A stretch of 64,000 nucleotides of DNA from Kitasatospora sp. CB01950 (GTDB lineage Bacteria > Actinomycetota > Actinomycetes > Streptomycetales > Streptomycetaceae): assembly GCF_001905465.1 (NCBI RefSeq), contig NZ_LISX01000007.1, positions 134,891 through 198,890 of the forward strand, in the 5' to 3' direction. The notes below the pieces were generated by a model. It had not been told where the DNA came from, did no database searches, and saw only the letters and a program-made list of their open reading frames with translations. Positions 1 through 64,000 of the stretch are shown piece by piece. The position numbers were made by a program, and so were the translations under genes. Each line of letters opens with the position of its first letter. Position 1 is the stretch's first letter.

Positions 1-2
1 TC

Positions 3-680
3 GCCGTGACGACGGTGCAGCTGGCCATGGGCAACCGCGCCGACCTGCTGGTGCGGGGCGAGACGCCGGGCCGGTACGAGCTGCGGGCGGAGGGGGTGAG
101 CGGTCCGCTGATGACGGTGGAGGTCTCGGAGGAGTCCGTCGACCCGCCGATGCGACTGCCGTCCGCGCTGCCGCCGGGCCGGCCGCTCCTCGACGAGCGG
201 GACATCGCCAACCCCGACGCGGACCGCGAGGTGGTCCTCCACGTCGACCCGCAGGCCTTCGACGGGGCGTTCCCCAACGCCTTCCGAATGCTGGGCAGCC
301 ACGCCACGCCCGCAGCCGACCCCGGCGGCGACCTCGTCCACGACCCCGCCTACGGCCGCTTCGACCCCGAGTACGTCAACCACCGGCTGCGCCTGGGCAC
401 GGTCGAGCGGTGGACGGTGCGCACGGACGAGACCGTGCCCTCGCACGGCCACCCCTTCCACCTGCACACCAACCAGTTCCTCGTCACCCACCGCAACGGC
501 CAACGGCTGGACCCGCCGGTCTGGCACGACACCGTCGGCCTGGCCGGCGGCACGCCCGGCGGGTCCGTCACCTTCCTGGTCAAGTACCAGGACTTCACCG
601 GCCGCGCCCTCGCACACTGCCACCAACTGCACCACGAGGAGCTCGGCATGATGCAGCTCGTCGAGTTCGTCGAGGATTGA
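3..680 (+). CDS. Multicopper oxidase, C-terminal part (5' end outside window)
   Basis: The gene enters from the left edge, so only about 225 residues are visible and the true start is not in the window. Multicopper oxidases couple one-electron substrate oxidation to reduction of O2 to water using a type 1 copper and a trinuclear copper cluster. The visible part contains the last cupredoxin domain. HPFHLHTNQF (about residue 150 of the visible part) supplies copper ligands, and HCHQLHHEELGMM near the C terminus is the HCHxxxHxxxxM signature that links the type 1 and type 3 sites. Substrate (metal, phenol, bilirubin-like) cannot be told from this part. It converges on the SDR gene with only 13 bp between the two stops. 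The family call is secure; the role is open. Confidence 0.93.
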   Translation, partial: AVTTVQLAMGNRADLLVRGETPGRYELRAEGVSGPLMTVEVSEESVDPPMRLPSALPPGRPLLDERDIANPDADREVVLHVDPQAFDGAFPNAFRMLGSHATPAADPGGDLVHDPAYGRFDPEYVNHRLRLGTVERWTVRTDETVPSHGHPFHLHTNQFLVTHRNGQRLDPPVWHDTVGLAGGTPGGSVTFLVKYQDFTGRALAHCHQLHHEELGMMQLVEFVED

Positions 681-693
681 ACTCCCTTGTGCG

Positions 694-1422
694 CTACCGC
701 TGTTCGAAGTAGAAGCTGCGGATGAAGCAGTCCCGGGGCTGACCGATCGCGAACAGCACGCAGTCGGTGACGGACTGGGCGGTGAGCACGTCGTCTGCGG
801 TGCGGGAGGCGGCGTCCCACTCGGGGGCGAGCGGGTCGCCGTCGTCGAAGTCCGGCGGGTAGAGCGCGATCACCCGGATGCCCTCGGGGCGCAGCCGGGC
901 GGAGAGCACGTCGGAGAAGCCGGACTGGGCGGCCTTCGCCGCGTAGTAGGCGGGGTGCGAGGCGGAGCGGTGGTTGCGCAGTTCGCCGACCGAGGAGACC
1001 AGGTTGACCACGTCGGCGGCGACCGAGGCGCGCAGCAGCGGCAGCAGGTGACGGGTGACCAGGACGGTGCCGGTGCCGCCGGAGGCGATGGTGTCGGCGA
1101 TCGCCTCGTCGTCGGCGTCCAGCAGGTCGGCGCCGTGCAGGTAGCGGGCGCCGTTGTTGACGAGCACGTCGACCCGGTCGGTGCGGGCGGCGACCTCGGC
1201 GGCGAACGCCCGGACGGACGCGGGGTCGGAGATGTTGCAGGCCAGGCCCTCCGCCGCGGCCCCGCTGTCGGCGGTGATCTCCTCGGCCGTCCGCCGGGCC
1301 GCGTCCAGCCCGCGCGCCGACACCAGTACCCGCGCCCCCAGCCGCCCGGCCCGGATCGCGAGCGCGCGGCCGGTGCCGCGGCCCGCGCCGGTGATGACCA
1401 TGGTGCGTCCGGTGAGATCCAT
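694..1422 (-). CDS. SDR-family NAD(P)-dependent oxidoreductase
   Basis: This is a 242-residue classical short-chain dehydrogenase/reductase with a Rossmann fold. TGAGRGTG (residues 11-18) is the TGxxxGxG cofactor loop. S143/S144, Y159 and K163 form the catalytic Ser-Tyr-Lys set (YxxxK). The usual NNAG motif is altered to NNGAR at residues 89-93, a deviation that can still keep structure. Substrate is not predictable. The C terminus (about residues 226-242) contains an unusual aromatic stretch, CFIRSFYFEQR. The ATG at 1422 is preceded by an AGGGTAGG-like ribosome-binding site. The gene is divergent from the zinc-ribbon gene, and the shared 60-bp interval carries a palindrome that could bind a regulator. 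Confidence 0.9.
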   Translation of the reverse strand: MDLTGRTMVITGAGRGTGRALAIRAGRLGARVLVSARGLDAARRTAEEITADSGAAAEGLACNISDPASVRAFAAEVAARTDRVDVLVNNGARYLHGADLLDADDEAIADTIASGGTGTVLVTRHLLPLLRASVAADVVNLVSSVGELRNHRSASHPAYYAAKAAQSGFSDVLSARLRPEGIRVIALYPPDFDDGDPLAPEWDAASRTADDVLTAQSVTDCVLFAIGQPRDCFIRSFYFEQR

Positions 1423-1441
1423 GGACCTACCCTTCGTTCAC

Positions 1442-1461
1442 TGTCCTTTGTCGTGAGGACA
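1442..1461. promoter_or_regulatory. Palindrome in divergent SDR / zinc-ribbon promoter region
   Basis: A perfect 6-8-6 inverted repeat, TGTCCT (1442-1447) and AGGACA (1456-1461), lies between the divergent starts at 1422 and about 1484. Its size fits a TetR- or MarR-type dimeric operator. No regulator gene is adjacent in the window, so the binding protein is unknown. Confidence 0.4.
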
Positions 1462-1483
1462 ATATGACCATCGACCGGAAGGG

Positions 1484-1996
1484 GTGGGCGAAGTGGCCGC
1501 GTGGGGCGTGACGTTCACGGTGGTGTGCGACGACTGCGGCGCCGAGGCGAGGCAGGACGTCGGGCAGAAGCTGCGGGACGGACGGCTCCACTGGGACTCG
1601 GAGTTCCACTGCCCGGCCTGCGGGGCGTCGGCGTGCCTGGGGTTCGGCGTCGACGAGACGCCCGACTGGGTGCGCGACCGACTGATCGCCCGGCACGGGA
1701 CGGCCCGGCTGCGGCTGGCCGATCCGGCGGCAGGACGGGTCGCGGTGCTGAAGACCGTACGCGGGGCGTGGGACGTGACGCTGTCCCGAGCCTGCGTGCT
1801 GGCCGGGCAGTTGGCCGGCGAGGGCCTGGCCGGGACGCTGCCCGAGGTCACCTGGCTGCGCGAGCGGCTGGCGGCGGGCGGGGTGCAGGCCGACGTGGTG
1901 GCCGGGGTGCAGGCCGACGTGGTGGCTGAGGTGCCGGCCGAGGCCTGTGCGGCGGTCAGTCCGTGGGATCGGCCGATCGGTGGCGGGCGCGGCTGA
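1484..1996 (+). CDS. Hypothetical zinc-ribbon-like protein with 24-bp tandem repeat
   Basis: A 170-residue protein of unrecognised family. Near the N terminus CDDC and CPAC, about 25 residues apart, form a four-cysteine zinc-ribbon-like pair. The rest is Ala/Leu/Arg-rich and probably helical. The C-terminal third contains GVQADVVA twice in a row, encoded by a 24-bp tandem duplication, and then degenerates into an Ala/Gly tail. The last 41 bp overlap the 3' end of the convergent membrane-protein gene. The GTG at 1484 sits almost on top of the GGAAGG sequence. A GTG at 1493, nine bases downstream, has better ribosome-binding-site spacing and may be the true start. Function unknown. Confidence 0.6.
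   Translation: MGEVAAWGVTFTVVCDDCGAEARQDVGQKLRDGRLHWDSEFHCPACGASACLGFGVDETPDWVRDRLIARHGTARLRLADPAAGRVAVLKTVRGAWDVTLSRACVLAGQLAGEGLAGTLPEVTWLRERLAAGGVQADVVAGVQADVVAEVPAEACAAVSPWDRPIGGGRG
1880..1927 (+). repeat. 24-bp perfect-type tandem duplication inside a CDS
   Basis: Two adjacent 24-bp copies (1880-1903 and 1904-1927), differing only at the last base, encode the repeated GVQADVVA. The unit length keeps the frame, so copy-number changes would lengthen or shorten the protein by 8 residues. Confidence 0.85.
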
Positions 1997-3284
1997 ACTG
2001 GCCGGTGCCGACCCGGGCGGCGAGGGTGTCGTCGGGGCCGGACAGCAGCGAGCCGTAGCCGGTGGCGGCCCACAGGCTGCGCTCGGCGGGGACTTCGAAG
2101 TACGGGACGGTGCGGCCCTGTTCGCGGACGGCGAGGGCCTCGGGGGCGCGGCGGGCGCGCAGCGCCCGGAGGCAGTCCGGGCAGGCGGCGACGTCGACGC
2201 GGTCGCGGCGGCCGAGCGGCCGCCAGCTGGTGCGGGCGCCGGCGGTGCCGTGGCGGGGGTCGAAGAAGCAGAGCGGCAGCGCCGGTCCGGTGGCGAGCGC
2301 GGCGCGGCCTTCGGCGGCGAGCGCGAGCACGCCCGCCAGGTCGGCGAGGTCGGTCGCGCCGTCCAGCACCCGGCCGGCCGCGTCGTAGGCGTCCAGGGCG
2401 CGGGCCAGGCCGGGGGTGGTGGTGCCGTCGGCGCCGTTCACGGCCTCGCCGAGGGCGAGCACCTCGGCGGCGGCCCGGCGGCGCAGCCCGGCCTCGTCGG
2501 CGGCCCGGTCGGCGGCGAACACCACGGCCGGGAGGGCGAACGCGGCGTCCCGGCGGGACGAGCGGCGGCGGCGCACCAGGAGGAGGCCGCCGGCGAGGAC
2601 GACCACCACCACCGCCACCGCAACGACCGTCGGGGTGTGGGAACTACCGCCGAAGGAAGGCGAGTTGGGCTCGGGGGTGTGCGGGCGGGCCGCATACTCG
2701 CGGTCCAGTCGCTCGCTCTCGGCCTGGTAGACCTCGGTGCCCTTTCCGGTGCCGATCAGCTCGACGGCCCGGCCGACCCGGGCGGCCAGGCCGGCGTCCT
2801 TCAGTTCCTTGACCATGGCGACGGCGTTGGCGGAGTCGCGGACCTGGTGGGTGTCGGTCGGCCATTCGGTGCCGATCAGCCAGGTGCCGTAGGTGTCGTT
2901 GGTGAGCAGGATCAGCTGCGGCAGGCCGAGGCGTTCGTTGACCACGGCGGCCAGCGACTTGGGGTCGCCGTCGAACGCGTCGCCCTTGGTCAGCGGCACC
3001 AGCACCACCTTGATCGGCAGGCCGGTCGCGGCGATCCGGTCGGCGATCTCCTTCTGCTGGGCGGCGGTGACGGCGGCGGCGAACGCCGGATCGACGTAGA
3101 TCGGGCCGGTGCGCAGCGCGTCCACGACAGTGGTGACCGACCCGCCGGCCGGGGTGCTGTCGGCGCGGGCCGGGCCGCCGGTGCCGAGCAGCAGCACCAT
3201 GCCGAGCAGCAGGGCGGCCGACAGGGCGGCGGCGTACGGGCGTCGGACGGTCTGGCGTCGGACGGTCGGGCGGTCACTGGACAC
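1956..3284 (-). CDS. Membrane protein of unknown function, smaller member of a paralogous pair
   Basis: A 442-residue predicted membrane protein. It has an N-terminal hydrophobic signal/anchor (about 18-41), an extracytoplasmic alpha/beta region (about 50-180) starting VVDALRTGPIYVDP, and a second membrane helix at about 219-237 followed by RRRR (positive-inside). The cytoplasmic part (about 240-442) contains a CFFDPRHG segment and a CPDC pair that could bind metal. The extracytoplasmic region resembles the TPM-type fold by pattern only, which is tentative. The gene upstream encodes a larger relative with the same order of parts and a matching CRLNPLHG...CPGC cytoplasmic region. The start here overlaps that gene's 3' end by 11 bp, so the two are co-transcribed and probably translationally coupled. 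Function unknown. Confidence 0.72.
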   Translation of the reverse strand: MSSDRPTVRRQTVRRPYAAALSAALLLGMVLLLGTGGPARADSTPAGGSVTTVVDALRTGPIYVDPAFAAAVTAAQQKEIADRIAATGLPIKVVLVPLTKGDAFDGDPKSLAAVVNERLGLPQLILLTNDTYGTWLIGTEWPTDTHQVRDSANAVAMVKELKDAGLAARVGRAVELIGTGKGTEVYQAESERLDREYAARPHTPEPNSPSFGGSSHTPTVVAVAVVVVVLAGGLLLVRRRRSSRRDAAFALPAVVFAADRAADEAGLRRRAAAEVLALGEAVNGADGTTTPGLARALDAYDAAGRVLDGATDLADLAGVLALAAEGRAALATGPALPLCFFDPRHGTAGARTSWRPLGRRDRVDVAACPDCLRALRARRAPEALAVREQGRTVPYFEVPAERSLWAATGYGSLLSGPDDTLAARVGTGQFSRARHRSADPTD

Positions 3285-5586
3285 TGGCGGACTCCCTGGC
3301 CCTGAGGACGAGCTGATCGAGGCCTTCGCGGGCGGCGGGCAGGATCGGCCCGGCCTGGTCCCAGACGGTGTGCCCGGTATGCCCGGTGCGGCCGTTCGGC
3401 GCGGGCAGGCGCAGCGTCCGGTCGTCGACGACGCGCCGGCGGACGGCGGGATCGGCGTCGCGGCGGTGGGCGCCGGCGTCTCGGACGGCGTCCCGGCAGC
3501 CGGGGCAGAGCTGCGCGGAGTTCGGGCCGATGCCGAGGCGGGCGAACCAGGTCGGCACCCGGCCGCCGGTGGCCTCGCCGTGCAGCGGGTTGAGTCGGCA
3601 GACGGTCAGCGGGAGGTTGCCGCGCAGCGCGGCCAGCCCGCCCTGGGCGAGCACCACGACGGCGGCCGTCCGGCCGACCCCGTCCGCGCCGTCCGTGGCA
3701 CCGGTGGCGCCGGTGGCGCTGGTGGTGTCACCGGTGTCGTCGGCGAGCAGTTGCGCGGCGTCCAGGCAGTCCCAGGCGCGGGCCCGGCCGGGTGCGTCCG
3801 GTGCGGCGGCGGCGAGCTGGGCGGCGAGGGCGCGGACGTCCTCCTCGGCCCAGCTGCGCAGCTGTCGCAGGGTCGGCCTGGGGCTGCTGTGCCGGGCCCT
3901 GAGCGGGGGCGCCGAGGACGCGGCGGCGGTCGGGTCGGCGGCCCGGGCCCGGCGGCGGAGCAGGGCGCGGACGACCGCGACGGCGGCCCGGGCGAGCAGC
4001 AGCACCGCGCCGAGCAGCAGGGCGCCGAGCACCAGGCCGCCCCCGAAGTCGCCGCTGAACAGCGGTGGCAGCCGGTTGTCGCGCAGCGGCGGCAGGGTGA
4101 TCTCGGTGGGGACGGGGTCGTCACCGGGGCGCGGCTCGGCGGCGGCGACGGCGTCCAGCACCTGGTGGAGGCGCGGCACCGTCCTCAGGTCCGCGGACGA
4201 CCCGTACGGGTAGCGGATGTTCGGGTCCAGTCGGGCGAAGCGGCTTTCGGTGTCGCGGTCGGTGCCGAAGCTGCGCAGTTCGAAGCCGCCGAGCGTCGGG
4301 TCGACCAGGATGTAGACGCCGTTCCGCCCGGTGCGGGCGCGGATCAGCGAGAGCAGCAGCCGGTCGTCGTGGGCGGTCTCGTCGGCGCTGGTGGACGCGG
4401 TGACCACCACGTGGACGGGGCCCTTGGGGGCGAGTTCGGCGATCCGCTGCCGGAGGGCGGGCAGGTCGGCGGCGGGCAGCGCGTCGGGCGTGGACGGGTC
4501 CTGGTAGATCGGCCCGGCGGCGAGCCCGGCGACGACCTCGTCCACCCGGGCGTCCAGGTCGGCCTGGGTGACGGTCAGGTTCGGGCTGTCCTGGGTCTGC
4601 GGGTAGACGGCGGGCGCGGCGAGCACCACGCCGGCCACGACGGCGGCCGCCGCCAGCAGGGCGCCCGTCAGCACGCCGCGGTGGCGGCGGGCCCGGACGG
4701 CAGCTGCGTCCTTCGCGGCCGCGGGTTTTGCAGCCGCAGGTTTTGCGCGGTCGGCCTTCCCGGGCTTGGCGAGGTCGGTCTTCCGCGGCCCGGCGCCCTT
4801 CGGCTCCGGGGTGGTGTACGGCGTGTCGTAGCGGCGGGAGAGGCGGAAGCCGAGGGCGAGCACCAGGCCGGGGAGCAGCACCACGGCGATGCCGAGGACC
4901 AGGTTCTGGTTCTGCCGGTCGGTGGCCCCGATGTACTGGGTGGGCCGGTCCATGTCGCGGTAGCGGGCGGCCAGTTCCTCGGCCTTGGCGGCGGCCTTCT
5001 CGTTGCCGAGGGCCACGGCGTCGACGAACTTCTCGAACCCGGCGAGCGGGCCGGCCCCGTACGGGGTGTCGTACAACGCGACCCGGGCGGCGTCCGCCGT
5101 GGGGAGGTCGAAGCCGAACGCGGAGGCGTTGACGAAGCCGTACTCGTTGATCAGTACGTACAGGCCGTTCTCGCCGAGCCGGTCGTGGACCAGGGCGAGC
5201 AGTTCGGGCTCCTTGGTCTCGGGCACCGCCAGCACGTAGGTGGGGACGCCGGTGCGCCGGGCGAGTTCGGCGATCCGCGGGGTGAGCGAGCGCGGCAGTT
5301 CGCGCGGCCGGGCGGCGGAGACGTACACCGGGTTCTTGCGCAGTTCGTCGGCCAGCCGGTCGATCCGCGTCCGGCTGTCGGCGGCGGCGCCCGGTGCGGC
5401 ACTCGGTACGGGGGCCGGGTCGGCGGCGGCGAGGGTGGCTCCGGTGACGGTGACGGTGACGGTGCCGAGCAGGAGCAGCAGCAGGGCGGCGAGTGCGGCA
5501 CCGGCTGTCCGGGCCGCCCACGGCATCCGTATTCGCGTCCGTGCCCGTACCCGCATCGGTGCCCTCCCGTGGTTCCGGCCCGTCAC
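3274..5586 (-). CDS. Membrane protein of unknown function with duplicated extracytoplasmic module
   Basis: A 770-residue predicted membrane protein, the longer partner of the pair. After an N-terminal hydrophobic segment it has an extracytoplasmic module (about 55-215, with LADELRKNPVYVS and GLYVLINEYG) and a membrane helix (about 232-252). An Ala/Lys-rich cytoplasmic linker, another membrane helix (about 308-332) and a second copy of the module follow (about 345-500, with VVAGLAAGPIYQDP and GVYILVDPTLG). Last come a further helix (about 522-546) and a cytoplasmic tail with CRLNPLHG and CPGC. The duplication is visible by eye from the shared P-[VI]-Y and [GN]-x-Y-x-L-[IV] patterns. The gene is the first of a two-gene operon. 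Its role is unknown; a sensor or envelope-maintenance function would fit the topology but is inference. Confidence 0.72.
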   Translation of the reverse strand: MTGRNHGRAPMRVRARTRIRMPWAARTAGAALAALLLLLLGTVTVTVTGATLAAADPAPVPSAAPGAAADSRTRIDRLADELRKNPVYVSAARPRELPRSLTPRIAELARRTGVPTYVLAVPETKEPELLALVHDRLGENGLYVLINEYGFVNASAFGFDLPTADAARVALYDTPYGAGPLAGFEKFVDAVALGNEKAAAKAEELAARYRDMDRPTQYIGATDRQNQNLVLGIAVVLLPGLVLALGFRLSRRYDTPYTTPEPKGAGPRKTDLAKPGKADRAKPAAAKPAAAKDAAAVRARRHRGVLTGALLAAAAVVAGVVLAAPAVYPQTQDSPNLTVTQADLDARVDEVVAGLAAGPIYQDPSTPDALPAADLPALRQRIAELAPKGPVHVVVTASTSADETAHDDRLLLSLIRARTGRNGVYILVDPTLGGFELRSFGTDRDTESRFARLDPNIRYPYGSSADLRTVPRLHQVLDAVAAAEPRPGDDPVPTEITLPPLRDNRLPPLFSGDFGGGLVLGALLLGAVLLLARAAVAVVRALLRRRARAADPTAAASSAPPLRARHSSPRPTLRQLRSWAEEDVRALAAQLAAAAPDAPGRARAWDCLDAAQLLADDTGDTTSATGATGATDGADGVGRTAAVVVLAQGGLAALRGNLPLTVCRLNPLHGEATGGRVPTWFARLGIGPNSAQLCPGCRDAVRDAGAHRRDADPAVRRRVVDDRTLRLPAPNGRTGHTGHTVWDQAGPILPAAREGLDQLVLRARESASVQ

Positions 5587-5704
5587 TTTACCTGCGCTTG
5601 AAAGGGGCGAGCCGTAGCACCCTGCCGGTTTCGGGTCTGGCGGGGTGGTTGGATCGGGGCGGCGGTGTCGCCACGGGCGCCGCCGGACGGAGGGACGAGG
5701 AGCG

Positions 5705-8155
<2,451 letters not shown>

Positions 8156-8228
8156 CAGCGCGATATCCCCACGACACGGCCCCCGGCACACCGGCACAAT
8201 GACGGCCGACCCGAACGGAAGGACGAGG

Positions 8229-10532
8229 ATGGGGCTGTCGCCGGACGCACTGGACGCCGTGGCGTGGGGAGAATTGACCACCGGGGATGCACCCGCCGAA
8301 ACCGTGGCGGACACCCTGCGCCGCCTGGCACTGGCGGGGGCAGCCGCGACGGACGAGGACTGCAGGCCGCTGTACTGCCTGTTTCCCCGGGAGTCGCAGC
8401 AACCTCCTTCCGCCACTCCGGTCGCCGTGCCGTTCCTGCTCGCCCTGGCGTCCGACCCGGCGATGGGCGCCCGCCTCACCTTGATCGGCATCCTGGTCGA
8501 CCTGCTGGAGTTGCCCGGTCTCCTGGCGCAGAACCGGCCGGCCGTGCTGTCGCTGCTCACCGACCCGGACCCGGCGGTCCGGCGCGCGGCGGCCCCGCTG
8601 GCGCACACGGCCGGGGCACTGCTGGAGCGCTGGCGGGACGAGACCGACCGGTCGGTGCGGTTCGAGTTGCTGAACCAGTGGCACGAGGACGAGGACGTCG
8701 AGGCCGCCGCTGTCGTGGCGGATGCCCTGGCCGGCGACGACCCGGCGCTGTACGTCGCGGCTGTGCTCGCCTCCACCGACCGCGATCTGCCGGCCCGGCA
8801 CTTCGAACGCCTGATCACCGTCCTGACCGATCCGGCACTGCGCCCGCGCTTCGCCGACATCTGGTACCTCCCGGGCATCGACGAGGCGTGCGGGCGCGAG
8901 CACCTGATCGAGCGGGTGTTCTGGGTGTTCTGGAGGTCGATGCAGCGCCCCGACCTGGAAATCGCTTTCCCGCTACGCCTGTTGACCGCTGCCGAGCAGA
9001 GCGGCGACACCCCCCTGTGCCGAACGGCGTTGGACCTCGCCTGGTCCACGCTCACCCGGCGGCACGCCACAGACCCCGCACTGCTGCCGGCCGTCGGCCC
9101 GCTGCTCGACCACCCTTCCCCCGCCGTCCGTCAGCGCGCCGCCAATCTCCTCGCCGGCCTCGGCCCCGCCGCCGCCCCCTACGCCGACCGCCTGGCCGCG
9201 CTGCTGGACGACGACGGCGCGGACCCGTATCTGAACGGAACGGTCGGCGAGCTCGCCCGCTGGGCGCTGCTTCGGATCGGCGACCCGCGCGGGCTCCCGG
9301 GACTGGCCGAGCGGTTGCGCCGGCAGAAGGAGGAGGACTGGGCGCAGACGAACGACCTCTCCGGGCCACGCCGCCCGGAGATCGTCCACGTGCTCGCCCC
9401 GCTCCGGGCACACGCGGAGGTCCTGCTGCCCGAACTGCGCGAAGCGCTCCGCCGGTCGGACCCGCGCGGCGCAGCCCGCGGTCTCCTCGATGCCCTGGCG
9501 GCCTGGGGCCCGGACGCCGCGCCGGCCGCACCGGACGTGCTGCCGCTGCTCCACGACTCCTTCACGGCACACCACGCGATGAACGTCCTGGAGGCGATCG
9601 GCCCGGCCGCCGCACCACTCGTCCGCGGCCTCCGCCTGCCGGACGACGAGCACCGACGCCGGCTCGAATGGATCGCCGAACCCGGCCCGACGATCCACCG
9701 ATCCGCCGACCAGCTCCGCCGTCTCGTGGCCACCACCGACTACAGCCTCCGCATCGACGCCGCAGCCGCCCTCTGGGAACTCACCGGCCGGCCCGGACCG
9801 AGTGTGGCCGCCGTGACGGAGTACATCCTCCCGATCACCGGCGCCGAACCCAACTACTACCTGTTCGACCTGGCCCTCCGCACGGTGATCCGCATCGGCG
9901 CCATGAACCCGGCGATCCGTTCCGCCCTGCTGGCGGCCCGCCGCTCCGGCCTCCGCCTGTCCGGCAAACCCGGCTACGAGGCGATCCTCGAGGACGAAGC
10001 CCGCCGCGCCCTGATCGACCAGGCCCTCGCCTGCCCGGATGTCGACGCCTCGGCCGAAGGGGAACCGATGGACGTACGGGTGCGCACCGGTCGGGGCGGG
10101 GACGCCGGCGCGTTGGTGCGGTTGGCCGGGCAGGTGGAGCAGTGGTTCGGGGCGATGGTGGACGATCCCGGGTTCCACGAGGCGGTGGCGCGTCAACTGG
10201 CGCGCGGGACGGCCCTGGTGGCCGTGGCCGGGGAGCGGGTGGTGGGCGGGCTGCTGGTCGGGCGGCGGCCGCCGGTGTGCCACCTGCACTGGCTGGTGGT
10301 GGACGAGGACGTCCGGGGGCTGGGGGTCGGGCGGGCGCTGGTGGCGGAGGCGTTGGCGCGCTGCGCGGACGGGGTGGAGACCGTCGAGGTGGTGACATTC
10401 GGCGCGGACCACCCGGGGGCGGTGGTCAGTGGCGCGCGGGTGTTCTACGAGCGGCTCGGGTTCCTCCCCGCCGAGGCCGCCGAGCCGGGGCCGGAGGGCG
10501 GCTCGCGCCAGGTGTACCGGCGACTGCCCTGA
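8229..10532 (+). CDS. HEAT-repeat protein fused to a C-terminal GNAT acetyltransferase
   Basis: A 767-residue protein in one uninterrupted frame. Residues 1 to about 610 are alpha-helical HEAT-like repeats rich in Ala/Leu/Arg (examples PSPAVRQRAANLLAGLGPAAAPYA and PDAAPAAPDVLPLLHD). Such solenoids mediate protein interaction. From about residue 614 a GNAT N-acetyltransferase follows, with a VDEDVRGLGVGRALVAEAL acetyl-CoA loop and the VFYERLGF motif. The ATG at 8229 is chosen because GGAAGGA lies five bases upstream; an in-frame ATG at 8199 lacks a ribosome-binding site. At the junction the codon style changes from C-ending to G-ending, and an internal ATG at 10068 has its own GAAGGGGA. The GNAT part may thus be a recently fused gene or may also be translated alone. 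It ends 7 bp before the convergent HxlR gene. Confidence 0.82.
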   Translation: MGLSPDALDAVAWGELTTGDAPAETVADTLRRLALAGAAATDEDCRPLYCLFPRESQQPPSATPVAVPFLLALASDPAMGARLTLIGILVDLLELPGLLAQNRPAVLSLLTDPDPAVRRAAAPLAHTAGALLERWRDETDRSVRFELLNQWHEDEDVEAAAVVADALAGDDPALYVAAVLASTDRDLPARHFERLITVLTDPALRPRFADIWYLPGIDEACGREHLIERVFWVFWRSMQRPDLEIAFPLRLLTAAEQSGDTPLCRTALDLAWSTLTRRHATDPALLPAVGPLLDHPSPAVRQRAANLLAGLGPAAAPYADRLAALLDDDGADPYLNGTVGELARWALLRIGDPRGLPGLAERLRRQKEEDWAQTNDLSGPRRPEIVHVLAPLRAHAEVLLPELREALRRSDPRGAARGLLDALAAWGPDAAPAAPDVLPLLHDSFTAHHAMNVLEAIGPAAAPLVRGLRLPDDEHRRRLEWIAEPGPTIHRSADQLRRLVATTDYSLRIDAAAALWELTGRPGPSVAAVTEYILPITGAEPNYYLFDLALRTVIRIGAMNPAIRSALLAARRSGLRLSGKPGYEAILEDEARRALIDQALACPDVDASAEGEPMDVRVRTGRGGDAGALVRLAGQVEQWFGAMVDDPGFHEAVARQLARGTALVAVAGERVVGGLLVGRRPPVCHLHWLVVDEDVRGLGVGRALVAEALARCADGVETVEVVTFGADHPGAVVSGARVFYERLGFLPAEAAEPGPEGGSRQVYRRLP

Positions 10533-10539
10533 CGTCCCG

Positions 10540-10872
10540 TCAATTCGCCTGGTGCTCGCGGGCCCAGGCGCAGGCGGTGTCCAGGACGCCGATCAGCGAA
10601 CGGCCGGTCCCGGTCAGGGCGTACTCGACGTGCGGCGGGTTGCCGCCGTGGTCGGTGCGGGTCAGCCAGCGGTCGCGTTCCATCGCGCGCAGGGTCTCGG
10701 TGAGCACCTTCGCGTTGACGCCGCGCAGCCGGGCCTTGAGTGCGGTGAACCGGTGCGGCCCGTCCTCCAGGCAGCGCAGCACCGCGCCGGACCACTTGTC
10801 GCCGACCCTCAGCGGTGGACGGTCCGCGCACTCCCGGAGGTCGAACACGCCGGCTTCGTCAAAGGTGGCCAT
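10540..10872 (-). CDS. HxlR-family winged-helix transcriptional regulator
   Basis: A 110-residue HxlR-type regulator. The core reads VGDKWSGAVLRCLEDGPHRFTALKARLRGVNAKVLTETLRAMERDRWLTR, with the winged helix at about residues 22-75 and the family pattern of a beta wing followed by YALTGTGRSL. HxlR proteins commonly sense reactive aldehydes, quinones or redox stress and repress a divergent oxidoreductase. Here the divergent neighbour is an NmrA-like NAD(P)-binding protein, with 108 bp between the starts, which fits that arrangement. A Cys lies in the C-terminal helix (DTACAWAREH), and C15 and C34 could be redox-active; this is inference. Confidence 0.92.
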   Translation of the reverse strand: MATFDEAGVFDLRECADRPPLRVGDKWSGAVLRCLEDGPHRFTALKARLRGVNAKVLTETLRAMERDRWLTRTDHGGNPPHVEYALTGTGRSLIGVLDTACAWAREHQAN

Positions 10873-10980
10873 GCGTACGACGATAACCGCACCTCGTCCC
10901 CGGTTCCGTTGCAGTAACCGGGGGTGCCCGCCCTACCGTCGGCGACGACACGGAAAGCAGCGGGGCACCGAGGAGGAGCC

Positions 10981-11622
10981 ATGAGCAGGATCGTGATTTT
11001 CGGCGCGGGCGGACGGGTCGGCCGGGCGGCGGTCGCGGAGGCGGTCGGCCGCGGGCACCGCGTCACGGCGGTGGTCCGGGACCCAGCCAAGTACCCGGAG
11101 CTGGACGGGATTTCGGGCGTGACGGTGGTGTCCGGCGACGCCACCGACGCGGACGCCGTCGCCCGGGTCGCGGCCGGCCACGACGCCGCGATCAACGCCT
11201 CGGTGCGCCTGGACGTCCCGTCCGAGACGTACTTCACCGCCGCCGCGCGGGCCCTGGTCACCGGCCTGAACGCCGCCGGGGTCGGCCGCCTGCTGGTGCT
11301 GGGCATCGCCACCACGCTGGAGACCGCGCCCGGCGTCCGCCTCATGGACGACCCCGAATTCCCCGAGCAGTACCGGACGTTCGCCCAGGGCCACGTCGCC
11401 GAGTTCGACCTGCTCACCGCCGAGGCCGCCCCCCTCGACTGGCTGATGGTGGTCCCGCCCATGGACCTCACCGCCGACGCCCCGACCACCGGCCGCTACG
11501 TCACCGCCGTCGGCGCCGTCACCGGCACCGGCCGCATCTCCCACCCCGACCTCGCCGCCGCCCTTCTCGACGAGATCGACGCCCCCAAGCACCACGCCGC
11601 CCAACTGGCCGTCTCGCACTGA
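10981..11622 (+). CDS. NmrA/atypical-SDR NAD(P)H-binding protein
   Basis: A 213-residue single-domain atypical short-chain dehydrogenase. The N-terminal IVIFGAGGRVGR gives the GxxGxxG dinucleotide loop (about 6-14), and VVSGDATDADAVARV is the usual second-strand region. No YxxxK catalytic pair is evident, as in many NmrA-like or flavin-reductase-like sensors and quinone/NADPH-binding proteins. The ATG at 10981 has GAGGAGGAGCC directly upstream. It is divergent from the HxlR gene, which probably controls it. Likely role is NAD(P)H-dependent reduction or redox sensing in the cytoplasm; the substrate is unknown. Confidence 0.88.
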   Translation: MSRIVIFGAGGRVGRAAVAEAVGRGHRVTAVVRDPAKYPELDGISGVTVVSGDATDADAVARVAAGHDAAINASVRLDVPSETYFTAAARALVTGLNAAGVGRLLVLGIATTLETAPGVRLMDDPEFPEQYRTFAQGHVAEFDLLTAEAAPLDWLMVVPPMDLTADAPTTGRYVTAVGAVTGTGRISHPDLAAALLDEIDAPKHHAAQLAVSH

Positions 11623-11682
11623 CGGTTCAGACGCCGCCCGCAACGGCAACCGGAAACGGCCGGCCGGTGGCGAAGGCCGACG

Positions 11683-12066
11683 TCATCGTGCGGCGTCCTG
11701 GACCGGCTCTCCGTCGGCGTCGCTGAGCCCGAGCCGCAGGTGCTCGGTGTGGTAGACGGCCTGGTCGAGCAGTTCGGCGACGTGGTTGTCGTACAGCGCG
11801 TAGACCACCGAGCGGCCCTTACGGGTACCGACGACCAGGCCGAGGTTGCGCAGCAGCCGCAGCTGGTGGGAGCAGGCGGACTGTTCCATACCGACGGCGT
11901 GGGCGAGTTCGGTGGCCGCGCAGGGCCCTTCGCGCAGGCGGGCGAGGATCAGCAGGCGCGACGGCGTGGCCAGGGCCTGGAGGGTGGTGGCCACGCGGGC
12001 GGCGTTGTCGGCGTCCAGGCGTGCACGCGGGACGGCGTTCTCGGCGGGGGCGGCTCCATGACCCAT
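11683..12066 (-). CDS. ArsR/SmtB-family metal-sensing repressor, NmtR-like
   Basis: A 127-residue ArsR-type winged-helix repressor. The recognition region is AATELAHAVGMEQSACSHQLRLLRNLGLV (about 50-78). The C-terminal helix carries D93-x-H95, then H106-x2-H109, which is the alpha-5 metal site pattern D-x-H-x10-H-x2-H. The run YDNHVAELLDQAVYHTEHL closely resembles mycobacterial NmtR, a nickel/cobalt sensor, so Ni(II)/Co(II) (or Zn(II)) is the expected ligand. It is divergent from a P1B-4 metal-efflux ATPase and shares one palindromic operator with it. A TAGTAT -10 box ends seven bases before the ATG, so the gene is probably leaderless. Metal binding would release the repressor and induce efflux. 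Confidence 0.93.
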   Translation of the reverse strand: MGHGAAPAENAVPRARLDADNAARVATTLQALATPSRLLILARLREGPCAATELAHAVGMEQSACSHQLRLLRNLGLVVGTRKGRSVVYALYDNHVAELLDQAVYHTEHLRLGLSDADGEPVQDAAR

Positions 12067-12072
12067 GGGGCA

Positions 12073-12119
12073 ATACTACAGATCACGCATGAAGGAGTGT
12101 TCATGCGTTCCTGTATTGT
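12073..12119. promoter_or_regulatory. Divergent metal-responsive promoter pair with central operator
   Basis: A perfect 9-6-9 inverted repeat, ACGCATGAA (12085-12093) and TTCATGCGT (12100-12108), lies between two outward-facing -10 boxes. These are TAGTAT for the ArsR gene (read leftward, 12078 to 12073) and TATTGT for the ATPase gene (12114-12119). CAATAC-type sequence at both ends extends the symmetry. ArsR-family operators typically have this form, so one bound dimer could block both promoters. Confidence 0.72.
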
Positions 12120-12171
12120 CGGAAGCATCGTCGTACCGCCCCACGGCCTGCGTGAAGGGGTCCCGTCCGCC

Positions 12172-14202
12172 ATGCCTTCCTCCACCCTGATCGAGCGCCC
12201 TGTCCGGGCGCCCGCGACTGCCGACGCGGCGCCCCGGCGGCGCACCCGGGTCTTCGCGTTGCCGGAGGTCCGGTGGGCCGCGGCGTCGCTGGTGCTGTTC
12301 CTGGCGGCGCTGCCGTTGCAGCCGGCCGGCGCCCCGGCCTGGACCTGGGGCCCGTTGTTCGCGCTCGCCTACGCCACCGGCGGGTGGGAGCCCGGGTGGG
12401 CGGGGCTGCAGGCGCTGCGCGAGAAGACGCTCGACGTCGACCTGCTGATGATCGTGGCGGCGCTGGGTGCGGCGGCGGTCGGGCAGGTGATGGACGGCGC
12501 GCTGCTGATCGTCATCTTCGCCACCTCCGGCGCACTGGAGGCGATCGCCACCGCGCGCACCGCCGACTCGGTGCGCGGCCTGCTCGACCTCGCCCCGGCC
12601 ACGGCGACACGGCTGCTGGACGACGGCGGCGAGGAGAGCGTCCCGCTGGAGGAGCTGGCCGTCGGCGACACCGTGCTGGTGCGCCCGGGCGAGCGGATCG
12701 GCGCGGACGGGCGGGTCCTGGACGGCGCGAGCGACGTCGACCAGGCGACCATCACCGGCGAGCCGCTGCCGGTGGCCAAGCACGTGGGCGACGAGGTGTT
12801 CGCCGGCACGCTGAACGGCACCGGCGCGCTGCGGGTGAAGGTCGAGCGGGACGCCTCGGACTCGGTGATCGCCCGGATCGTGAAGATGGTCGAGGAGGCC
12901 TCCGGGACCAAGGCCCCCACCCAGCTGTTCATCGAGAAGGTCGAACAGCGGTACTCGCTGGGCATGGTCGCCGCCACCCTGCTGGTGTTCGCGGTCCCGC
13001 TGCTGATCGGGGCCGCCTTCACCGACTCGCTGCTGCGCGCGATGACCTTCATGATCGTCGCCTCGCCGTGCGCGGTGGTCCTGGCCACCATGCCGCCGCT
13101 GCTGTCCGCGATCGCCAACTCCGGTCGGCACGGCGTGCTGGTGAAGTCCGCCGTCGTCATGGAGCGCCTCGGGCAGGTCGACGCCGTCGCCCTCGACAAG
13201 ACCGGCACCCTCACCGAGGGCACCCCGCGCGTCACCGACGTCCGCCCGCTGGCCGGCGCCGGGGTGACGGAGGAACGGTTGCTGGTGCTGGCCGCCTCGG
13301 CCGAGCACCCCAGTGAGCACCCGCTCGCCCGCGCCGTCGTGGACGCCGCCCGCATCCGCCGCCTCCCCCTCGCCGTCCCGGAGGAGTTCGCCTCCACCCC
13401 CGGCGTCGGCGTCCGCGCCACCGTCGACGGCCGCACGGTGGCCGTCGGCGCTCCCGCCCGCCTCCTCGGCTCCGCCGACCCGGCCGCAGACCCCGCCGCA
13501 GACCCCGCCGCCGCCGCCCGCGCCGCCGCCGTGGCCGTGGCCGTGGCCGTGGCCGCCGAGCTGGAGGAGGCTGGCCGCACCGCCGTCGTCGTCGAGGCCG
13601 ACGGCGTCCCGGTGGGCGTCCTGGGCATCGCCGACCGCCTGCGCCCCGACGCCGCCGCCACCGTCGGCGCGCTGGCCTCGCTCACCGGCACCGCCCCGGT
13701 CCTGCTGACCGGCGACAACCCGCGCGCCGCGAAGCGCCTGGCCGAGGAGGCCGGCATCGCCGACGTCCGCGCCGGGCTGCTCCCGCAGGACAAGGTCGCC
13801 GCCGTCAAGGAACTGGAGGCCGCCGGACGCAAGGTCCTGGTGGTCGGCGACGGCGTCAACGACGCCCCCGCCCTGGCCGCCGCCCACACCGGCATCGCCA
13901 TGGGCCGGGCCGGCTCCGACCTCGCCCTGGAGACCGCCGACGCCGTGATCGTGCGCGACGAGCTCGCCACCGTCCCCGCCGTCGTCGCCCTCTCCCGCCG
14001 CGCCCGCTCCCTGGTCGTGCAGAACCTCGTGATCGCGTCGGTGTTCATCACCGTCCTGGTGGTCTGGGACCTGGTCGCCACCCTGCCCCTGCCGCTGGGC
14101 GTGCTCGGCCACGAGGGCTCCACCGTCGTCGTCGGCCTCAACGGCCTGCGCCTGCTGCGCGACGCGGCCTGGAAGCGCGCCGCCGCCGAGGGCCGGCGAT
14201 GA
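12172..14202 (+). CDS. P1B-4-type heavy-metal translocating ATPase (Co/Ni/Fe efflux)
   Basis: A 676-residue P-type ATPase that would pump a transition metal out of the cytoplasm. Motifs are TGE (about 195), SPCAVV in the sixth helix region (about 297), DKTGT with the phosphorylated Asp (about 341), GDGVNDAP hinge, and HEGST near the C terminus. SPC together with HEG[GST]T marks subgroup P1B-4 (CoaT/CtpD/CtpJ-like), which handles Co(II), Ni(II) or Fe(II). No N-terminal HMA CxxC domain is present, as usual for this subgroup. A VAVAVAVAAEL tract near residue 455 is low-complexity. An upstream ATG at 12103 has an AAGGAG but lies inside the operator and upstream of the inferred transcription start, so 12172 is preferred. 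The downstream ferredoxin-like gene overlaps by 4 bp. Confidence 0.94.
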   Translation: MPSSTLIERPVRAPATADAAPRRRTRVFALPEVRWAAASLVLFLAALPLQPAGAPAWTWGPLFALAYATGGWEPGWAGLQALREKTLDVDLLMIVAALGAAAVGQVMDGALLIVIFATSGALEAIATARTADSVRGLLDLAPATATRLLDDGGEESVPLEELAVGDTVLVRPGERIGADGRVLDGASDVDQATITGEPLPVAKHVGDEVFAGTLNGTGALRVKVERDASDSVIARIVKMVEEASGTKAPTQLFIEKVEQRYSLGMVAATLLVFAVPLLIGAAFTDSLLRAMTFMIVASPCAVVLATMPPLLSAIANSGRHGVLVKSAVVMERLGQVDAVALDKTGTLTEGTPRVTDVRPLAGAGVTEERLLVLAASAEHPSEHPLARAVVDAARIRRLPLAVPEEFASTPGVGVRATVDGRTVAVGAPARLLGSADPAADPAADPAAAARAAAVAVAVAVAAELEEAGRTAVVVEADGVPVGVLGIADRLRPDAAATVGALASLTGTAPVLLTGDNPRAAKRLAEEAGIADVRAGLLPQDKVAAVKELEAAGRKVLVVGDGVNDAPALAAAHTGIAMGRAGSDLALETADAVIVRDELATVPAVVALSRRARSLVVQNLVIASVFITVLVVWDLVATLPLPLGVLGHEGSTVVVGLNGLRLLRDAAWKRAAAEGRR

Positions 14203-14630
14203 GCCGCCGCTCCCGCGAGAAGGCAGCCGCCCCCGCCGCCGGGGCGGCGGCCCGCTGCACCGTCACCGTCTGCCGCGGCTGCTGCTGCGGCACCCCGAAG
14301 ATCCCCCGCATCGACCACGCCGCCCAGCTCACCGGCCTGCGCGCCGCGCTCGCCACGACGGCGACCGTGCGGCCCGTGGGCTGCCTGGACGCGTGCGAGC
14401 ACGGCAACGTCATCGTCGTCCAGCCCTCCGCGCAGGGCCGCAAGGCCGGTGGGCGGCCGGTGTGGCTCGGCCTGGTCAACGACCTGGACGCCTCCGCCGA
14501 CATCACCGCCTGGATCGAGGCCGGCGGCCCCGGCCTCGCCGACATGCCCGCGATCCTCGACCTCTACGTCTTCAGCCCCTCCCGCCGCATCCGCGACCAG
14601 CTCGACGGCCGACCCGCCACCGCCACCTGA
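14199..14630 (+). CDS. Thioredoxin-like (2Fe-2S) ferredoxin-type protein
   Basis: A 143-residue protein of the thioredoxin-fold [2Fe-2S] ferredoxin type. Cysteines C25, C28-C30 (VCRGCCCG) and C62, C66 (GCLDACEHGN) give the N- and C-terminal ligand pairs of this fold. The remainder has the expected Trp-rich C-terminal segment. Its ATG overlaps the ATPase stop (ATGA), so it is translationally coupled to the metal exporter. Possible roles are a metal/iron-sulphur accessory or redox partner of the efflux system. The cluster of three adjacent cysteines is unusual and could bind the exported metal; both ideas are inference. Confidence 0.82.
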   Translation: MSRRSREKAAAPAAGAAARCTVTVCRGCCCGTPKIPRIDHAAQLTGLRAALATTATVRPVGCLDACEHGNVIVVQPSAQGRKAGGRPVWLGLVNDLDASADITAWIEAGGPGLADMPAILDLYVFSPSRRIRDQLDGRPATAT

Positions 14631-14728
14631 CGGTCCGTCAGCTCTTCGGCGCGGCGAGGCCTTCTGACCTGCGGTGGCGTCCTAGGGTGGGGGCCGCCGT
14701 CGCAGCCGGATCGTGGAGGAGGTCGGAG

Positions 14729-15160
14729 ATGACCGGGGCCGCTGGCGTTACCCCGCCGCCGCAGGTGTGGCCGACGTTGCGGGCGCGGGACGCCCGGGCG
14801 TTGATCGCGTTCCTGGTCGAGGCGTTCGGGTTCGAGGCGACGTCCGTGTACACGGACGGGGACCGGGTGCTGCACGCGGAGTTGGCGTGGCCGCCCGGCG
14901 GGGGGATCATGCTCGGCTCGGCGAAGGAGCCCTCGTCGGAGGCCGGGGGCGACTCGTGGCCGCTCAAGCCCGGCACGTTCGGCGCGTACGTGGTGACGGA
15001 CGACCCGGACGGGCTGTTCCGGCGGGCGGTCGCCGCGGGGGCGCAGGTGACGGCGGAGCTGCACGACACCGACTACGGTTCGCGGGACTTCACGGTGCGC
15101 GACCCGGAGGGCAACCGCTGGTCGTTCGGCACCTACCGGGGCGAGCCCCGCAAGCACTGA
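14729..15160 (+). CDS. VOC (glyoxalase/bleomycin-resistance fold) family protein
   Basis: A 143-residue vicinal-oxygen-chelate protein of the two-beta-alpha-beta-beta-beta-module type. Typical elements are WPTLRARDARALIAFLVEAFGFEATSVYTDGDRVLHAELAWPPGG at the N terminus and FTVRDPEGNRWSFGTY at the C terminus. Putative metal or substrate residues are H48 and E-containing DPEGN. Members include glyoxalases, dioxygenases and antibiotic-binding proteins, and the specific role is not predictable. The ATG at 14729 is preceded by GGAGGAGGTCGGAG. A TAGGGT -10-like box lies about 45 bp upstream (about 14682). The DinB-like gene follows after 35 bp and may be co-transcribed. Confidence 0.9.
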   Translation: MTGAAGVTPPPQVWPTLRARDARALIAFLVEAFGFEATSVYTDGDRVLHAELAWPPGGGIMLGSAKEPSSEAGGDSWPLKPGTFGAYVVTDDPDGLFRRAVAAGAQVTAELHDTDYGSRDFTVRDPEGNRWSFGTYRGEPRKH

Positions 15161-15195
15161 TCGCACTGTCGGAGGGGTCTGACAGGCTGTCGGCC

Positions 15196-15756
15196 ATGAC
15201 GACCGAACCGACGCCCCCGCCGCAGCACCTCTCCCCCGCCTGGACGGATGCGGAGAGCCGCACCACCCCGCCGCTGGTCGGCGACGAGCGTGAACTCCTC
15301 ACCGCCTTCCTGGACTTCCACCGCGAGACCTTCGCGCTGAAGTGCGCGGGCGTCCCGGCGGAGCGGCTGTCCGACCTCGCGGTGCCGCCCTCGGGGCTGA
15401 GCCTGCACGGGCTGGTGCGGCACCTGGCGGGGGTCGAGCAGTGGTGGCTGGAGATCCAGTTCGCCGGCGACGAGAGCCGGCCGCTCCAGTTCTACTCCGA
15501 CGACGACCCGGACCAGGACTTCGAACGCCTGGACGGCGACTTCGCCGAGGCCCTCGCCGTCTGGCGCGCCCAGGTCGAGACCTCCCGCCGGATCGTCGCC
15601 GAGGCCCCCTCCCTCGACGCCACCGGCATCCAGAAGTCCACCGGCCAACCGGTCTCCCTGCGCCGCATCCTCCTGGGCATGCTCGCCGAGTACGCCCGCC
15701 ACAACGGCCACGCCGACCTGCTCCGCGAACGCATCGACGGCTCGACCGGCTACTGA
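15196..15756 (+). CDS. DinB-superfamily (DUF664-type) protein
   Basis: A 186-residue DinB-like four-helix protein. ELLTAFLDFHRETFALKCAGVPAERLSDLAVPPSGLSLHGLVRHLAGVEQWW is the characteristic first half, and EYARHNGHADLLRERIDG near the C terminus supplies the second set of histidines. Together they form the family's metal site. Actinobacterial members include mycothiol-dependent thiol transferases, but many are uncharacterised. The start at 15196 follows GGAGGGG at moderate distance. Its position 35 bp after the VOC gene suggests a small detoxification operon. Confidence 0.9.
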   Translation: MTTEPTPPPQHLSPAWTDAESRTTPPLVGDERELLTAFLDFHRETFALKCAGVPAERLSDLAVPPSGLSLHGLVRHLAGVEQWWLEIQFAGDESRPLQFYSDDDPDQDFERLDGDFAEALAVWRAQVETSRRIVAEAPSLDATGIQKSTGQPVSLRRILLGMLAEYARHNGHADLLRERIDGSTGY

Positions 15757-15846
15757 GGCGGGCGCGCGCCGAGGAACCGAACGACCGGTTGACCGAATCC
15801 TGTCATTTTTCGGAATCCGTTCGGGCGGGGGTTGTAGCCTGGCAGG

Positions 15847-15921
15847 GTGCTTCTTCTTGTCAGCCGTCGCCACGTGGACCTGCTCCGCGTCACGAGCATG
15901 TCCTGTCGACGCTCCGGCTGA
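15847..15921 (+). CDS. Leader peptide of the actinobacterial cysteine-attenuator type
   Basis: A 24-codon leaderless ORF begins with GTG at 15847 and encodes a peptide with core SRRHVDLLRVTSMSC followed by RRSG and a TGA stop. A TAGCCT -10 box (15835-15840) ends six bases before the GTG, so transcription probably starts at or next to the start codon. Peptides with this RRH-[IV]-DL...C pattern occur in Actinobacteria in front of sulphur-metabolism genes. There, translation of the conserved Cys codon(s) is proposed to sense cysteine supply and steer an attenuator. Only one Cys codon (TGT, 15904-15906) is present, four codons before the stop. The regulated gene would be the oxygenase at 16041. 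The pattern is strong; the sensing mechanism here is inferred. Confidence 0.72.
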   Translation: MLLLVSRRHVDLLRVTSMSCRRSG

Positions 15922-16040
15922 TCGCCCTTCCACCCTCACCAGCCCCTCGCGGTCCACCCGACCGCCCGGGCACCCGCCACCCCGGCACGTCCGGCGCGAC
16001 CCGCCGTGACGGCCGGGCCTTTCCCCGTGGACGCGCACCC
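15922..16040 (+). promoter_or_regulatory. Possible attenuator between leader peptide and oxygenase gene
   Basis: This 119-nt interval begins with a C-rich stretch and ends with a GC-rich segment. Within it CCGCCGT and ACGGCCGG (about 15996-16016) can pair, followed by GCCTTTCCCC, which looks like a weak intrinsic terminator. No gene is seen here. A C-rich tract followed by a sequestering or terminating structure is what leader-peptide attenuation would need, but the fold was judged by eye only. Confidence 0.4.
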
Positions 16041-17057
16041 ATGACGATGCAGCACCCGACCGCTCTCCCCGTCATCGACCTCTCGCTCGCCGACGGCACC
16101 CCCGCCGAGCGCGCCCGGCTCCACCGCGAGCTGCGGGAGGCCGCCACCGGAGTCGGTTTCTTCCAGCTCGTCGGCCACGGCGCGACCGCCGCCGAGACCG
16201 CCGACCTCACCTCCGCGATGCGCGCCTTCTTCGCGCTCCCCGAGGCCGACCGACTGTCCGTCAGCAACCTCAACTCCCCGCATTTCCGCGGCTACACGCG
16301 CACCGGCGACGAACGCACCGGCGGCAGCCGGGACTGGCGCGACCAGCTCGACATCGGCCCCGAACTGCCGCCGCACGTGCCCGCGCCCGGCGAGCCCGCG
16401 TACTGGTGGCTGGAGGGGCCCAACCAGTGGCCCGCCGCGCTCCCGGAGCTGCGCACCGCGTCCCTGCACTGGATCGACCGCCTCGACGAGGTCGCCCGCC
16501 GGCTGCTGCACGAACTCCTCGCCTCGATCGGCGCCCGCCCGGACTTCTACGACGACGCCTTCGCCCCGCACCCCCACCTGCACCTGAAGCTGGTCCGCTA
16601 CCCGGGCACCGCCCCCGACGGCGCCGAACAGGGCGTCGGCACCCACAAGGACTACGGCTTCATCACCCTGCTCCTGCAGGACACCGTCGGCGGCCTCCAG
16701 GTCGAACGCCCCGACGGCACCTTCCTCGACGTCCCCCCGCTGGACGGCGCCTTCGTCGTCAACCTCGGCGAACTCCTCGAAGTCGCCACCGACGGCTACC
16801 TCAAGGCCACCAGCCACCGCGTCCTCTCCCCCTCGGGCGCCCGCGAACGCTACTCCGTCCCGTTCTTCTACAACCCCCGCCTCGACGCCCACATCACCCC
16901 CGTCGACTTCCCGCACGCCCACCACGCACCCGGCATCACCCAGGACCCTTCGAATCCTCTGTATGCAGACTTTGGCGAGAACGAATTGAAGGGATTCAGC
17001 CGAGCCCACCCGGAAGTCACCCGCCGCCACCACGCCGAGCTGCTCCCCCAGGGCTGA
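16041..17057 (+). CDS. 2-oxoglutarate/Fe(II)-dependent oxygenase, isopenicillin N synthase-like
   Basis: A 338-residue non-haem iron oxygenase of the isopenicillin N synthase superfamily. Iron ligands are H202-x-D204 (THKDYG) and H259 (SHRVLSP), and R270-x-S272 (RYSVPFF) binds 2-oxoglutarate. The N-terminal LPVIDLSLADGTPAERARLHRELREAATGVGFFQLVGHG is the conserved DIOX_N region. The substrate is unknown; the cysteine-type leader upstream hints at a sulphur-linked pathway. The start at 16041 has only a weak ribosome-binding site. A 57-base patch (16947-17003) covering the conserved NPLYADFGENELKGFSR segment is strikingly rich in AT-containing rare codons compared with the rest of the gene. Confidence 0.92.
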   Translation: MTMQHPTALPVIDLSLADGTPAERARLHRELREAATGVGFFQLVGHGATAAETADLTSAMRAFFALPEADRLSVSNLNSPHFRGYTRTGDERTGGSRDWRDQLDIGPELPPHVPAPGEPAYWWLEGPNQWPAALPELRTASLHWIDRLDEVARRLLHELLASIGARPDFYDDAFAPHPHLHLKLVRYPGTAPDGAEQGVGTHKDYGFITLLLQDTVGGLQVERPDGTFLDVPPLDGAFVVNLGELLEVATDGYLKATSHRVLSPSGARERYSVPFFYNPRLDAHITPVDFPHAHHAPGITQDPSNPLYADFGENELKGFSRAHPEVTRRHHAELLPQG

Positions 17058-17108
17058 TCGGGGCACCGGCCCGCCCGCCCGGCGGGGCCATGGACCGCCG
17101 GGCGAGAC

Positions 17109-17136
17109 CGGTGTCACACTGCTGGTGTCACAGTGG
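17109..17136 (+). promoter_or_regulatory. GTGTCAC repeats upstream of the MerR gene
   Basis: Two GGTGTCACA-type repeats, 15 bp apart, precede the MerR gene; the second includes TGTCACAGTGG (17126-17136). The same 11-mer occurs at 23690-23700 in front of the beta-oxidation operon. This suggests that the MerR protein controls itself and that operon. Confidence 0.5.
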
Positions 17137-17160
17137 TGCTGGTGTGAGGGCTGGGGTTCG

Positions 17161-17889
17161 ATGGGTGGCGCGGAGCTGCGGTTCACGGTGGACGAGCTGG
17201 CTGCGCGGGCCGGGGTGACGGTCAGGACGTTGCGGTTCTACGGGGCGAAGGGGCTGCTGCCGCCGCCGGAGCTGGGGCCGCGGCGGGTGGGGCTGTACGG
17301 GGCCGAGCACCTGGGGCGGCTGGAGTTGATCGAGGAGTTGCAGCGGCAGGGGCTGACGCTGGCCGCGATCGATCGGTATCTGGCGCAACTTCCGTCGGAC
17401 ATCGGCGAGTTGGACTTGGCGATCCACCGGGCGCTGGTCGCCTCGTGGACGCCGGAGTCGGCGGAGGAGGCCACCCGGGCGCAGCTGGAGCGGCGGACCG
17501 GGCGGGCGCTGTCGGACGCGGACCTGGACGGCCTGGCGGCGATGGGGGCGCTGCACCGCACCGAGGATCCGGACGTGTTCAAGGTGGAGCCGGGGCTGCT
17601 GCCGCTGGGCGTGCGGGTGTTGGACGTGCCGATCCCGTTGGAGACGCTGGTGGCGGCGCGGGCGGTGGTGCGGCTGCACAGCCAGGCGACGGCGCACGAT
17701 CTGCACCGGCTGTTCCGGGACACCGTGTGGCGTCCGTACCGGGAGAGCGACCCGGGGCCGGAGGAGTTGGAGCGGATGCGGGAGTTGACCGACCGGATCC
17801 AGCCGATGGTGGTGCAGGCGCTGGTGACGGCGTTCCAGCGTTCGCTGGCGGAGGAGCTGGCCCGCCCGGCGGAGCGGGCGGGCCAGTAG
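17161..17889 (+). CDS. MerR-family transcriptional regulator
   Basis: A 242-residue MerR regulator. The N terminus, FTVDELAARAGVTVRTLRFYGAKGLLPPPELGPRRVGLYGAEHLGRL, is the winged helix-turn-helix (about 7-55), followed by the dimerisation helix (about 60-90). The long C-terminal region (about 95-242) lacks obvious metal-binding cysteines and probably binds a small organic effector such as an acyl-CoA. It converges on a FadB-like gene, with stops 4 bp apart, and shares a promoter motif with the beta-oxidation operon that gene ends. Control of that operon is therefore the likely role. The ATG at 17161 is preferred over an upstream GTG at 17125, which would add an implausible WCWCEGWG stretch. 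Confidence 0.9.
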   Translation: MGGAELRFTVDELAARAGVTVRTLRFYGAKGLLPPPELGPRRVGLYGAEHLGRLELIEELQRQGLTLAAIDRYLAQLPSDIGELDLAIHRALVASWTPESAEEATRAQLERRTGRALSDADLDGLAAMGALHRTEDPDVFKVEPGLLPLGVRVLDVPIPLETLVAARAVVRLHSQATAHDLHRLFRDTVWRPYRESDPGPEELERMRELTDRIQPMVVQALVTAFQRSLAEELARPAERAGQ

Positions 17890-17892
17890 GGG

Positions 17893-20076
17893 TCAGTCGC
17901 GGTAGCGGCCGCCGCTCTCGGCGAGGGCGACCAGCGACGCCGGCGGGGTGAAGCGCTCGCCGTACGCGGCGGCGAGTTCCCGGGCGCGGGCGACGAAGCC
18001 GGCCGGCCCGCCCGGGTAGCCGTTGACGTACTGCAGGACGCCGCCGGTCCAGGCGGGGAAGCCGATGCCGAGGATGGAGCCGATGTTGGCGTCGGCGACC
18101 GAGGTCAGCACGTTCTCGTCCAGGCAGCGGATCGAGTCGAGGGTCTCGGAGAAGAGCATCCGCTCCTTCATGTCCTCGAACGGGATCTCCGCGCCGGGCC
18201 GGACGCTGTGCTTGTCTTTACCGAAATGCTCGCGCAGGCCGGGCCACAGGCGGGTGCGGCGGCCGTCGACGTAGTCGTAGAAGCCCGCGCCGCCGCTGCG
18301 GCCGGGGCGCTGGAACTCGTCGAGCATCCGGTCCATGACGATCTCGCCGGGGTGCTCGGTCCAGGTGCCGCCGGCCTCCTCGACGGCGCGGCGCGACTCG
18401 TTGCGGATCTTGCGCGGCAGGGTGAGGGTGAGCTCGTCCAGCAGCGACAGCACCTTCGCGGGGTAGCCGGCCTGCGCGGCGGCCTGTTCGACGGAGGACG
18501 GGTCGAGGCCCTCGCCGATCATCGCGACGCCCTCGTTGAGGAACTGGCCGATGACGCGGGAGGTGAAGAAGCCGCGGGAGTCGTTGACCACGATCGGGGT
18601 CTTGCGGATCTGCCGGACCAGGTCGAAGGCGTGCGCGAGCGCCTGGTCGCCGGTCTCCGGGCCGCGGATGATCTCGACCAGCGGCATCTTGTCGACCGGC
18701 GAGAAGAAGTGCAGGCCGATGAAGTCGGCGGGCCGCTCGACGCCCTCGGCGAGCAGGCCGATGGGCAGGGTGGAGGTGTTGGAGCAGAGCAGCGCGTCGG
18801 GGGCGACCACGTGCTGGATCTCCTGGAACACCTTGTGCTTGAGCTCGGGGTTCTCGAAGACCGCCTCGATGACGGTGTCGCAGCCGGCCAGCGCGGTCGG
18901 GTCCGCGGTGGGGGTGATCCGGGCGAGGAACTCGTCACGTTCCTCGGCGGACAGCCGCCCGCGGCTCACCTGCTTGTCCAACAGGCCCGCCGAGTAGGCC
19001 TTTCCGCGTTCGGCGGCCTCCAGTGTGACGTCCTTCAGCAGCACGTCCAGGCCGGCCTGCGCGCACGAGTACGCGATGCCCGCGCCCATCATGCCGGCGC
19101 CCAGCACGGCGACCTTCGACGCCTTCCGGGCGGGCACCGCATCCGGGCGGGAGACACCGGAGTTGACGGCCTGCATGTCGAAGAAGAAGGCCTGGATCAT
19201 GTTCTTGGAGGTCGCGCCGCAGGCCAGCTCGGTGAAGTACCGGGCCTCGATGACGAACGCGGTGTCCACGTCGACCTGCGAGCTCTCCACGGCCGCCGCC
19301 AGGATGTTGCGCGGCGCCGGGTAGGGCGCGCCGTTCAGCTGCTTGCGCAGGTTGGCGGGGAAGGCGGGCAGGTTGGCGGCGAGCGCGGGGGTGGCGGGGG
19401 TGCCGCCGGGGATCTTGTAGCCCTTGGCGTCCCAGGGCTGCACGCTGACCGGGTTGGCGGCGATGAACGCGCGGGCCTGCGCGAGCATCTCCTCGGTGGT
19501 GGAGGCGAGTTCGTGCACCAGGCCGTTCTGCAGGGCCTGCGCGGGACGGTACTGGCGGCCCTGCAGCAGGACCTTCAGCAGGGCGTCGGTGATGCCGAGC
19601 ATCCGCACGGTGCGGACCACGCCGCCGCCGCCGGGCAGCAGGCCGAGGGTGACCTCGGGCAGGCCGATCTTGCTGCCGGGGGCGTCCAGCGCGATCCGGT
19701 GGTGGCAGGCGAGGGCGATCTCCAGGCCGCCGCCGAGCGCGGCGCCGTTGATCGCGGCGACCACCGGCTTGCCGAGGGTCTCCAGCCTGCGCAGCGCGCG
19801 CTTGATCCGCATCGAGTTGGCGAACACCTGCTCGGCGTCGTCCGGCCCGACCGAGGACAGCAGCTTGAGGTCGCCGCCGGCGAAGAAGGTCTTCTTCGCG
19901 GAGGTGACGATGACGCCGGTCAACTCCGCGGTGGCGGCGAGCCGTTCGACGGTGGCGTCGAGGGCGTCGGTGAACGCGGCGTTCATGGTGTTGGCGGACT
20001 GCGCGGGGTCGTCGAGGACGAGGGTGACCACGCCGTCCTGGTCCTGCTCCCAGCGGATGGGGCTCACGTCGGTCAT
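17893..20076 (-). CDS. fadB: Bifunctional enoyl-CoA hydratase / 3-hydroxyacyl-CoA dehydrogenase (FadB/FadJ-like)
   Basis: A 727-residue beta-oxidation multifunctional protein catalysing hydration of 2-enoyl-CoA and NAD-dependent oxidation of the 3-hydroxyacyl-CoA. The hydratase/isomerase domain (about 10-200) contains FAGGDLKLL and AALGGGLEIALACHHRIA, the oxyanion-hole and active-site loops. The dehydrogenase Rossmann domain starts at about 320 with VAVLGAGMMGAGIAYSCAQAG. SNTSTLPI and GLHFFSPVDKMPLVEII carry the catalytic region, and the C-terminal 3HCDH repeat follows (about 510-710). It is the last gene of the four-gene operon, 40 bp after the thiolase gene, and acts with that thiolase as a cytoplasmic beta-oxidation pair. 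Confidence 0.95.
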   Translation of the reverse strand: MTDVSPIRWEQDQDGVVTLVLDDPAQSANTMNAAFTDALDATVERLAATAELTGVIVTSAKKTFFAGGDLKLLSSVGPDDAEQVFANSMRIKRALRRLETLGKPVVAAINGAALGGGLEIALACHHRIALDAPGSKIGLPEVTLGLLPGGGGVVRTVRMLGITDALLKVLLQGRQYRPAQALQNGLVHELASTTEEMLAQARAFIAANPVSVQPWDAKGYKIPGGTPATPALAANLPAFPANLRKQLNGAPYPAPRNILAAAVESSQVDVDTAFVIEARYFTELACGATSKNMIQAFFFDMQAVNSGVSRPDAVPARKASKVAVLGAGMMGAGIAYSCAQAGLDVLLKDVTLEAAERGKAYSAGLLDKQVSRGRLSAEERDEFLARITPTADPTALAGCDTVIEAVFENPELKHKVFQEIQHVVAPDALLCSNTSTLPIGLLAEGVERPADFIGLHFFSPVDKMPLVEIIRGPETGDQALAHAFDLVRQIRKTPIVVNDSRGFFTSRVIGQFLNEGVAMIGEGLDPSSVEQAAAQAGYPAKVLSLLDELTLTLPRKIRNESRRAVEEAGGTWTEHPGEIVMDRMLDEFQRPGRSGGAGFYDYVDGRRTRLWPGLREHFGKDKHSVRPGAEIPFEDMKERMLFSETLDSIRCLDENVLTSVADANIGSILGIGFPAWTGGVLQYVNGYPGGPAGFVARARELAAAYGERFTPPASLVALAESGGRYRD

Positions 20077-20116
20077 TGTGTCGAGTCCTTGTTCGGATAC
20101 GTGAGTGGACGGGTGG

Positions 20117-21331
<1,215 letters not shown>

Positions 21332-21358
21332 GGTGTCAGTGCCTTTCAGACGTGTCGG

Positions 21359-22501
21359 TCAGCCGAGCAGGGAGCGGCCGACGATCTCTTTCATGATCTC
21401 GGTGGTGCCGCCGTAGATGGTCTGGACGCGCCCGTCGGTGAACGCCCGGGCGACCGCGCTGTCGCTCATGTAGCCGGAGCCGCCGTGCAGTTGCAGGCAG
21501 CGGTCGGCGGTCCGCTTCTGCAGCTCGGTGGCCCACCATTTGGCCATCGAGGCGTCCGCCGGCGTCAGGTTGTACCGGTTGTGCTCCAGCACGCACCGGT
21601 CCACGAAGGCCCGGGTGACGGCGCACTCGGTGGCCAGCTCGGCGATCTCGAACCGGACGTGCTGGAGCTTGGCCAGCGGGCGGCCGAACGCGGTGCGCTG
21701 CTTCACGTACCCGATGGTCTCCTCCACCAGGAACTCGGCGCCGGCGATCGCCGCGACCGCGATCGCCAGCCGCTCCTGCGCGAGGTTGCGCATCAGGTAC
21801 AGGAAGCCCTGGTTCTCCTCGCCGAGCAGGTTGGCCTTCGGCACCCGCACGTCCTGGAAGAACAACTCGGCGGTGTCCTGCGCCTTCTGGCCGATCTTGT
21901 CGAGGTTGCGGCCGCGCTCGAAGCCCGGCATGCCGCGCTCCACCACCAGCAGGCTCAGGCCGTGCGCGCCGCCCTCGGGGGTGGTCTTCGCCACCACCAC
22001 CACGAGGTCCGCCAGGATGCCGTTGGAGATGAACGTCTTCGCGCCGTTCAGCACGTAGTGGTCGCCCGCGTCGACCGCCGTGGTGCGGATCGCCTGCAGG
22101 TCGGAGCCGGTGTCGGGCTCGGTCATCGCGATCGCGCCGATCAGCTCGCCCGAGCAGAAGCCCGGCAGCCAGCGCCGCTTCTGCTCCTCGGTGCCCAGCC
22201 CGGTCAGGTACGGGCCGATGATGTCGTTGTGCAGGCCGATCGCCAGGCCGCTCGCGCCGACCCGGGTGAACTCCTCGGCCAGCACCGCGGCGAACCGGAA
22301 GTCCTGGCTGCCCCCGCCGCCGTACTGCTCGTCCACCGCGAGGCCCAGCAGCCCGGCCCTTCCGGCGGCCGTCCAGGCGTCACGGTCGACGATGCCCTGC
22401 TGCTCCCAGCGGGCGTGGTGCGGGATGACCTCCTTGGCGAGGAAGGCCCGGACACTCTCCCGGAAGTCCTCGTGTTCCTCGGTGTAGAGCTCGCGCTGCA
22501 C
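21359..22501 (-). CDS. Acyl-CoA dehydrogenase
   Basis: A 380-residue FAD-dependent acyl-CoA dehydrogenase introducing the 2,3-double bond. IGAIAMTEPDTGSDLQAIRTTA is the flavin/substrate signature (about 118-139). CLQLHGGSGYMSD and the C-terminal QTIYGGTTEIMKEIVGRSL are the second signature. The Glu found in YEGT of medium-chain enzymes is Gly here (YGGT), so the catalytic base is probably the Glu used by isovaleryl- and long-chain enzymes. Substrates could thus be branched or long-chain acyl-CoAs. It is the second gene of the operon, 13 bp after the CoA-transferase gene. Confidence 0.95.
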   Translation of the reverse strand: MQRELYTEEHEDFRESVRAFLAKEVIPHHARWEQQGIVDRDAWTAAGRAGLLGLAVDEQYGGGGSQDFRFAAVLAEEFTRVGASGLAIGLHNDIIGPYLTGLGTEEQKRRWLPGFCSGELIGAIAMTEPDTGSDLQAIRTTAVDAGDHYVLNGAKTFISNGILADLVVVVAKTTPEGGAHGLSLLVVERGMPGFERGRNLDKIGQKAQDTAELFFQDVRVPKANLLGEENQGFLYLMRNLAQERLAIAVAAIAGAEFLVEETIGYVKQRTAFGRPLAKLQHVRFEIAELATECAVTRAFVDRCVLEHNRYNLTPADASMAKWWATELQKRTADRCLQLHGGSGYMSDSAVARAFTDGRVQTIYGGTTEIMKEIVGRSLLG

Positions 22502-22514
22502 GGGGTTCTCTCCT

Positions 22515-23657
22515 TCAGGAGGATGTCGGGTCGAGTGCGGGGACGGCCCAGTCGCGGGCGACCTCGGCGGTGTGCTCGCCCGGACGGGCGGGCGCGGTGC
22601 GCAGCGCGGCCGGGGTGGCGGAGAACCGCGGGGCGACGCCGGGCTGCACGGTGCCGTGCTGCTCGGTGTAGCTGCCGCGGGCGGCCAGGTGCGGGTGCGC
22701 GGCGGCCTGACGCATCGTCAGGACCGGTGCGACACAGGCGTCGTGGGCCTCGAACCGGTCGTTCCACTCGGCCTGGGTGCGGGTGGCGAAGCGCTGTGCG
22801 ATCCGCTCGCGCAGCTCGGGCCAGCGGGGCAGGTCGTACTGGGCGGGGGCGTCGTCGCCGAGCTCCAGCAGGCGGGTGAACTCGGCGTAGAACTGCGGCT
22901 CCAGCGGGCCGACGGCCATCCACTGCCCGTCGGCGGTGGCGAAGGTTCCGTACCAGGGCGCGCCGCCGTCCAGCAGGTTGACGCCGCGCCGGTCCTGCCA
23001 GAGGCCCGCGTCGAGCAGGCCCCACAGCATGGTGGACAGGTGCGCGGCGCCGTCCACGATCGCGGCGTCGACGACCTGGCCGGCGCCGGTGGACCGGGCG
23101 TGGTGCAGGGCGGCCAGCAGGCCGACCACCAGGTACAGCGAGCCGCCCGCGTAGTCGCCCAGCAGGTTGGCGGGGATCGCCGGGGGGCCGCCGGCGTCGC
23201 CGATCAGGCCGAGGACGCCGGACGTGGCGAGGTAGGTGATGTCGTGGCCCGCGCGGTCGGCCAGCGGGCCGGACTGGCCCCAGCCGGTCATCCGGCCGTA
23301 CACCAGCGCCGGGTTGCGGGCCAGGCACTGTTCCGGTCCGACGCCCAGCCGTTCGGCGACGCCCGGACGGTAGCCCTCGATCAACAGGTCGGCGCGGGCG
23401 GCGAGTTCGAGCACCAGGCCGGTGCCCTCCGGGGACTTCAGGTCCACGACCACCGAGCGCTTGTTGCGGTTGGTGAGGTCCCGCTCCGGGGCCGGCCCGA
23501 GCGCCTGCCCGCCCGGGCGGTCCACCCGCACCACGTCCGCCCCCAGGTCGGCGAGCAGCATCGCGGCGAACGGGCCGGGCCCGATGCCCGCCAGCTCCAG
23601 GACCCGGACGCCCGCGAGCGGCCCGGCGGCCTTGACGGGGGGTGTTGCGGGGGTCAT
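22515..23657 (-). CDS. CaiB/BaiF CoA-transferase family protein, alpha-methylacyl-CoA racemase-like
   Basis: A 380-residue class III CoA-transferase-fold protein. GPFAAMLLADLGADVVRVDRPGG and NRNKRSVVVDLKSPEG are family hallmarks. AGHDITYLATSGVLGLIG and NLLGDYAGGSLYLVVGLL match the His and Asp catalytic loops of alpha-methylacyl-CoA racemase (MCR/AMACR). This suggests epimerisation of 2-methylacyl-CoA before oxidation, as for methyl-branched fatty acids or sterol side chains. The ATG at 23657 is preceded by GGGAGG; the frame remains open upstream for 34 codons but those are not conserved-looking. It heads the operon; the promoter region carries the motif shared with the MerR gene. Confidence 0.92.
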   Translation of the reverse strand: MTPATPPVKAAGPLAGVRVLELAGIGPGPFAAMLLADLGADVVRVDRPGGQALGPAPERDLTNRNKRSVVVDLKSPEGTGLVLELAARADLLIEGYRPGVAERLGVGPEQCLARNPALVYGRMTGWGQSGPLADRAGHDITYLATSGVLGLIGDAGGPPAIPANLLGDYAGGSLYLVVGLLAALHHARSTGAGQVVDAAIVDGAAHLSTMLWGLLDAGLWQDRRGVNLLDGGAPWYGTFATADGQWMAVGPLEPQFYAEFTRLLELGDDAPAQYDLPRWPELRERIAQRFATRTQAEWNDRFEAHDACVAPVLTMRQAAAHPHLAARGSYTEQHGTVQPGVAPRFSATPAALRTAPARPGEHTAEVARDWAVPALDPTSS

Positions 23658-23677
23658 CGGCGGCTGCCTCCCAGGTT

Positions 23678-23700
23678 TGACAGTAAAGCTGTCACAGTGG
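23678..23700 (-). promoter_or_regulatory. Operator-like dyad at the beta-oxidation operon promoter
   Basis: A perfect 6-5-6 inverted repeat, TGACAG (23678-23683) and CTGTCA (23689-23694), is followed by CAGTGG, giving TGTCACAGTGG at 23690-23700, identical to 17126-17136. Read leftward, a TACTGT hexamer lies within the dyad and could serve as the -10, with the dyad in the spacer region as MerR-type regulators require. Confidence 0.5.
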
Positions 23701-23794
23701 CGATGATAGGGATGCGACTCGCCGGTAACAAGAGTCCGCCGCGCAGTCTGTACGACCATGGAAGGGCGTCCGACCGACCGGAGGGAAACCCACC

Positions 23795-24487
23795 ATGCCC
23801 GACCGCGACACCGCCGTCCTCGACGACCCCGTCGCCGCTGCCCTGTGCGGCCCGCACGCCCACCTCGCCCGCCGCCACGGCCGGGCCGCCAGCTACCACC
23901 CCGACATCGCGAGCATCTCCACCCTCACCGCCAACCGCGACGCCGGCGTCTGGGACGACCTGGCGGAACTCCTCGGCGCCGACGCCTTCGCCCTCCTCTT
24001 CCACTGCCCCGCCCTGCCGCCCTCCCACTGGGTGTCCGAATTCGCCATGGGCGGCTACCAGTTGATCCACACCGGCCCGCGCCCCCCGCGTCCCCGGCGC
24101 GCGGCGGACCTCGTCGAACTCGGCCCTGCGGACGTCCCCGAGATGCTCGCCCTCGTCGAACGCACCCGCCCCGGCCCCTTCCACACCCGCACCATCGAAC
24201 TCGGCACCTACCTCGGCGTCCGCGAGAACGGCGCCCTCGTGGCCATGGCCGGCGAGAGGCTCAAGCCGCCGGGCTGGACCGAGATCAGCGCCGTCTGCAC
24301 CGCCCCCGAGGCCCGCGGCCGCGGCCACGCCGCGACGCTCATCACCACCCTCGTCCACCTCATCACCGCCCGCGGCGAGCACCCCTTCCTCCACGTCGCC
24401 GCCGACAACCCCGCCCTCGGGCTGTACCAGCGCCTCGGCTTCGAGATCCGCACCGAAGTCACCTTCCGGGGGTTCCGGACACCGTAG
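23795..24487 (+). CDS. GNAT-family N-acetyltransferase (FR47-like)
   Basis: A 230-residue protein with an N-terminal ligand-binding-like half and a C-terminal GNAT domain. VCTAPEARGRGHAATLITTLVHLITARGEHPFLHVAADNPALGLYQRLGFEIRTEVTFRGF contains the acetyl-CoA loop (RGRGHA) and the YQRLGF motif. It resembles FR47-like acetyltransferases that modify small molecules or amino groups. The acceptor is unknown. The start at 23795 follows GGAGGGAAACCCACC. It converges on the PucR gene across a hairpin-forming repeat. Confidence 0.88.
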   Translation: MPDRDTAVLDDPVAAALCGPHAHLARRHGRAASYHPDIASISTLTANRDAGVWDDLAELLGADAFALLFHCPALPPSHWVSEFAMGGYQLIHTGPRPPRPRRAADLVELGPADVPEMLALVERTRPGPFHTRTIELGTYLGVRENGALVAMAGERLKPPGWTEISAVCTAPEARGRGHAATLITTLVHLITARGEHPFLHVAADNPALGLYQRLGFEIRTEVTFRGFRTP

Positions 24488-24496
24488 AGGGCAGGC

Positions 24497-24660
24497 GGGC
24501 GCGGGGAACTGCGCGACAAGCGCACGCCACATCCGCAAGGTCGCAATCACGTGCAGGTCAATGTCCTGCGTCGCGACCTTGCCGTTGGGAGCCTTCCGCT
24601 TCGCGCAGTTCTCCCCCAGCCCTGGCGGGCCGGGAGGTACCCCCACGCGCCCCTGGTTGT
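24497..24660. repeat. Long hairpin-forming intergenic repeat (streptomycete REP-like) between convergent genes
   Basis: An outer arm GGGGAACTGCGCGACAAGC pairs with GCTTCGCGCAGTTCTCCCC about 80 bp later, allowing small gaps. Inside it GCAAGGTCGC (24535-24544) pairs perfectly with GCGACCTTGC (24573-24582), and within that GCAGG (24553-24557) pairs with CCTGC (24565-24569). Sequences starting GCGCGGGGAACTGCGCGAC recur between genes in many Streptomyces genomes as I recall them. It probably terminates transcription from both sides. Confidence 0.65.
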
Positions 24661-24664
24661 GCTC

Positions 24665-25867
24665 CTACCGCTGCCAGTGGCGGATTTCGAGTGCTGCCGC
24701 CACTTCGAGCGGGTTCTCGGCGAGGGGGCGCGGGAGCAGCGTCTCCGCGTGGGCGAGGCGGCGCAGGAGCGTGTTGCGGTGGGTGAAGAGGCGCGCCGCC
24801 GCTCGCGTCGCGTTGCACTGTTCGGCGAGGTAGGCGCGGACCGCTTCGGCCGGCGGGCCGTCGAGCGGGCCGAGGACGCGGCGGACGAAGCGGTCGGCGA
24901 CGTCGAGGTCCTGGGTGAGGAGGGCGACGAGTTCGACGTCCTCGTGCGAGGCGAGGCGTTGGACGGAGGCCAGGCGGGCGAGCATGCGCTGGGTGGTGAG
25001 GGCGTCGAGGTGGCTGCGGCGGAAGCCGTTGACGCCGGTGGCGGTGGGGCCGAGGGCGATGCGGACGGCGGGGAGCCGGTCGAGGCCCGCGCGCAGGGCG
25101 GAGGTCGAGGGGCGGGCGGCGGTCCAGACCCAGCGCGAGGCCGCGCTCGCGGTGACGTCGAGGACCGGTGGGCGACCCGCGGAGGACGCCAACAGGTCGG
25201 CGGCGCGGTCGAGTTGGGCGAAGTCCTGGTCGAGGTCGTCCACCCACAGGACCGCGGCGGTGTGCGTCCCGGTGAGCGGGTAGCCGAGCCGGGCCTCCGC
25301 CCGGGCGCGGGTGATCGGGGCGCCGTCGAGCAGGAGTGTGACGGCGTGCAGCCGGTCCGCGTGGTGGGAGCCGGTGAGTGCGGCGCGTTCGGCGCGCAGC
25401 AGGGCGGACATCTCGCCGACGCAGACGTCGACGAAGGCGGAGATGGAGCGCAGGGAGACGTCCAGGAGCTCGCGGAGGTCGTCCGGGTCGGTGGTGAGCG
25501 AGCAGGCGATCCGGGTCCAGAGGCGGACGGCGACGCTCTCGCCGGCCCGGTAGGAGTCGAGGGCGGGTTCGTCCAGGCCGCGGCGGACGATGTCGCGGGC
25601 GATGAGGCGCTGTTCCTCGCCGTCGGGTGCGGCGGGGACGGGCGCGCCGGGGGCGGTGACGTTGGCGGCGGCCCAGCGCAGCAGGTTGGCCCGGTTGACG
25701 CGGCGCAGTCCGGCCGAGAGGACGGGGTCGTCGGCGATCGGCCGCCGGGTCTCGCCGGCGAGGGTCGCGGCGTCGAGTTCGGCCAGCCACTCGGCGGGCG
25801 GGTTGAGTGCGGTCTCGGCGCCCTGGCGGATCAGCCGGAGGATCCGGGGCGGGGGCAGCGGCGGCAT
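24665..25867 (-). CDS. PucR/CdaR-type helix-turn-helix transcriptional regulator
   Basis: A 400-residue regulator of the PucR/CdaR architecture. It has an N-terminal helical region, a central GGDEF-like domain (about 165-290, including GYPLTGTHTAAVLWVDDLD) and a C-terminal helix-turn-helix, AVRAYLAEQCNATRAAARLFTHRNTLLRRL (about 343-372). Such proteins control catabolic or secondary-metabolism genes. It is divergent from the EthA-like monooxygenase gene, which is the likely target, and palindromic GGTGCAC sites lie between them. The ATG at 25867 is chosen because the domain starts just after it; the frame stays open for 539 more codons upstream through the monooxygenase gene, which is coincidental. 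Confidence 0.88.
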   Translation of the reverse strand: MPPLPPPRILRLIRQGAETALNPPAEWLAELDAATLAGETRRPIADDPVLSAGLRRVNRANLLRWAAANVTAPGAPVPAAPDGEEQRLIARDIVRRGLDEPALDSYRAGESVAVRLWTRIACSLTTDPDDLRELLDVSLRSISAFVDVCVGEMSALLRAERAALTGSHHADRLHAVTLLLDGAPITRARAEARLGYPLTGTHTAAVLWVDDLDQDFAQLDRAADLLASSAGRPPVLDVTASAASRWVWTAARPSTSALRAGLDRLPAVRIALGPTATGVNGFRRSHLDALTTQRMLARLASVQRLASHEDVELVALLTQDLDVADRFVRRVLGPLDGPPAEAVRAYLAEQCNATRAAARLFTHRNTLLRRLAHAETLLPRPLAENPLEVAAALEIRHWQR

Positions 25868-25882
25868 GTCCGTCACGGTAGT

Positions 25883-25918
25883 GGTGCACTGTGCACCGGG
25901 GAAGGGGCAGTACGGTGC
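25883..25918. promoter_or_regulatory. GGTGCAC palindromes between PucR gene and monooxygenase gene
   Basis: GGTGCAC-T-GTGCACC (25883-25897) is a perfect 7-1-7 palindrome located 16 bp upstream of the PucR start. CGGTGCA follows at about 25912-25918 and forms a further inverted pair with TGCACCG. Three half-sites in 36 bp suggest a cooperative operator for the PucR protein. Confidence 0.55.
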
Positions 25919-26002
25919 AGGTTGAACCTGGGCAACCGGCGCGCCCGGTGGGGACGATGACTGGGTTCCGCCCACCAGTCCTGCCACTCCCGGGAGCCGC
26001 CC

Positions 26003-27493
26003 GTGTCCACCGCCACCGCCGCGCAGCACGAGCGGACCGCCGCGCCCGTCGAGCACCTGGACGTGCTGATCGTCGGCGCCGGGATCTCCGGGATCGGCGC
26101 GGGCCGGTACCTGACCACGGAGTTGCCGGGCAGGTCGTTCGCGATCCTGGAGGCCCGGGGCGAGCTCGGCGGCACCTGGGACCTGTTCCGCTACCCGGGC
26201 ATCCGGTCCGACTCGGACCTGCACACCTTCGGGTACGCGTTCAAGCCGTGGCGGGAGAAGGAGTCGATCGCCGACGCCCCGCAGATCCTGTCCTACCTGC
26301 GCGAAACCGTCCGGGAGAACGGTTTGCAGAACCGGATCCGCTACCACCACCGGATACGGGAGGCGTCCTGGTCCACGGCGGACGCCCGCTGGACGGTCCG
26401 GGTGGAGCGCGCCGACACCGGCGAGCAGCTGACGCTGACCTGCGGCTGGCTGTTCTCCGCGACGGGCTACTACCGCTACGACCAGGGCTTCACCCCGGAG
26501 TTCCCGGGCCTGGAGCAGTACACCGGCACGGTCGTCCATCCGCAGCACTGGCCGGAGGACCTCGACTGGGCGGACAGGCGCGTGCTGGTGATCGGCAGCG
26601 GCGCGACCGCCGTCACGCTGGTGCCCGCGATGGCGAAGCGGGCCCGGCGGGTGACGATGCTCCAGCGGACGCCGACGTACATCATGCCGGTGCCGCGCCG
26701 CGACCACGTCGCCAACCTGCTGCGGCGGGTGCTCGGCGAAGAGCGCGGCTACGCGCTGGCCCGGCGCAAGAACATCGCCCAGCAGTATGCGATCTGGTCG
26801 TTCTGCCAGCGCCGCCCGAAGGCCGCGCGGCGGATCATCCGCTGGGTCAACGCCCGCCAACTGCCCAAGGGCTACCCGGTGGACGAGCACTTCTCCCCGC
26901 CGTACGACCCGTGGGACCAGCGGCTGTGCGCCGTCCCCGACGGCGACCTGTTCAAGGCGATCAAGGCCGGCCGGGCCGACGTGGTGACCGACCGGATCCG
27001 CACCTTCACCGAGAACGGCGTGCTGCTGGAGTCCGGGCGGGAGCTGGAGGCCGACCTCGTGGTCACCGCGACCGGGCTGAACGTGCAGGCGTTCGGCGGC
27101 ATCCCGATGAGCGTGGACGGCGAACCCGTGCGGCTCGCCGAGACCGTCGCGTTCAAGGGCATGATGCTCTCCGGCGTGCCCAACTTCGCGTACGCGATCG
27201 GCTACACCAACTCGTCCTGGACGCTGAAGATCGGCCTGCTGTGCGAGCACTTCTGCCGCCTGCTGGCCCACATGGAGCGGCAGGGGCACCAGATCTGCCG
27301 GCCCGAGGTCGCCGACCCGGCGATGGCCACCCGGCCGTTCCTGGACTTCGCGGCCGGCTACATCCGGCGCGCCGTGGACGGGCTGCCCCGGCAAGGCGAC
27401 CGGGGGCCGTGGCGGACGTCCAGCAGCTACCGCGACGACGAGCGGACGCTCGGTGCGGGCCGCGTCGCCGACCCCGAGCTGCACTTCTCCTGA
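26003..27493 (+). CDS. FAD-dependent Baeyer-Villiger-type monooxygenase, EthA-like
   Basis: A 496-residue flavin monooxygenase. VLIVGAGISGIGAG (about 23-36) binds FAD, VLVIGSGATAVTLVPAM (about 195-211) binds NADPH, and YTGTVVHPQHWPEDLDW between them fits the Baeyer-Villiger fingerprint FxGxxxHxxxW with Tyr in place of Phe. The HPQHWPEDLDW run and GSGATAVTLVPAM closely resemble mycobacterial EthA, which converts ketones to esters and sulphoxidises thioamides. It would act in the cytoplasm on ketones or thioethers. The GTG start at 26003 follows GGGAGCCGCCC. It is divergent from the PucR gene. Confidence 0.93.
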   Translation: MSTATAAQHERTAAPVEHLDVLIVGAGISGIGAGRYLTTELPGRSFAILEARGELGGTWDLFRYPGIRSDSDLHTFGYAFKPWREKESIADAPQILSYLRETVRENGLQNRIRYHHRIREASWSTADARWTVRVERADTGEQLTLTCGWLFSATGYYRYDQGFTPEFPGLEQYTGTVVHPQHWPEDLDWADRRVLVIGSGATAVTLVPAMAKRARRVTMLQRTPTYIMPVPRRDHVANLLRRVLGEERGYALARRKNIAQQYAIWSFCQRRPKAARRIIRWVNARQLPKGYPVDEHFSPPYDPWDQRLCAVPDGDLFKAIKAGRADVVTDRIRTFTENGVLLESGRELEADLVVTATGLNVQAFGGIPMSVDGEPVRLAETVAFKGMMLSGVPNFAYAIGYTNSSWTLKIGLLCEHFCRLLAHMERQGHQICRPEVADPAMATRPFLDFAAGYIRRAVDGLPRQGDRGPWRTSSSYRDDERTLGAGRVADPELHFS

Positions 27494-27612
27494 CCCCGCC
27501 CGTCCCGTCCCGCCCGCGTCGCCGCCCCTTGCCCCGTGGCGGGAGCGGGCGGAGGCTGGGAGGAAGGCGCACCGGCCGCCCGTCGCCGGTGCGCACGGGA
27601 AGGTGACACGTC

Positions 27613-27876
27613 ATGCAGAACCACTGGGTCGTCGACCTGAGCTTCGACGAGGACGAGTCCCGCACCAGCTGCACCGCCTCGCTCAGCGGCTTCAGCGCCC
27701 CCGGGGCCCAAGGCACCGGCGAGGCCCGCCGCAATCCGACCGACGACGGCGACAGCGTCATCGGCGAGGAACTGGCGGCGGCACGCGCCTGCCACGACCT
27801 CGCGCACCAACTGGTCGGCCGCGCCGCCGCCGGCATCGAGGGCCACACGCACGTCCCCGCGCACCCGGCGCTCTGA
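27613..27876 (+). CDS. DUF1876 domain-containing protein
   Basis: An 87-residue acidic small protein. The sequence NHWVVDLSFDEDESRTSCTASLSGFSAPGAQGTGEARRNPTDDGD followed by GEELAAARACHDLAHQLV matches the actinobacterial DUF1876 family, a small alpha/beta fold of unknown function resembling a dsRNA-binding-like topology. The start at 27613 is preceded by GGGAAGGTGACACGTC. It lies 119 bp after the monooxygenase gene and 123 bp before the next gene, which has its own promoter, so it is probably monocistronic. Confidence 0.85.
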   Translation: MQNHWVVDLSFDEDESRTSCTASLSGFSAPGAQGTGEARRNPTDDGDSVIGEELAAARACHDLAHQLVGRAAAGIEGHTHVPAHPAL

Positions 27877-27916
27877 ACTCCCGCCCGGGCCGGGCCAGTC
27901 CACGGTCGGTGATCTT

Positions 27917-27944
27917 TTCGGACCGCCGAACCGGCAGGTAGAGT
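27917..27944 (+). promoter_or_regulatory. Promoter of the Pr6Pr membrane-protein gene
   Basis: TTCGGA (27917-27922), a 16-bp spacer and TAGAGT (27939-27944) form a good streptomycete promoter about 50 bp upstream of the ATG at 28000. Confidence 0.55.
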
Positions 27945-27999
27945 GCGGCGATCAGTCGTGCCCACGGGGGGCACCAGCGAGACGAACACCGGTGACCGC

Positions 28000-28650
28000 A
28001 TGACCGTCTGGACCCGGCCCGCCCTGTGGTGGCGCTGCGCCATAGCCCTGTCCGCGTTCCTGGGGATCTACCTCAGCAACAGCTCGCTGGTGTACTTCAC
28101 GCTGCAGAGCAACGTGCTCGTGGTCGGGTACTTCCTCGGCGCGGCGTACTGGATGGTCAAGCGCGGCACCGCCGACGCCCCCGCGCCCCGGCTGCGCGGT
28201 GCCGTCGTCCTGTACATCACCATCACCGGCATCGTCGCGCACGTGCTGCTCAACCACGGCGAGAACCCGCTGCCCGGCCTGGTCTCCGGCCCCGACCGCC
28301 TCCAGCACTGGTCGAGTTTCTTCCTGCACTACACCACCCCGCTGATGGTCCTCGCGGACTGGCTGGTACTCTCCCCCCGCAACGCCTCCCGCTGGCGCGA
28401 CCTCCCGCTCTGGCTCTCCTACCCCCTCGGCTACGCCTTCCTCACCGAGGCCCGCGCCATCGCCTTCCCGGACTTCCCTCTCCGCTACCCCTACTTCTTC
28501 CTCGACCCCACCGAGAAGGGCTACGGCTGGGTCGGCCTCCAAATGATCCAGCTCACCCTCGAATTCGTCGTCCTCGCCGCCCTCGTCATCGCCCTCGACC
28601 GCCTCGGCACCAGACTCCGCCGCACCCCCGCAACCCCCGTCGAGGCCTGA
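28000..28650 (+). CDS. Pr6Pr-family integral membrane protein
   Basis: A 216-residue protein with six predicted membrane helices. The segment YLSNSSLVYFTLQSNVLVVGYF carries the FTxQSN motif typical of the Pr6Pr (FAR-17a/AIG1-like) family. GIVAHVLLNHGENPL and HWSSFFLHYTTPLMVLADWL hold conserved His and Asp residues within membrane segments. Bacterial members are uncharacterised; eukaryotic relatives include fatty-acid-ester hydrolases. An in-frame GTG at 27943 exists but overlaps the promoter, so ATG 28000 is used. It converges on the IclR gene with stops 4 bp apart. Confidence 0.87.
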   Translation: MTVWTRPALWWRCAIALSAFLGIYLSNSSLVYFTLQSNVLVVGYFLGAAYWMVKRGTADAPAPRLRGAVVLYITITGIVAHVLLNHGENPLPGLVSGPDRLQHWSSFFLHYTTPLMVLADWLVLSPRNASRWRDLPLWLSYPLGYAFLTEARAIAFPDFPLRYPYFFLDPTEKGYGWVGLQMIQLTLEFVVLAALVIALDRLGTRLRRTPATPVEA

Positions 28651-28654
28651 CGCG

Positions 28655-29464
28655 TCAGCGGGTGGAGCCCATGGTCTTCGACACTCTCGCGGCGGTGGCG
28701 GCGACGACCGGGCCGAGTTCGCGGGCGCGGGCGGCGGTGATGCGGGAGGTGAGGGCGGAGGTGGAGATGGCGCCGATGACGGTGTTGTTGTGGTCGAACA
28801 CGGGGGCGGCGATGCAGCGGACCTCGGGTTCGTTCTCGCGGTCGTCGACGGCGTAGCCGCGGGTGCGGATGCGGGTGAGTTCGGTGCGCAGGGCGGCGGC
28901 CGAGGTCAGGGTGCGGGGGGTGATCGCGGGGAGGCCGTGGGCGATCACGGTGGCGATGGCCTCCTCGGGCATCCAGGCGAGCATGGCTTTGCCGACCGCG
29001 GTGCAGTACATGGGGGCGCGGCTGCCGATCCGTGAGGCCATCCGGACGGCGGTCTCGTTCTCGACCTTGTCGACGTAGACCACGTACGGCGCGTCGGGGA
29101 CGCACAGGTGGACGGTGCCGCCGACCTCGCGCATCAGCTGGTGGGCCTCCTCGGAGGCGGCGGTGCGCAGGTCGAGGGTGGCCAGGTAGGCCTGGCCGAG
29201 CTGGAGGGCGCCGGGGCCGAGCCGGAAGTGCCCGGTGTCGCGGTCGCGGGCCAGCAGTTGGGCGTCGACCAGCGGCGCGGCGAGCCGCAGCACGGTGGAC
29301 TTCGACATACCGAGCCCGTCGGCGAGCGCGGTCAGGCTGAGGTCGCGGCCGGCCGCGGCGTGGTCGCGGACGTGTTCGAGCACCGCCAGGGCGCGGCGCA
29401 GCGACGCGGACTGGTTGCGTTCCGGCCGGTCGGCGGGCCGGCTGTCGGCGGCGGTGCTGGTCAT
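28655..29464 (-). CDS. IclR-family transcriptional regulator
   Basis: A 269-residue IclR-type regulator. The N-terminal winged helix SLRRALAVLEHVRDHAAAGRDLSLTALADGLGMSKSTVLRLAAPLVDAQLL spans about residues 21-72. The C-terminal effector domain includes SRIGSRAPMYCTAVGKAMLAWM and GYAVDDRENEPEVRCIAAPVFDHNN, the conserved ligand-pocket segments. It is divergent from a carbohydrate ABC importer, and a palindrome lies between them. It probably represses that importer until the transported compound or a derived acid is present. The ATG at 29464 is the first start giving a full-length family protein. Confidence 0.92.
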   Translation of the reverse strand: MTSTAADSRPADRPERNQSASLRRALAVLEHVRDHAAAGRDLSLTALADGLGMSKSTVLRLAAPLVDAQLLARDRDTGHFRLGPGALQLGQAYLATLDLRTAASEEAHQLMREVGGTVHLCVPDAPYVVYVDKVENETAVRMASRIGSRAPMYCTAVGKAMLAWMPEEAIATVIAHGLPAITPRTLTSAAALRTELTRIRTRGYAVDDRENEPEVRCIAAPVFDHNNTVIGAISTSALTSRITAARARELGPVVAATAARVSKTMGSTR

Positions 29465-29516
29465 GGGGTGTGACGCTACGGCGCGCCGGGGTCCGGTGCC
29501 AGATCCGCAGCACATC

Positions 29517-29576
29517 GTTTTGCAGTGCAGAACTTTCGCGCTCTGCTCTTGTCGGCGTGCCCGGCGGCTTTCTAAT
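29517..29576 (+). promoter_or_regulatory. IclR-type palindrome and promoter of the first sugar ABC operon
   Basis: GTTTTGCA-G-TGCAGAAC (29517-29533) is an 8-1-8 palindrome with one mismatch, of the TGCA-centred kind bound by IclR proteins. Sixteen bases further on, TTGTCG (29549-29554), a 16-bp spacer and TCTAAT (29571-29576) form a plausible promoter for the solute-binding-protein gene. Confidence 0.5.
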
Positions 29577-29667
29577 GTCCCGCTCACACCGATCCCCCAC
29601 CGCATGTCCGAGTTTTCTCCGGATCGTGCAGGTACATCCCGCTTTCGGCGAGGAGATGACGTTGAGC

Positions 29668-30966
29668 ATGAAGAAGCTGGCCCGTGGTGCTGCCCTTGCC
29701 GTGCTGGCGGGCACCGTGGCCACGGCCTGCGCGCCGGGCACCGCCAAGACCGCCTCGTCGGAGGACAAGCAGACCGGCACCGTGAAGGTCTGGCTGTACG
29801 ACGAGGCGAACCGGGCGCCGAAGGAGCAGGTGGTGGCGCAGGCCGTCGCCGACTTCAAGGCGAAGCACGCGGGCGTCGAGGTGCAGGTGTCGTACATTCC
29901 GACCGATGCCGGTCCGCGCGCGGAGAAGATGAAGGGCGCGTTCAACGACCCGTCCTCCGCGCCGGACGTGGTGGAGTTCGGCAACACCGACCTGTTCGGC
30001 TACACCGCCTCGGGCGGCCTCGCCGACATCACCTCCGACCTGGCGAGCTGGGAGGAGGGCAAGGACCTGCCGCAGGACCTGAAGGACACCGCGGTGGTGG
30101 ACGGCAAGACGTACGGCCTGCCGTGGTGGCTGGGCGTGCGCGCGCTGTACTACCGCACCGACGTCTTCACCGAGCTGGGCCTGTCCGCGCCGACCACCTA
30201 CGCGGAGCTGAAGTCGGCGGCGGAGAAGGTCCGTTCGGCGCACGGCGACATGCTGGGCATCGCGGTGGGCGGCAAGTACACCTTCGGCGCGCTGCCGTTC
30301 GTCTGGGCGAACGGCGGTGACCTGGCGACGGCGAACGGTTCGGCGTACACCTCGGCGATCGACTCGGAGAAGTCGCAGGCCGGCGTGAAGGCGTACACCG
30401 ACCTGTTCACGGACGGGATCTGTCCGGCGCAGCAGTGCGCCGATCTGACCGGCGGCAAGACGGTGGAGTCGTTCGCGGCGGGCAAGGCCGGCATGGCGAT
30501 CCTGCCGAACTCCTCGCGCAGCGCGGTGGAGGCGGGCGCCGCGAAGGGCAAGTACGCGATCGTTCCGCTGCCGGGCACGGCGGCCGGCCAGGTCGCGCCG
30601 GCGTTCTCCGGCGGCAACGACCTGGGCGTCATGAAGTCCACCCAGCACCGCAGCCTGGCGGTCGACTTCATCAAGGAACTCGCTTCGAAGAAGAACCAGT
30701 TGGCGCTGTTCGACGCGATGGGCAACCTGCCGACGCTCACCTCGGCGCGCGCCGAGGTGTCGCAGAAGCAGCCGTGGCTGAAGCCGTTCACCGACACCAT
30801 CGAGGCGGGCACCAAGTTCGTCCCGAAGGACGCCGCCTGGGCGAAGATCGACGCCCAGAACGTGGTGCCGACGATGCTCCAGAAGGTCATCACCGGCAAG
30901 GCCGACGTGGCTGCCGCGACCAAGGAGGCGGCGGCCTCGATGAACTCCTCCTTCAGCGGCAAGTAG
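29668..30966 (+). CDS. ABC transporter solute-binding lipoprotein, carbohydrate type (family 1)
   Basis: A 432-residue extracellular solute-binding protein. MKKLARGAALAVLAGTVATAC is a lipoprotein signal peptide with Cys at residue 21. The mature part, with VKVWLYDEANRAPKEQVVAQAVADFKAKHAGVEVQVSYIP, VVEFGNTDLFGYTASGGLADIT and YGLPWWLGVRALYYR, has the family 1 (maltose/oligosaccharide) pattern. It captures a sugar outside the membrane and passes it to the two permeases encoded next. The start could be ATG 29656, TTG 29662 or ATG 29668; AGGAG at 29651-29655 fits the later ones. No ATPase gene is nearby, so a shared MsiK-like ATPase is expected. Confidence 0.93.
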   Translation: MKKLARGAALAVLAGTVATACAPGTAKTASSEDKQTGTVKVWLYDEANRAPKEQVVAQAVADFKAKHAGVEVQVSYIPTDAGPRAEKMKGAFNDPSSAPDVVEFGNTDLFGYTASGGLADITSDLASWEEGKDLPQDLKDTAVVDGKTYGLPWWLGVRALYYRTDVFTELGLSAPTTYAELKSAAEKVRSAHGDMLGIAVGGKYTFGALPFVWANGGDLATANGSAYTSAIDSEKSQAGVKAYTDLFTDGICPAQQCADLTGGKTVESFAAGKAGMAILPNSSRSAVEAGAAKGKYAIVPLPGTAAGQVAPAFSGGNDLGVMKSTQHRSLAVDFIKELASKKNQLALFDAMGNLPTLTSARAEVSQKQPWLKPFTDTIEAGTKFVPKDAAWAKIDAQNVVPTMLQKVITGKADVAAATKEAAASMNSSFSGK

Positions 30967-31011
30967 CCGTCGACCCGGCGTCAATCTGTAGGAACGAAAC
31001 GGAAGTTGTCG

Positions 31012-31986
31012 ATGCCTGCCACGACCGTCACCGCCCGGGCGGACCACGGGGACTCCCCGGTCCGCCCGGCGGGCGGCGCCCCCGCGAAGGGCCGCCGCCG
31101 ATCCGGGCCGCTCGCCCGAATCCCCGTCCCGCTGTGGCTGCTGCTGCCGGCCGCGCTGGTGCTGATCCCGCTGTTCGGCTATCCGCTGTACCAGTTGGGC
31201 CTGCTGTCGGTGCTCAAGTTCGGCCAGCCGCAGGCGTCCGGCGGGGTGCCGACCGAGTTCGTCGGACTGTCCAACTACACGGACGTGCTGGGCGATGCGC
31301 AGTTCTGGTCGGTGCTCGGCCAGACCCTGGCGTTCGCCGCGTTCTGCGTCGTCGCCACCCTGGCCGTGGGCGCGGTGTGCGCGGTGCTGCTGACCCGGGT
31401 CGGCAAGTGGCCGCGGCTGCTGCTGATGTTCGGCGCGCTCGGCGCGTGGGCCGCGCCCGCGATGACCGGCTCCACGGTGTGGATGTTCCTGCTGGACACC
31501 AACTCCGGCCTGGTCAACGAGATCCTGGGCACCCAGGGCCACAACTGGATGTACGACAAGTGGTCGGCGTTCGCGATGGTCGCCGTGGTCGTGGTCTGGC
31601 ACAGCTTCCCGTTCGTGATGATCACCCTCTACGCGGGCATCCAGGCCATCCCGGACTCCGTCCTGGAGGCCGCCCGCCTGGACGGCGCCGGCACCGCCAC
31701 GATCTTCCGCAGGATCATGCTGCCGATGCTGCGGCCGCTGCTGGTGATCGTGGTCATCCAGTCGATCATCTGGGACTTCAAGGTCTTCACCCAGATCTAT
31801 GTGATGACCGGGGGCGGCGGCATCGCCGGTCAGAACCTCGTCCTCAACGTGTACGCCTACCAGAAGGCGTTCGTCGCGGAGAACTACAGCCTCGGCGCGG
31901 CGATCGGCGTCCTGATGACGCTGATCCTGCTGGCCGTCACCGCCGTGTACATCCGCAGCCTGCGTCGCTCCGGGGAGGAACTGTGA
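31012..31986 (+). CDS. ABC transporter permease, MalF-like (sugar importer)
   Basis: A 324-residue membrane protein with six core helices. EAARLDGAGTATIFRRIMLPMLRPLL (about 222-247) is the EAA loop that docks the ATPase. The N terminus is a 35-residue hydrophilic extension. The ATG at 31012 has GGAAG six bases upstream; the TTG at 31006 would add two residues. It follows the binding-protein gene by 45 bp and overlaps the next permease gene by 4 bp (GTGA), so the three are one operon. Confidence 0.93.
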   Translation: MPATTVTARADHGDSPVRPAGGAPAKGRRRSGPLARIPVPLWLLLPAALVLIPLFGYPLYQLGLLSVLKFGQPQASGGVPTEFVGLSNYTDVLGDAQFWSVLGQTLAFAAFCVVATLAVGAVCAVLLTRVGKWPRLLLMFGALGAWAAPAMTGSTVWMFLLDTNSGLVNEILGTQGHNWMYDKWSAFAMVAVVVVWHSFPFVMITLYAGIQAIPDSVLEAARLDGAGTATIFRRIMLPMLRPLLVIVVIQSIIWDFKVFTQIYVMTGGGGIAGQNLVLNVYAYQKAFVAENYSLGAAIGVLMTLILLAVTAVYIRSLRRSGEEL

Positions 31987-32831
31987 AGCGTGACAACCGC
32001 GTCCTGAGGCAGGGCGCGAACGTACTGGCGATCGTGCTCGCCCTGCTGACGGTCTTCCCGCTGTACTGGATGGTGCTCTCCGCGCTCAAGCCGAAGGGCG
32101 AGATCACCTCCGCGCATCCGCGGCCCTGGACGTTCGCCCCGACGCTCGACAACTTCCGCAACGCGCTGGGGGTTTCGGGCTTCGGGCGGTACTTCCTGAA
32201 CAGCATGGCGGTCGCCGTGGTCGTGGTGGTGGTCTCGGCCGCGATCGCGTTCCTCGCGGCCGTCGCGCTGTCCCGGTTCAAGTTCCGGTTCAGGACCACC
32301 ATTCTGATCATGTTCCTGGTCGCGCAGATGGTCCCGGTCGAGGCGCTCACCATCCCGCTGTTCTTCCTGGTGCGCGACATCGGCACGGTCGCACCCGGCT
32401 TCGGCCTCTCCTCGCTGGGCGCGCTGATGCTGGTCAACCTGGCCTTCTCGCTGCCGTTCGCGGTCTGGATGCTGCGCGGCTTCGTCGCCGCCGTCCCCGA
32501 GTCGCTGGAGGAGGCCGCCCGGATCGACGGCGCGAGCCGCTTCACCATCCTGTGGCGCATCCTCTTCCCGCTGGTCGCGCCCGGCCTCGCGGCGACCAGC
32601 GTGTTCTCCTTCATCACCGCCTGGAACGACTTCGTGTTCGCCAAGACGCTGATCCTGGACACCGACCACCAGACCCTGCCGGCGGCCCTGATGGTGTTCT
32701 TCAAGCCGGACGAGAACGACTGGGGCGGCATCATGGCGGCCTCCACCCTGATGACCGTTCCGGTGCTGATCTTCTTCGTCCTCGTCCAGCGGCACATGGT
32801 GTCCGGCCTCGGCGGCGCGGTGAAGGACTGA
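31983..32831 (+). CDS. ABC transporter permease, MalG-like (sugar importer)
   Basis: A 282-residue membrane protein with six helices and the EAA loop EEAARIDGASRFTILWRILFPLVAPG (about 178-203). MVPVEALTIPLFFLVRDIGTV and FITAWNDFVFAKTLI are typical of MalG-type carbohydrate permeases. The GTG start overlaps the preceding stop (GTGA), indicating coupled translation. With the MalF-like partner it forms the transmembrane channel. The operon ends here, and the gene converges on the AroA-type gene after 25 bp. Confidence 0.93.
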   Translation: MKRDNRVLRQGANVLAIVLALLTVFPLYWMVLSALKPKGEITSAHPRPWTFAPTLDNFRNALGVSGFGRYFLNSMAVAVVVVVVSAAIAFLAAVALSRFKFRFRTTILIMFLVAQMVPVEALTIPLFFLVRDIGTVAPGFGLSSLGALMLVNLAFSLPFAVWMLRGFVAAVPESLEEAARIDGASRFTILWRILFPLVAPGLAATSVFSFITAWNDFVFAKTLILDTDHQTLPAALMVFFKPDENDWGGIMAASTLMTVPVLIFFVLVQRHMVSGLGGAVKD

Positions 32832-32856
32832 CCTGCCGGCCGCCGCCCGCCGCCGG

Positions 32857-34077
32857 CTACCCGGCCCAGGCGGCGAACGCCTCGTGGAAGCCGGGGAAGG
32901 TCTTGCGCACGCACCCGGGGTCGTCGAACGTGATCCCGGGCGTGCGCAGCCCCGTGACCGCGAACGACATGACGATCCGGTGGTCGCCGTGGGTGGCGAT
33001 CTCCGCCGCCTTCGGCGTCCCGGGCCGGATCTCGATCCAGTCCCGCCCGGTCCGCACGTCGATGCCGAGCCGCCGCAGGTTCTCCGCGCAGGCGTCCAGG
33101 CGGTCGCACTCCTTGACGCGGGTGTTGTACACGTCCTCGATCCGCACCGGGCCCGAGGCGAACGGCGCGATCGCGGCGAGGGTCGGCATGGTGTCGGAGA
33201 TGTCCCGCATGTTGACGGTGCCGCCGGTCAGCGCGCCGCCGGCCACCGTGGTCGCCTCCGCCCCGACCTCCACCTTCGCGCCCAGCTTCTCCAGCACCTC
33301 GACGAACCGCAGGTCGCCCTGCAACGCGTTCCGCCCCAGCCCGCGCACCGTCACCTCACGGCCCGTCACCGCGGCCGCCGCGAAGAAGTACGACGCCGTC
33401 GACGCGTCCGGCTCGATCGCGTACCGCGTCGCCGCGTAGCCGCCCGGCGGCACGTGGAAGGTGTTCCCCTCCCGCTCCACCTCGACGCCGAAGCTGCGCA
33501 TCATCGCGAGCGTGATCTCGACGTACGGCGCGGAGACCAGATCCGTCACCCGGATCCGCAGCCCGTTCTCCGTCAGCGGCCCGAGCAGCAGCAACGCCGT
33601 CAGGTACTGCGAGGACAGCCCGGCGTCCAGCGTCACCTCCCCGCCCTTCACCCCGTCCGTCCGCACACTCAACGGGTGGTGGCCGTCCTCCCCGTGACAC
33701 TCCACCTCAACGCCCAACTCCCGCAACGCCGTTGTCAACGGCCCCAGCGGCCGCCGCCGCATCTGCGCCGACGCGTCGAAGTGGAACGTCCCCCGCCCCG
33801 CGGCGACCAGCGCCGGCAGGAACCGCGCCGTCGTCGCCCCGTCCCGACAGAACACCCGCGCCCCGTCCACCCCCGGCCCCGCCGGCCGCCCCCCGACCCG
33901 CCACTCCCCCGCCCCGCGCGCCACCTCGTACCCCAGCGCGAGCAGCCCCTCCGCGAACCCCTCCGTATCGTCCGACACCAACGGCCGCACCAGCTCCGTC
34001 ACCCCGCCCGCGGCCGCCGCCAGGAACAACGCCCGCGCGGTGACCGACTTCGAACCGGGTATCTCGACGAACGTCAT
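32857..34077 (-). CDS. aroA: 3-phosphoshikimate 1-carboxyvinyltransferase (EPSP synthase) family protein
   Basis: A 406-residue EPSP synthase, joining shikimate-3-phosphate and PEP. Recognisable motifs are PGSKSVTARALFLAAAAGG (PEP/phosphate site), QMRRRPLGPL, DASTASYFFAAAAV, DTMPTLAAIAP with the catalytic Asp, NTRVKECDRLDACAENLRRLG and ATHGDHRIVMSFA. The loop corresponding to E. coli LGNAGTAMRPL reads CRDGATTARFLPAL here. Anchored on the Arg, the Gly96 position is Ala, as in glyphosate-insensitive enzymes. It is slightly shorter than primary-metabolism AroA and stands alone, so it may be a second, specialised copy. The ATG at 34077 is preceded by GGAG at seven bases. Confidence 0.88.
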   Translation of the reverse strand: MTFVEIPGSKSVTARALFLAAAAGGVTELVRPLVSDDTEGFAEGLLALGYEVARGAGEWRVGGRPAGPGVDGARVFCRDGATTARFLPALVAAGRGTFHFDASAQMRRRPLGPLTTALRELGVEVECHGEDGHHPLSVRTDGVKGGEVTLDAGLSSQYLTALLLLGPLTENGLRIRVTDLVSAPYVEITLAMMRSFGVEVEREGNTFHVPPGGYAATRYAIEPDASTASYFFAAAAVTGREVTVRGLGRNALQGDLRFVEVLEKLGAKVEVGAEATTVAGGALTGGTVNMRDISDTMPTLAAIAPFASGPVRIEDVYNTRVKECDRLDACAENLRRLGIDVRTGRDWIEIRPGTPKAAEIATHGDHRIVMSFAVTGLRTPGITFDDPGCVRKTFPGFHEAFAAWAG

Positions 34078-34259
34078 GGAGGCACTCCAACAACAACGAC
34101 AACAGAACCGCCCCCGATCCTGCCCTGCCACGCTTTTGCGAGACAGACCGTCTTACACCTCGGACGTCTCCCCTCACCGGACGCTTCCCCTGGATGGCCT
34201 TGAAGACGACACTGTGATGATCCATCAGGTAGTCACGGTCGCGGACGGTGGGGATCGGG
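34078..34259. other. AT-richer intergenic segment upstream of aroA-type gene
   Basis: This 182-bp interval has visibly lower GC than its surroundings (for example AACAACAACGACAACAG) and no convincing gene. A TAAGAC hexamer read leftward near 34142-34147 could be a -10 for the EPSP synthase gene. Confidence 0.35.
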
Positions 34260-34655
34260 CTACCGGTGCTCAGCGGTGAACCGTTCCAGAGTGGGGAAGG
34301 CGCCGGTGTCGGGCGTGCCGGACGACTCATACTGATCGAGTCCCCTCGTGAAAAGGGCGCGGCGGTACTGCCACTTGATGTGCTTGTCGTGCCGCGCGGG
34401 GTCGGTGGGCCGCATGAGGGCGAGGAAGAAGAAGCACTTGACGAGCAGGAAGTCGCCCAGGTGCTCGCTCGCCCGCTGCCCGATCAGGGGCGCGGTGGTC
34501 TCGTCGAGGGCGGCGGTGTAGGCGGCGCGCTGTTCCGGGGTGATCGTGTAGCCCTTGCCGCCGCCCTTGAACGCCACGATGTACCCCAGGACTTCGCGGC
34601 CGTCCTGCGCGATGCCGTCGAGCGTGGAGAACTCCTCGACGCCCGTTGACCGCAC
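34260..34655 (-). CDS. Hypothetical protein or gene remnant
   Basis: A possible 131-residue product from a GTG start, not matched to any family I recognise. The middle (GYIVAFKGGGKGYTITPEQRAAYTAALDETTAPLIGQRASEHLGDFLLVKCFFFLALM) looks protein-like, with an unusual CFFFLALM hydrophobic run, while the ends do not. Base composition is lower in GC and less codon-biased than neighbours, and no good ribosome-binding site precedes the GTG. It may be the degraded tail of an acquired gene. Flanking intergenic DNA on both sides is also atypical. Confidence 0.35.
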   Translation of the reverse strand: MRSTGVEEFSTLDGIAQDGREVLGYIVAFKGGGKGYTITPEQRAAYTAALDETTAPLIGQRASEHLGDFLLVKCFFFLALMRPTDPARHDKHIKWQYRRALFTRGLDQYESSGTPDTGAFPTLERFTAEHR

Positions 34656-34731
34656 ACGGCAGTGGGCCCCGCTGCCCCTCTTCCCGGGGCGGCGGGGCCT
34701 GCTTCCATTCGCGCTACGGAGGACTGTCGCG

Positions 34732-35787
34732 CTAGGCCGTGCGGGCGATCTCCTCGTGGGTGACCGGGTGGGCGAAGGGCAATCCGTCGACGTAGCGGGC
34801 GAGTTCGTCGGCGGCGGCGGCGGCCATGCGGTGGAGTTCGCCGCCGAGGGAGCCGGCGATGTGGGGGGTGAGGAGGACGTTGGGGAGGTCGTAGAGGGGG
34901 GAGTCGGCGGGGAGGGTCTCGGGGACGGTGACGTCGAGGATGGCGTCGATGCGGCCGGTGATCAGTTCGGCGGTGAGGGCGTCCTGGTCGATCAGGGAGC
35001 CGCGGGAGGTGTTGATCAGGGTCGCGCCGTCGGGCATCAGGGCGATCCGGCGGGCGTCCACCAGGTGCCTGGTCTCGGGGAGTTCGGGGGCGTGCACGCT
35101 CAACACGTCGGATCGGGCGCACAGTTCGTCCATGGAGACCAACTCGGCTCCCAGTGAGGATGCTTGAGTGGGCGTCACATACGGGTCGTGCAGCAGGAGT
35201 TCGAAGTCGTAGGGCGCGAGCAGTTCCAACACCCGCCGCCCGATCCGGGAGGCGCCGACGATGCCGACGGTGCGGCGGTAGTTGCCGGTGGCGGCGTACG
35301 CGGCCTGCCAGTCGTGGGGGGCCCGCCGGGAGCGGTAGTCGGCGGCCAGGCGCAGCACCGGCTTGTTGCTGAACAGGACGGCGGCGACGGTGAATTCGGC
35401 GACCGGCAGGGCGTTGGCCCAGGCGGCGGAGGTGATGCCGAGGCCGCGGTCCCAGCAGGCGTCGGTGATGTGGTGCTTGACGGAGCCGGCGGCGTGCAGG
35501 ACGGCGCGCAGGTGGGGTGCGGCGGCCAGGACGGAGTCCGTGAGCGGGGGGCAGCCCCAGCTGCTGATGAGGACCTCGGCGGAGGCGAGGGCGGCCGCAC
35601 CCTCCGGGGAGGTGAAGTCGTCGATGACCAACTCGGGGTCGAGGTCGGCGAGTTCGACCAGCCGGGCCATGGTGTCGGGGGAGATCAGCCGGGCGGCGAG
35701 GTCGCGGTGCATGGCGAGCAGGGCGCGCGGGCGGGTCCGGACAGTGGCGTCGGAGGGCGGTGCCTCGGCGGGCGCGGAGTTGGGCAT
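34732..35787 (-). CDS. D-isomer-specific 2-hydroxyacid dehydrogenase
   Basis: A 351-residue NAD(P)-dependent 2-hydroxyacid dehydrogenase, interconverting a 2-keto acid and its D-2-hydroxy acid. The Rossmann loop is TVGIVGASRIGRRVLELL (about 168-185). Catalytic residues appear as Arg in LINTSRGSLID, Glu in VTVPETLP and His in LLTPHIAGS. The N terminus to about residue 30 is a variable tail. It is the last gene of the leftward ABC-importer operon (41 bp after the second permease gene). It may reduce a keto acid formed in breakdown of the imported uronic-acid-like sugar, as inferred from the neighbourhood. Confidence 0.93.
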   Translation of the reverse strand: MPNSAPAEAPPSDATVRTRPRALLAMHRDLAARLISPDTMARLVELADLDPELVIDDFTSPEGAAALASAEVLISSWGCPPLTDSVLAAAPHLRAVLHAAGSVKHHITDACWDRGLGITSAAWANALPVAEFTVAAVLFSNKPVLRLAADYRSRRAPHDWQAAYAATGNYRRTVGIVGASRIGRRVLELLAPYDFELLLHDPYVTPTQASSLGAELVSMDELCARSDVLSVHAPELPETRHLVDARRIALMPDGATLINTSRGSLIDQDALTAELITGRIDAILDVTVPETLPADSPLYDLPNVLLTPHIAGSLGGELHRMAAAAADELARYVDGLPFAHPVTHEEIARTA

Positions 35788-35828
35788 GGCGGGGCTCCCC
35801 AGAAGGCGCAGTGGAAAGGAGGAGGGGT

Positions 35829-36725
35829 TTACTTGACGCTGCCGGCGGTCATTCCGGCCTTCCAGTGGCGCTGGAGCACCACGAAGGCGATGACCAGCGG
35901 CAGGACGGCGAGCAGCGAACCGGTGACCACCAGCGGGTAGTACTCGGGGAAGGCGTGGGTCTGGGCGTTCCAGGTGTACAGGCCGAGGCTGACCGGGAAG
36001 AGCCGGTTGTCGGAGAGCATGACCAGCGGCAGGAAGAAGTTGTTCCAGATCGCGGTGAACTGGAACAGGAAGATGGTGACGAAGCCGGGCATGACCATCT
36101 TCAGGCCGATCGACCAGAAGATCCGCAGTTCGCTCGCGCCGTCCATCCGGGCGGCCTCCAGGGTCTCGCCGGGCAGGTAGCCGGCGCAGAACACCCGGGC
36201 CAGGTACACCCCGAACGGGTTGACCAGGGAGGGCAGCAGCACCGCCCAGTAGGTGTTGACGATGTGCAGCTGGGAGGCCAGCAGGTACATCGGCAGGGCG
36301 AGCGCGGTGGTCGGCACCAGCACGCCGAGCAGCACGACGCCGAACAGCTTCTCCTTGCCGCGGAAGCTGTAGACGTGGAACGCGTAGCCGGCGCCGACGC
36401 AGATCAGCGCGCACAGCAGGGCCCCGATCCCGGCGTACAGCAGGGAGTTGAGGTACCAGCGGAAGTAGATGCCGTCGCCGGTGGTGGCCAGGTCCTGCAG
36501 GTTCTGGCCGAGGTGGAAGTTGTCGGCGCCCAGCGAGCGGCCGCCGATCAGGTCGGCGGTGTTCTTGGCGGAGGCGGTGATCAGCCAGCCGAGCGGCAGC
36601 AGGGTGTACAGGGTGGCCAGCGCCAGTGCCCCGTTGACGGCGGTCTTGGACAGCGTCCAGGGGCGGCGAGGCTTTCCGGGCTTCGCGGTGTCGGCGGCGG
36701 GGCGCACGGGGGTGAGGGTGCTCAT
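35829..36725 (-). CDS. ABC transporter permease, MalG-like (second sugar importer)
   Basis: A 298-residue membrane permease with six helices and the EAA loop LEAARMDGASELRIFWSIGLKMVMPG (about 195-220). FTAIWNNFFLPLVML is the typical following segment. The first 27 residues are a basic/Pro-rich cytoplasmic tail. Its ATG (36725) overlaps the stop of the preceding permease gene by 4 bp. The binding protein and both permeases therefore form one importer. Like the first importer, it lacks a dedicated ATPase gene. Confidence 0.93.
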   Translation of the reverse strand: MSTLTPVRPAADTAKPGKPRRPWTLSKTAVNGALALATLYTLLPLGWLITASAKNTADLIGGRSLGADNFHLGQNLQDLATTGDGIYFRWYLNSLLYAGIGALLCALICVGAGYAFHVYSFRGKEKLFGVVLLGVLVPTTALALPMYLLASQLHIVNTYWAVLLPSLVNPFGVYLARVFCAGYLPGETLEAARMDGASELRIFWSIGLKMVMPGFVTIFLFQFTAIWNNFFLPLVMLSDNRLFPVSLGLYTWNAQTHAFPEYYPLVVTGSLLAVLPLVIAFVVLQRHWKAGMTAGSVK

Positions 36726-37738
36726 CGGGCGGTCTCCGTCCGCTTCTCGGCCCGCTGCCGGGCCGGCTTCGAGGTCCGCTTCTCGCCGCGGTCGCGGGTG
36801 AAGCGGGTGACGACGACGGACAGCGCGGCGGCGGCCAGGGCGAGGAGCACCGAGGACGCGGCGGCCAGGCCGTAGTCGTTGCGTTCGAACGCGGCGGCGT
36901 AGGAGTACATGTTGGGGGTCCAGGTGGAGACCACGCCGGGGGCGACGTCGTGCAGGATCATCGGTTCGGTGAACAGCTGGAGCGAGCCGATCACGGTGAA
37001 CAGTCCGACCATCACCACGGACGCGCGGATCAGCGGGATCTTCACGCTGAACGCGGTGCGCAGCGGCCCGGCGCCGTCGACCACGGCGGCTTCCAGCACC
37101 TCGCGCGGGATGGCCTGCAGCGCGGCGTAGAAGATCACCATGTTGTAGCCGGTCCACTCCCAGACCGCGATGTTGACGATCGCGGGCAGCGGGTGCCCGA
37201 ACACGTCGACCTGGGCGCCGGCCGAGTTGAGCGCGTCGACCACGGGGCTGATGCCGGGGGTGTAGAGGTACGTCCACACCAGGGCGGCGATGATGCCGGG
37301 GACGGCGTGCGGCAGGAACAGCGCGAGCTGGAAGAACCGCTTGGCGCGGGCCAGCGCGGAGTCCAGCAGCAGGGCGACGGCCAGCGACAGGCCGAGCATC
37401 AGCGGGATGTACAGCAGGCAGTACTGGGCGGTGTTCCAGAAGCCGTCGCGGAACGCGGCGTCGCCGAGCGCCCGGGTGTAGTTGCCGATGCCGGTGAACA
37501 CCTGGGTGGTGGTGCCGCCGAAGCCGAGGCCGGAGCGGCGCTCGCTGAACAGGCTGAGGTAGACGGCGTAGCCGATCGGGATCAGCGTGCACGCGGTGAA
37601 CAGCACCAGGAACGGGGCGAGCAGGACGGCCGGGGCGCCGAACGGGGCCCGGCGCCTGCGGGCGCCCGCCGCAGCGGCGGAACCGCCCCGGGCGGCGGCG
37701 GAGGTGCCGCCGCCCGGGACGGGAGTGGTGCCGGACAT
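36722..37738 (-). CDS. ABC transporter permease, MalF-like (second sugar importer)
   Basis: A 338-residue membrane permease. After an Ala/Gly/Arg-rich 33-residue tail, six helices follow. The EAA loop reads LEAAVVDGAGPLRTAFSVKIPLIRAS (about 222-247), in which the usual Arg of EAAR/xDGA is Val. LPHAVPGIIAALVWTYLYTPG is family-typical. The start overlaps the binding-protein stop (TGATG). The C terminus is unusually long and basic (EKRTSKPARQRAEKRTETAR). Confidence 0.93.
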   Translation of the reverse strand: MSGTTPVPGGGTSAAARGGSAAAAGARRRRAPFGAPAVLLAPFLVLFTACTLIPIGYAVYLSLFSERRSGLGFGGTTTQVFTGIGNYTRALGDAAFRDGFWNTAQYCLLYIPLMLGLSLAVALLLDSALARAKRFFQLALFLPHAVPGIIAALVWTYLYTPGISPVVDALNSAGAQVDVFGHPLPAIVNIAVWEWTGYNMVIFYAALQAIPREVLEAAVVDGAGPLRTAFSVKIPLIRASVVMVGLFTVIGSLQLFTEPMILHDVAPGVVSTWTPNMYSYAAAFERNDYGLAAASSVLLALAAAALSVVVTRFTRDRGEKRTSKPARQRAEKRTETAR

Positions 37739-39093
37739 CAGCCGGCCACCTTCAGTCCGCGGTTCTTCAGCTCGGCGAGGGTGGCCTGCTGGGCGGTGTC
37801 GACGGCGGACGGCACGGTGGTGCCCTGGCCGATCTTGCCGAAGGCGTCCTTCATCGAGCTGTTGGTGGCGCCCATGGTCGGGCCCCAGGCCCAGTTCGGC
37901 TTGATGGCCTTCGCGGCGTCCTGGTAGACCGCGTAGATGTCCTGGCCGCCGTAGAACTCGGTCTTGAACGCGGCCTTGGCGACCGGGACCAGCTCGGGGT
38001 CGGCCGGGTACGCGGAGGAGGAGCCGGAGGCGATGCGGGCCTGGATGCCCTCGGGGGTGGTGGTCGCCCAGGTGGCGAACTCGACCGCGGCCTTGGCCTT
38101 CTTGCTGTCCTTGGAGACGGCGAAGGTGGTGCCGCCGAGCATGCCGGAGGCGGGCTGTCCGTCCCAGCTCGGCATCGGGGCGACCGCCCACTTGCCGTTC
38201 TCCGACGGGTCGGTGCCGAGGGTGGACTTCAGCACGCCGCCGCCCCACGCGGCGCCGAGGTACGCGGCGGTCTCGCCCTTCTGCAGCGAGGCGGTCCACT
38301 GCTGGCTGAACGAGGGCTGGACGCGGATCAGGTCGTCGGTGATCAGGCCCTGCCAGTAGTCGGCGACCTTCTTGGTCTCGGCGCCGGCCATGTCGACCTT
38401 CCAGCTGTCGCCGCTGGTGCCGAACCACTTGGCGCCGGCCTGCCAGACCATCGCCTCGAAGGTGCTCGGGTCGTCCGGGAAGAACGTGGCGATGCGGGTG
38501 TTGGCGTCGGCGGCCTTCAGCTTGGCCGCGGCGCCCTTGAACTCGTCCCAGGTCTTCGGGACGGCGACCCCGGCCTTCTCGAAGAGGTCCTTGCGGTAGT
38601 ACAGGGCCTGCGGGGAGGCGTCCAGCGGCAGCGCCCAGGTGGAGCCGCCGAGCGTGGTCAGCTCCATCGACTGCGGCAGGTACTTGCCCTTGAGGTCGGC
38701 GGAGACCAGCTTGCTGATGTCCTGCACCGCGCCCTGGCTGACGAAGTCCGGCAGCTGCGGGTACTCGACGTTGAAGATGTCGGGGGCGTTGCCGGCCTTC
38801 ACCGCGTTGGAGATCTTGGCGTAGCCGCCGGCGTTGCCGGACGGGATCTCCTCGAAGGTGACCTGGATGTTCGGGTGGGAGGCGTTGAACGCCTGCACCA
38901 CGTCCTTGGTGCCCTTGGCCCAGCCCCAGAACGTGATCGAGACCGGCTTGCCGTCGCTGCCCGCGTCGGAGGCCGAGGCCGACTTGTCGCCGTCGCTGCC
39001 GCACGCGGCGAGCAGGGTCACGCCCAGGACGGTGGCGGTGGCGGCGGCGGCGAGACGGAGGGCTCTGCGGCGGTGGAGAGCGGGAGAGGACAT
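37738..39093 (-). CDS. ABC transporter solute-binding lipoprotein, carbohydrate type (second importer)
   Basis: A 451-residue family 1 solute-binding protein. The N-terminal signal ends in the lipobox LLAAC (Cys about residue 31). VSITFWGWAKGTKDVVQAFNASHPNIQVTFEEIPSG, DIFNVEYPQLPDFVSQGAVQDISK and ALPLDASPQALYYRKDLFEKAGV are characteristic. It is the first gene of the leftward importer operon. A promoter and GATCA dyads lie upstream. Its divergent partner is the DUF2264 protein gene, so both probably respond to the same saccharide. Confidence 0.94.
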   Translation of the reverse strand: MSSPALHRRRALRLAAAATATVLGVTLLAACGSDGDKSASASDAGSDGKPVSITFWGWAKGTKDVVQAFNASHPNIQVTFEEIPSGNAGGYAKISNAVKAGNAPDIFNVEYPQLPDFVSQGAVQDISKLVSADLKGKYLPQSMELTTLGGSTWALPLDASPQALYYRKDLFEKAGVAVPKTWDEFKGAAAKLKAADANTRIATFFPDDPSTFEAMVWQAGAKWFGTSGDSWKVDMAGAETKKVADYWQGLITDDLIRVQPSFSQQWTASLQKGETAAYLGAAWGGGVLKSTLGTDPSENGKWAVAPMPSWDGQPASGMLGGTTFAVSKDSKKAKAAVEFATWATTTPEGIQARIASGSSSAYPADPELVPVAKAAFKTEFYGGQDIYAVYQDAAKAIKPNWAWGPTMGATNSSMKDAFGKIGQGTTVPSAVDTAQQATLAELKNRGLKVAG

Positions 39094-39176
39094 GGCACGG
39101 CTCCTGTGGGGGTCCTTGAAACGCCGGGTAGGTACCCGATCACCCGATTTGAGCAGGTCGGGCCGGGTTGATCGCT

Positions 39177-39237
39177 ATCTTGGGACGGCCCCCGATCAGA
39201 CGTCAAGGGATTGGGATCAAATGATCTGCAGTGATCA
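39177..39237 (-). promoter_or_regulatory. Promoter and dyad for the leftward sugar-importer operon
   Basis: Read leftward, TTGACG (39206 to 39201), an 18-bp spacer and CAAGAT (39182 to 39177) form the promoter. Just upstream lies TGATCTGCAGTGATCA (39222-39237), with outer arms TGATC and GATCA, plus a further GATCAAATGATC overlapping it. The intergenic interval 39094-39413 holds no gene. Confidence 0.6.
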
Positions 39238-39302
39238 ATCGCATCTGCCCTGTTGAGCGCCGTTCACCTTGAGTTTTCGGCGTTTTCCGGGAGGTCACAA
39301 TC

Positions 39303-39361
39303 GGATCAAGGAGATCATTCGATCAGTGATCCTTGACGGCGCGATCGGGTCTTCCTAGGGT
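39303..39361 (+). promoter_or_regulatory. Operator and promoter for the DUF2264 gene
   Basis: GGATCA (39303-39308) and TGATCC (39327-39332) form an inverted repeat enclosing ATCATTCGATC (39314-39324). The latter is found identically at 44872-44882. Directly after it come TTGACG (39333-39338), a 17-bp spacer and TAGGGT (39356-39361), a near-consensus promoter. Confidence 0.65.
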
Positions 39362-39413
39362 CGGCCGGTGTAGCCCCGCGCACACAGGAACGCCCACAGG
39401 AACCGAGGCCGCC

Positions 39414-41321
39414 ATGCCGCACCCGCTCCCCCTCCCGCCGGAAGACCGCGCGCTCAGCCCGTACACCGGCTGGACCCGGGCCCACTGGGAGACCGCCGCG
39501 GACCGCCTGCTGGCCGCCGTCCGCCCGTACGCCGGGCCGGCCAACGCCCTGATCAACCTGCCCGGCACCCGGCCCAGTTGGTCCGGCCCCCGCTCCGACG
39601 GCCTGGAGGGGTACGCCCGCACCTTCCTGCTCGCCGCGATCCGGGTCGCCGGCGCGAACGGCGACGACCCCACCGGTCTGCTGGAGCGCTACGCCGAAGG
39701 CCTCGCCGCCGGCACCCGCACCCCCACCGGCGAACGCGAACTCGGCGACGGCGACCTCACCTCCTGGCTCGCCGTCACCGACCGCGGCCAGGCCATGGTG
39801 GAGGCCGCCTCCGTCGCCATCGGCCTGCGCCTGACCCGCCGCTGGCTCTGGGACCGCCTCGACCCCGCCGTCCAGGAACGCGCCGGCGCCTGGCTCGCCC
39901 AGGCCCTGCACCGGCAGCCCGTCGACAACAACTGGTGGCTGTTCCCGTTCACCGTCGGCGGCTTCCTCGCCGAGGTCGGCATCGACTCCGACGCCGCGAA
40001 CGCCGCGATCGACCGCGGCCTCGAGCGCATCGACCGCTGGTATCTCGGCGACGGCTGGTACACCGACGGCCGCCCCCGCGCCATCGACCACTACAACGGC
40101 TGGGCCCTGCACCTCTACCCCGCCCTGCACGCCCACCTCGCCGCCGACCCGGCCCTCACCGACCGCTACGGGGCCCGCCTGCACGCCTACCTCGCCGACT
40201 ACGCGCGGCTGTTCGACCGCACCGGCGCACCCGTCCACCAGGGCCGCTCGCTCAGCTACCGGTTCGCCGCCGCCGGCCCCGTCTGGGCCGGCGCCCTGCT
40301 CGGCACCACCCCGCTCGACCCCGGCACCACCCGGCGGATCGCCTCCGGCGCGCTGCGCTACTTCCTCGACCGCGACGCCCTCGACGAGAACGGCCTGCTC
40401 ACCCTCGGCTGGCACGGCCCCTACCCGCCGATCGTCCAGCCCTACTCCGGACCCGCCTCCCCCTACTGGGCCTCCGGCGGCTTCCTCGGCCTGCTCCTGC
40501 CCCCCGACCACCCCGTCTGGACCGCCCCCGAAACCCCCTCCCCCGCCGAGAGCGCCGACGCCGTCACCCCGCTGCCCGCCCCCGGCTGGCTCGTCCAGTC
40601 CACCGCCGCCGACGGCCTGGTCCGCCTGCACAACCACGGCAGCGACGACCAGCCCGCGGACGCACCGGTGGCCGACGACCCGCTCTACTCCCGGCTCGCC
40701 CACTCCACCCGCACCGGCCCCGACACCGCCGCCGGCGACAACCACTTCGCCCTCGTGCTCGACGGCTCGCCCACCGAACGCGGCCCCATCACCCCGCTCG
40801 GCGCGGGCCGTCTCGGCGCCGCCGGCTGGGCCGCGTCCGCGCACCGCCCCCGGCACGACGGGGACGCCCTCCCCGGCGTCACCGTCACCTCCCTGACGCT
40901 CGCCCACGGACCCGACGAAGTCCGCGTCCACCGCGTCTGCGGCGCGACGCCCGGCACCGCCGTCCGCGAGGGCGGCTGGGCCGTCACCGGCGCCGCACCC
41001 GACGCCCGGGTGACCGGAGCACACGCCCTCGTCACCGGCGACGACCGCCTCCGCACCGAACTCCTCGCCCTCCACGGCTGGACCGCCGCCGCCACCGTCC
41101 CCGCCGGCACCGCCTTCGGCCCCACCGCCACCGTCCCCCACCTGCACGGCACGCTCCGCACCACCCCCACCGCGACCTTCGCCGCCGCCGCCCGCCTCAC
41201 CGCCGACCCCGCTGCGCTGCCGCCGCTCACGGCCCTCGCGTTCACCCTCACCGACGACACGGTCACCGTCACCTGGCCGGACGGGACGAGCACGAGCCGC
41301 GCGCTGCCCTCGGCCGGCTGA
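39414..41321 (+). CDS. DUF2264 domain-containing protein (putative (alpha/alpha)6-barrel carbohydrate-active enzyme)
   Basis: A 635-residue cytoplasmic protein (no signal peptide) of the DUF2264 family. The N-terminal half, including SDGLEGYARTFLLAAIRVAG, NNWWLFPFTVGGFLAEVG, GWYTDGRPRAIDHYNGWALHLYPALH and YRFAAAGPVWAGALLG, has the helical barrel pattern of glycan-processing enzymes. The C-terminal third is beta-rich. Members sit beside sugar importers and are thought to hydrolyse uronic-acid-containing saccharides; activity here is inferred. It is followed by a TIM-barrel isomerase gene (80 bp gap) and is divergent from the importer operon. Confidence 0.88.
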   Translation: MPHPLPLPPEDRALSPYTGWTRAHWETAADRLLAAVRPYAGPANALINLPGTRPSWSGPRSDGLEGYARTFLLAAIRVAGANGDDPTGLLERYAEGLAAGTRTPTGERELGDGDLTSWLAVTDRGQAMVEAASVAIGLRLTRRWLWDRLDPAVQERAGAWLAQALHRQPVDNNWWLFPFTVGGFLAEVGIDSDAANAAIDRGLERIDRWYLGDGWYTDGRPRAIDHYNGWALHLYPALHAHLAADPALTDRYGARLHAYLADYARLFDRTGAPVHQGRSLSYRFAAAGPVWAGALLGTTPLDPGTTRRIASGALRYFLDRDALDENGLLTLGWHGPYPPIVQPYSGPASPYWASGGFLGLLLPPDHPVWTAPETPSPAESADAVTPLPAPGWLVQSTAADGLVRLHNHGSDDQPADAPVADDPLYSRLAHSTRTGPDTAAGDNHFALVLDGSPTERGPITPLGAGRLGAAGWAASAHRPRHDGDALPGVTVTSLTLAHGPDEVRVHRVCGATPGTAVREGGWAVTGAAPDARVTGAHALVTGDDRLRTELLALHGWTAAATVPAGTAFGPTATVPHLHGTLRTTPTATFAAAARLTADPAALPPLTALAFTLTDDTVTVTWPDGTSTSRALPSAG

Positions 41322-41401
41322 CGCCCCGCCCACTGCCCACCCGCGCCGCTCGCCCGCCCCCTCGCGGGCGGGCGGGTGGGCGCACGAACAAGGACCCCGC
41401 C

Positions 41402-42181
41402 GTGCCCCTCGCCTTCTCGACCCTCGGTCTCCCCGGCCACCCCCTCGACGCCGTCCTCGCCCTCGCCGCCGACCACGGCTGGCAGGGCCTGGAACTCCGC
41501 GCCGCCCCCGGCGAGCCCGTCCACACCGGCCTGACCTCCGCCGAACGCCGCGCCGCCGCACGGCAGTTCACCGCCGCGTCCGTCACCCCGCTCACCGTCG
41601 CCTCGTACGTCGGCATCGCCGAGCCCGGCCCGGACGCCCCCGTCCTCGCCGAGCTGCTCGCCCACCTCCACCTCGCCGCCGACCTGGGCGCCGCGTACGT
41701 CCGCGTCTTCCCCCGCGGCGGCGACAACCCCGCCGAGGGCACCCGCACAGCCGCCCACCGCCTGCTCCGACTCGCCGACACATCGGCCGACTTGGGCGTC
41801 ACGATGCTGGTCGAGACGCACGACTCCCACCGCTCCGGGGCCGCCCTCGCCGAACTCCTCGCCGCCGCCCCGCACCCGTCCGTCGGCGCGCTCTGGGACG
41901 TCATGCACACCTGGCTGGCCGGCGAGCCCCCGGCCGACTCCTTCCGCTTCCTCGCCCCCCGCCTCGGCTACGTCCAGGTGAAGGACGTCGCCTCCCCCGC
42001 CGACCTCACCCCGCTCCCCCTCGGCGCCGGCGTCCTCCCCCTCCCGGCCTGCCTCGCCCAACTCCCCGCCGACAGCTGGATCTCCTGGGAGTACGAGGCC
42101 CCCTGGCACCCCGCCGCCGCCCCCCTCGCCCCCCGACTCGCCGCCGGCCGCGCCCACCTGACCGCCCTGCTCCCCGCCTGA
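41402..42181 (+). CDS. Sugar phosphate isomerase/epimerase family protein (AP endonuclease 2-like TIM barrel)
   Basis: A 259-residue xylose-isomerase-like TIM barrel. LAFSTLGLPGHPLDAVLALAADHGWQGLELRAAPGEPVHTGLT starts the barrel. ETHDS (about 140), LWDVMHTW (about 165), YVQVKD and WEYE near the C terminus provide the expected metal-binding Glu, Asp, His and Glu residues. Such enzymes isomerise or epimerise sugars or sugar acids. It starts with GTG at 41402 with a weak ribosome-binding site. It probably acts on the monomer released by the DUF2264 protein. Confidence 0.88.
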   Translation: MPLAFSTLGLPGHPLDAVLALAADHGWQGLELRAAPGEPVHTGLTSAERRAAARQFTAASVTPLTVASYVGIAEPGPDAPVLAELLAHLHLAADLGAAYVRVFPRGGDNPAEGTRTAAHRLLRLADTSADLGVTMLVETHDSHRSGAALAELLAAAPHPSVGALWDVMHTWLAGEPPADSFRFLAPRLGYVQVKDVASPADLTPLPLGAGVLPLPACLAQLPADSWISWEYEAPWHPAAAPLAPRLAAGRAHLTALLPA

Positions 42182-42274
42182 CCTCGCACAGCGGTACCGG
42201 GACGGTGCTGCCGACCAACCCCTGGTGCTGAACCCCGCCGGCCCGCCCTCGGAGTGGGAGACCAGCACCGCCCG

Positions 42275-42913
42275 TCAGGCGGACGCGGGCCGGTCGTCCA
42301 GGTGCGCGCCGAACTCGTCCACCCGGACCTCGGCGATGCGCTCGTGGCGGGCCGTCCGGTCGGTCCAGGAGGCGTCGATGCCGAAGGCCGTGTTCGCGAA
42401 CCCGAGCCTGCCGATCGCCTGCGGCACGGCCGGGTCGCCGGGGGCGAGGAGCTGCACCGGGTCGCCGATGGCGAGCATGTACGGGGGGACGAAGTACTCG
42501 TCCGGCAGCACCGTCCGGGCATGGACCAGCGCGGCGACGGCCACCACCGAACCGGCCCCGACCCGGGCCTCCTGCAGCACGCTGACCGACGTGGCCAGGT
42601 ACGAGGCACGCCGGACGGTGCACCCCAGCAACGTGGCATGCGGACCGACGAACACATGGTCGGCCACTCTGACCGGCTGATCGGCGGCGACGGCGGAGGC
42701 CCGCAGGACGGCGTTCTCGCACACCACCGTCGCCTCCCCGACCTCGACGTACGAGCCCTCCGCGTCCAGCACGGCCCCGTACATCACCCGCGCGCGGGGA
42801 CCGATCCGGACGTCGCCGACGAGCGTGGCGGTCGGTGCGACGTAGGCGGTGGGGTGGACCTGCGGGACAGCGCCGCGGTGCTCGATCCGGATTCCCTGCG
42901 AGTGCGTGGTCAT
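42275..42913 (-). CDS. Gamma-carbonic-anhydrase-like hexapeptide-repeat (left-handed beta-helix) protein
   Basis: A 212-residue left-handed beta-helix protein (VAPTATLVGDVRIGPRARVMYGAVL and so on). The order of repeats and the C-terminal YMLAIGDPVQLL resemble gamma-carbonic anhydrase-like proteins. VADHVFVGPHATLLGCTV retains histidines of the second metal region. The first His ligand position (usually NVLHTD or similar) reads ENAVLRASAV, so the zinc site is incomplete. It is thus more likely an acyl/formyl-transferase-like or structural relative than an active carbonic anhydrase. It lies 61 bp downstream of the unknown 224-residue gene on the same strand. Confidence 0.85.
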   Translation of the reverse strand: MTTHSQGIRIEHRGAVPQVHPTAYVAPTATLVGDVRIGPRARVMYGAVLDAEGSYVEVGEATVVCENAVLRASAVAADQPVRVADHVFVGPHATLLGCTVRRASYLATSVSVLQEARVGAGSVVAVAALVHARTVLPDEYFVPPYMLAIGDPVQLLAPGDPAVPQAIGRLGFANTAFGIDASWTDRTARHERIAEVRVDEFGAHLDDRPASA

Positions 42914-42974
42914 GGGCCCCGATTCTGGACGCCCGCGAGCCGGTCCGCTGGCGGGTATCGGACATCGCACGCTC

Positions 42975-43649
42975 CTACGGGCGACCGATCTCCGCCAGGT
43001 CCTCCGCGAGGTCCGCAAGGGTGAGTTCGGGGTTGAGGGCGGCGACCAGTTCGTCCGTCAGCGGTTCGCCGGCGAAGACCGCCCGGACGGCGGCCAGGTC
43101 GATCTCGTCCTCCAGGTACTCCTCGGCGTGGGCGTGGTACGCCTCGGGCCGGCGGTCCGTCAGCAGGGCGAACAGCTGGTCCGCGCCGTCCGGGTCGTCC
43201 CCGGCGGGGAACTCGATGGCGCCGTGCCGCCATGCGTCGTCGGCGGTCTCGCGCCACAGGCAGGCCGTCACCGCCGGAACGTCGTCCTCGTCGCTGAACG
43301 CCGGTTCGGCGACCTGCGCGGCGAACACCGCCGGGACGTCGTCGAGCACCCCGGGCCACACCGCGCGGTCCTCGCCGCCGTACGGGCTCATCTCCGTCTC
43401 GTGGGCGAACCCGCGCACGTATGCCCCGGCCGCGGTGAACACGATCGAGTACTCGTCGCCCGAGCCGTCCCGCATCGAGGCCATCTCCTCGCCCGCCTCG
43501 ACGTTCCACCGCGCGTCGTAGCCGAAGTACCGGTCTCCCCACTCGGGCAGCAGGATCGCTTCCAGCACGGCCAAGGTCCGGCAGTGGTCCCGGAGTTCGG
43601 CTGGGGAAGGCAGCGCCGACGCCACCCGTTCAACAGTCATACGAGACAT
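42975..43649 (-). CDS. Hypothetical protein (acidic, 224 residues)
   Basis: A 224-residue acidic cytoplasmic protein without a recognised domain. AVLEAILLPEWGDRYFGYDARWNVEAGEEMASMRDGSGDEYSIVFTAAGAYVRGFAHETEMSPYG is a well-structured N-terminal half with a beta-sheet pattern seen in SMI1/immunity-like proteins, but I cannot assign it. The C terminus is rich in Asp/Glu. Starts at 43649 or 43640 are both possible (ATG codons nine bases apart). It may be in an operon with the hexapeptide-repeat protein gene. Confidence 0.75.
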   Translation of the reverse strand: MSRMTVERVASALPSPAELRDHCRTLAVLEAILLPEWGDRYFGYDARWNVEAGEEMASMRDGSGDEYSIVFTAAGAYVRGFAHETEMSPYGGEDRAVWPGVLDDVPAVFAAQVAEPAFSDEDDVPAVTACLWRETADDAWRHGAIEFPAGDDPDGADQLFALLTDRRPEAYHAHAEEYLEDEIDLAAVRAVFAGEPLTDELVAALNPELTLADLAEDLAEIGRP

Positions 43650-43694
43650 CCAAGCAGGTCAGACCCACAATCCCCGACCCCGGGGCCGTCGGCG

Positions 43695-44780
43695 TCAGGC
43701 CCCGCCGTCGCCGCCGCAGGAGGTGCGGACCTTAAGGGCGGGGAGGAGTTCGACATGGTAGGCGGGGAGGCCGGCGCCGCCGTCGAGGCGGCGGAGGAGG
43801 AGTTCGAGGGCGGCGGCGCCGACGGACTTCTTGGGCGGGGCGACGGCGGTGAGCGGGGGCGCGGCGAGGGCGGCGAAGACGTCGTCGTAGGAGATCAGGG
43901 CGACGTCCTCGGGGACGCGCAGGCCGCGGATGCGCAGCAGGGGCGGGAGTTGGATGGCGTCCTGGTCGTTGTGGACCAGGACGGCGCGGACGCCGTCGGC
44001 GGTGGCCTCGGCGATCTGCTGCGCGACCCATTCGGGGTCGGGGATGTTGGTGGGCGCGCCGGGGCGGTGCATGTCGATGACGGGGCGGGTGCGCAGGCCG
44101 AGCAGCGGGACGGCTTCGGCGTAACCGGTGCGGACCTGGTGGGCCGTCCAGGTGTCGGCGCGGGCGGCGAGCAGCACGGTGTCGTGGCCGAGGCCGGCGA
44201 GGTGCCGCAGGGCGAGCAGGACGCCGTGGCGGTGGTCGGAGCCGACGGCGTCGAGTTCGGCGGCGGCGCTGCCAGGGTCGGCCTTGCGTTCCACCAGGAC
44301 GGCGGGGACGGGGAGTTCGGCCAGCCAGTGCTGGTCGCCGGGGTGGTGGGGCGGGTCGCCGGGCTGCCAGTTGGGGGTGAGCAGCAGGCCGTCGACGCCG
44401 GATTCGAGGAGTCGTTCGACCTGGGCGCGGTCGTCGCGGGCCTCGTAGGCGGCGATGCCGAGGACCAGTCGGGCGCCGGCGGCGGTGGCGGCGGCGCGGG
44501 CGCCGGCGATCACTTCGTCGAAGTAGGAGCCGACGGTGGGGACGAGCATGCCGATGACCCGGTCGTGGCGGCCGGGGCGGGCGTTCGCGCCGCTGTCGGG
44601 GAGGGCCACGGAGCCGTGCGAGCGGGCGAGTTCGCCGGCGTCGGCGAGGGCGGCGACGTCCCGGCGGACGGTGACCGCGGGGATGCCGAGGCGGGTGGCC
44701 AGGTCGACCACCCGGACGGTGCCGAGGTCGCGCACGACCTGCAGAATCCGTGCCCGGCGTTCGTCTGCCGTGACGGTCAT
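43695..44780 (-). CDS. DeoR-type HTH regulator with LacI-like periplasmic-binding-protein sensor domain
   Basis: A 361-residue transcription factor. DeoR-like winged helix ERRARILQVVRDLGTVRVVDLATRLGIPAVTVRRDVAALADAGELARSHGSVAL occupies residues about 7-62. A LacI/PBP1-type sugar-binding domain follows (about 72-350; VIGMLVPTVGSYFDEVIAGARAAATAAGARLVLGIAAYEA, ALISYDDVFAALAAPPLTAV). This hybrid is known in actinobacterial sugar regulators. It sits at the end of the importer/DUF2264 locus and is divergent from the secreted beta-helix protein gene. Repeats of TTCGATC in that interval recur at the DUF2264 promoter, so it probably represses the locus until its sugar is bound. Confidence 0.92.
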   Translation of the reverse strand: MTVTADERRARILQVVRDLGTVRVVDLATRLGIPAVTVRRDVAALADAGELARSHGSVALPDSGANARPGRHDRVIGMLVPTVGSYFDEVIAGARAAATAAGARLVLGIAAYEARDDRAQVERLLESGVDGLLLTPNWQPGDPPHHPGDQHWLAELPVPAVLVERKADPGSAAAELDAVGSDHRHGVLLALRHLAGLGHDTVLLAARADTWTAHQVRTGYAEAVPLLGLRTRPVIDMHRPGAPTNIPDPEWVAQQIAEATADGVRAVLVHNDQDAIQLPPLLRIRGLRVPEDVALISYDDVFAALAAPPLTAVAPPKKSVGAAALELLLRRLDGGAGLPAYHVELLPALKVRTSCGGDGGA

Positions 44781-44857
44781 GGCGTCCTCTCCTGGTGCGG
44801 GCCGCGGCCCCGATCGGGTCGCGGTGGCAGTCGCGGCGCCGGTCGGCACCACTCCTG

Positions 44858-44938
44858 TTCGATCAATTTTTATCATTCGATCGGCATTCGATCGAAAGGT
44901 CTGAAGTTATTGACTCGATCACATGGTCAACCTACGGT
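44858..44938. promoter_or_regulatory. TTCGATC repeat array and promoter of the beta-helix gene
   Basis: TTCGATC occurs at 44858-44864, 44876-44882 and 44887-44893 (18 and 11 bp apart), in an AT-rich stretch between the regulator and the secreted-protein gene. TTGACT (44910-44915), a 17-bp spacer and TACGGT (44933-44938) form a promoter for the rightward gene. The ATCATTCGATC portion matches 39314-39324 exactly. Confidence 0.62.
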
Positions 44939-44986
44939 GCGGACTCGGGCGCCCCATCCGACCCTCCATTCTCGGGAGTCCCCACG

Positions 44987-45739
44987 ATGCTCCTGCACCG
45001 TTCCCTCCGGCGTGCCCTGCCACTGGCATGGGCCGCCGCCGCCCTCCTGACCCCCGCGCTTCCGGCGGGCACGGCGAGCGCCGCCTCCGGCACGGCGTGG
45101 TACCTGGACTGTTCGGCCCCGACCGACGGCTCGGGCAGCCAGGCCGGTCCGTGGAACAGCCTCGCCTCCGCCAATGCGCACCTCTTCCGGCCCGGTGACC
45201 AGTTGCTGCTCAAGCGCGGCGCGACCTGCACCGGCACCCTGCAGCCGCAGGGATCCGGTACGGCAGGCGCGCCGATCATCCTGGCGGGCTACGGTACCGG
45301 CACCGCCCGCCCGGTGGTGGCCGGTGACCCGGCGAGCAGCCGGAACGCGGCCGTCCACCTCTTCAACGTGGAGCAGTGGGAGATCCGCGACCTGGAGATC
45401 ACCTTCCGGGACACCGCCGCGACCAAGCGGGAGCGCAACGGCCTGCTGGTGGAGATCGCCGACCTGCCGAGCGGCGTCGGCACCCACTACCTGGTGGACG
45501 ACGTGTACGTGCACGACGGCTTCGAGGCCGGGACGCTCGCCCCGTGGACGTACTACGGCGGCGTGCAGCTGGACACCGCCGGCTCCAGCAACCGCGCGGC
45601 CTTCACCACGACCGACTGGAGCCAGGGCACGGCCGTCTTCACCACCGGCCCGACCGCTGCCACCGCGCGCATCTACTGCTATGCGCGCAGCGGCAGCGGC
45701 TACGGCTGGTGCGACGACGTGACCGTCACCAAGGCCTGA
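44987..45739 (+). CDS. Secreted beta-helix-type protein, shortened, with C-terminal carbohydrate-binding-like segment
   Basis: A 250-residue secreted protein. The signal peptide ends near AGTASA (about residue 32). Residues about 34-178 (WYLDCSAPTDGSGSQAGPWNSLASANAHLFRPGDQLLLKRGATCTGTL onward) match the start of right-handed parallel beta-helix polysaccharide lyases. At about residue 179 the sequence changes abruptly from HYLVDDVYVHD to GFEAGTLAPWTYYGG. The latter belongs to a beta-sandwich domain of the CBM4/9-like kind ending in DDVTVTK. Most of the helix and its catalytic part appear to be missing, so the protein may be an internally deleted lyase or a binding protein. It is divergent from the DeoR-type regulator. 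Confidence 0.82.
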   Translation: MLLHRSLRRALPLAWAAAALLTPALPAGTASAASGTAWYLDCSAPTDGSGSQAGPWNSLASANAHLFRPGDQLLLKRGATCTGTLQPQGSGTAGAPIILAGYGTGTARPVVAGDPASSRNAAVHLFNVEQWEIRDLEITFRDTAATKRERNGLLVEIADLPSGVGTHYLVDDVYVHDGFEAGTLAPWTYYGGVQLDTAGSSNRAAFTTTDWSQGTAVFTTGPTAATARIYCYARSGSGYGWCDDVTVTKA

Positions 45740-45755
45740 CGCCCCGCGCAGCGGC

Positions 45756-47366
45756 TCAGCGCGGATCCACCGCGTGGAGCTCACCCCCGTCCCACTCCAG
45801 CCAGCGGGTGATGCCGATCTCCCGCAGGAACGGGTAGTCGTGGCTGGCGACGATCAGCGTGCCCCGGTAGCCCGCGAGGGCCTGCGTGAGCTGGCGGACG
45901 CTGGCCAGATCCAGGTTGTTGGTCGGCTCGTCGAGCAGCAGCAGCTGCGGCGGCGGGTCGGCCAGCAGCAGAGCGGCCAGCGTGGCCCGGAAGCGCTCGC
46001 CGCCGGAGAGCGTGCCGGCGGGCTGGTCGGCCCGCGCGCCGCGGAACAGGAACCGGGCCAGCCGGGCCCGGACGTCGTTGTCCGTGGCGGCCGGGGCGTA
46101 CGCCTTGACGTTCCGGAAGACGGTGGCGTCGTCGTCCAGCACGTCGAGGCGCTGCGGCAGGTACCGCAGCGGCACCGGCGTGGTGATCATGCCCTCGGCG
46201 GGGGCGAGTTCGCCCGCGACGGTGCGCAGCAGCGTGGTCTTGCCGGAGCCGTTGCGGCCGATCAGGGCGACCCGTTCGGGGCCGCGCAGCTCCAGGTCGA
46301 CCACCCCGCCGTGGGCGAGGCGGACGCGTTCGAGCTGCAGGACGCTGCGCCCGGCGGGGACGGCGGTACGGGGCAGGTCGATGCGGATCTCCGCGTCGTC
46401 CCGCACCGCCTCCTCGGCGGCGGCGAGCCGTTCCTTGGCCTCGTTGAGGCGTTCGGTGTGCATGCCGCGCAGCCGGCCGGCGGTCTCCTCGCCCTTGCCC
46501 TGGAGCTTGTCGGCGAGGGCCTTGGGGTCGTTGCGCCGCACCGAGCGGGCCTTGCCGTAGGCCGCGGACCTGGCGAGCCGCTGGGTGGCCTCGACCAGAT
46601 CCCGCTTCTGGCGTTTCACGTCGGCCCCGGCGTTGCGGACCGTCCGTTCGGCGTTCTCCTGCTCGGCCGCCAGGGCCTCCTGGTAGGCGCTGAAGTTGCC
46701 GCCGTACCAGGTGACTTCGCCGTCCCGCAGGTCGGCGATCTGGTCGACCCGGTCGAGCAGCTCCCGGTCGTGGCTGACCAGCAGCAGCACGCCCGGGAAG
46801 GCGGCCACCGCGTCGTACAGCCGGGCCCGGGCCTGGGCGTCCAGGTTGTTGGTCGGCTCGTCGAGCAGCAGGACGTCCGGTCGGCGCAGCAGCAGGGCGG
46901 CGAGGTGCAGCAGGACGGCCTGGCCGCCGGAGAGTTCGCCGGTGGTGCGGTCGAGGTGCAGCTCCGCCAGGCCGAGGCGGTCGAGGGTGGCGCGGGCGCG
47001 CTCCTCGACGTCCCAGTCGTCGCCGATGGCGGCGAAGTGCCGTTCGTCGACGTCTCCCGACTCGATGGCGTGCAGGGCTTCGCGCTGGGCGCGGATGCCG
47101 AGCGTCTCGTCCACCCGCCGGCCGGAGGCGACCGTCAGGTCCTGTGGCAGGTAGCCGAGTTCGCCGGCGATCCGGACGGTGCCGGAGGCCGGGGCGAGCT
47201 CGCCGGCGATCAGCCGCAGCAGGGTGGACTTGCCGGAGCCGTTCAGGCCGACCAGCCCCGTCCGGCCGGGGCCGACCGCGAGGTGGAAACCGCTCAGCAC
47301 GGGGCGGCCGTCGGGCCATTCGAAGCCGAGGTCGGTGCAGAGGATCGAGGTGGTGGGTTGCGCCAT
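45756..47366 (-). CDS. ABC-F family ATP-binding protein (ribosome-protection type)
   Basis: A 536-residue soluble double-ABC protein without membrane helices. ABC1 has GLNGSGKSTLLR, LSGGQAVLLHLAALLL and LLLDEPTNNLD. A charged linker (about 235-315, the P-site tRNA interaction motif region) follows, then ABC2 with GRNGSGKTTLLR, LSGGERFRATLAALLL and LLLDEPTNNLDLAS. ABC-F proteins bind the ribosomal E site and can dislodge antibiotics or rescue stalled ribosomes. The ATG at 47366 is preceded by GGAGG. A roughly 240-nt leader with an upstream ORF precedes it, the hallmark of ribosome-mediated attenuation in antibiotic-resistance ABC-F genes. Confidence 0.9.
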   Translation of the reverse strand: MAQPTTSILCTDLGFEWPDGRPVLSGFHLAVGPGRTGLVGLNGSGKSTLLRLIAGELAPASGTVRIAGELGYLPQDLTVASGRRVDETLGIRAQREALHAIESGDVDERHFAAIGDDWDVEERARATLDRLGLAELHLDRTTGELSGGQAVLLHLAALLLRRPDVLLLDEPTNNLDAQARARLYDAVAAFPGVLLLVSHDRELLDRVDQIADLRDGEVTWYGGNFSAYQEALAAEQENAERTVRNAGADVKRQKRDLVEATQRLARSAAYGKARSVRRNDPKALADKLQGKGEETAGRLRGMHTERLNEAKERLAAAEEAVRDDAEIRIDLPRTAVPAGRSVLQLERVRLAHGGVVDLELRGPERVALIGRNGSGKTTLLRTVAGELAPAEGMITTPVPLRYLPQRLDVLDDDATVFRNVKAYAPAATDNDVRARLARFLFRGARADQPAGTLSGGERFRATLAALLLADPPPQLLLLDEPTNNLDLASVRQLTQALAGYRGTLIVASHDYPFLREIGITRWLEWDGGELHAVDPR

Positions 47367-47645
47367 GGAGGGCCTCCGGTGGTTGCCGTGGAAAAGGGGA
47401 CAACACGGGGAGACACCGAGGACGCGGCTGCGAGAAGGGCCGTCACGGGAAAGCAGAAACCCGCACGGGAGCCATGGATCGCTGCCCTGCCGAGGTCGCA
47501 CTCGCGCCCGCACGCCGAGAAACCCGGGAACAACACGGGTGTGGCGTGGCGCGGTGTCTCATGACCTCAGACAAGCAACGGCCTTCTCCAGACATGCGGG
47601 AATGTGACGCCTCCGAGCCTACGCAGCGCCCACCCGGCGGTGCAA
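47367..47645 (-). promoter_or_regulatory. Promoter and long 5' leader with upstream ORF of the ABC-F gene
   Basis: Read leftward, TTGCAC (47645 to 47640), an 18-bp spacer and TAGGCT (47621 to 47616) form a promoter, placing the transcription start near 47609 and giving a leader of about 240 nt. It contains a 39-codon ORF at 47562-47443 (starting MRHRATPHPCC; an in-frame ATG lies 11 codons earlier) and two copies of CCCGTGTTGT followed by CCC-rich stems. One stem, CCGTG...CACGG with TTTT in the loop, is close to the coding start. This arrangement suggests translation- or drug-dependent attenuation. Confidence 0.5.
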
Positions 47646-47694
47646 CGGAATTAAGTCCCGAGCCGGCCGGCCGGTGCTGTCGGCGGCTCCCGCC

Positions 47695-47866
47695 ATGCCG
47701 GCGGGCATGCACGAGGACGAGTTCCGGCAGCTGATCGAGGAGTGCCGGGGCGTACCGGCGGCCGACCGGCGAGGAGTGGGACCGCGGCACCACCCACAGT
47801 GACGAGTCGTACTCCAAGGCCGAGGGGTGGGCCGGCCCGGCCGGGAGCACTTCGGCCGCCGTCTAA
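47695..47866 (+). pseudogene. Probable frameshifted gene remnant
   Basis: ATG 47695 (or 47707) opens a frame reading MHEDEFRQLIEECRGVPA that stops at 47802. In another frame the sequence continues protein-like as GEEWDRGTTHSDESYSKAEGW to a TAA at 47864-47866. The switch of coding quality between frames around 47765 suggests one former small gene broken by an indel. The end overlaps the -10 of the next gene. No family was recognised. Confidence 0.3.
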
Positions 47867-47869
47867 AAT
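47864..47869 (+). promoter_or_regulatory. -10 box of the leaderless ABC-F gene
   Basis: TAAAAT ends nine bases before the ATG at 47879, so transcription would begin at or within a few bases of the start codon, and no ribosome-binding site is present. No clear -35 was seen. Confidence 0.45.
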
Positions 47870-47878
47870 CGACTCATC

Positions 47879-49525
47879 ATGACTGCCACTCTCGTCGTCA
47901 AGGACCTCGCCGCCGGCCACGGTGAGCGCACGCTGTTTGCCGGGCTGGACCTGGTCGTCGCCCCCGGGGACGTGATCGGACTGGTCGGGGTGAACGGCGC
48001 GGGCAAGTCCACCCTGCTGCGGCTGCTGGCCGGGCTGGACGCGCCGGAGGGCGGCAGCCTGAAGCTGAGCCCGCCGACCGCGAACGTCGGCCACCTGCCG
48101 CAGGAGCCGGAGCGCCGCGAGGGCGAGTCGGTGCGCGACTTCCTGGCCCGCCGGACGGGCGTCGCGGCGGCGCAGGCGGCGCTGGACGAGGCGACCGAGG
48201 GCCTGGTGGAGGGCCGGTCGGGCGCGGACGACGAGTACGCGGCGAGCCTGGACCGCTGGCTGGACCTGGGCGGCGCCGACCTGGAGGAGCGGGCCGAGGA
48301 GGTCGCCGGCCAGCTGGGCCTGAAGGTCTCGCTGGACCTGCCGATGACGGCGCTTTCCGGCGGCCAGGCGGCCCGCGCGGGCCTGGCCTCGCTGCTGCTG
48401 TCCCGCTACGACGTGTTCCTGCTGGACGAGCCCACCAACGACCTGGACCTGGACGGCCTGGAGCGCCTGGAGGCGTTCGTCAAGGGCCTGCGCGCGGGCA
48501 CCGTGCTGATCAGCCACGACCGCGAGTTCCTGGCCCGCACCGTCACCCGCGTCCTCGAACTGGACCTGCACCAGAACCAGGTGAACGTGTACGGCGGCGG
48601 CTACGAGTCGTACCTGGAGGAGCGGGCGATCTCCCGCCGGCACGCCCGCGAGCAGTACGAGGAGTTCGCGGACACCAAGTCCGGCCTGGAGGCGCGCGCC
48701 CAGATGCAGCGCAACTGGCTGGAGCACGGCGTGCGCAACGCCCGCCGCAAGGGCGGCGACAACGACAAGAAGGCCCGTGCGCAGCGCTCCGAGTCGACCG
48801 AGAAGCAGGCCGCGAAGGCCCGCCAGACGCAGCGGATGATCGAGCGGCTGGACGTGGTGGAGGAGCCCCGCAAGGAGTGGGACCTGCGGATGGAGATCGC
48901 CGCCGCGCCGCGCTCCGGTTCGGTGGTGGCGACGCTCCGTCAGGCCGTCGTCAAGCGCGGGGAGTTCGCGTTCGGCCCGGTGGACCTGCAGATCGACTGG
49001 GCGGACCGGGTCGCGATCACCGGCGCGAACGGCGCGGGCAAGTCGACGCTGCTGGCGGCGCTGCTGGGCCGGCTGGAGCTGGACTCGGGCAGCGCGGCGC
49101 TCGGTTCGGGCGTGCAGATCGGCGAGGTCGAGCAGGCCCGCGGCCACCTGTTCGGCGGCGACGCGGAGCGTCCGCTGCTGGAGGCGTTCTCCGCGGCGGT
49201 GCCGGACCTCAACCCGGAGGACGTGCGCACCCTGCTGGCCAAGTTCGGCCTGAAGGCGGTGCACGTGCTGCGCCCGGCCGCGACGCTGTCGCCGGGCGAG
49301 CGGACCAGGGCGGCGCTGGCGCTGCTGCAGGCCCGCGGGGTGAACCTGCTGGTGCTGGACGAGCCGACCAACCACCTGGACCTGCCCGCGATCGAGCAGT
49401 TGGAGTCGGCGCTCGCCTCCTACACCGGCACCCTGCTGCTGGTCACCCACGACCGGCGGATGCTGGACACGGTGAAGGTGAACCGCCGGCTGGTGGTCGC
49501 GGACGGCCGGGTCACCGAGGCCTGA
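47879..49525 (+). CDS. ABC-F family ATP-binding protein
   Basis: A 548-residue soluble double-ABC protein. ABC1: GVNGAGKSTLLR (about 40), LSGGQAARAGLASLLL, FLLDEPTNDLDLDG. The linker (about 245-330) is strongly basic and helical, with RNWLEHGVRNARRKGGDNDKKARAQRSES. ABC2: GANGAGKSTLLAALLG, LSPGERTRAALALL (signature with Pro in place of the first Gly) and LVLDEPTNHLDLPA. The family acts on ribosomes, either in translation quality control or antibiotic protection. It is divergent from the other ABC-F gene. The two share little sequence beyond motifs, so they are not a recent duplication. Confidence 0.91.
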   Translation: MTATLVVKDLAAGHGERTLFAGLDLVVAPGDVIGLVGVNGAGKSTLLRLLAGLDAPEGGSLKLSPPTANVGHLPQEPERREGESVRDFLARRTGVAAAQAALDEATEGLVEGRSGADDEYAASLDRWLDLGGADLEERAEEVAGQLGLKVSLDLPMTALSGGQAARAGLASLLLSRYDVFLLDEPTNDLDLDGLERLEAFVKGLRAGTVLISHDREFLARTVTRVLELDLHQNQVNVYGGGYESYLEERAISRRHAREQYEEFADTKSGLEARAQMQRNWLEHGVRNARRKGGDNDKKARAQRSESTEKQAAKARQTQRMIERLDVVEEPRKEWDLRMEIAAAPRSGSVVATLRQAVVKRGEFAFGPVDLQIDWADRVAITGANGAGKSTLLAALLGRLELDSGSAALGSGVQIGEVEQARGHLFGGDAERPLLEAFSAAVPDLNPEDVRTLLAKFGLKAVHVLRPAATLSPGERTRAALALLQARGVNLLVLDEPTNHLDLPAIEQLESALASYTGTLLLVTHDRRMLDTVKVNRRLVVADGRVTEA

Positions 49526-49651
49526 CCACGCGGTCGGCGCGTGCGGACAGGCACCGCGGCAGGCACTCGCACGCACGGGCGCAAGCACCGGCAAGTACTG
49601 GCAAGGGCCGAGTCTTCCGCTGCGCGCCCGTCATGTGCTGTGCTGTCGGCC

Positions 49652-50332
49652 ATGGTTGACAGTGCATCCACCACCGAAGCGCCGTCCTTGCCGACGGTGC
49701 CGCTGCGTCCGATGAGCGTGCCCGCCGATGAGGCGGCGGACCGCTGCCGGGCCTTCCACGAGGTGATGGCTCAGCGCCGCACCGTCCGCGACTACTCGAC
49801 CCGGCCGCTGCCCGAGGGCGTGCTGGAGACGGCGGTCCGGACGGCGGCGACCGCGCCGAGCGGGGCGCACGTGCAGCCGTGGCGGTTCGTGGTGGTGACC
49901 GATCCGGGGCGCAAGCGGCGGCTGCGGGAGGCCGCCGAGGCGGAGGAGCGGGAGTTCTACGGGCACCGGGCGTCCGAGGAGTGGTTGGCGGCGCTGGCCC
50001 CGATCGGCACCGACTGGCGCAAGCCGTTCCTGGAGGACGCGCCGGCGGTGATCGTGGTGTTCGAGGTGCACAAGGGCCCCAACTCGCCGCGTCCGTACTA
50101 CACGAAGGAGAGCGTCGGGATCGCCGTCGGCCTGCTGCTGGCCTCGCTGCACCAGGCGGGCCTGGCCACGCTGACGCACACGCCGAGCCCGATGCGCTTC
50201 CTGAACGAGATCTGCGAGCGCCCGCAGGAGGAACGCGCCGCGTACGTGATCCCGGTGGGCTACCCGGCGGACGACGCCCGGGTACCGGATCTGGAGCGCA
50301 AGCCGCTGGACGAGGTGCTGGTGCGGCTCTGA
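49652..50332 (+). CDS. Nitroreductase-family flavoprotein (iodotyrosine dehalogenase-like)
   Basis: A 226-residue FMN-dependent nitroreductase-fold protein. FHEVMAQRRTVRDYSTRPLPEGVLETAVRTAATAPSGAHVQPWRFVVVTDP contains the RxxxRxY FMN phosphate site and the SGAHVQPW motif. GIAVGLLLASLHQAGLATLTHTPSPMRFL is the second flavin segment. The pattern is closest to the BluB/iodotyrosine deiodinase branch. Likely activity is NAD(P)H-dependent reduction or dehalogenation of aromatics. The ATG at 49652 has no strong ribosome-binding site. Confidence 0.9.
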   Translation: MVDSASTTEAPSLPTVPLRPMSVPADEAADRCRAFHEVMAQRRTVRDYSTRPLPEGVLETAVRTAATAPSGAHVQPWRFVVVTDPGRKRRLREAAEAEEREFYGHRASEEWLAALAPIGTDWRKPFLEDAPAVIVVFEVHKGPNSPRPYYTKESVGIAVGLLLASLHQAGLATLTHTPSPMRFLNEICERPQEERAAYVIPVGYPADDARVPDLERKPLDEVLVRL

Positions 50333-50467
50333 CCGCCGCCGGGCGGCGTGCGGGACGGGAGGCGCTCCGGCGCGTGCGACCCCGCCCCGGCCCGGTCGGT
50401 GAACGAGCCGTGAGGGTACGGAATATCCGCTGGTGGGAGCGGTCGGGCATGGCCCATACTCCCGATC

Positions 50468-51121
50468 ATGAGCCACTCCTCCGACGCACCTGACACCGGT
50501 ACGCCCGACTCCGCCACACGCGACGCCGGCACACCCGACGCCGGCACACCCGACAACGTGGAGCGTCCGCTGACCCCGGGCCGACCGCCCGAGCTGCTGC
50601 CGGTCGGCGGCGGCGCGCATCTGCGCCGCCGTCGGCCGGCCGACGCCGCCGCGCTGAACGACGCGGTGATCGCCAACCTCGACCACCTGCGCCCGTACAT
50701 GCCGTGGGCCGCCAACGCGCCGACGCTGCCGGAGAGCCAGCAGCTCTCGGTGCGCGGCGAGCAGGTCTGGGACGAGGGCACGGACTTCATGTACCTGCTC
50801 GGGCTGGACGCCGATCCGGCCGTCGTGATCGGCGGGTTCGGCCTGCACGGCCGGATCGGCCCGGGCGCGCTGGAGATCGGCTACTGGGTGCACCGCGAGC
50901 ACACCGGCCGCGGCCTGGCCACCGCCGCCGCCCGCGCGCTCACCGAGGCCGCGCTGGCACTGCCGGGCATCACCCGGGCGGAGATCCACTGCGACGAGTC
51001 GAACGCCGCGAGCGCCGCCGTGCCGCGCAAGCTCGGCTACACGCTGGACCGGATCGACGACGAGAAGCCGACCGCCCCGGCCGAGACCGGCCGCAAGATG
51101 ATCTGGGTGACCGGTTCCTGA
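50468..51121 (+). CDS. GNAT-family N-acetyltransferase (RimJ/RimL-like)
   Basis: A 217-residue acetyltransferase. The first 40 residues are a low-complexity tail with repeated DAGTPDAGTPD-like units. The domain spans about 48-215: LRRRRPADAAALNDAVIANLDHLRPYMPWA, GALEIGYWVHREHTGRGLATAAARALTEAAL (acetyl-CoA loop) and CDESNAASAAVPRKLGYTLDRI are RimJ/RimL-type. Substrates could be ribosomal-protein N termini or small molecules. A CATACT -10 box (about 50454-50459) lies just before the ATG, so the mRNA may have almost no leader. A clear terminator follows. Confidence 0.9.
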   Translation: MSHSSDAPDTGTPDSATRDAGTPDAGTPDNVERPLTPGRPPELLPVGGGAHLRRRRPADAAALNDAVIANLDHLRPYMPWAANAPTLPESQQLSVRGEQVWDEGTDFMYLLGLDADPAVVIGGFGLHGRIGPGALEIGYWVHREHTGRGLATAAARALTEAALALPGITRAEIHCDESNAASAAVPRKLGYTLDRIDDEKPTAPAETGRKMIWVTGS

Positions 51122-51140
51122 CGACCGCTCGCCAGGAACG

Positions 51141-51171
51141 ACGGGGACGGACGGCGGCCGTCCCCGTTTTT
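51141..51171 (+). terminator. Rho-independent-type terminator after the GNAT gene
   Basis: ACGGGGACGG (51141-51150) pairs perfectly with CCGTCCCCGT (51158-51167) around a 7-nt loop, followed by TTTT. It stands 20 bp after the stop codon. Confidence 0.85.
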
Positions 51172-51260
51172 GCTGCCCGAAGCCCGGAAGACCCTGGAGG
51201 GCCTGGAGGGCCTGGAGCCCGTGAAGGGCCCGAAAACCCTGGAGACCCGAAAGGGCCCGC

Positions 51261-51869
51261 TCAGCGGCGGGCGAGCCGCTCGATCAGGGTCTGCCAGCCG
51301 TCGGCGAGCAGCGTGCCGAGGTCTCCCTCGCACCGCCCGGACGCGGGCCGTTCCATCGCCATGACCACCAGCGGGGGCCCTTCGAGCGCGCTGGTGAGCT
51401 GGAACGCGAGGGTGTCCGGATCGGCCAGCCCGAGCCCGGCCTGCTTGAGCAGCATCCGGATGTGCGGCTGGGTGAAGACCGGCGCGGCGCTGGCGACGGG
51501 CCCCTTGCGTTCGACGGCGGCGCGCGCGATGTCCTGCCGCTCCAGCAGGAAGAACGTCCGCTCGCGGCCGTAGGCGATCAGCCGGTCGATCGGGTCGGCG
51601 CCGGGGCCGAGCGGCGGCGGCCCGGACATCACCTGGGCCTGGAAGCAGTGCTCCTCGGCGTCCAGCAGGGCGCGGAAGATGCCGGCCCTGGTGCCGAAAC
51701 GGCGGAAGACGGTGCCCTTGCCGAGTCCGGCGCGTTCGGCGAGTCCGTCCATGGTGACCCGGTCGACGCCGGCTTCGGCGATCATCGCGCGGGCCGTGCA
51801 GAGCAGGGCCTCACGGTTGCGGGCCGCGTCCGCGCGCTCGACGGGGGGTTTGCCGAAGGGGACGTCCAT
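51261..51869 (-). CDS. TetR-family transcriptional regulator
   Basis: A 202-residue TetR regulator. The helix-turn-helix spans about 18-62: ALLCTARAMIAEAGVDRVTMDGLAERAGLGKGTVFRRFGTRAGIFRALL. The C-terminal ligand/dimerisation domain is helical and unassigned. It is divergent from an azoreductase gene, and the shared region contains two direct copies of CGGGGTAAAGTCCG within a larger inverted repeat, so it most likely represses the azoreductase. The ligand may be a quinone or dye-like electrophile, as for other TetR-azoreductase pairs; this is inference. Confidence 0.92.
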   Translation of the reverse strand: MDVPFGKPPVERADAARNREALLCTARAMIAEAGVDRVTMDGLAERAGLGKGTVFRRFGTRAGIFRALLDAEEHCFQAQVMSGPPPLGPGADPIDRLIAYGRERTFFLLERQDIARAAVERKGPVASAAPVFTQPHIRMLLKQAGLGLADPDTLAFQLTSALEGPPLVVMAMERPASGRCEGDLGTLLADGWQTLIERLARR

Positions 51870-51887
51870 GGCTGCCAATTTACCTTC

Positions 51888-51944
51888 CGACCGAAACGGG
51901 GTAAAGTCCGGTTCGTCGAAGCGGGGTAAAGTCCGCTTCGGTCG
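51888..51944. promoter_or_regulatory. Operator array between TetR and azoreductase genes
   Basis: CGGGGTAAAGTCCG occurs twice as a direct repeat (51897-51910 and 51922-51935; 25-bp period). These are framed by the inverted repeat CGACCGAA (51888-51895) and TTCGGTCG (51937-51944). Two TetR dimers on the same DNA face would fit. Confidence 0.6.
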
Positions 51945-52034
51945 AGTGCGGTGCCCACCGGGCCGCACCCGCCGCCCTGCCGTGCCCCTGCGGCCGCCGC
52001 TTCCCCGGCGGGCCGGAATCCGAGGAGACCCGCC

Positions 52035-52667
52035 ATGCACCTGTTCCGTCTGGACGCCAGCATCCTTGGCCCCAACTCGACCAGCTCCGAACTGGCCGAC
52101 ACCGCCCACGCCGAGTGGGAGGCCGCCCACCCGCAGGGCACCGTCACCCGCCGCCACGTGGGCGCCGACCCGCTGCCCGGCGACGTCTGGACGCACGCCA
52201 CCCTGGCCGCGTTCACCCCCGAGGACCGGCGGAGCGACGAGCAGCGCGCCGGCGCCGCGCTCGGTGCCGAGCTCGCCGAGGAGCTGCGCGCCGCCGACGC
52301 CGCGATCATCGCCGTGCCGCTGTACAACTGGGGCGTCTCGCAGCACTTCAAGACCTGGGTCGACGTGGTCATCGCCGGCGCCGGCCCGACCGACCAGCTG
52401 CTCAAGGACAAGCCGGTCCTGCTGGTCACCTCGCTCGGCGGCGGCTTCGCCCCCGGCACCCCGCGCGAGGGCTGGGACCACTCCACCCCGTACGTGGAGC
52501 GCATCCTGCGCGACGTCTGGGGCGCCGACCTGACCGTCGTCCGCCGCGAGCTGACCCTCGCCGCCAGCAACCCGGCGATGGAGAGCCTGCGCGACCTGGC
52601 CGCCGAGTACCACACCCAGGCCCTCGACGCCGCCCGCGCCGCCGGCAAGAACCTGGTCCGCGCCTGA
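52035..52667 (+). CDS. azoR: FMN-dependent NADH-azoreductase (flavodoxin-like fold)
   Basis: A 210-residue flavodoxin-like NAD(P)H quinone/azo reductase. LFRLDASILGPNSTSSELADT (N-terminal FMN phosphate loop) and IIAVPLYNWGVSQHFKTWVDVVIAGAGPTD (the PxYNxxxxxxxKxWID-type motif) define the AzoR/AcpD family. GGGFAPGTPREGWDHSTPYVERIL is also typical. It reduces quinones and azo compounds by two electrons. The ATG at 52035 follows CGAGGAGACCCGCC. It is controlled by the divergent TetR gene and followed by a strong hairpin. Confidence 0.92.
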   Translation: MHLFRLDASILGPNSTSSELADTAHAEWEAAHPQGTVTRRHVGADPLPGDVWTHATLAAFTPEDRRSDEQRAGAALGAELAEELRAADAAIIAVPLYNWGVSQHFKTWVDVVIAGAGPTDQLLKDKPVLLVTSLGGGFAPGTPREGWDHSTPYVERILRDVWGADLTVVRRELTLAASNPAMESLRDLAAEYHTQALDAARAAGKNLVRA

Positions 52668-52680
52668 TCCGAACACCGCC

Positions 52681-52710
52681 GCGCCGGTGGGCAGTTCCGC
52701 CCACCGGCGC
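52681..52710 (+). terminator. Perfect 12-bp hairpin after azoR
   Basis: GCGCCGGTGGGC (52681-52692) pairs with GCCCACCGGCGC (52699-52710) around AGTTCC, 13 bp after the azoreductase stop. It has no T-run, as is common in streptomycetes. The DNA from about 52735 to 52800 holds short CGAGCCCCGC and GCCGCAGGGCC repeats and no gene. Confidence 0.75.
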
Positions 52711-52822
52711 GCGGCCGTGCGACCACCCGGTCGAGCCCCGCCGAGCCCCGCCGCAGGGCCGCCGCAGGGCCGCCGCCGGGCCGGACGAAAACCCGTCGAG
52801 CCCCGCCGCCCGGCCGGTGAGA

Positions 52823-55800
52823 ATGATCCGCATGGACCCGCTCGACGCCGCGCCGCTGCTCGCCGCCATGGACCCGCTCCCGTACCCGGAGCGCACCGCC
52901 CTGTTCGCCCGCACCGTACGCGGCGCACGGCCCGCCGACGCCGACCGGCTGATCGCCGAACTCGCCGCCGGCGACTGGTACCGACGCCGACTGTCCGCGT
53001 TCGCCGCCGTCCTCACCGGCCGGGCCGACCTGCTCGCCCGGCTGCTCACCGACCGGGACGCGGAGGTCCGCGGCCGGGCGATCCGCGCCTTGCACACCCT
53101 GCCGATGTCGGACGAGGCGGTGCTCGCCGCCTACCTCCACGGCTCGTCCGTGGTCCGGCACGCGCTGCGCCGCGAACTCGCGCTCGGCCACCGGCCGGCC
53201 CTCGCCGCCCGGCTGCTGACGGCGGTCCGCACGCACTGGGGCGACGAGGAGGCCGCGCTACTGCTGCCGTGCTGCCCGCCGGAGACGGTGGCCGCCGAAC
53301 TGCCCGGCCTGGCCCACGCGGTGGGCTCCTGGTCGCGGCTGACGAAGCTCCACCCCGACCTGGTGCTCGACCACCTGGAGGGCGAACTCGCCGGTGGCGA
53401 CGGGGAGTCGGCCCGCCGACTGGCCGCCGTCGTGACGCTGCGCCCGGCCCGCGTCCTCGACCTGCTGGAACGCCACCGCCCGCCCCGCCTCGGACCGGCC
53501 CTGATCGCCGCGTTCGGCGCCCTGGTGCAGGTGGACGCCGAACGCGCCACCGCCCTGCTGGCCGACGACCCCGTCCTCGAACCGGAGCGCTGGGAGGCAC
53601 TGCCCAGCCGCACCACGCTGGCGCGGATCGCCCGCGCCGACCCGCCGTCACTGGCCGCGCTCGGCCGCCGCTGGCTGCCCCACCCGCGCCGCATCACCGC
53701 CCTGCTGCGCGCCCTGCCGCCGTCCCGCCGGGCCGCGTTCCTGGACGCCGCGGCCGGCGAACTGCCGCTCACCGCCGACCGGTTGACCGTGCCGATGCTG
53801 TACCTGCTGCCCCGCGAACGCCGCTGGGCCGAGGTCCGCCGGCTGCGCGCGGCCGAACTCGCCCGCGGCCTGACCGAGCACCACCTGACGTACCTGACGC
53901 CGCTGCTGCCGCCCGACGAGGCCTGGGCCGTCCTGCTGCCCGGCACCCGCCGGCCCGGCTCCGACGACCGCTCCAAGGCCTGGCACGACCTGGCCGCCGT
54001 CGCCGCCCACGACCCCCGCCCGACCGCGCCCGGCCGACTGCTGGACGCCCTGCGCGCGGTCCGCAACGAACCGGACCCCGTCCGGCAGAGCGCCCTGCAC
54101 GCACTCTCCCGCTTCCCCTCCCACCGCTTCGAGGACGCCCACGCCGACGCCCTCGCCGCACTCACCGGCGATGCGCTCACCGCCCGCGACTGCTCCCGCA
54201 GCAGCCGCCACTTCGTGTGCACCACGGCCCTCGGCGTCCTCGCCGCCCACCCCTCCGGCGACCGGCCCGCCCTGCTCGACTGGGCCCTCGCCACCGTAGA
54301 ACGGCTCAACGAAGCCGACACCTCTCCCTGGGCCCGCACCCTGCACCGGCAGCTGCGCCGCGGCCAGGAGCAGCAGGTGCTCGACGCGCTGCGCCCCGCG
54401 CTGGACCGCGAGGAGCACCACTGGCTGCTGATCGCCCTGGTCCGGGCGCTCGGCCCGCGCGCCGAGCTGCTCCCCGAGCTCGACGCACGTCTGCGCAGCG
54501 CGCTGACGGTCGAACGCACCCGGTCGTTCTCCGATGTCCTGGAACTCTGGCTGCGACCGCGCCGGGGCCGGGCCGAGAGGGTGCTGACGGCGCTCGAACT
54601 CGACCCGTCGGCGGCGTTCTTCGGGCCCGTCCACCACCACCTGAGCACCGTCCGCACCGACCTGCTCGACACCACGCTGCTGGCCGACGTCCCACCCACC
54701 GGCCGCTTCCCGCGCAACGGCGAGCCGCGCCCCCCGCTGCCGACCCGGCACGCGGGCCGCTGGCTGCCCCGCCAGGCGGCCCGCGCCGGCCGGCTGCTCG
54801 CGTCGGCCGCCGAACCCGGACGCCCGCACGACGAGCGGGCCCGGGCGATCCGACAGGCCGCGCAACTCCCCGAGTACGGCAGCAAATTGATACGACGTCA
54901 CATCGACGACCCGAACCCGCTGATCGCCGAGGAGGCGCTCGCCGCACTCCCCTGGACGGACGACCCGGCGGCCGCGCTGCCGCTGCTGCTGGAACACGCC
55001 GGCGACGACCGCGCCCGGGTCGCGCTGTACGCCGCCGGCCGGGCCGCCCGGCACACCGACCCGGCCCGACTGGCCGAGCTGCTGACCGGGCTCGCCGGCC
55101 TGACGACGGGGACGAAGGTCACCGCCCGCAAGGAGGCGGTCCGGCTGGCTGCCCGCTTCCTGCCCGCCGCGCAGGCCGCCGAGTTGGTCGCCGCGGCCTT
55201 CCACGCCCCCGGGCAGCACCCGGACGTCCGGGCCGCCGCGGCCTCCCGCTGCCACCGCCTGCTGGACACCACCGCCGCCCGGCAGCTGCTCGCCGAGGCC
55301 GCCGCCGACCCGCAGCCACAGGTCCGCGAGGCCGTGCTGGCCACCGCGCCGCGGCAGCTCGCGGCCCGTCACCGTCCGCGCTACGCCGAGCTGGTGTCGT
55401 CCGTCGCCACCGGGACCGGCTCGGAGCAGGACCTGATGGCGGCCCGGGTCGCGCTCACCGCGCTGCCGCAGTGGGCCCGGTACCTGCCGGCCGTCGCCGA
55501 CCCGCTGCCGGAGCTGGTCACCGACCTCGGCAACCGCGGCACCTGGCGGGCGGCCGCGACGGCGCTGCGCGCCCTGGCCGACTCCGACCTCGCCCACCCG
55601 ACCGGCGGCACGGCCCCCGGCAGCCTCAACCACCGTGCGCTGACGGGCCTGTTGGCCGCCGAGGCCGGGCCGCCGCCGGGCCGCGACCTGCCCGCCCGGC
55701 AGCGCCTCGCCGTCCTCACCGACCACTCCCGCCGACCCGTACTGCTCGCCCAGGCCGAGCAACTGGCCGGCCACCACGACCTGTTGGACCTCCGGGCGGA

Positions 55801-56161
55801 ACTGCTGGCGCGGGCCGCCACGCCGGCCCGCGCCGAGTTCGCCGCCGACCTGGCCCGGCTCGCCGACGCCCTCGCCGACCGCCCCCTGCTGGCCGCCCGG
55901 CTGGCCCGCAAGCTGGCCAAGACGGTGGCTGGCCCCCACCCCCTCCCCGTGGACGCCGACGCCGCGGCGGCCGGCCACGTACGTGCCCTGGCCGCCTCCG
56001 GCGACACCGCCGCGGGCCTGCTGGCCGCCGCCCTCGCCGCCCGCCTCGGCACCCGGAGCAGCTGGTCCGGCGACTGGCCCGCCGTCCTGGCCGACCTGCG
56101 CGCCCACGCCGACCCCGAGGTCCGCGCGGCGGCCCGGGAGCAGCTCACCGTGCTGGAGTGA
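52823..56161 (+). CDS. Giant HEAT-repeat-like protein of unknown function
   Basis: A 1,112-residue, almost entirely alpha-helical Ala/Leu/Arg-rich protein without signal peptide or membrane segments. Repeating helical pairs of 30-40 residues, such as DRDAEVRGRAIRALHTLP, DDPNPLIAEEALAALPWTDD, PDVRAAAASRCHRLL and ADPEVRAAAREQLTVLE, are HEAT/ARM-like. They suggest a superhelical scaffold for protein or nucleic-acid binding. No catalytic motif was found. The ATG at 52823 is used; another lies at 52832, and both follow GGTGAGA. It stands alone between the azoreductase terminator and the secreted-protein unit. The related but shorter HEAT-GNAT protein (8229-10532) is elsewhere in the window. Confidence 0.8.
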   Translation: MIRMDPLDAAPLLAAMDPLPYPERTALFARTVRGARPADADRLIAELAAGDWYRRRLSAFAAVLTGRADLLARLLTDRDAEVRGRAIRALHTLPMSDEAVLAAYLHGSSVVRHALRRELALGHRPALAARLLTAVRTHWGDEEAALLLPCCPPETVAAELPGLAHAVGSWSRLTKLHPDLVLDHLEGELAGGDGESARRLAAVVTLRPARVLDLLERHRPPRLGPALIAAFGALVQVDAERATALLADDPVLEPERWEALPSRTTLARIARADPPSLAALGRRWLPHPRRITALLRALPPSRRAAFLDAAAGELPLTADRLTVPMLYLLPRERRWAEVRRLRAAELARGLTEHHLTYLTPLLPPDEAWAVLLPGTRRPGSDDRSKAWHDLAAVAAHDPRPTAPGRLLDALRAVRNEPDPVRQSALHALSRFPSHRFEDAHADALAALTGDALTARDCSRSSRHFVCTTALGVLAAHPSGDRPALLDWALATVERLNEADTSPWARTLHRQLRRGQEQQVLDALRPALDREEHHWLLIALVRALGPRAELLPELDARLRSALTVERTRSFSDVLELWLRPRRGRAERVLTALELDPSAAFFGPVHHHLSTVRTDLLDTTLLADVPPTGRFPRNGEPRPPLPTRHAGRWLPRQAARAGRLLASAAEPGRPHDERARAIRQAAQLPEYGSKLIRRHIDDPNPLIAEEALAALPWTDDPAAALPLLLEHAGDDRARVALYAAGRAARHTDPARLAELLTGLAGLTTGTKVTARKEAVRLAARFLPAAQAAELVAAAFHAPGQHPDVRAAAASRCHRLLDTTAARQLLAEAAADPQPQVREAVLATAPRQLAARHRPRYAELVSSVATGTGSEQDLMAARVALTALPQWARYLPAVADPLPELVTDLGNRGTWRAAATALRALADSDLAHPTGGTAPGSLNHRALTGLLAAEAGPPPGRDLPARQRLAVLTDHSRRPVLLAQAEQLAGHHDLLDLRAELLARAATPARAEFAADLARLADALADRPLLAARLARKLAKTVAGPHPLPVDADAAAAGHVRALAASGDTAAGLLAAALAARLGTRSSWSGDWPAVLADLRAHADPEVRAAAREQLTVLE

Positions 56162-56337
56162 GCGCCCGGCATGCGGGGCGGCGCGGGCACAAATCGCCCT
56201 TCCCGCACGCTTCCCGCACGTTTCCATCATCACGGATGATCAAGACATAGGCCGCGCTCATCATATTCCGGGCTTCGCTCGACAAAAGCCGAGGTAAACC
56301 GGCCAGATGCGGCCGATCCGTGTCCGGAAAATTTCCC

Positions 56338-56366
56338 TTGACATGGGCACGTGTGAAAATCATGCT
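56338..56366 (+). promoter_or_regulatory. Putative promoter of the secreted-protein/ABC unit
   Basis: TTGACA (56338-56343), a perfect -35 consensus, is followed after 17 bp by CATGCT (56361-56366) as a moderate -10. The surrounding interval 56162-56445 is notably AT-richer than its neighbours and contains no gene. Confidence 0.5.
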
Positions 56367-56444
56367 TATCCGCGGGCCATGATCAACGGATCCGGCCCGC
56401 GCCCCGGCATCGCCGAGGCGCTCGTTTCCAGCCGAAAGGAATGG

Positions 56445-56460
56445 CATGAAGAACTTCATG
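56445..56460 (+). promoter_or_regulatory. Palindrome spanning the start codon of the secreted-protein gene
   Basis: CATGAAG-AA-CTTCATG is a perfect 7-2-7 inverted repeat including the ATG at 56446. The ribosome-binding site GAAAGGAA lies just upstream. It could serve as a protein site or, less easily with its 2-nt loop, as an mRNA hairpin. Confidence 0.35.
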
Positions 56461-56841
56461 CGCCGACGGGCCGGCGTCATCGGTGCCGCGCTTCTCGCCG
56501 TCACCGCCCTGGGCGCCATACCCGCCCAGGCCGAGGGCAACTGGAGCTCGTACATCAAGAGCTGGAACTCCGGCAACGAGTCGCGCCGCTGGACCGACAA
56601 CCACGCCGACCACGACTCCACCACGGTCGGCTTCTCCAGCTGCACCATCTACTCGGGATCCGGCACCATCCAGCTTGAGCTGGACCGCGACATCTCGCTC
56701 TGGCCGGACGCCAGCTACGGCACTCGCAACAACAACTGCAACACCAGCAGCTGGGGCGAGATGTCCGACAAGGGCAGCTTCTACTTCATCGACTACCACG
56801 ACGGCCCGATCGACGTGGGCAGCGTCTACACGGCATACTGA
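56446..56841 (+). CDS. Small secreted protein of unknown family, head of an ABC-transporter operon
   Basis: A 131-residue protein with a clear Sec signal peptide: basic MKNFMRRR, hydrophobic core VIGAALLAVTALGA, and cleavage after PAQA (about residue 29). The mature part, about 102 residues, is acidic and rich in Ser, Asn, Trp and Tyr, starting EGNWSSYIKSWNSGNESRRWTDNH. Two cysteines (about 66 and 97) could form one disulphide. The motif SRxWxDNxxDHxxTxVxFxxC suggests a compact beta-rich fold. No enzyme motif is present. A GAAAGGAA ribosome-binding site is well placed. A stem-loop and then an ABC transporter follow, so it may be a signal, toxin/bacteriocin-like factor or envelope protein. I do not recognise the family. 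Confidence 0.72.
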   Translation: MKNFMRRRAGVIGAALLAVTALGAIPAQAEGNWSSYIKSWNSGNESRRWTDNHADHDSTTVGFSSCTIYSGSGTIQLELDRDISLWPDASYGTRNNNCNTSSWGEMSDKGSFYFIDYHDGPIDVGSVYTAY

Positions 56842-56850
56842 CGCTCAATT

Positions 56851-56888
56851 GCCCGGTCGGCTCCGGAATTCCCCGGCACCGACCGGGC
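56851..56888 (+). terminator. Intercistronic stem-loop between secreted-protein gene and ABC ATPase gene
   Basis: GCCCGGTCGG (56851-56860) pairs perfectly with CCGACCGGGC (56879-56888). It lies 9 bp after the stop codon and 31 bp before the next start. It has no T-run. It could act as a partial terminator or 3' stabiliser that makes the secreted-protein mRNA more abundant than the transporter mRNA. Confidence 0.6.
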
Positions 56889-56919
56889 GATAAACAATTC
56901 GCCCCGAAAACGGAATGCC

Positions 56920-57663
56920 ATGCCGATCAAGATTTCGAACTGCTCGTTCAGCTATCGCCGCGGGCTGCCGGTCATCGAGCAGTTAAGCATTTCCTTCGAC
57001 CCAGGTGCCACCGTGCTGCTCGGCCCCAACGGCGCCGGAAAATCGACGCTGATGGCGATCGCCGCCACCGCACTGAAACCGAAGTCGGGGGACGTCCGGC
57101 TCGGCAGCGTCACCGCCTCCGGGCGGTCGGCCGTCCGGGCCTACCGGCGCAAGGTCGGATGGCTTCCGCAACAGGTCCGGCCGGTCGCCGGACTCAAGGT
57201 GCGCGAGCAGGTCGCGTACGGCGGCTGGCTCAAGGGCATGGGTCGCGACGCCGCGTGGGAGGCCTCGCTCGGGGCGCTCGCGAAGGTCCGGATGACCCAG
57301 CTCGCCGACCGGCGCAGCACCGAACTCTCCGGCGGTCAGCTCCGCCGTCTCGGCATCGCGCAGGCGCTGGTCCACGACGCCGAGGTGGTGCTGCTCGACG
57401 AGCCCACCGCCGGTCTCGACCCGGCGCAGCGTTCCGCGTTCCGCCGGCTGCTCACCGACCTCCAGGACTCCGTGAGCTTCGTCGTGTCGACCCATCAGAC
57501 CGAGGACCTGGCCGCGAGCTACCGCAGCGTGGTCGTCCTCGACCAGGGGCAGGTCAGGTACCAGGGCTCGATCGGCGAGTTCCTGGGCCGGGTGCCGGCC
57601 GGTGTCTCCGAGGAGCGCCGGGCCGAGGCCGCGTACTCCGAACTCGTCGCCGAGGAGGCGTGA
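56920..57663 (+). CDS. ABC transporter ATP-binding protein (exporter type) with a TTA codon
   Basis: A 247-residue nucleotide-binding subunit. It has Walker A GPNGAGKST (about 36-44), the Q-loop region WLPQQVRP, signature LSGGQLRRLGIAQAL, Walker B VVLLDEPTAGLD, and switch His in VVSTHQTEDLAASY. It pairs with the two membrane proteins encoded next. Leu22 is encoded by TTA (56983-56985), the rarest codon in streptomycetes, read only by the bldA tRNA. Translation should therefore be delayed to the developmental/secondary-metabolic phase. The first 30 codons also contain AT-rich choices (ATT, TAT, AGC ATT), unlike most genes nearby, which hints at horizontal acquisition. Confidence 0.92.
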   Translation: MPIKISNCSFSYRRGLPVIEQLSISFDPGATVLLGPNGAGKSTLMAIAATALKPKSGDVRLGSVTASGRSAVRAYRRKVGWLPQQVRPVAGLKVREQVAYGGWLKGMGRDAAWEASLGALAKVRMTQLADRRSTELSGGQLRRLGIAQALVHDAEVVLLDEPTAGLDPAQRSAFRRLLTDLQDSVSFVVSTHQTEDLAASYRSVVVLDQGQVRYQGSIGEFLGRVPAGVSEERRAEAAYSELVAEEA

Positions 57664-58910
57664 TGCGCTGGCGCACCCTGCTCCGCACCTCGATCGCACT
57701 GCGGGTCGCCCCGGCGCTGTTCGTCTGGGTTCTCGCGTACGTCGGCAACGTCAACGCCTGGGTGGTGGAGGGCTATTGGGCCTCCGTCACGGCCCAGAGC
57801 TCGTTCCTGCTGGGCTTCACCGCCCCGGCCTGCGCCGCGTGCGCCGCCTGGGAGGGGGCCCGGGTGAGGGCCTCCCGGGTGCTGGACGGGGCGCCGGTCA
57901 GGTCGGCCGCGGCGCTGGCCGTCCGGCGGACGGCGCCGGTCCTGGCGATGGGCCTGCTCGCCGTGCTGCTGCCGCTCGCCGTGCTGGCGCCGGACGCCGC
58001 CGGGTCGCCGGGCGGGCCGACGCTGTCGATCCTGGGCATCGAACTCCTCGTGGTGGCGGCCCACACCGCGCTCGGCTACGCCGCCGGCCAGGCGCTGCCG
58101 ACGCTGCTCGCCGTGCCGCTGGTCACCGTGACCAGCTTCGTGTGGATGGCCTACCCGGCCTCGCTGAACACGCTGTGGGTACGGCAGTTGAACGGCCACA
58201 ACCTGTCCGAGTGCTGCGCGCTCGACCAGCAGGTGTCGTACCGGGCGCTGGCCGCCTCCGCCGTGGTCGCCGTCGGGGCGATCGCGGCCGCCGCGCTCTG
58301 GCTCGCCGGGAGCGCCTGGCTGCTGCGGACGGCCGCGGTGGCGGCGGTGGCGGGCGCGCTGGCCGTCGGGTCGGTGCTCGCCGTGCCGCTCGGGTTCAAG
58401 GCGTCGGTGGCCCGGGACGAGAGCCTGCTGCGGTGCGACTCCGGTCGGCCGCAGGTCTGCCTGTGGCCCGAGCAGCGCGCGTCCGCGGACGACATCCGGG
58501 CCTGGGTGGACCAGGCCCACGCGCAGCTCGCCGCGGCGGGCGTGCAGGGCGCCGACCGGCTGACCCTGCTGCCCCCGCGCCCGTCCCGGGGCGAGGTGCT
58601 GGACGCGGTCGCCCGCTCCGCCGTCCCGCACGGCCTCCCGGAGTGCGCCGAGCGCGGCGCCTGGCCGGGCTCCCGGGCCGTCGGCCCGGTCTACGCCTGG
58701 CTGTCGGTCAGCGCGGGCCTCCGGCCGCAGGAGCTGAACGGCCGGTACCGGCCGGACGACGTGCAGCTGGTCAGCCGCCTGGTCCAGGCCCCGGCCGACT
58801 CCCAGCTCGCCTGGTTCCGGCGCAACGTGGAGACCCTGACCGCCTGCGACCGGACGCCCGACCTCGACCCCGGCCACTACCTGGCCGCCGCCGCGCCGGG
58901 ACGGGGGTAG
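57663..58910 (+). CDS. ABC transporter membrane subunit with large extracytoplasmic domain
   Basis: A 415-residue membrane protein. About six helices occupy residues 10-255 (for example APALFVWVLAYVGNV, SSFLLGFTAPACAACAAW, LGYAAGQALPTLLAVPLVTVTSFVWM). A non-membrane region of about 150 residues (about 255-410) follows the last helix and is probably outside the cell. It contains four cysteines (CDS, CLW, CAE, CDR) that could form disulphides. Motifs such as QAHAQLAAAGVQGADRLTLLP do not match a known enzyme. Its start overlaps the ATPase stop by one base. Together they form an export- or sensing-type ABC system of uncharacterised kind. Confidence 0.82.
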   Translation: MRWRTLLRTSIALRVAPALFVWVLAYVGNVNAWVVEGYWASVTAQSSFLLGFTAPACAACAAWEGARVRASRVLDGAPVRSAAALAVRRTAPVLAMGLLAVLLPLAVLAPDAAGSPGGPTLSILGIELLVVAAHTALGYAAGQALPTLLAVPLVTVTSFVWMAYPASLNTLWVRQLNGHNLSECCALDQQVSYRALAASAVVAVGAIAAAALWLAGSAWLLRTAAVAAVAGALAVGSVLAVPLGFKASVARDESLLRCDSGRPQVCLWPEQRASADDIRAWVDQAHAQLAAAGVQGADRLTLLPPRPSRGEVLDAVARSAVPHGLPECAERGAWPGSRAVGPVYAWLSVSAGLRPQELNGRYRPDDVQLVSRLVQAPADSQLAWFRRNVETLTACDRTPDLDPGHYLAAAAPGRG

Positions 58911-58912
58911 CC

Positions 58913-59503
58913 GTGCTCTGGTGGTTGCGCGTGCGGGCGCTGCCCGCGGTGCTGGCCGGCACCGTGCTGACGGTGCTGCTCGGCTCGCTGACCCGGTCGA
59001 TCGTGGTGCCCGTCCCGATCGTGGTGGGCGGCATCTCCTTCCCGCTGCCGATGGCGTTCCTGCTGCCGCTCGTCCCGGTCTGCCTGTTCCTGTACGGCTA
59101 CGGGCGCTCCGACGCGGTGACCGAGCGCACGGCGGTGCGCCGGGTGGCGCTGCTGGACGTGGCCGCGGTGCTCGGTGCGACGGCGGTGGCCGGCGCGGTC
59201 GGGTTCCACTCGGGCACCGGCGTGATGGTGGCCCGGGACTTCGCCGGCTACCTGGGCGTGGCGCTGATCGTCCGCTGGTGCGCGGGGATGCTCACGGCGG
59301 GCCTGGTGGTCTCCGTCTTCCCGTTCGTCTGCGCCTCGTTGGGCATCCGGGGCGGTGTGCCGCGGGTCTGGGCGTGGCCGTTCCTGCCCGCCGGGTCGGT
59401 GCCGGCGGCATTCGAGGTGCTGTTCCTCCTCGCGGTCGGCGTACTGCTGCTGTGGCGCGGGCCGCTGGAGTGGTCGCGGCGGGCGGATCTCGCCGCGGCC
59501 TGA
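58913..59503 (+). CDS. Membrane protein, third component of the ABC unit
   Basis: A 196-residue protein with about five to six membrane helices (LPAVLAGTVLTVLLGSL, ISFPLPMAFLLPLVPVCLFLYGYG, LLDVAAVLGATAVAGAVGF, LTAGLVVSVFPFVCASLGI, AAFEVLFLLAVGVLLLW). The GTG start is 2 bp after the stop of the preceding gene, so it belongs to the operon. No family was recognised. It is probably a second, smaller transmembrane subunit of the transporter. Confidence 0.78.
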   Translation: MLWWLRVRALPAVLAGTVLTVLLGSLTRSIVVPVPIVVGGISFPLPMAFLLPLVPVCLFLYGYGRSDAVTERTAVRRVALLDVAAVLGATAVAGAVGFHSGTGVMVARDFAGYLGVALIVRWCAGMLTAGLVVSVFPFVCASLGIRGGVPRVWAWPFLPAGSVPAAFEVLFLLAVGVLLLWRGPLEWSRRADLAAA

Positions 59504-59644
59504 CCCCGTCCGGACGACCGGGAGGCCACCGCCGGGTGACCTCCCGGTGCGGTGAATTGACGTCTGCCCACCGGAGGGTGACGTTCCGTCCGATTCGTTG
59601 ACCACTCGGGTCCGGTTCCGTCCGGTCAGGACTACGATCGATCG

Positions 59645-60211
59645 ATGACGGACACGACGCGCAGAGCAGATGACAGAGCCGCGCTCGCGGCCAGGTTCCC
59701 GGCCCTCCACGCGCCGCAGCGCTGGGAGTGGGGCGGCATGGACGCGCAGTTCACCACCGAACTGCCACCGGACGAACTGGTCACCAACATCCACCTGGTG
59801 GGTTTCACCGAGGGCCGCGTGGTCCTCTGCCGCGACGTGCGCGGCCACTGGTTCCTCCCCGGCGGCACCCGCGAGGCCGCCGAGAGCATCGGGGCCTGCC
59901 TCTCCCGCGAACTCCGCGAGGAGGCCGGCGCCCGCCTGATCGGCCCCCCGACCTGGATCGGCCACCACCTCGCCGTCTCCGAGGGCCCCACCCCCTACCG
60001 CCCCTGGCAGCCCCACCCCGTCAAGGCCTGGCTCTGGGGCTGGGCCGACGTCCTCGTCGACTCCGCCCCCACCAACCCCGCCGACGGCGAACAGGTCCTC
60101 GAAGTCCGCCTCACCACCCCCGAAGAGGCCCAACGCCTCCTCGCCCACCACCGCGACCCCTGGTGGCCGGAACTCATCGCCCTCGCCACGGAATCCCGCA
60201 CCGGCGGGTGA
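59645..60211 (+). CDS. Nudix hydrolase
   Basis: A 188-residue Nudix hydrolase that would cleave a nucleoside diphosphate linked to another moiety. The Nudix box GGTREAAESIGACLSRELREEAGARL fits GX5EX7REUXEEXGU exactly (about 78-103), with Glu residues for the catalytic metal. The C-terminal SDGEQVLEVRLTTPEEAQRLL-like region closes the fold. The TACGAT box (about 59633-59639) ends a few bases before the ATG, so it is probably leaderless. It converges on the Tex gene after 39 bp. Confidence 0.92.
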   Translation: MTDTTRRADDRAALAARFPALHAPQRWEWGGMDAQFTTELPPDELVTNIHLVGFTEGRVVLCRDVRGHWFLPGGTREAAESIGACLSRELREEAGARLIGPPTWIGHHLAVSEGPTPYRPWQPHPVKAWLWGWADVLVDSAPTNPADGEQVLEVRLTTPEEAQRLLAHHRDPWWPELIALATESRTGG

Positions 60212-60250
60212 CGTCGGCCGATCCGCACCGGACCGGCCGACGTCCGGGTG

Positions 60251-62587
60251 CTACTTGCCCAGGCCGGCGCGGCGGAGGGCGTCGGCCATCGCGGAGTTGG
60301 CGGGCGGGGCCGGGGTGCGGTCGGGCTGGCGGCGGTCCTGGCGCGGGGGGCGGGAGTCGCGGCGGGCGCCGCTCTCGCGGGGGCCGGCGGCGGGGCGGGT
60401 CTCGTCGTCGAGGCGCAGAGTGAGGCCGATCCGCTTGCGCTGGACGTCGACGGTGGTGACCTTCGCGCGGACGATGTCGCCGGGCTTCACCACCTCGCGC
60501 GGGTCCTTGACGAAGTTCTTGGACAGCGCGGAGACGTGCACCAGGCCGTCCTGGTGGACGCCGACGTCGACGAACGCGCCGAACGCGGCGACGTTGGTGA
60601 CCACGCCCTCCAGCACCATGCCGACCTCCAGGTCGGAGATCTTCTCCACGCCGTCCTTGAAGGTGGCGGTCTGGAAGGCGGGCCGCGGGTCGCGGCCGGG
60701 CTTGTCGAGTTCGCCGAGGATGTCGGTGACGGTCGGCACGCCGAAGGTGGCGTCGGCGAAGTCGCCGGGCCGCAGCGAGCGCAGCACCGAGCCGTTGCCG
60801 ATCAGCGCGCGCAGGTCGCCGCCGGTGGTGGCGAGGATGCGGCGGACCACGGGGTAGGCCTCGGGGTGCACGGCGGAGGCGTCCAGCGGGTCGTCGCCGT
60901 CGGGGATCCGCAGGAAGCCCGCGCACTGTTCGAACGCCTTGGGGCCGAGCCGGGAGACGTCCTTGAGCGCGCGCCTGGTCCGGAACGGCCCGTTCGCGTC
61001 GCGGTGGGCGACGATGTTGTCGGCGAGCGTGCCGGTGACGCCGGAGACCCGGGTGAGCAGCGGCGCGGAGGCGGTGTTGACGTCCACGCCGACCGCGTTG
61101 ACGCAGTCCTCGACGACGGCGTCCAGCGAGCGGGAGAGCTTGAGTTCGCTCAGGTCGTGCTGGTACTGGCCGACGCCGATCGACTTGGGGTCGATCTTGA
61201 CGAGTTCGGCCAGCGGGTCCTGGAGGCGGCGGGCGATGGAGACCGCGCCGCGGATGGAGACGTCGAGGCCGGGCAGTTCCTGGGCGGCGAACGCGGAGGC
61301 GGAGTACACGGACGCGCCGGCCTCGCTGACCATCACCTTGGTGAGCCCGAGCTCGGGGTGACGCGTGATCAGGTCGGCGGCGAGCCGGTCGGTCTCCCGG
61401 GAGGCGGTGCCGTTGCCGATCGCGACCAGGTCCACCCGGTGCTCGGCGGCGAGCCGGGCCAGCACGGCCAGCGCCGCGTCCCACTTGTTGGCGGGCTGGT
61501 GCGGGTAGATGGTCTCGTACGCGACGACCTTGCCGGTGGCGTCGACGACGGCGACCTTGACGCCGGTGCGGAAGCCCGGGTCGAGGCCCATGGTGGCGCG
61601 GGTGCCGGCGGGGGCGGCGAGCAGCAGGTCGCGGAGGTTGGCGGCGAAGACCCGCACCGCCTCGTCCTCGGCCTCGGCGCGCAGCCGGCTGCGCAGGTCG
61701 ATGCCGAGGCGGACCAGGATGCGGGTGCGCCAGGCCCAGCGGACGGTGTCGGTGAGCCACTTGTCGGCGGGGCGGCCGCGGTCGGCGACGCCGAAGCGGG
61801 CGGAGATCCGCTGCTCGTAGTCGCTCGCGCCGGGCAGGTCGGCCTCCTCGGCGCCGTCGAACGGGGAGAGTTCGAGGTCGAGGGCCTCTTCCTTCTCGCC
61901 GCGCAGCATCGCCAGGATCCGGTGCGAGGGCAGTTTGGTGTAGGGCTCGGCGAAGTCGAAGTAGTCGGCGAACTTGGCGCCGTCCTGCTCCTTGCCGTCG
62001 CGGACCTTGGCGACCAGCCGGCCGCGGGTCCACATGCGTTCGCGCAGCGAGCCGACCAGGTCGGCGTCCTCGCCGAAGCGTTCGACCAGGATGGCGCGGG
62101 CGCCCTCCAGCGCGGCGGCGGCGTCGGCGACCTGCTCGTTCGCGTAGCCGGCGGCGAGCGCGGCCGGGTCCTGCGACGGGTCGGCGAGCAGCGTCTCGGC
62201 GAGCGGTGCGAGGCCGGCCTCGCGGGCGATCTGCGCCTTGGTGCGCCGCTTGGGCTTGTACGGGAGGTAGATGTCCTCCAGCCGGGCCTTGGAGTCGGCG
62301 GCGAGGATCTGCGCGCGCAGCGTGTCGTCGAGCTTGCCCTGGGAGTCGATGGACTCCAGGACGGCGGTGCGGCGCTCCTCGAGTTCGCGCAGGTAGCGCA
62401 GCCGCTCCTCGAGGGTGCGCAGCTGGGTGTCGTCGAGGGCGCCGGTGGCTTCCTTGCGGTACCGGGCGATGAAGGGGACGGTCGCCCCGCCGTCGAGCAG
62501 GCCGACGGCGGCCTGTACCTGGTTCTCGCGGACGCCCAGTTCCTCGGCGATCTTGCGTTCGACGGGCATGGTCACGATGCCGGTCAC
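60251..62587 (-). CDS. tex: Tex-family RNA-binding transcription accessory protein
   Basis: A 778-residue Tex protein. Order of parts: N-terminal helical/HTH region (VERKIAEELGVRENQVQAAVGLLDGGATVPFIARYRKEATGALDDTQLRTLEERL, the family hallmark), YqgF/RNase H-like domain (about 325-460; GLDPGFRTGVKVAVVDATGKVVAYETIYP), helix-hairpin-helix repeats (about 490-640) and S1 RNA-binding domain (about 650-720; GMVLEGVVTNVAAFGAFVDVGVHQDGLVHVS). A disordered Arg/Pro tail ends the protein. Tex binds structured RNA and RNA polymerase-associated complexes. Possible starts are GTG 62587, GTG 62575 or ATG 62569; AAAGGG immediately before 62587 suits a later start better. Confidence 0.95.
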   Translation of the reverse strand: MTGIVTMPVERKIAEELGVRENQVQAAVGLLDGGATVPFIARYRKEATGALDDTQLRTLEERLRYLRELEERRTAVLESIDSQGKLDDTLRAQILAADSKARLEDIYLPYKPKRRTKAQIAREAGLAPLAETLLADPSQDPAALAAGYANEQVADAAAALEGARAILVERFGEDADLVGSLRERMWTRGRLVAKVRDGKEQDGAKFADYFDFAEPYTKLPSHRILAMLRGEKEEALDLELSPFDGAEEADLPGASDYEQRISARFGVADRGRPADKWLTDTVRWAWRTRILVRLGIDLRSRLRAEAEDEAVRVFAANLRDLLLAAPAGTRATMGLDPGFRTGVKVAVVDATGKVVAYETIYPHQPANKWDAALAVLARLAAEHRVDLVAIGNGTASRETDRLAADLITRHPELGLTKVMVSEAGASVYSASAFAAQELPGLDVSIRGAVSIARRLQDPLAELVKIDPKSIGVGQYQHDLSELKLSRSLDAVVEDCVNAVGVDVNTASAPLLTRVSGVTGTLADNIVAHRDANGPFRTRRALKDVSRLGPKAFEQCAGFLRIPDGDDPLDASAVHPEAYPVVRRILATTGGDLRALIGNGSVLRSLRPGDFADATFGVPTVTDILGELDKPGRDPRPAFQTATFKDGVEKISDLEVGMVLEGVVTNVAAFGAFVDVGVHQDGLVHVSALSKNFVKDPREVVKPGDIVRAKVTTVDVQRKRIGLTLRLDDETRPAAGPRESGARRDSRPPRQDRRQPDRTPAPPANSAMADALRRAGLGK

Positions 62588-62831
62588 CCTTTCTGGTGGT
62601 TTCGCTTTCTCGCCCGTGCATTCTGGCAGGTCCGGCGGACGTTCATCGGGCGGGCCGGGTGGTGGGCGGGGGCGTGGCGCGTTCCGGGGACGTGTGCGGA
62701 CACGCGCCGGAGCCGGTCAATCGGCACCCGATTTGTCTGATATGAGGGAGTTCACACGGGTCTCGGCCGATGTCCGGGAGCCCGGCCCACCCCTGCAGCA
62801 CGAGCGCACCACGACCGCCCTGGAGGACACG

Positions 62832-64000
62832 GTGGCGCAGGTCCCCGCCCGGCCGATCCGCTGGACCCGCCCCGCGACCTGGCCCCGCGAGGTCGTCGCG
62901 CTGGCCGCGTACTGGCTCGGCAGCCGGATGGTGATGGTGGCTCTGGTCCGCTCCGGCAAGACCGAGTCCACGGAGGAGGTGGACCGGCTGTACCGCGGCT
63001 GGTCCGAGGTGCTGAGCAGCGGCACCTTCCCGGTGAACGACGTCACCTGGCAGTACCCGCCGGGCGCGGCGCTGTGGATGCTCGCGCCGCGCCTGCTGCC
63101 GTTCCTGACGTACCTCCAGGCGTTCTGGCTGCTGATGCTGCTGGCCGACGCGGTGGCGCAGTGCGCGCTGCTCCGGGTCCCGCTGGGCCGGCCGGGCCGT
63201 TCGACGTCGGGGGCGTGGCTGTGGGCGCTGACGCTGCCGCTGCTGCTCGGACTGCCGTACGGGCGTTACGACGTGGCGGTGACGGGGCTGGCGGTGGTGT
63301 CGCTGTTGCTGCTGCCGGCCCGGCCGCGGCTGGCGGGGGCGCTGGCGGGGATCGGCGCGATGGTGAAGGTGTGGCCGGCGCTGACGGTGCTCGGCACGCC
63401 GCGCGGCCGCACCACCCGGCAGGCCTGGACGGCGACGGCGGCGGCGGCGCTGGGCCTGCTGCTGGTGCTGGCCGCGCTGTTCGACCACGCCTTCGACTTC
63501 CTGCACGCGCAGCGCGCCCGCGGCGTGGAGATCGAGTCGCTGGGCGGCACGGCGTTCCAGGTGGCGCGGCTGTTCGGCTGGCCGGGCCTGGTCCAGCACC
63601 ACTACGGCTCGATGGAGTTCATCGGCCCGTACGTCCGGGAGGCGTCCCAGCTGTCGCTGCTGCTGACGGCCGCCGCGTTCGGCTGGCTGCTGCTGTGGCG
63701 GCTGCGGGCCCGCCGCTGGACGGCCGCCACCCCGTACGACGCGGCGCTGTCCGCGGTGCTGCTGTTCACGCTGACCAGCCGGGTGATCTCGCCGCAGTAC
63801 CTGATCTGGCTGATCGGGCTGGCCGCGGTGTGCCTGTCGGTGCGGGGCACCTGCCAGCGGCCGGTGGCGCTGCTGCTGATCCCGGTGGTGGGGCTGACCA
63901 CCGTCGACTATCCGCTGTTCTTCCAGGCGGCGATGGTCGGCGGCTGGCGGCCGACGGTGGTGATCGTGGCCCGCAACGGGCTGCTGCTGGCGGCGGGCCT
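62832..64000 (+). CDS. GT87-type (DUF2029) polyprenyl-linked glycosyltransferase, membrane protein, 3' end outside window
   Basis: The gene runs off the right edge; about 389 residues are visible. It is a multi-helix membrane protein. WPREVVALAAYWLGSRMVMVALV begins the first helix. NDVTWQYPPGAALWMLAPRLLP (with the YPP motif), GLPYGRYDVAVTGLAVVSLLLL and SRVISPQYLIWLIGLAAV are typical of GT-C glycosyltransferases of the GT87/mannosyltransferase kind, which use polyprenyl-phosphate sugars. GTG 62832 has GGAGG five bases upstream and is preferred. An in-frame ATG at 62742 is possible but lies at a -10-like TGATAT. Probable role is in lipoglycan or envelope polysaccharide synthesis. Confidence 0.82.
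   Translation, partial: MAQVPARPIRWTRPATWPREVVALAAYWLGSRMVMVALVRSGKTESTEEVDRLYRGWSEVLSSGTFPVNDVTWQYPPGAALWMLAPRLLPFLTYLQAFWLLMLLADAVAQCALLRVPLGRPGRSTSGAWLWALTLPLLLGLPYGRYDVAVTGLAVVSLLLLPARPRLAGALAGIGAMVKVWPALTVLGTPRGRTTRQAWTATAAAALGLLLVLAALFDHAFDFLHAQRARGVEIESLGGTAFQVARLFGWPGLVQHHYGSMEFIGPYVREASQLSLLLTAAAFGWLLLWRLRARRWTAATPYDAALSAVLLFTLTSRVISPQYLIWLIGLAAVCLSVRGTCQRPVALLLIPVVGLTTVDYPLFFQAAMVGGWRPTVVIVARNGLLLAAG

Follow-up and report, generated by a model that had tools for sequence, protein, structure and literature searches.

A recurrent Streptomycetaceae cassette of a small secreted protein and a DUF7224-bearing ABC transporter: a candidate protein bacteriocin with its immunity system

Organisation of the locus

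Within the 64,000 nucleotides of Kitasatospora sp. CB01950 DNA analysed here (the window), a gene for a small secreted protein (SP) is followed by genes for an ABC ATPase and two membrane proteins (MP1 and MP2), a four-gene run that the original prediction, drawn from the bare letters, had placed correctly. The features of the locus are as follows.

56162..59528, no strand: inserted cassette (ends approximate), missing from genomes G060, G037, G022 and G010, where the flanks are kept
56338..56369, + strand: putative promoter-like block, read from the sequence, with TTGACA at 56338-56343 and GAAAATCATGCTTAT at 56355-56369
56435..56440, + strand: ribosome-binding-site-like AAAGGA, 5 nt upstream of the SP start, conserved in K. 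cheerisanensis
56446..56841, + strand: SP, 131-aa secreted member of family SP-A (signal peptide 56446-56532; mature form of 102 aa, 56533-56838)
56848..56891, + strand: intercistronic hairpin in the gap between SP and the ATPase (z -5.1 in the window, -7.5 in K. cheerisanensis)
56920..57663, + strand: ABC ATPase, 247 aa (PF00005, E 3.9e-27)
57663..58910, + strand: MP1, 415 aa, permease with a predicted type V (ABC-2-like) fold and, at its C-terminus, an extracytoplasmic DUF7224 domain
58913..59503, + strand: MP2, second membrane protein and recurrent partner, 196 aa, with five hydrophobic segments in a simple hydropathy scan

The junctions, when rechecked, are as tight as had been claimed, with the ATG of MP1 overlapping the ATPase stop by 1 nt and a gap of 2 bp between MP1 and MP2. 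SP had been described as a 131-residue signal-peptide protein with two cysteines and no known motif, and this description holds: the signal peptide, assigned by reading rather than with a signal predictor, has 29 residues and ends in AQA, the cysteines are C66 and C98 of the precursor, and SP has no Pfam match at E ≤ 1 and a single NCBIfam match, far below the cut-off of that model. Identity to the closest relative is 78% for SP, 89% for the ATPase, 77% for MP1 and 86% for MP2. The cassette has as neighbours in the window one gene with HEAT-like repeats, for which matches stay below cut-off, along with a NUDIX gene and tex.

Both promoter-like blocks, TTGACA and the second block at 56355-56369, are identical in K. 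cheerisanensis. The DNA before SP and at the ATPase start is AT-richer than its surroundings, as predicted, with a GC content of 0.57 (56200-56399) and 0.595 (56800-56999) compared with 0.72-0.82 (54000 to about 56100) and 0.71-0.83 (57000-59599) in 200-base windows around them. In most loci a strong hairpin lies between SP and the transporter genes, a few being without one; in a control comparison z < -2 was reached in 32 of 36 intercistronic regions, against 6/36 regions upstream of SP and 1/36 within SP, with loci L023-L026 excluded as non-uniform (strong in one of four).

Sequence and predicted fold of the secreted protein

SP-A is an unnamed family defined in this analysis, to which SP of the window belongs by a profile match and by W20, C37 and C69 of the mature form, all three invariant across the 43 mature SP-A sequences aligned; the two cysteines are thus those of the SP precursor given above. 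The fold prediction that had been proposed for SP gave a confident all-beta AF2 model (pLDDT 94.6). Foldseek returned no match with E ≤ 0.001 for this model, and the best structural match (VIA Z 9.4) was the C-terminal domain of Pgp3, followed by TNF-like, lectin and GOLD domains, with none standing out and no lactococcin 972 structure among the matches listed. CBM6 and TNF/C1q-like domains also occur among them, and such generic matches are best read as a common jelly-roll-like arrangement in the model. Weak Pfam and NCBIfam matches of the secreted proteins (OmpABordt, DUF4179, DUF4859, copper_res_A and others) lay below every cut-off and were ignored. In PADLOC, SP, MP1 and MP2 had no match at E ≤ 0.01, and the ATPase matched other ATPase models.

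The transporter

Residues 265-395 of MP1 match DUF7224 (PF23866) with an E value of 4.1e-28 and a score of 98.7 bits, compared with a curated cut-off of 27, this being the only match of MP1 above cut-off and its only Pfam match, alongside a single weak match at E ≤ 1 to an unrelated NCBIfam model. The AF2 model of MP1 (pLDDT 92.8) places six or seven helices before the C-terminal extracytoplasmic domain, and three cysteines (C258, C266 and C328) are unchanged throughout alignments of 39 and of 42 sequences. The permease part has NosY as its best structural match (Z 13.9, 4.0 Å over 208 residues), with helical-bundle Z values below about 13 called uncertain by the tool and a best Foldseek E value of 0.77. 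Ranked by Z, its first 41 matches (13.9-8.2) carry titles of ABC transporters or their complexes, bar one pair of entries named only 'mycobacterial efflux pump', and include PmtCD chains (Z 9.4-11.1), with the first other fold appearing at Z 6.9. The permease part of MP1 is therefore predicted from the model to be of exporter type, that is type V (ABC-2-like), with a NosY/ABCG/PmtCD fold.

The best 25 NCBIfam matches of the ATPase all fall under their cut-offs, and MP2 has no match in Pfam or NCBIfam at E ≤ 1. The original prediction had named membership of a well-defined, unrelated importer family as a finding that would count against it; the three transporter proteins (the trio) fit no defined importer family.

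Recurrence, partner exchange and decay

The SP-A profile matches 37 of 394 genomes, one of them falsely, as reading the sequence at that locus (L100, E 6e-5) made clear. The trio adjoins SP-A in 47 of 49 SP-A loci, on chromosomes and plasmids, with five plasmid loci and three genomes of other families among them and L035 left out as a duplicate of L022. Since the same gene set recurs in 47/49 loci, the association of SP with the trio is more than chance, and the expectation that homologues of SP would keep company with the transporter genes is borne out. The transporter profiles behind these counts were iterated on matches from the same loci, and the first profiles, which drew solely on the window and eight loci, were enough to detect MP1 in nearly all. 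Two gene orders occur (18 and 12 of the 30 loci compared), and SP-A copy number varies, with three copies in G207 and four around one trio in G424. Together with the lack of a defined importer family for the transporter, this recurrence supports the claim that SP and the trio are a dedicated pair, making up an as yet unnamed module.

Seen from the permease side, MP1 matches at E ≤ 1e-10 occur in 143 of the 394 genomes, the weaker ones including distant permeases. With four candidates scored per genome and MP1 matches weaker than E 1e-56 left out, there are at least 89 places with the trio, of which 44 have SP-A, 13 have a second secreted family with four cysteines (SP-B), five have firm and two tentative SP remnants, and 25 lack a secreted partner that could be recognised. 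All 18 SP-B places found have a trio beside them, complete or decayed, and the hairpin is also present in 4/4 SP-B or SP-B-remnant loci tested. Kinship of SP-A and SP-B was considered and rejected; the two families are treated as unrelated because only their signal peptides align. Whilst the unit of trio and SP is real, it was thus drawn too narrowly at first, as the same trio also pairs with the unrelated SP-B.

Among 30 trio loci without an intact SP, tblastn gave nine matches upstream, compared with three in 30 control segments. The five firm remnants (E 1.3e-10 to 0.003) lie at loci in which the trio stays open, and in two of these loci MP1 and the ATPase are still constrained, with dN/dS of 0.24 and 0.14. 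The two tentative remnants, L158 and L160, have E values of 0.013 and 0.038, about the control range of 0.012-0.028, and end in the family C-terminal motif at the right place; L161, L177 and the weak match at L204 were rejected as remnants. One of the partner-less trios, that of L027, is preceded by a LuxR-type response regulator.

Insertion and rates of change

The cassette is a clean insertion, with four relatives (G060, G037, G022 and G010) having an empty site at which both flanks lie 12 to 141 nt apart. Between the window and K. cheerisanensis, the nearest relative, the fastest-changing parts are mature SP (dN/dS 0.82) and the DUF7224 domain (0.81-0.91), compared with 0.20-0.40 for the ATPase, the membrane part of MP1 and MP2. 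The 95% interval for SP in this pair, 0.42-1.84, falls short of establishing positive selection, and other pairs (L023/L024, L083/L084, L188/L192 and L080/L081) have a low SP dN/dS of 0.10-0.21. Extracytoplasmic domains generally evolve fast. In simple correlations, SP distances follow those of all four transporter parts about equally (0.59-0.63); once the remaining parts are controlled for, the DUF7224 domain gives the best partial correlation with SP (0.31).

Discussion

We consider the locus, with a probability of about 0.6, to be a self-contained mobile cassette of a secreted protein bacteriocin, SP, and an ABC transporter that would confer immunity to it. This reading draws on gene content, recurrence, clean insertion, the hairpin, the decay of SP at loci that retain the trio, and fast change of SP and DUF7224 in the nearest pair, all computed here. 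SP, predicted to be exported via the Sec pathway by its own signal peptide, would fold outside the cell as a small beta-sandwich in which one disulphide is probable, and may act at the cell surface to inhibit close relatives. Together, the ATPase, MP1 and MP2 would form an exporter-type ABC transporter, with the extracytoplasmic DUF7224 domain proposed to recognise SP and ATP-driven movement proposed to remove it from a membrane or cell-wall target, so protecting the producer. The hairpin after SP may serve to yield more SP message than transporter message.

Of the roles offered for the transporter at the outset (immunity, signal or release), immunity fits best, given the Sec-type signal of SP, the trio that stays open after SP has decayed, and the exporter-like permease. 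A dedicated machine for export or release, acting on a non-toxic SP or on a small molecule that SP carries, would account for the near-obligate linkage and for a permease of exporter type; it is an unlikely alternative, however, as SP has its own signal peptide, at least by reading, and a Sec substrate should need no further exporter. Retention of the trio where SP is broken favours immunity over export, and the 25 of 89 trio places with no recognised secreted partner also speak against a dedicated exporter. Because of these places the trio may serve a different purpose or have partners that escaped recognition, leaving room for other roles.

Comparably unlikely is that SP is a signal or part of a sensor, with the trio sensing SP or acting on a ligand bound to it, for instance in resistance to antimicrobials from outside or in development. 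SP and DUF7224 both lie outside the membrane and both change fast in the nearest pair, their partial correlation points the same way (the simple correlations single out no part), and there is the response regulator before the partner-less trio. Against this, no two-component gene lies beside the cassette in the window or in the five annotated plasmid loci, and SP would not be a lipid-anchored binding protein, because its signal peptide has no cysteine; a core developmental role is furthermore ill-suited to the sporadic presence of SP-A and its plasmid copies. That SP serves as an adhesin on the surface or binds carbohydrates, being linked to the trio by co-transfer of useful but functionally separate parts, is suggested by the CBM6, TNF/C1q-like and lectin domains among its fold matches, but is very unlikely beside two unrelated secreted families before the same trio and a hairpin in the four SP-B or remnant loci tested, neither of which co-transfer alone predicts.

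The bacteriocin reading can be widened, at roughly even odds: Streptomycetaceae would possess a hitherto undescribed class of protein bacteriocins that are secreted and disulphide-bonded, and at least two unrelated families of these would rely on immunity machinery of a single kind, a type V ABC transporter in which the permease has an extracytoplasmic DUF7224 receptor evolving with the toxin; toxin genes would decay or be swapped while the transporter stays, giving orphan immunity. Streptomyces are known for small-molecule antibiotics, and few of their protein weapons have been described, umbrella toxins among them. If true, a compact, recurrent and plasmid-borne class of protein weapon would be added for Streptomyces, and DUF7224 and several 'hypothetical protein' families would gain a function. 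How immunity to a folded protein can be conferred by an ABC transporter would also become a testable question, because the putative receptor domain is separable and extracytoplasmic and the secreted partner comes in two unrelated forms.

In layout the cassette resembles the lactococcin 972 clusters (lcn972-orf2-orf3, streptococcin B scbABC and mediterrocin), described as a Sec-secreted small beta-sandwich protein followed by a membrane protein and an ABC ATPase of presumed immunity function, the cluster of L. lactis being plasmid-borne. Membership of SP in this family, first suspected from sequence features, was ruled out by profile scans, profile-profile comparison and partner genes: SP matches no lactococcin 972 model (PF09683, NCBIfam) at E ≤ 1, its profile reaches 5.5% probability, over the signal peptide only, against six of the seven actinobacterial members fetched, and none of the seven actinobacterial loci has MP1 or MP2 homologues. 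The lactococcin 972 partner membrane protein has DUF1430, whereas MP1 has DUF7224 and no DUF1430. No relation of SP to any known bacteriocin is detectable at the level of sequence.

The Streptomyces umbrella toxin particles are secreted antibacterial proteins, as is proposed for SP, with small secreted parts, but are described as large assemblies of many proteins with immunity proteins of the Imm1 and Imm88 families, and the main text of the paper describing them does not contain the term 'ABC transporter'. The Pmt system for phenol-soluble modulins, as published, is an ABC system that exports a toxin and is said to give the producer immunity; the peptides that are its substrates leave the cell through Pmt itself, whereas SP has a Sec-type signal peptide and a predicted beta fold. 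Resistance transporters of the BceAB type also have a permease whose large extracytoplasmic domain is thought to be the binding site for the antimicrobial, but Bce permeases are described with ten helices and the domain between helices VII and VIII, compared with the C-terminal domain after six or seven helices in MP1, and BceAB has a partner two-component system, of which none adjoins the cassette in the window or the five plasmid loci. No lantibiotic genes lie at the cassette of the window, and none are annotated near the five plasmid cassettes. The lantibiotic immunity transporter LanFEG, expected within a lantibiotic biosynthesis cluster, protects the producer, in published descriptions, with one ATPase and two permeases, as proposed for the trio, with six helices in each permease, compared with six or seven in MP1 and five hydrophobic segments (crude scan) in MP2; the cassette differs from it in that SP is predicted to be a folded protein and in that one of its permeases carries an extra extracytoplasmic domain.

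The cassette and its insertion site

In a host genome of 7.65 Mb, the cassette comprises a gene for a secreted protein (SP) and a trio of transporter genes encoding an ABC ATPase and the membrane proteins MP1 and MP2, and is flanked by a HEAT-like repeat gene, whose Pfam matches fall below the cut-off, and a NUDIX gene.

Genes of the window cassette
56446-56841, + strand, SP, secreted protein
56920-57663, + strand, ABC ATPase (PF00005)
57663-58910, + strand, MP1, permease part with a C-terminal extracytoplasmic DUF7224 domain
58913-59503, + strand, MP2

By reading, the signal peptide of SP spans 29 residues, ending in AQA, and the mature part 102. Neither SP nor MP2 has a Pfam match at E ≤ 1, and both stay below every NCBIfam cut-off.

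In a search of 61 congeneric genomes with DNA of the window as query, the cassette lies between the window's flanks in the window's own genome and in the nearest relative, K. cheerisanensis KCTC 2395 (G058), with the flanks of G060, G037, G022, and G010 aligning 12, 21, 35, and 141 nt apart respectively and the cassette absent; G026, with 500 nt between the flanks, resembles these empty sites. For most other genomes the right flank alone is among the matches listed, which is uninformative on the cassette. The four relatives with both flanks and no cassette indicate that the four genes and promoter region were gained or lost as one ~3.4-kb unit. In four other Kitasatospora genomes (G007, G046, G021, and G039; loci L023-L026) the cassette is located 6.5 to 7.9 kb from tex, the gene after the NUDIX gene in the window, and this chromosomal region may therefore receive the cassette repeatedly. 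Plasmid protein searches with two queries from the SP family (SP-A) returned overlapping sets of 13 and 10 records, from Streptomyces with the single exception of Ornithinimicrobium, the SP-like gene being a "hypothetical protein" where annotated; the gene set is present in all five plasmid loci fetched.

Secreted partners of the transporter

SP occurs in 6 of 100 relatives' genomes, each time with a DUF7224 match ~2 kb downstream, and DUF7224 in 13 of the 100. Profile searches place SP in 37 of 394 Streptomycetaceae genomes (six-sequence profile), one match of the 37 (L100) being rejected as false; across the class they place it in 9 of 296 genomes, three of which belong to other families. 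All three trio genes adjoin SP on the same strand in 47 of the 49 SP-A loci examined (the window, 5 of the same genus, 35 other Streptomycetaceae, 3 from other families, and 5 plasmid loci). The exceptions are L069, where the SP frame is devoid of a signal peptide and a second, truncated SP stands beside a trio in the same genome, and L097, which has an ABC ATPase after SP but yielded neither MP1 nor MP2. The Ornithinimicrobium plasmid locus has a transposase fragment between SP and the transporter genes, and a shorter MP1 match. Of 30 loci compared, 18 have the gene order SP-ATPase-MP1-MP2 and the other 12 SP-MP1-MP2-ATPase. Several loci hold multiple SP copies, with three in G207, two each in G157 and G197, and four in G424, where a single trio is accompanied by divergent SP-A genes on both strands (L092:4666-9662). 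Residues Trp20, Cys37, and Cys69 are invariant in all 43 mature SP-A sequences, and the AlphaFold2 model of SP is a confident, eight-stranded, all-beta fold (pLDDT 94.6, pTM 0.85) comparable to jelly-roll-like domains, none of which stands out.

A profile of 39 MP1 sequences (E ≤ 1e-56, four candidates scored per genome) located at least 89 MP1 places in the same 394 genomes, all 89 of which were examined. SP-A is present at 44 (one with an internal stop in G422, one truncated in G292), a second secreted family, SP-B, at 13, firm decayed SP remnants at five (L033, L168, L174, L193, and L195), and tentative remnants at two (L158 and L160), with no recognised secreted partner at 25. In some of these 25, the ATPase (L166, L179) or MP1 (L205) is split over two frames, or the trio is incomplete within the stretch examined (L159, L167, L191). 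The partner-less trio of L027 is directly preceded by a gene (3782-4756) for a response regulator of the LuxR type (PF00072, PF00196). About 390 nt before MP1, L167 encodes another small protein (3665-4171) whose start is signal-like and which has no Pfam match, a single case of a possible third partner family.

SP-B is secreted, with ~75 mature residues and four cysteines invariant in 12 sequences, and shows no relation to SP-A beyond the signal peptide.

SP-B beside a DUF7224 trio
L030:8116-8388
L031:10199-10540
L032, L165, L176, L181-L185, L190, L194, L197

An SP-B profile search found 18 places in 15 of the 394 genomes, all within ~3 kb of a trio: the 13 main copies, three additional opposite-strand copies, L033 (the remnant), and G170, in which SP-B and the trio have both decayed. 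In G170 (L224:5940-7555) SP-B is frame-shifted and the ATPase and MP1 are fused in one short frame after internal loss, with MP2 still open. Thus two unrelated secreted families share one kind of transporter.

A strong inverted repeat recurs after SP, its sequence differing between lineages (z < -1.5 in 34 of 40 regions). At z < -2 it is found in the SP-transporter gap of 32 of 36 loci, compared with 6 of 36 and 1 of 36 for segments of equal length upstream of and inside SP, and all four SP-B or SP-B-remnant loci tested possess it (z -2.1 to -4.3). We infer that the hairpin gives partial termination or message protection, favouring SP.

Transporter fold and rates of change

The MP1 model (pLDDT 92.8) matches type V ABC permeases, with a Z of 13.9 to NosY over 208 residues; the fold-comparison tool regards Z below ~13 as uncertain for helical bundles. 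All titles in the first 41 rows name ABC transporters or complexes of them, bar one entry pair titled just "mycobacterial efflux pump"; Foldseek matches are weak (best E 0.77). Cys258, Cys266, Cys328, Trp346, and Gln381 of MP1 are invariant in alignments with SP-A, SP-B, and orphan trios.

For the pair formed by the window and K. cheerisanensis, mature SP has a dN/dS of 0.82 and the DUF7224 domain, cut in three slightly different ways, one of 0.81-0.91. The ATPase (0.20-0.21), the MP1 membrane part (0.39-0.40), and MP2 (0.35) are all lower. In 2000 bootstrap draws, DUF7224 fell to or below the other parts in 0 draws for dN and in 0 to 1.2% for dN/dS, and SP in 0.1-2.8% and 0.05-3.8% respectively; the 95% intervals of dN/dS are 0.42-1.84 (SP) and 0.54-1.25 (DUF7224), so that relaxed constraint and positive selection are indistinguishable. 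Outside this pair the picture is mixed: among the four transporter parts, dN is greatest for DUF7224 in 14 of 17 non-independent pairs (those with ATPase dN up to 0.14), and SP dN/dS is low (0.10-0.21) in L023/L024, L083/L084, L080/L081, and L188/L192.

Over 30 loci, SP distance correlates by simple rank to a similar degree with the membrane part (0.63), ATPase (0.61), DUF7224 (0.59), and MP2 (0.59). In partial correlations that control for the other parts, DUF7224 ranks top (0.31, 0/500 permutations), followed by the membrane part and ATPase (0.19 and 0/500 each) and MP2 (0.09, 31/500), which would be consistent with contact between SP and DUF7224, without proving it. At two SP-remnant loci the transporter genes are still constrained (dN/dS 0.24 for MP1 and 0.14 for the ATPase), as they are in a paired comparison (0.24 and 0.19).

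Comparison with known systems

Read as a putative bacteriocin with an ABC immunity transporter, the cassette has the traits such a system would predict: the secreted protein carries a signal peptide of its own, the linked transporter is of exporter type and bears an extracytoplasmic domain, plasmids carry the set, gain and loss are clean, SP occurs in extra copies, the secreted family is swapped, and the secreted gene decays whilst the transporter stays. Against bacteriocin immunity count the 25 partner-less trios, the generic SP fold, and the mixed rates.

The literature searched, from which subscription journals are mostly absent, yielded no mention of DUF7224 and, among the titles listed, none describing an SP-trio module. 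Systems considered for comparison include the LanFEG and Bce transporters (PMC5786555), the Pmt transporter (PMC5354552), and umbrella toxins (PMC11062931). Lactococcin 972-like proteins of Streptomycetaceae contain cysteines at six of our loci (L108-L112 and L114), and those of L110 and L112 are followed by a gene that resembles a membrane-protein gene but matches no Pfam family. Experimental data on immunity and transport roles are described as lacking in PMC11796350, one of the sources on lactococcin 972 clusters. As outlined in PMC12345188, PMC11796350, and PMC4055356, lactococcin 972 clusters encode a secreted beta-sandwich protein, a membrane protein, and an ATPase, with presumed immunity, the same layout as that of the SP-trio cassette.
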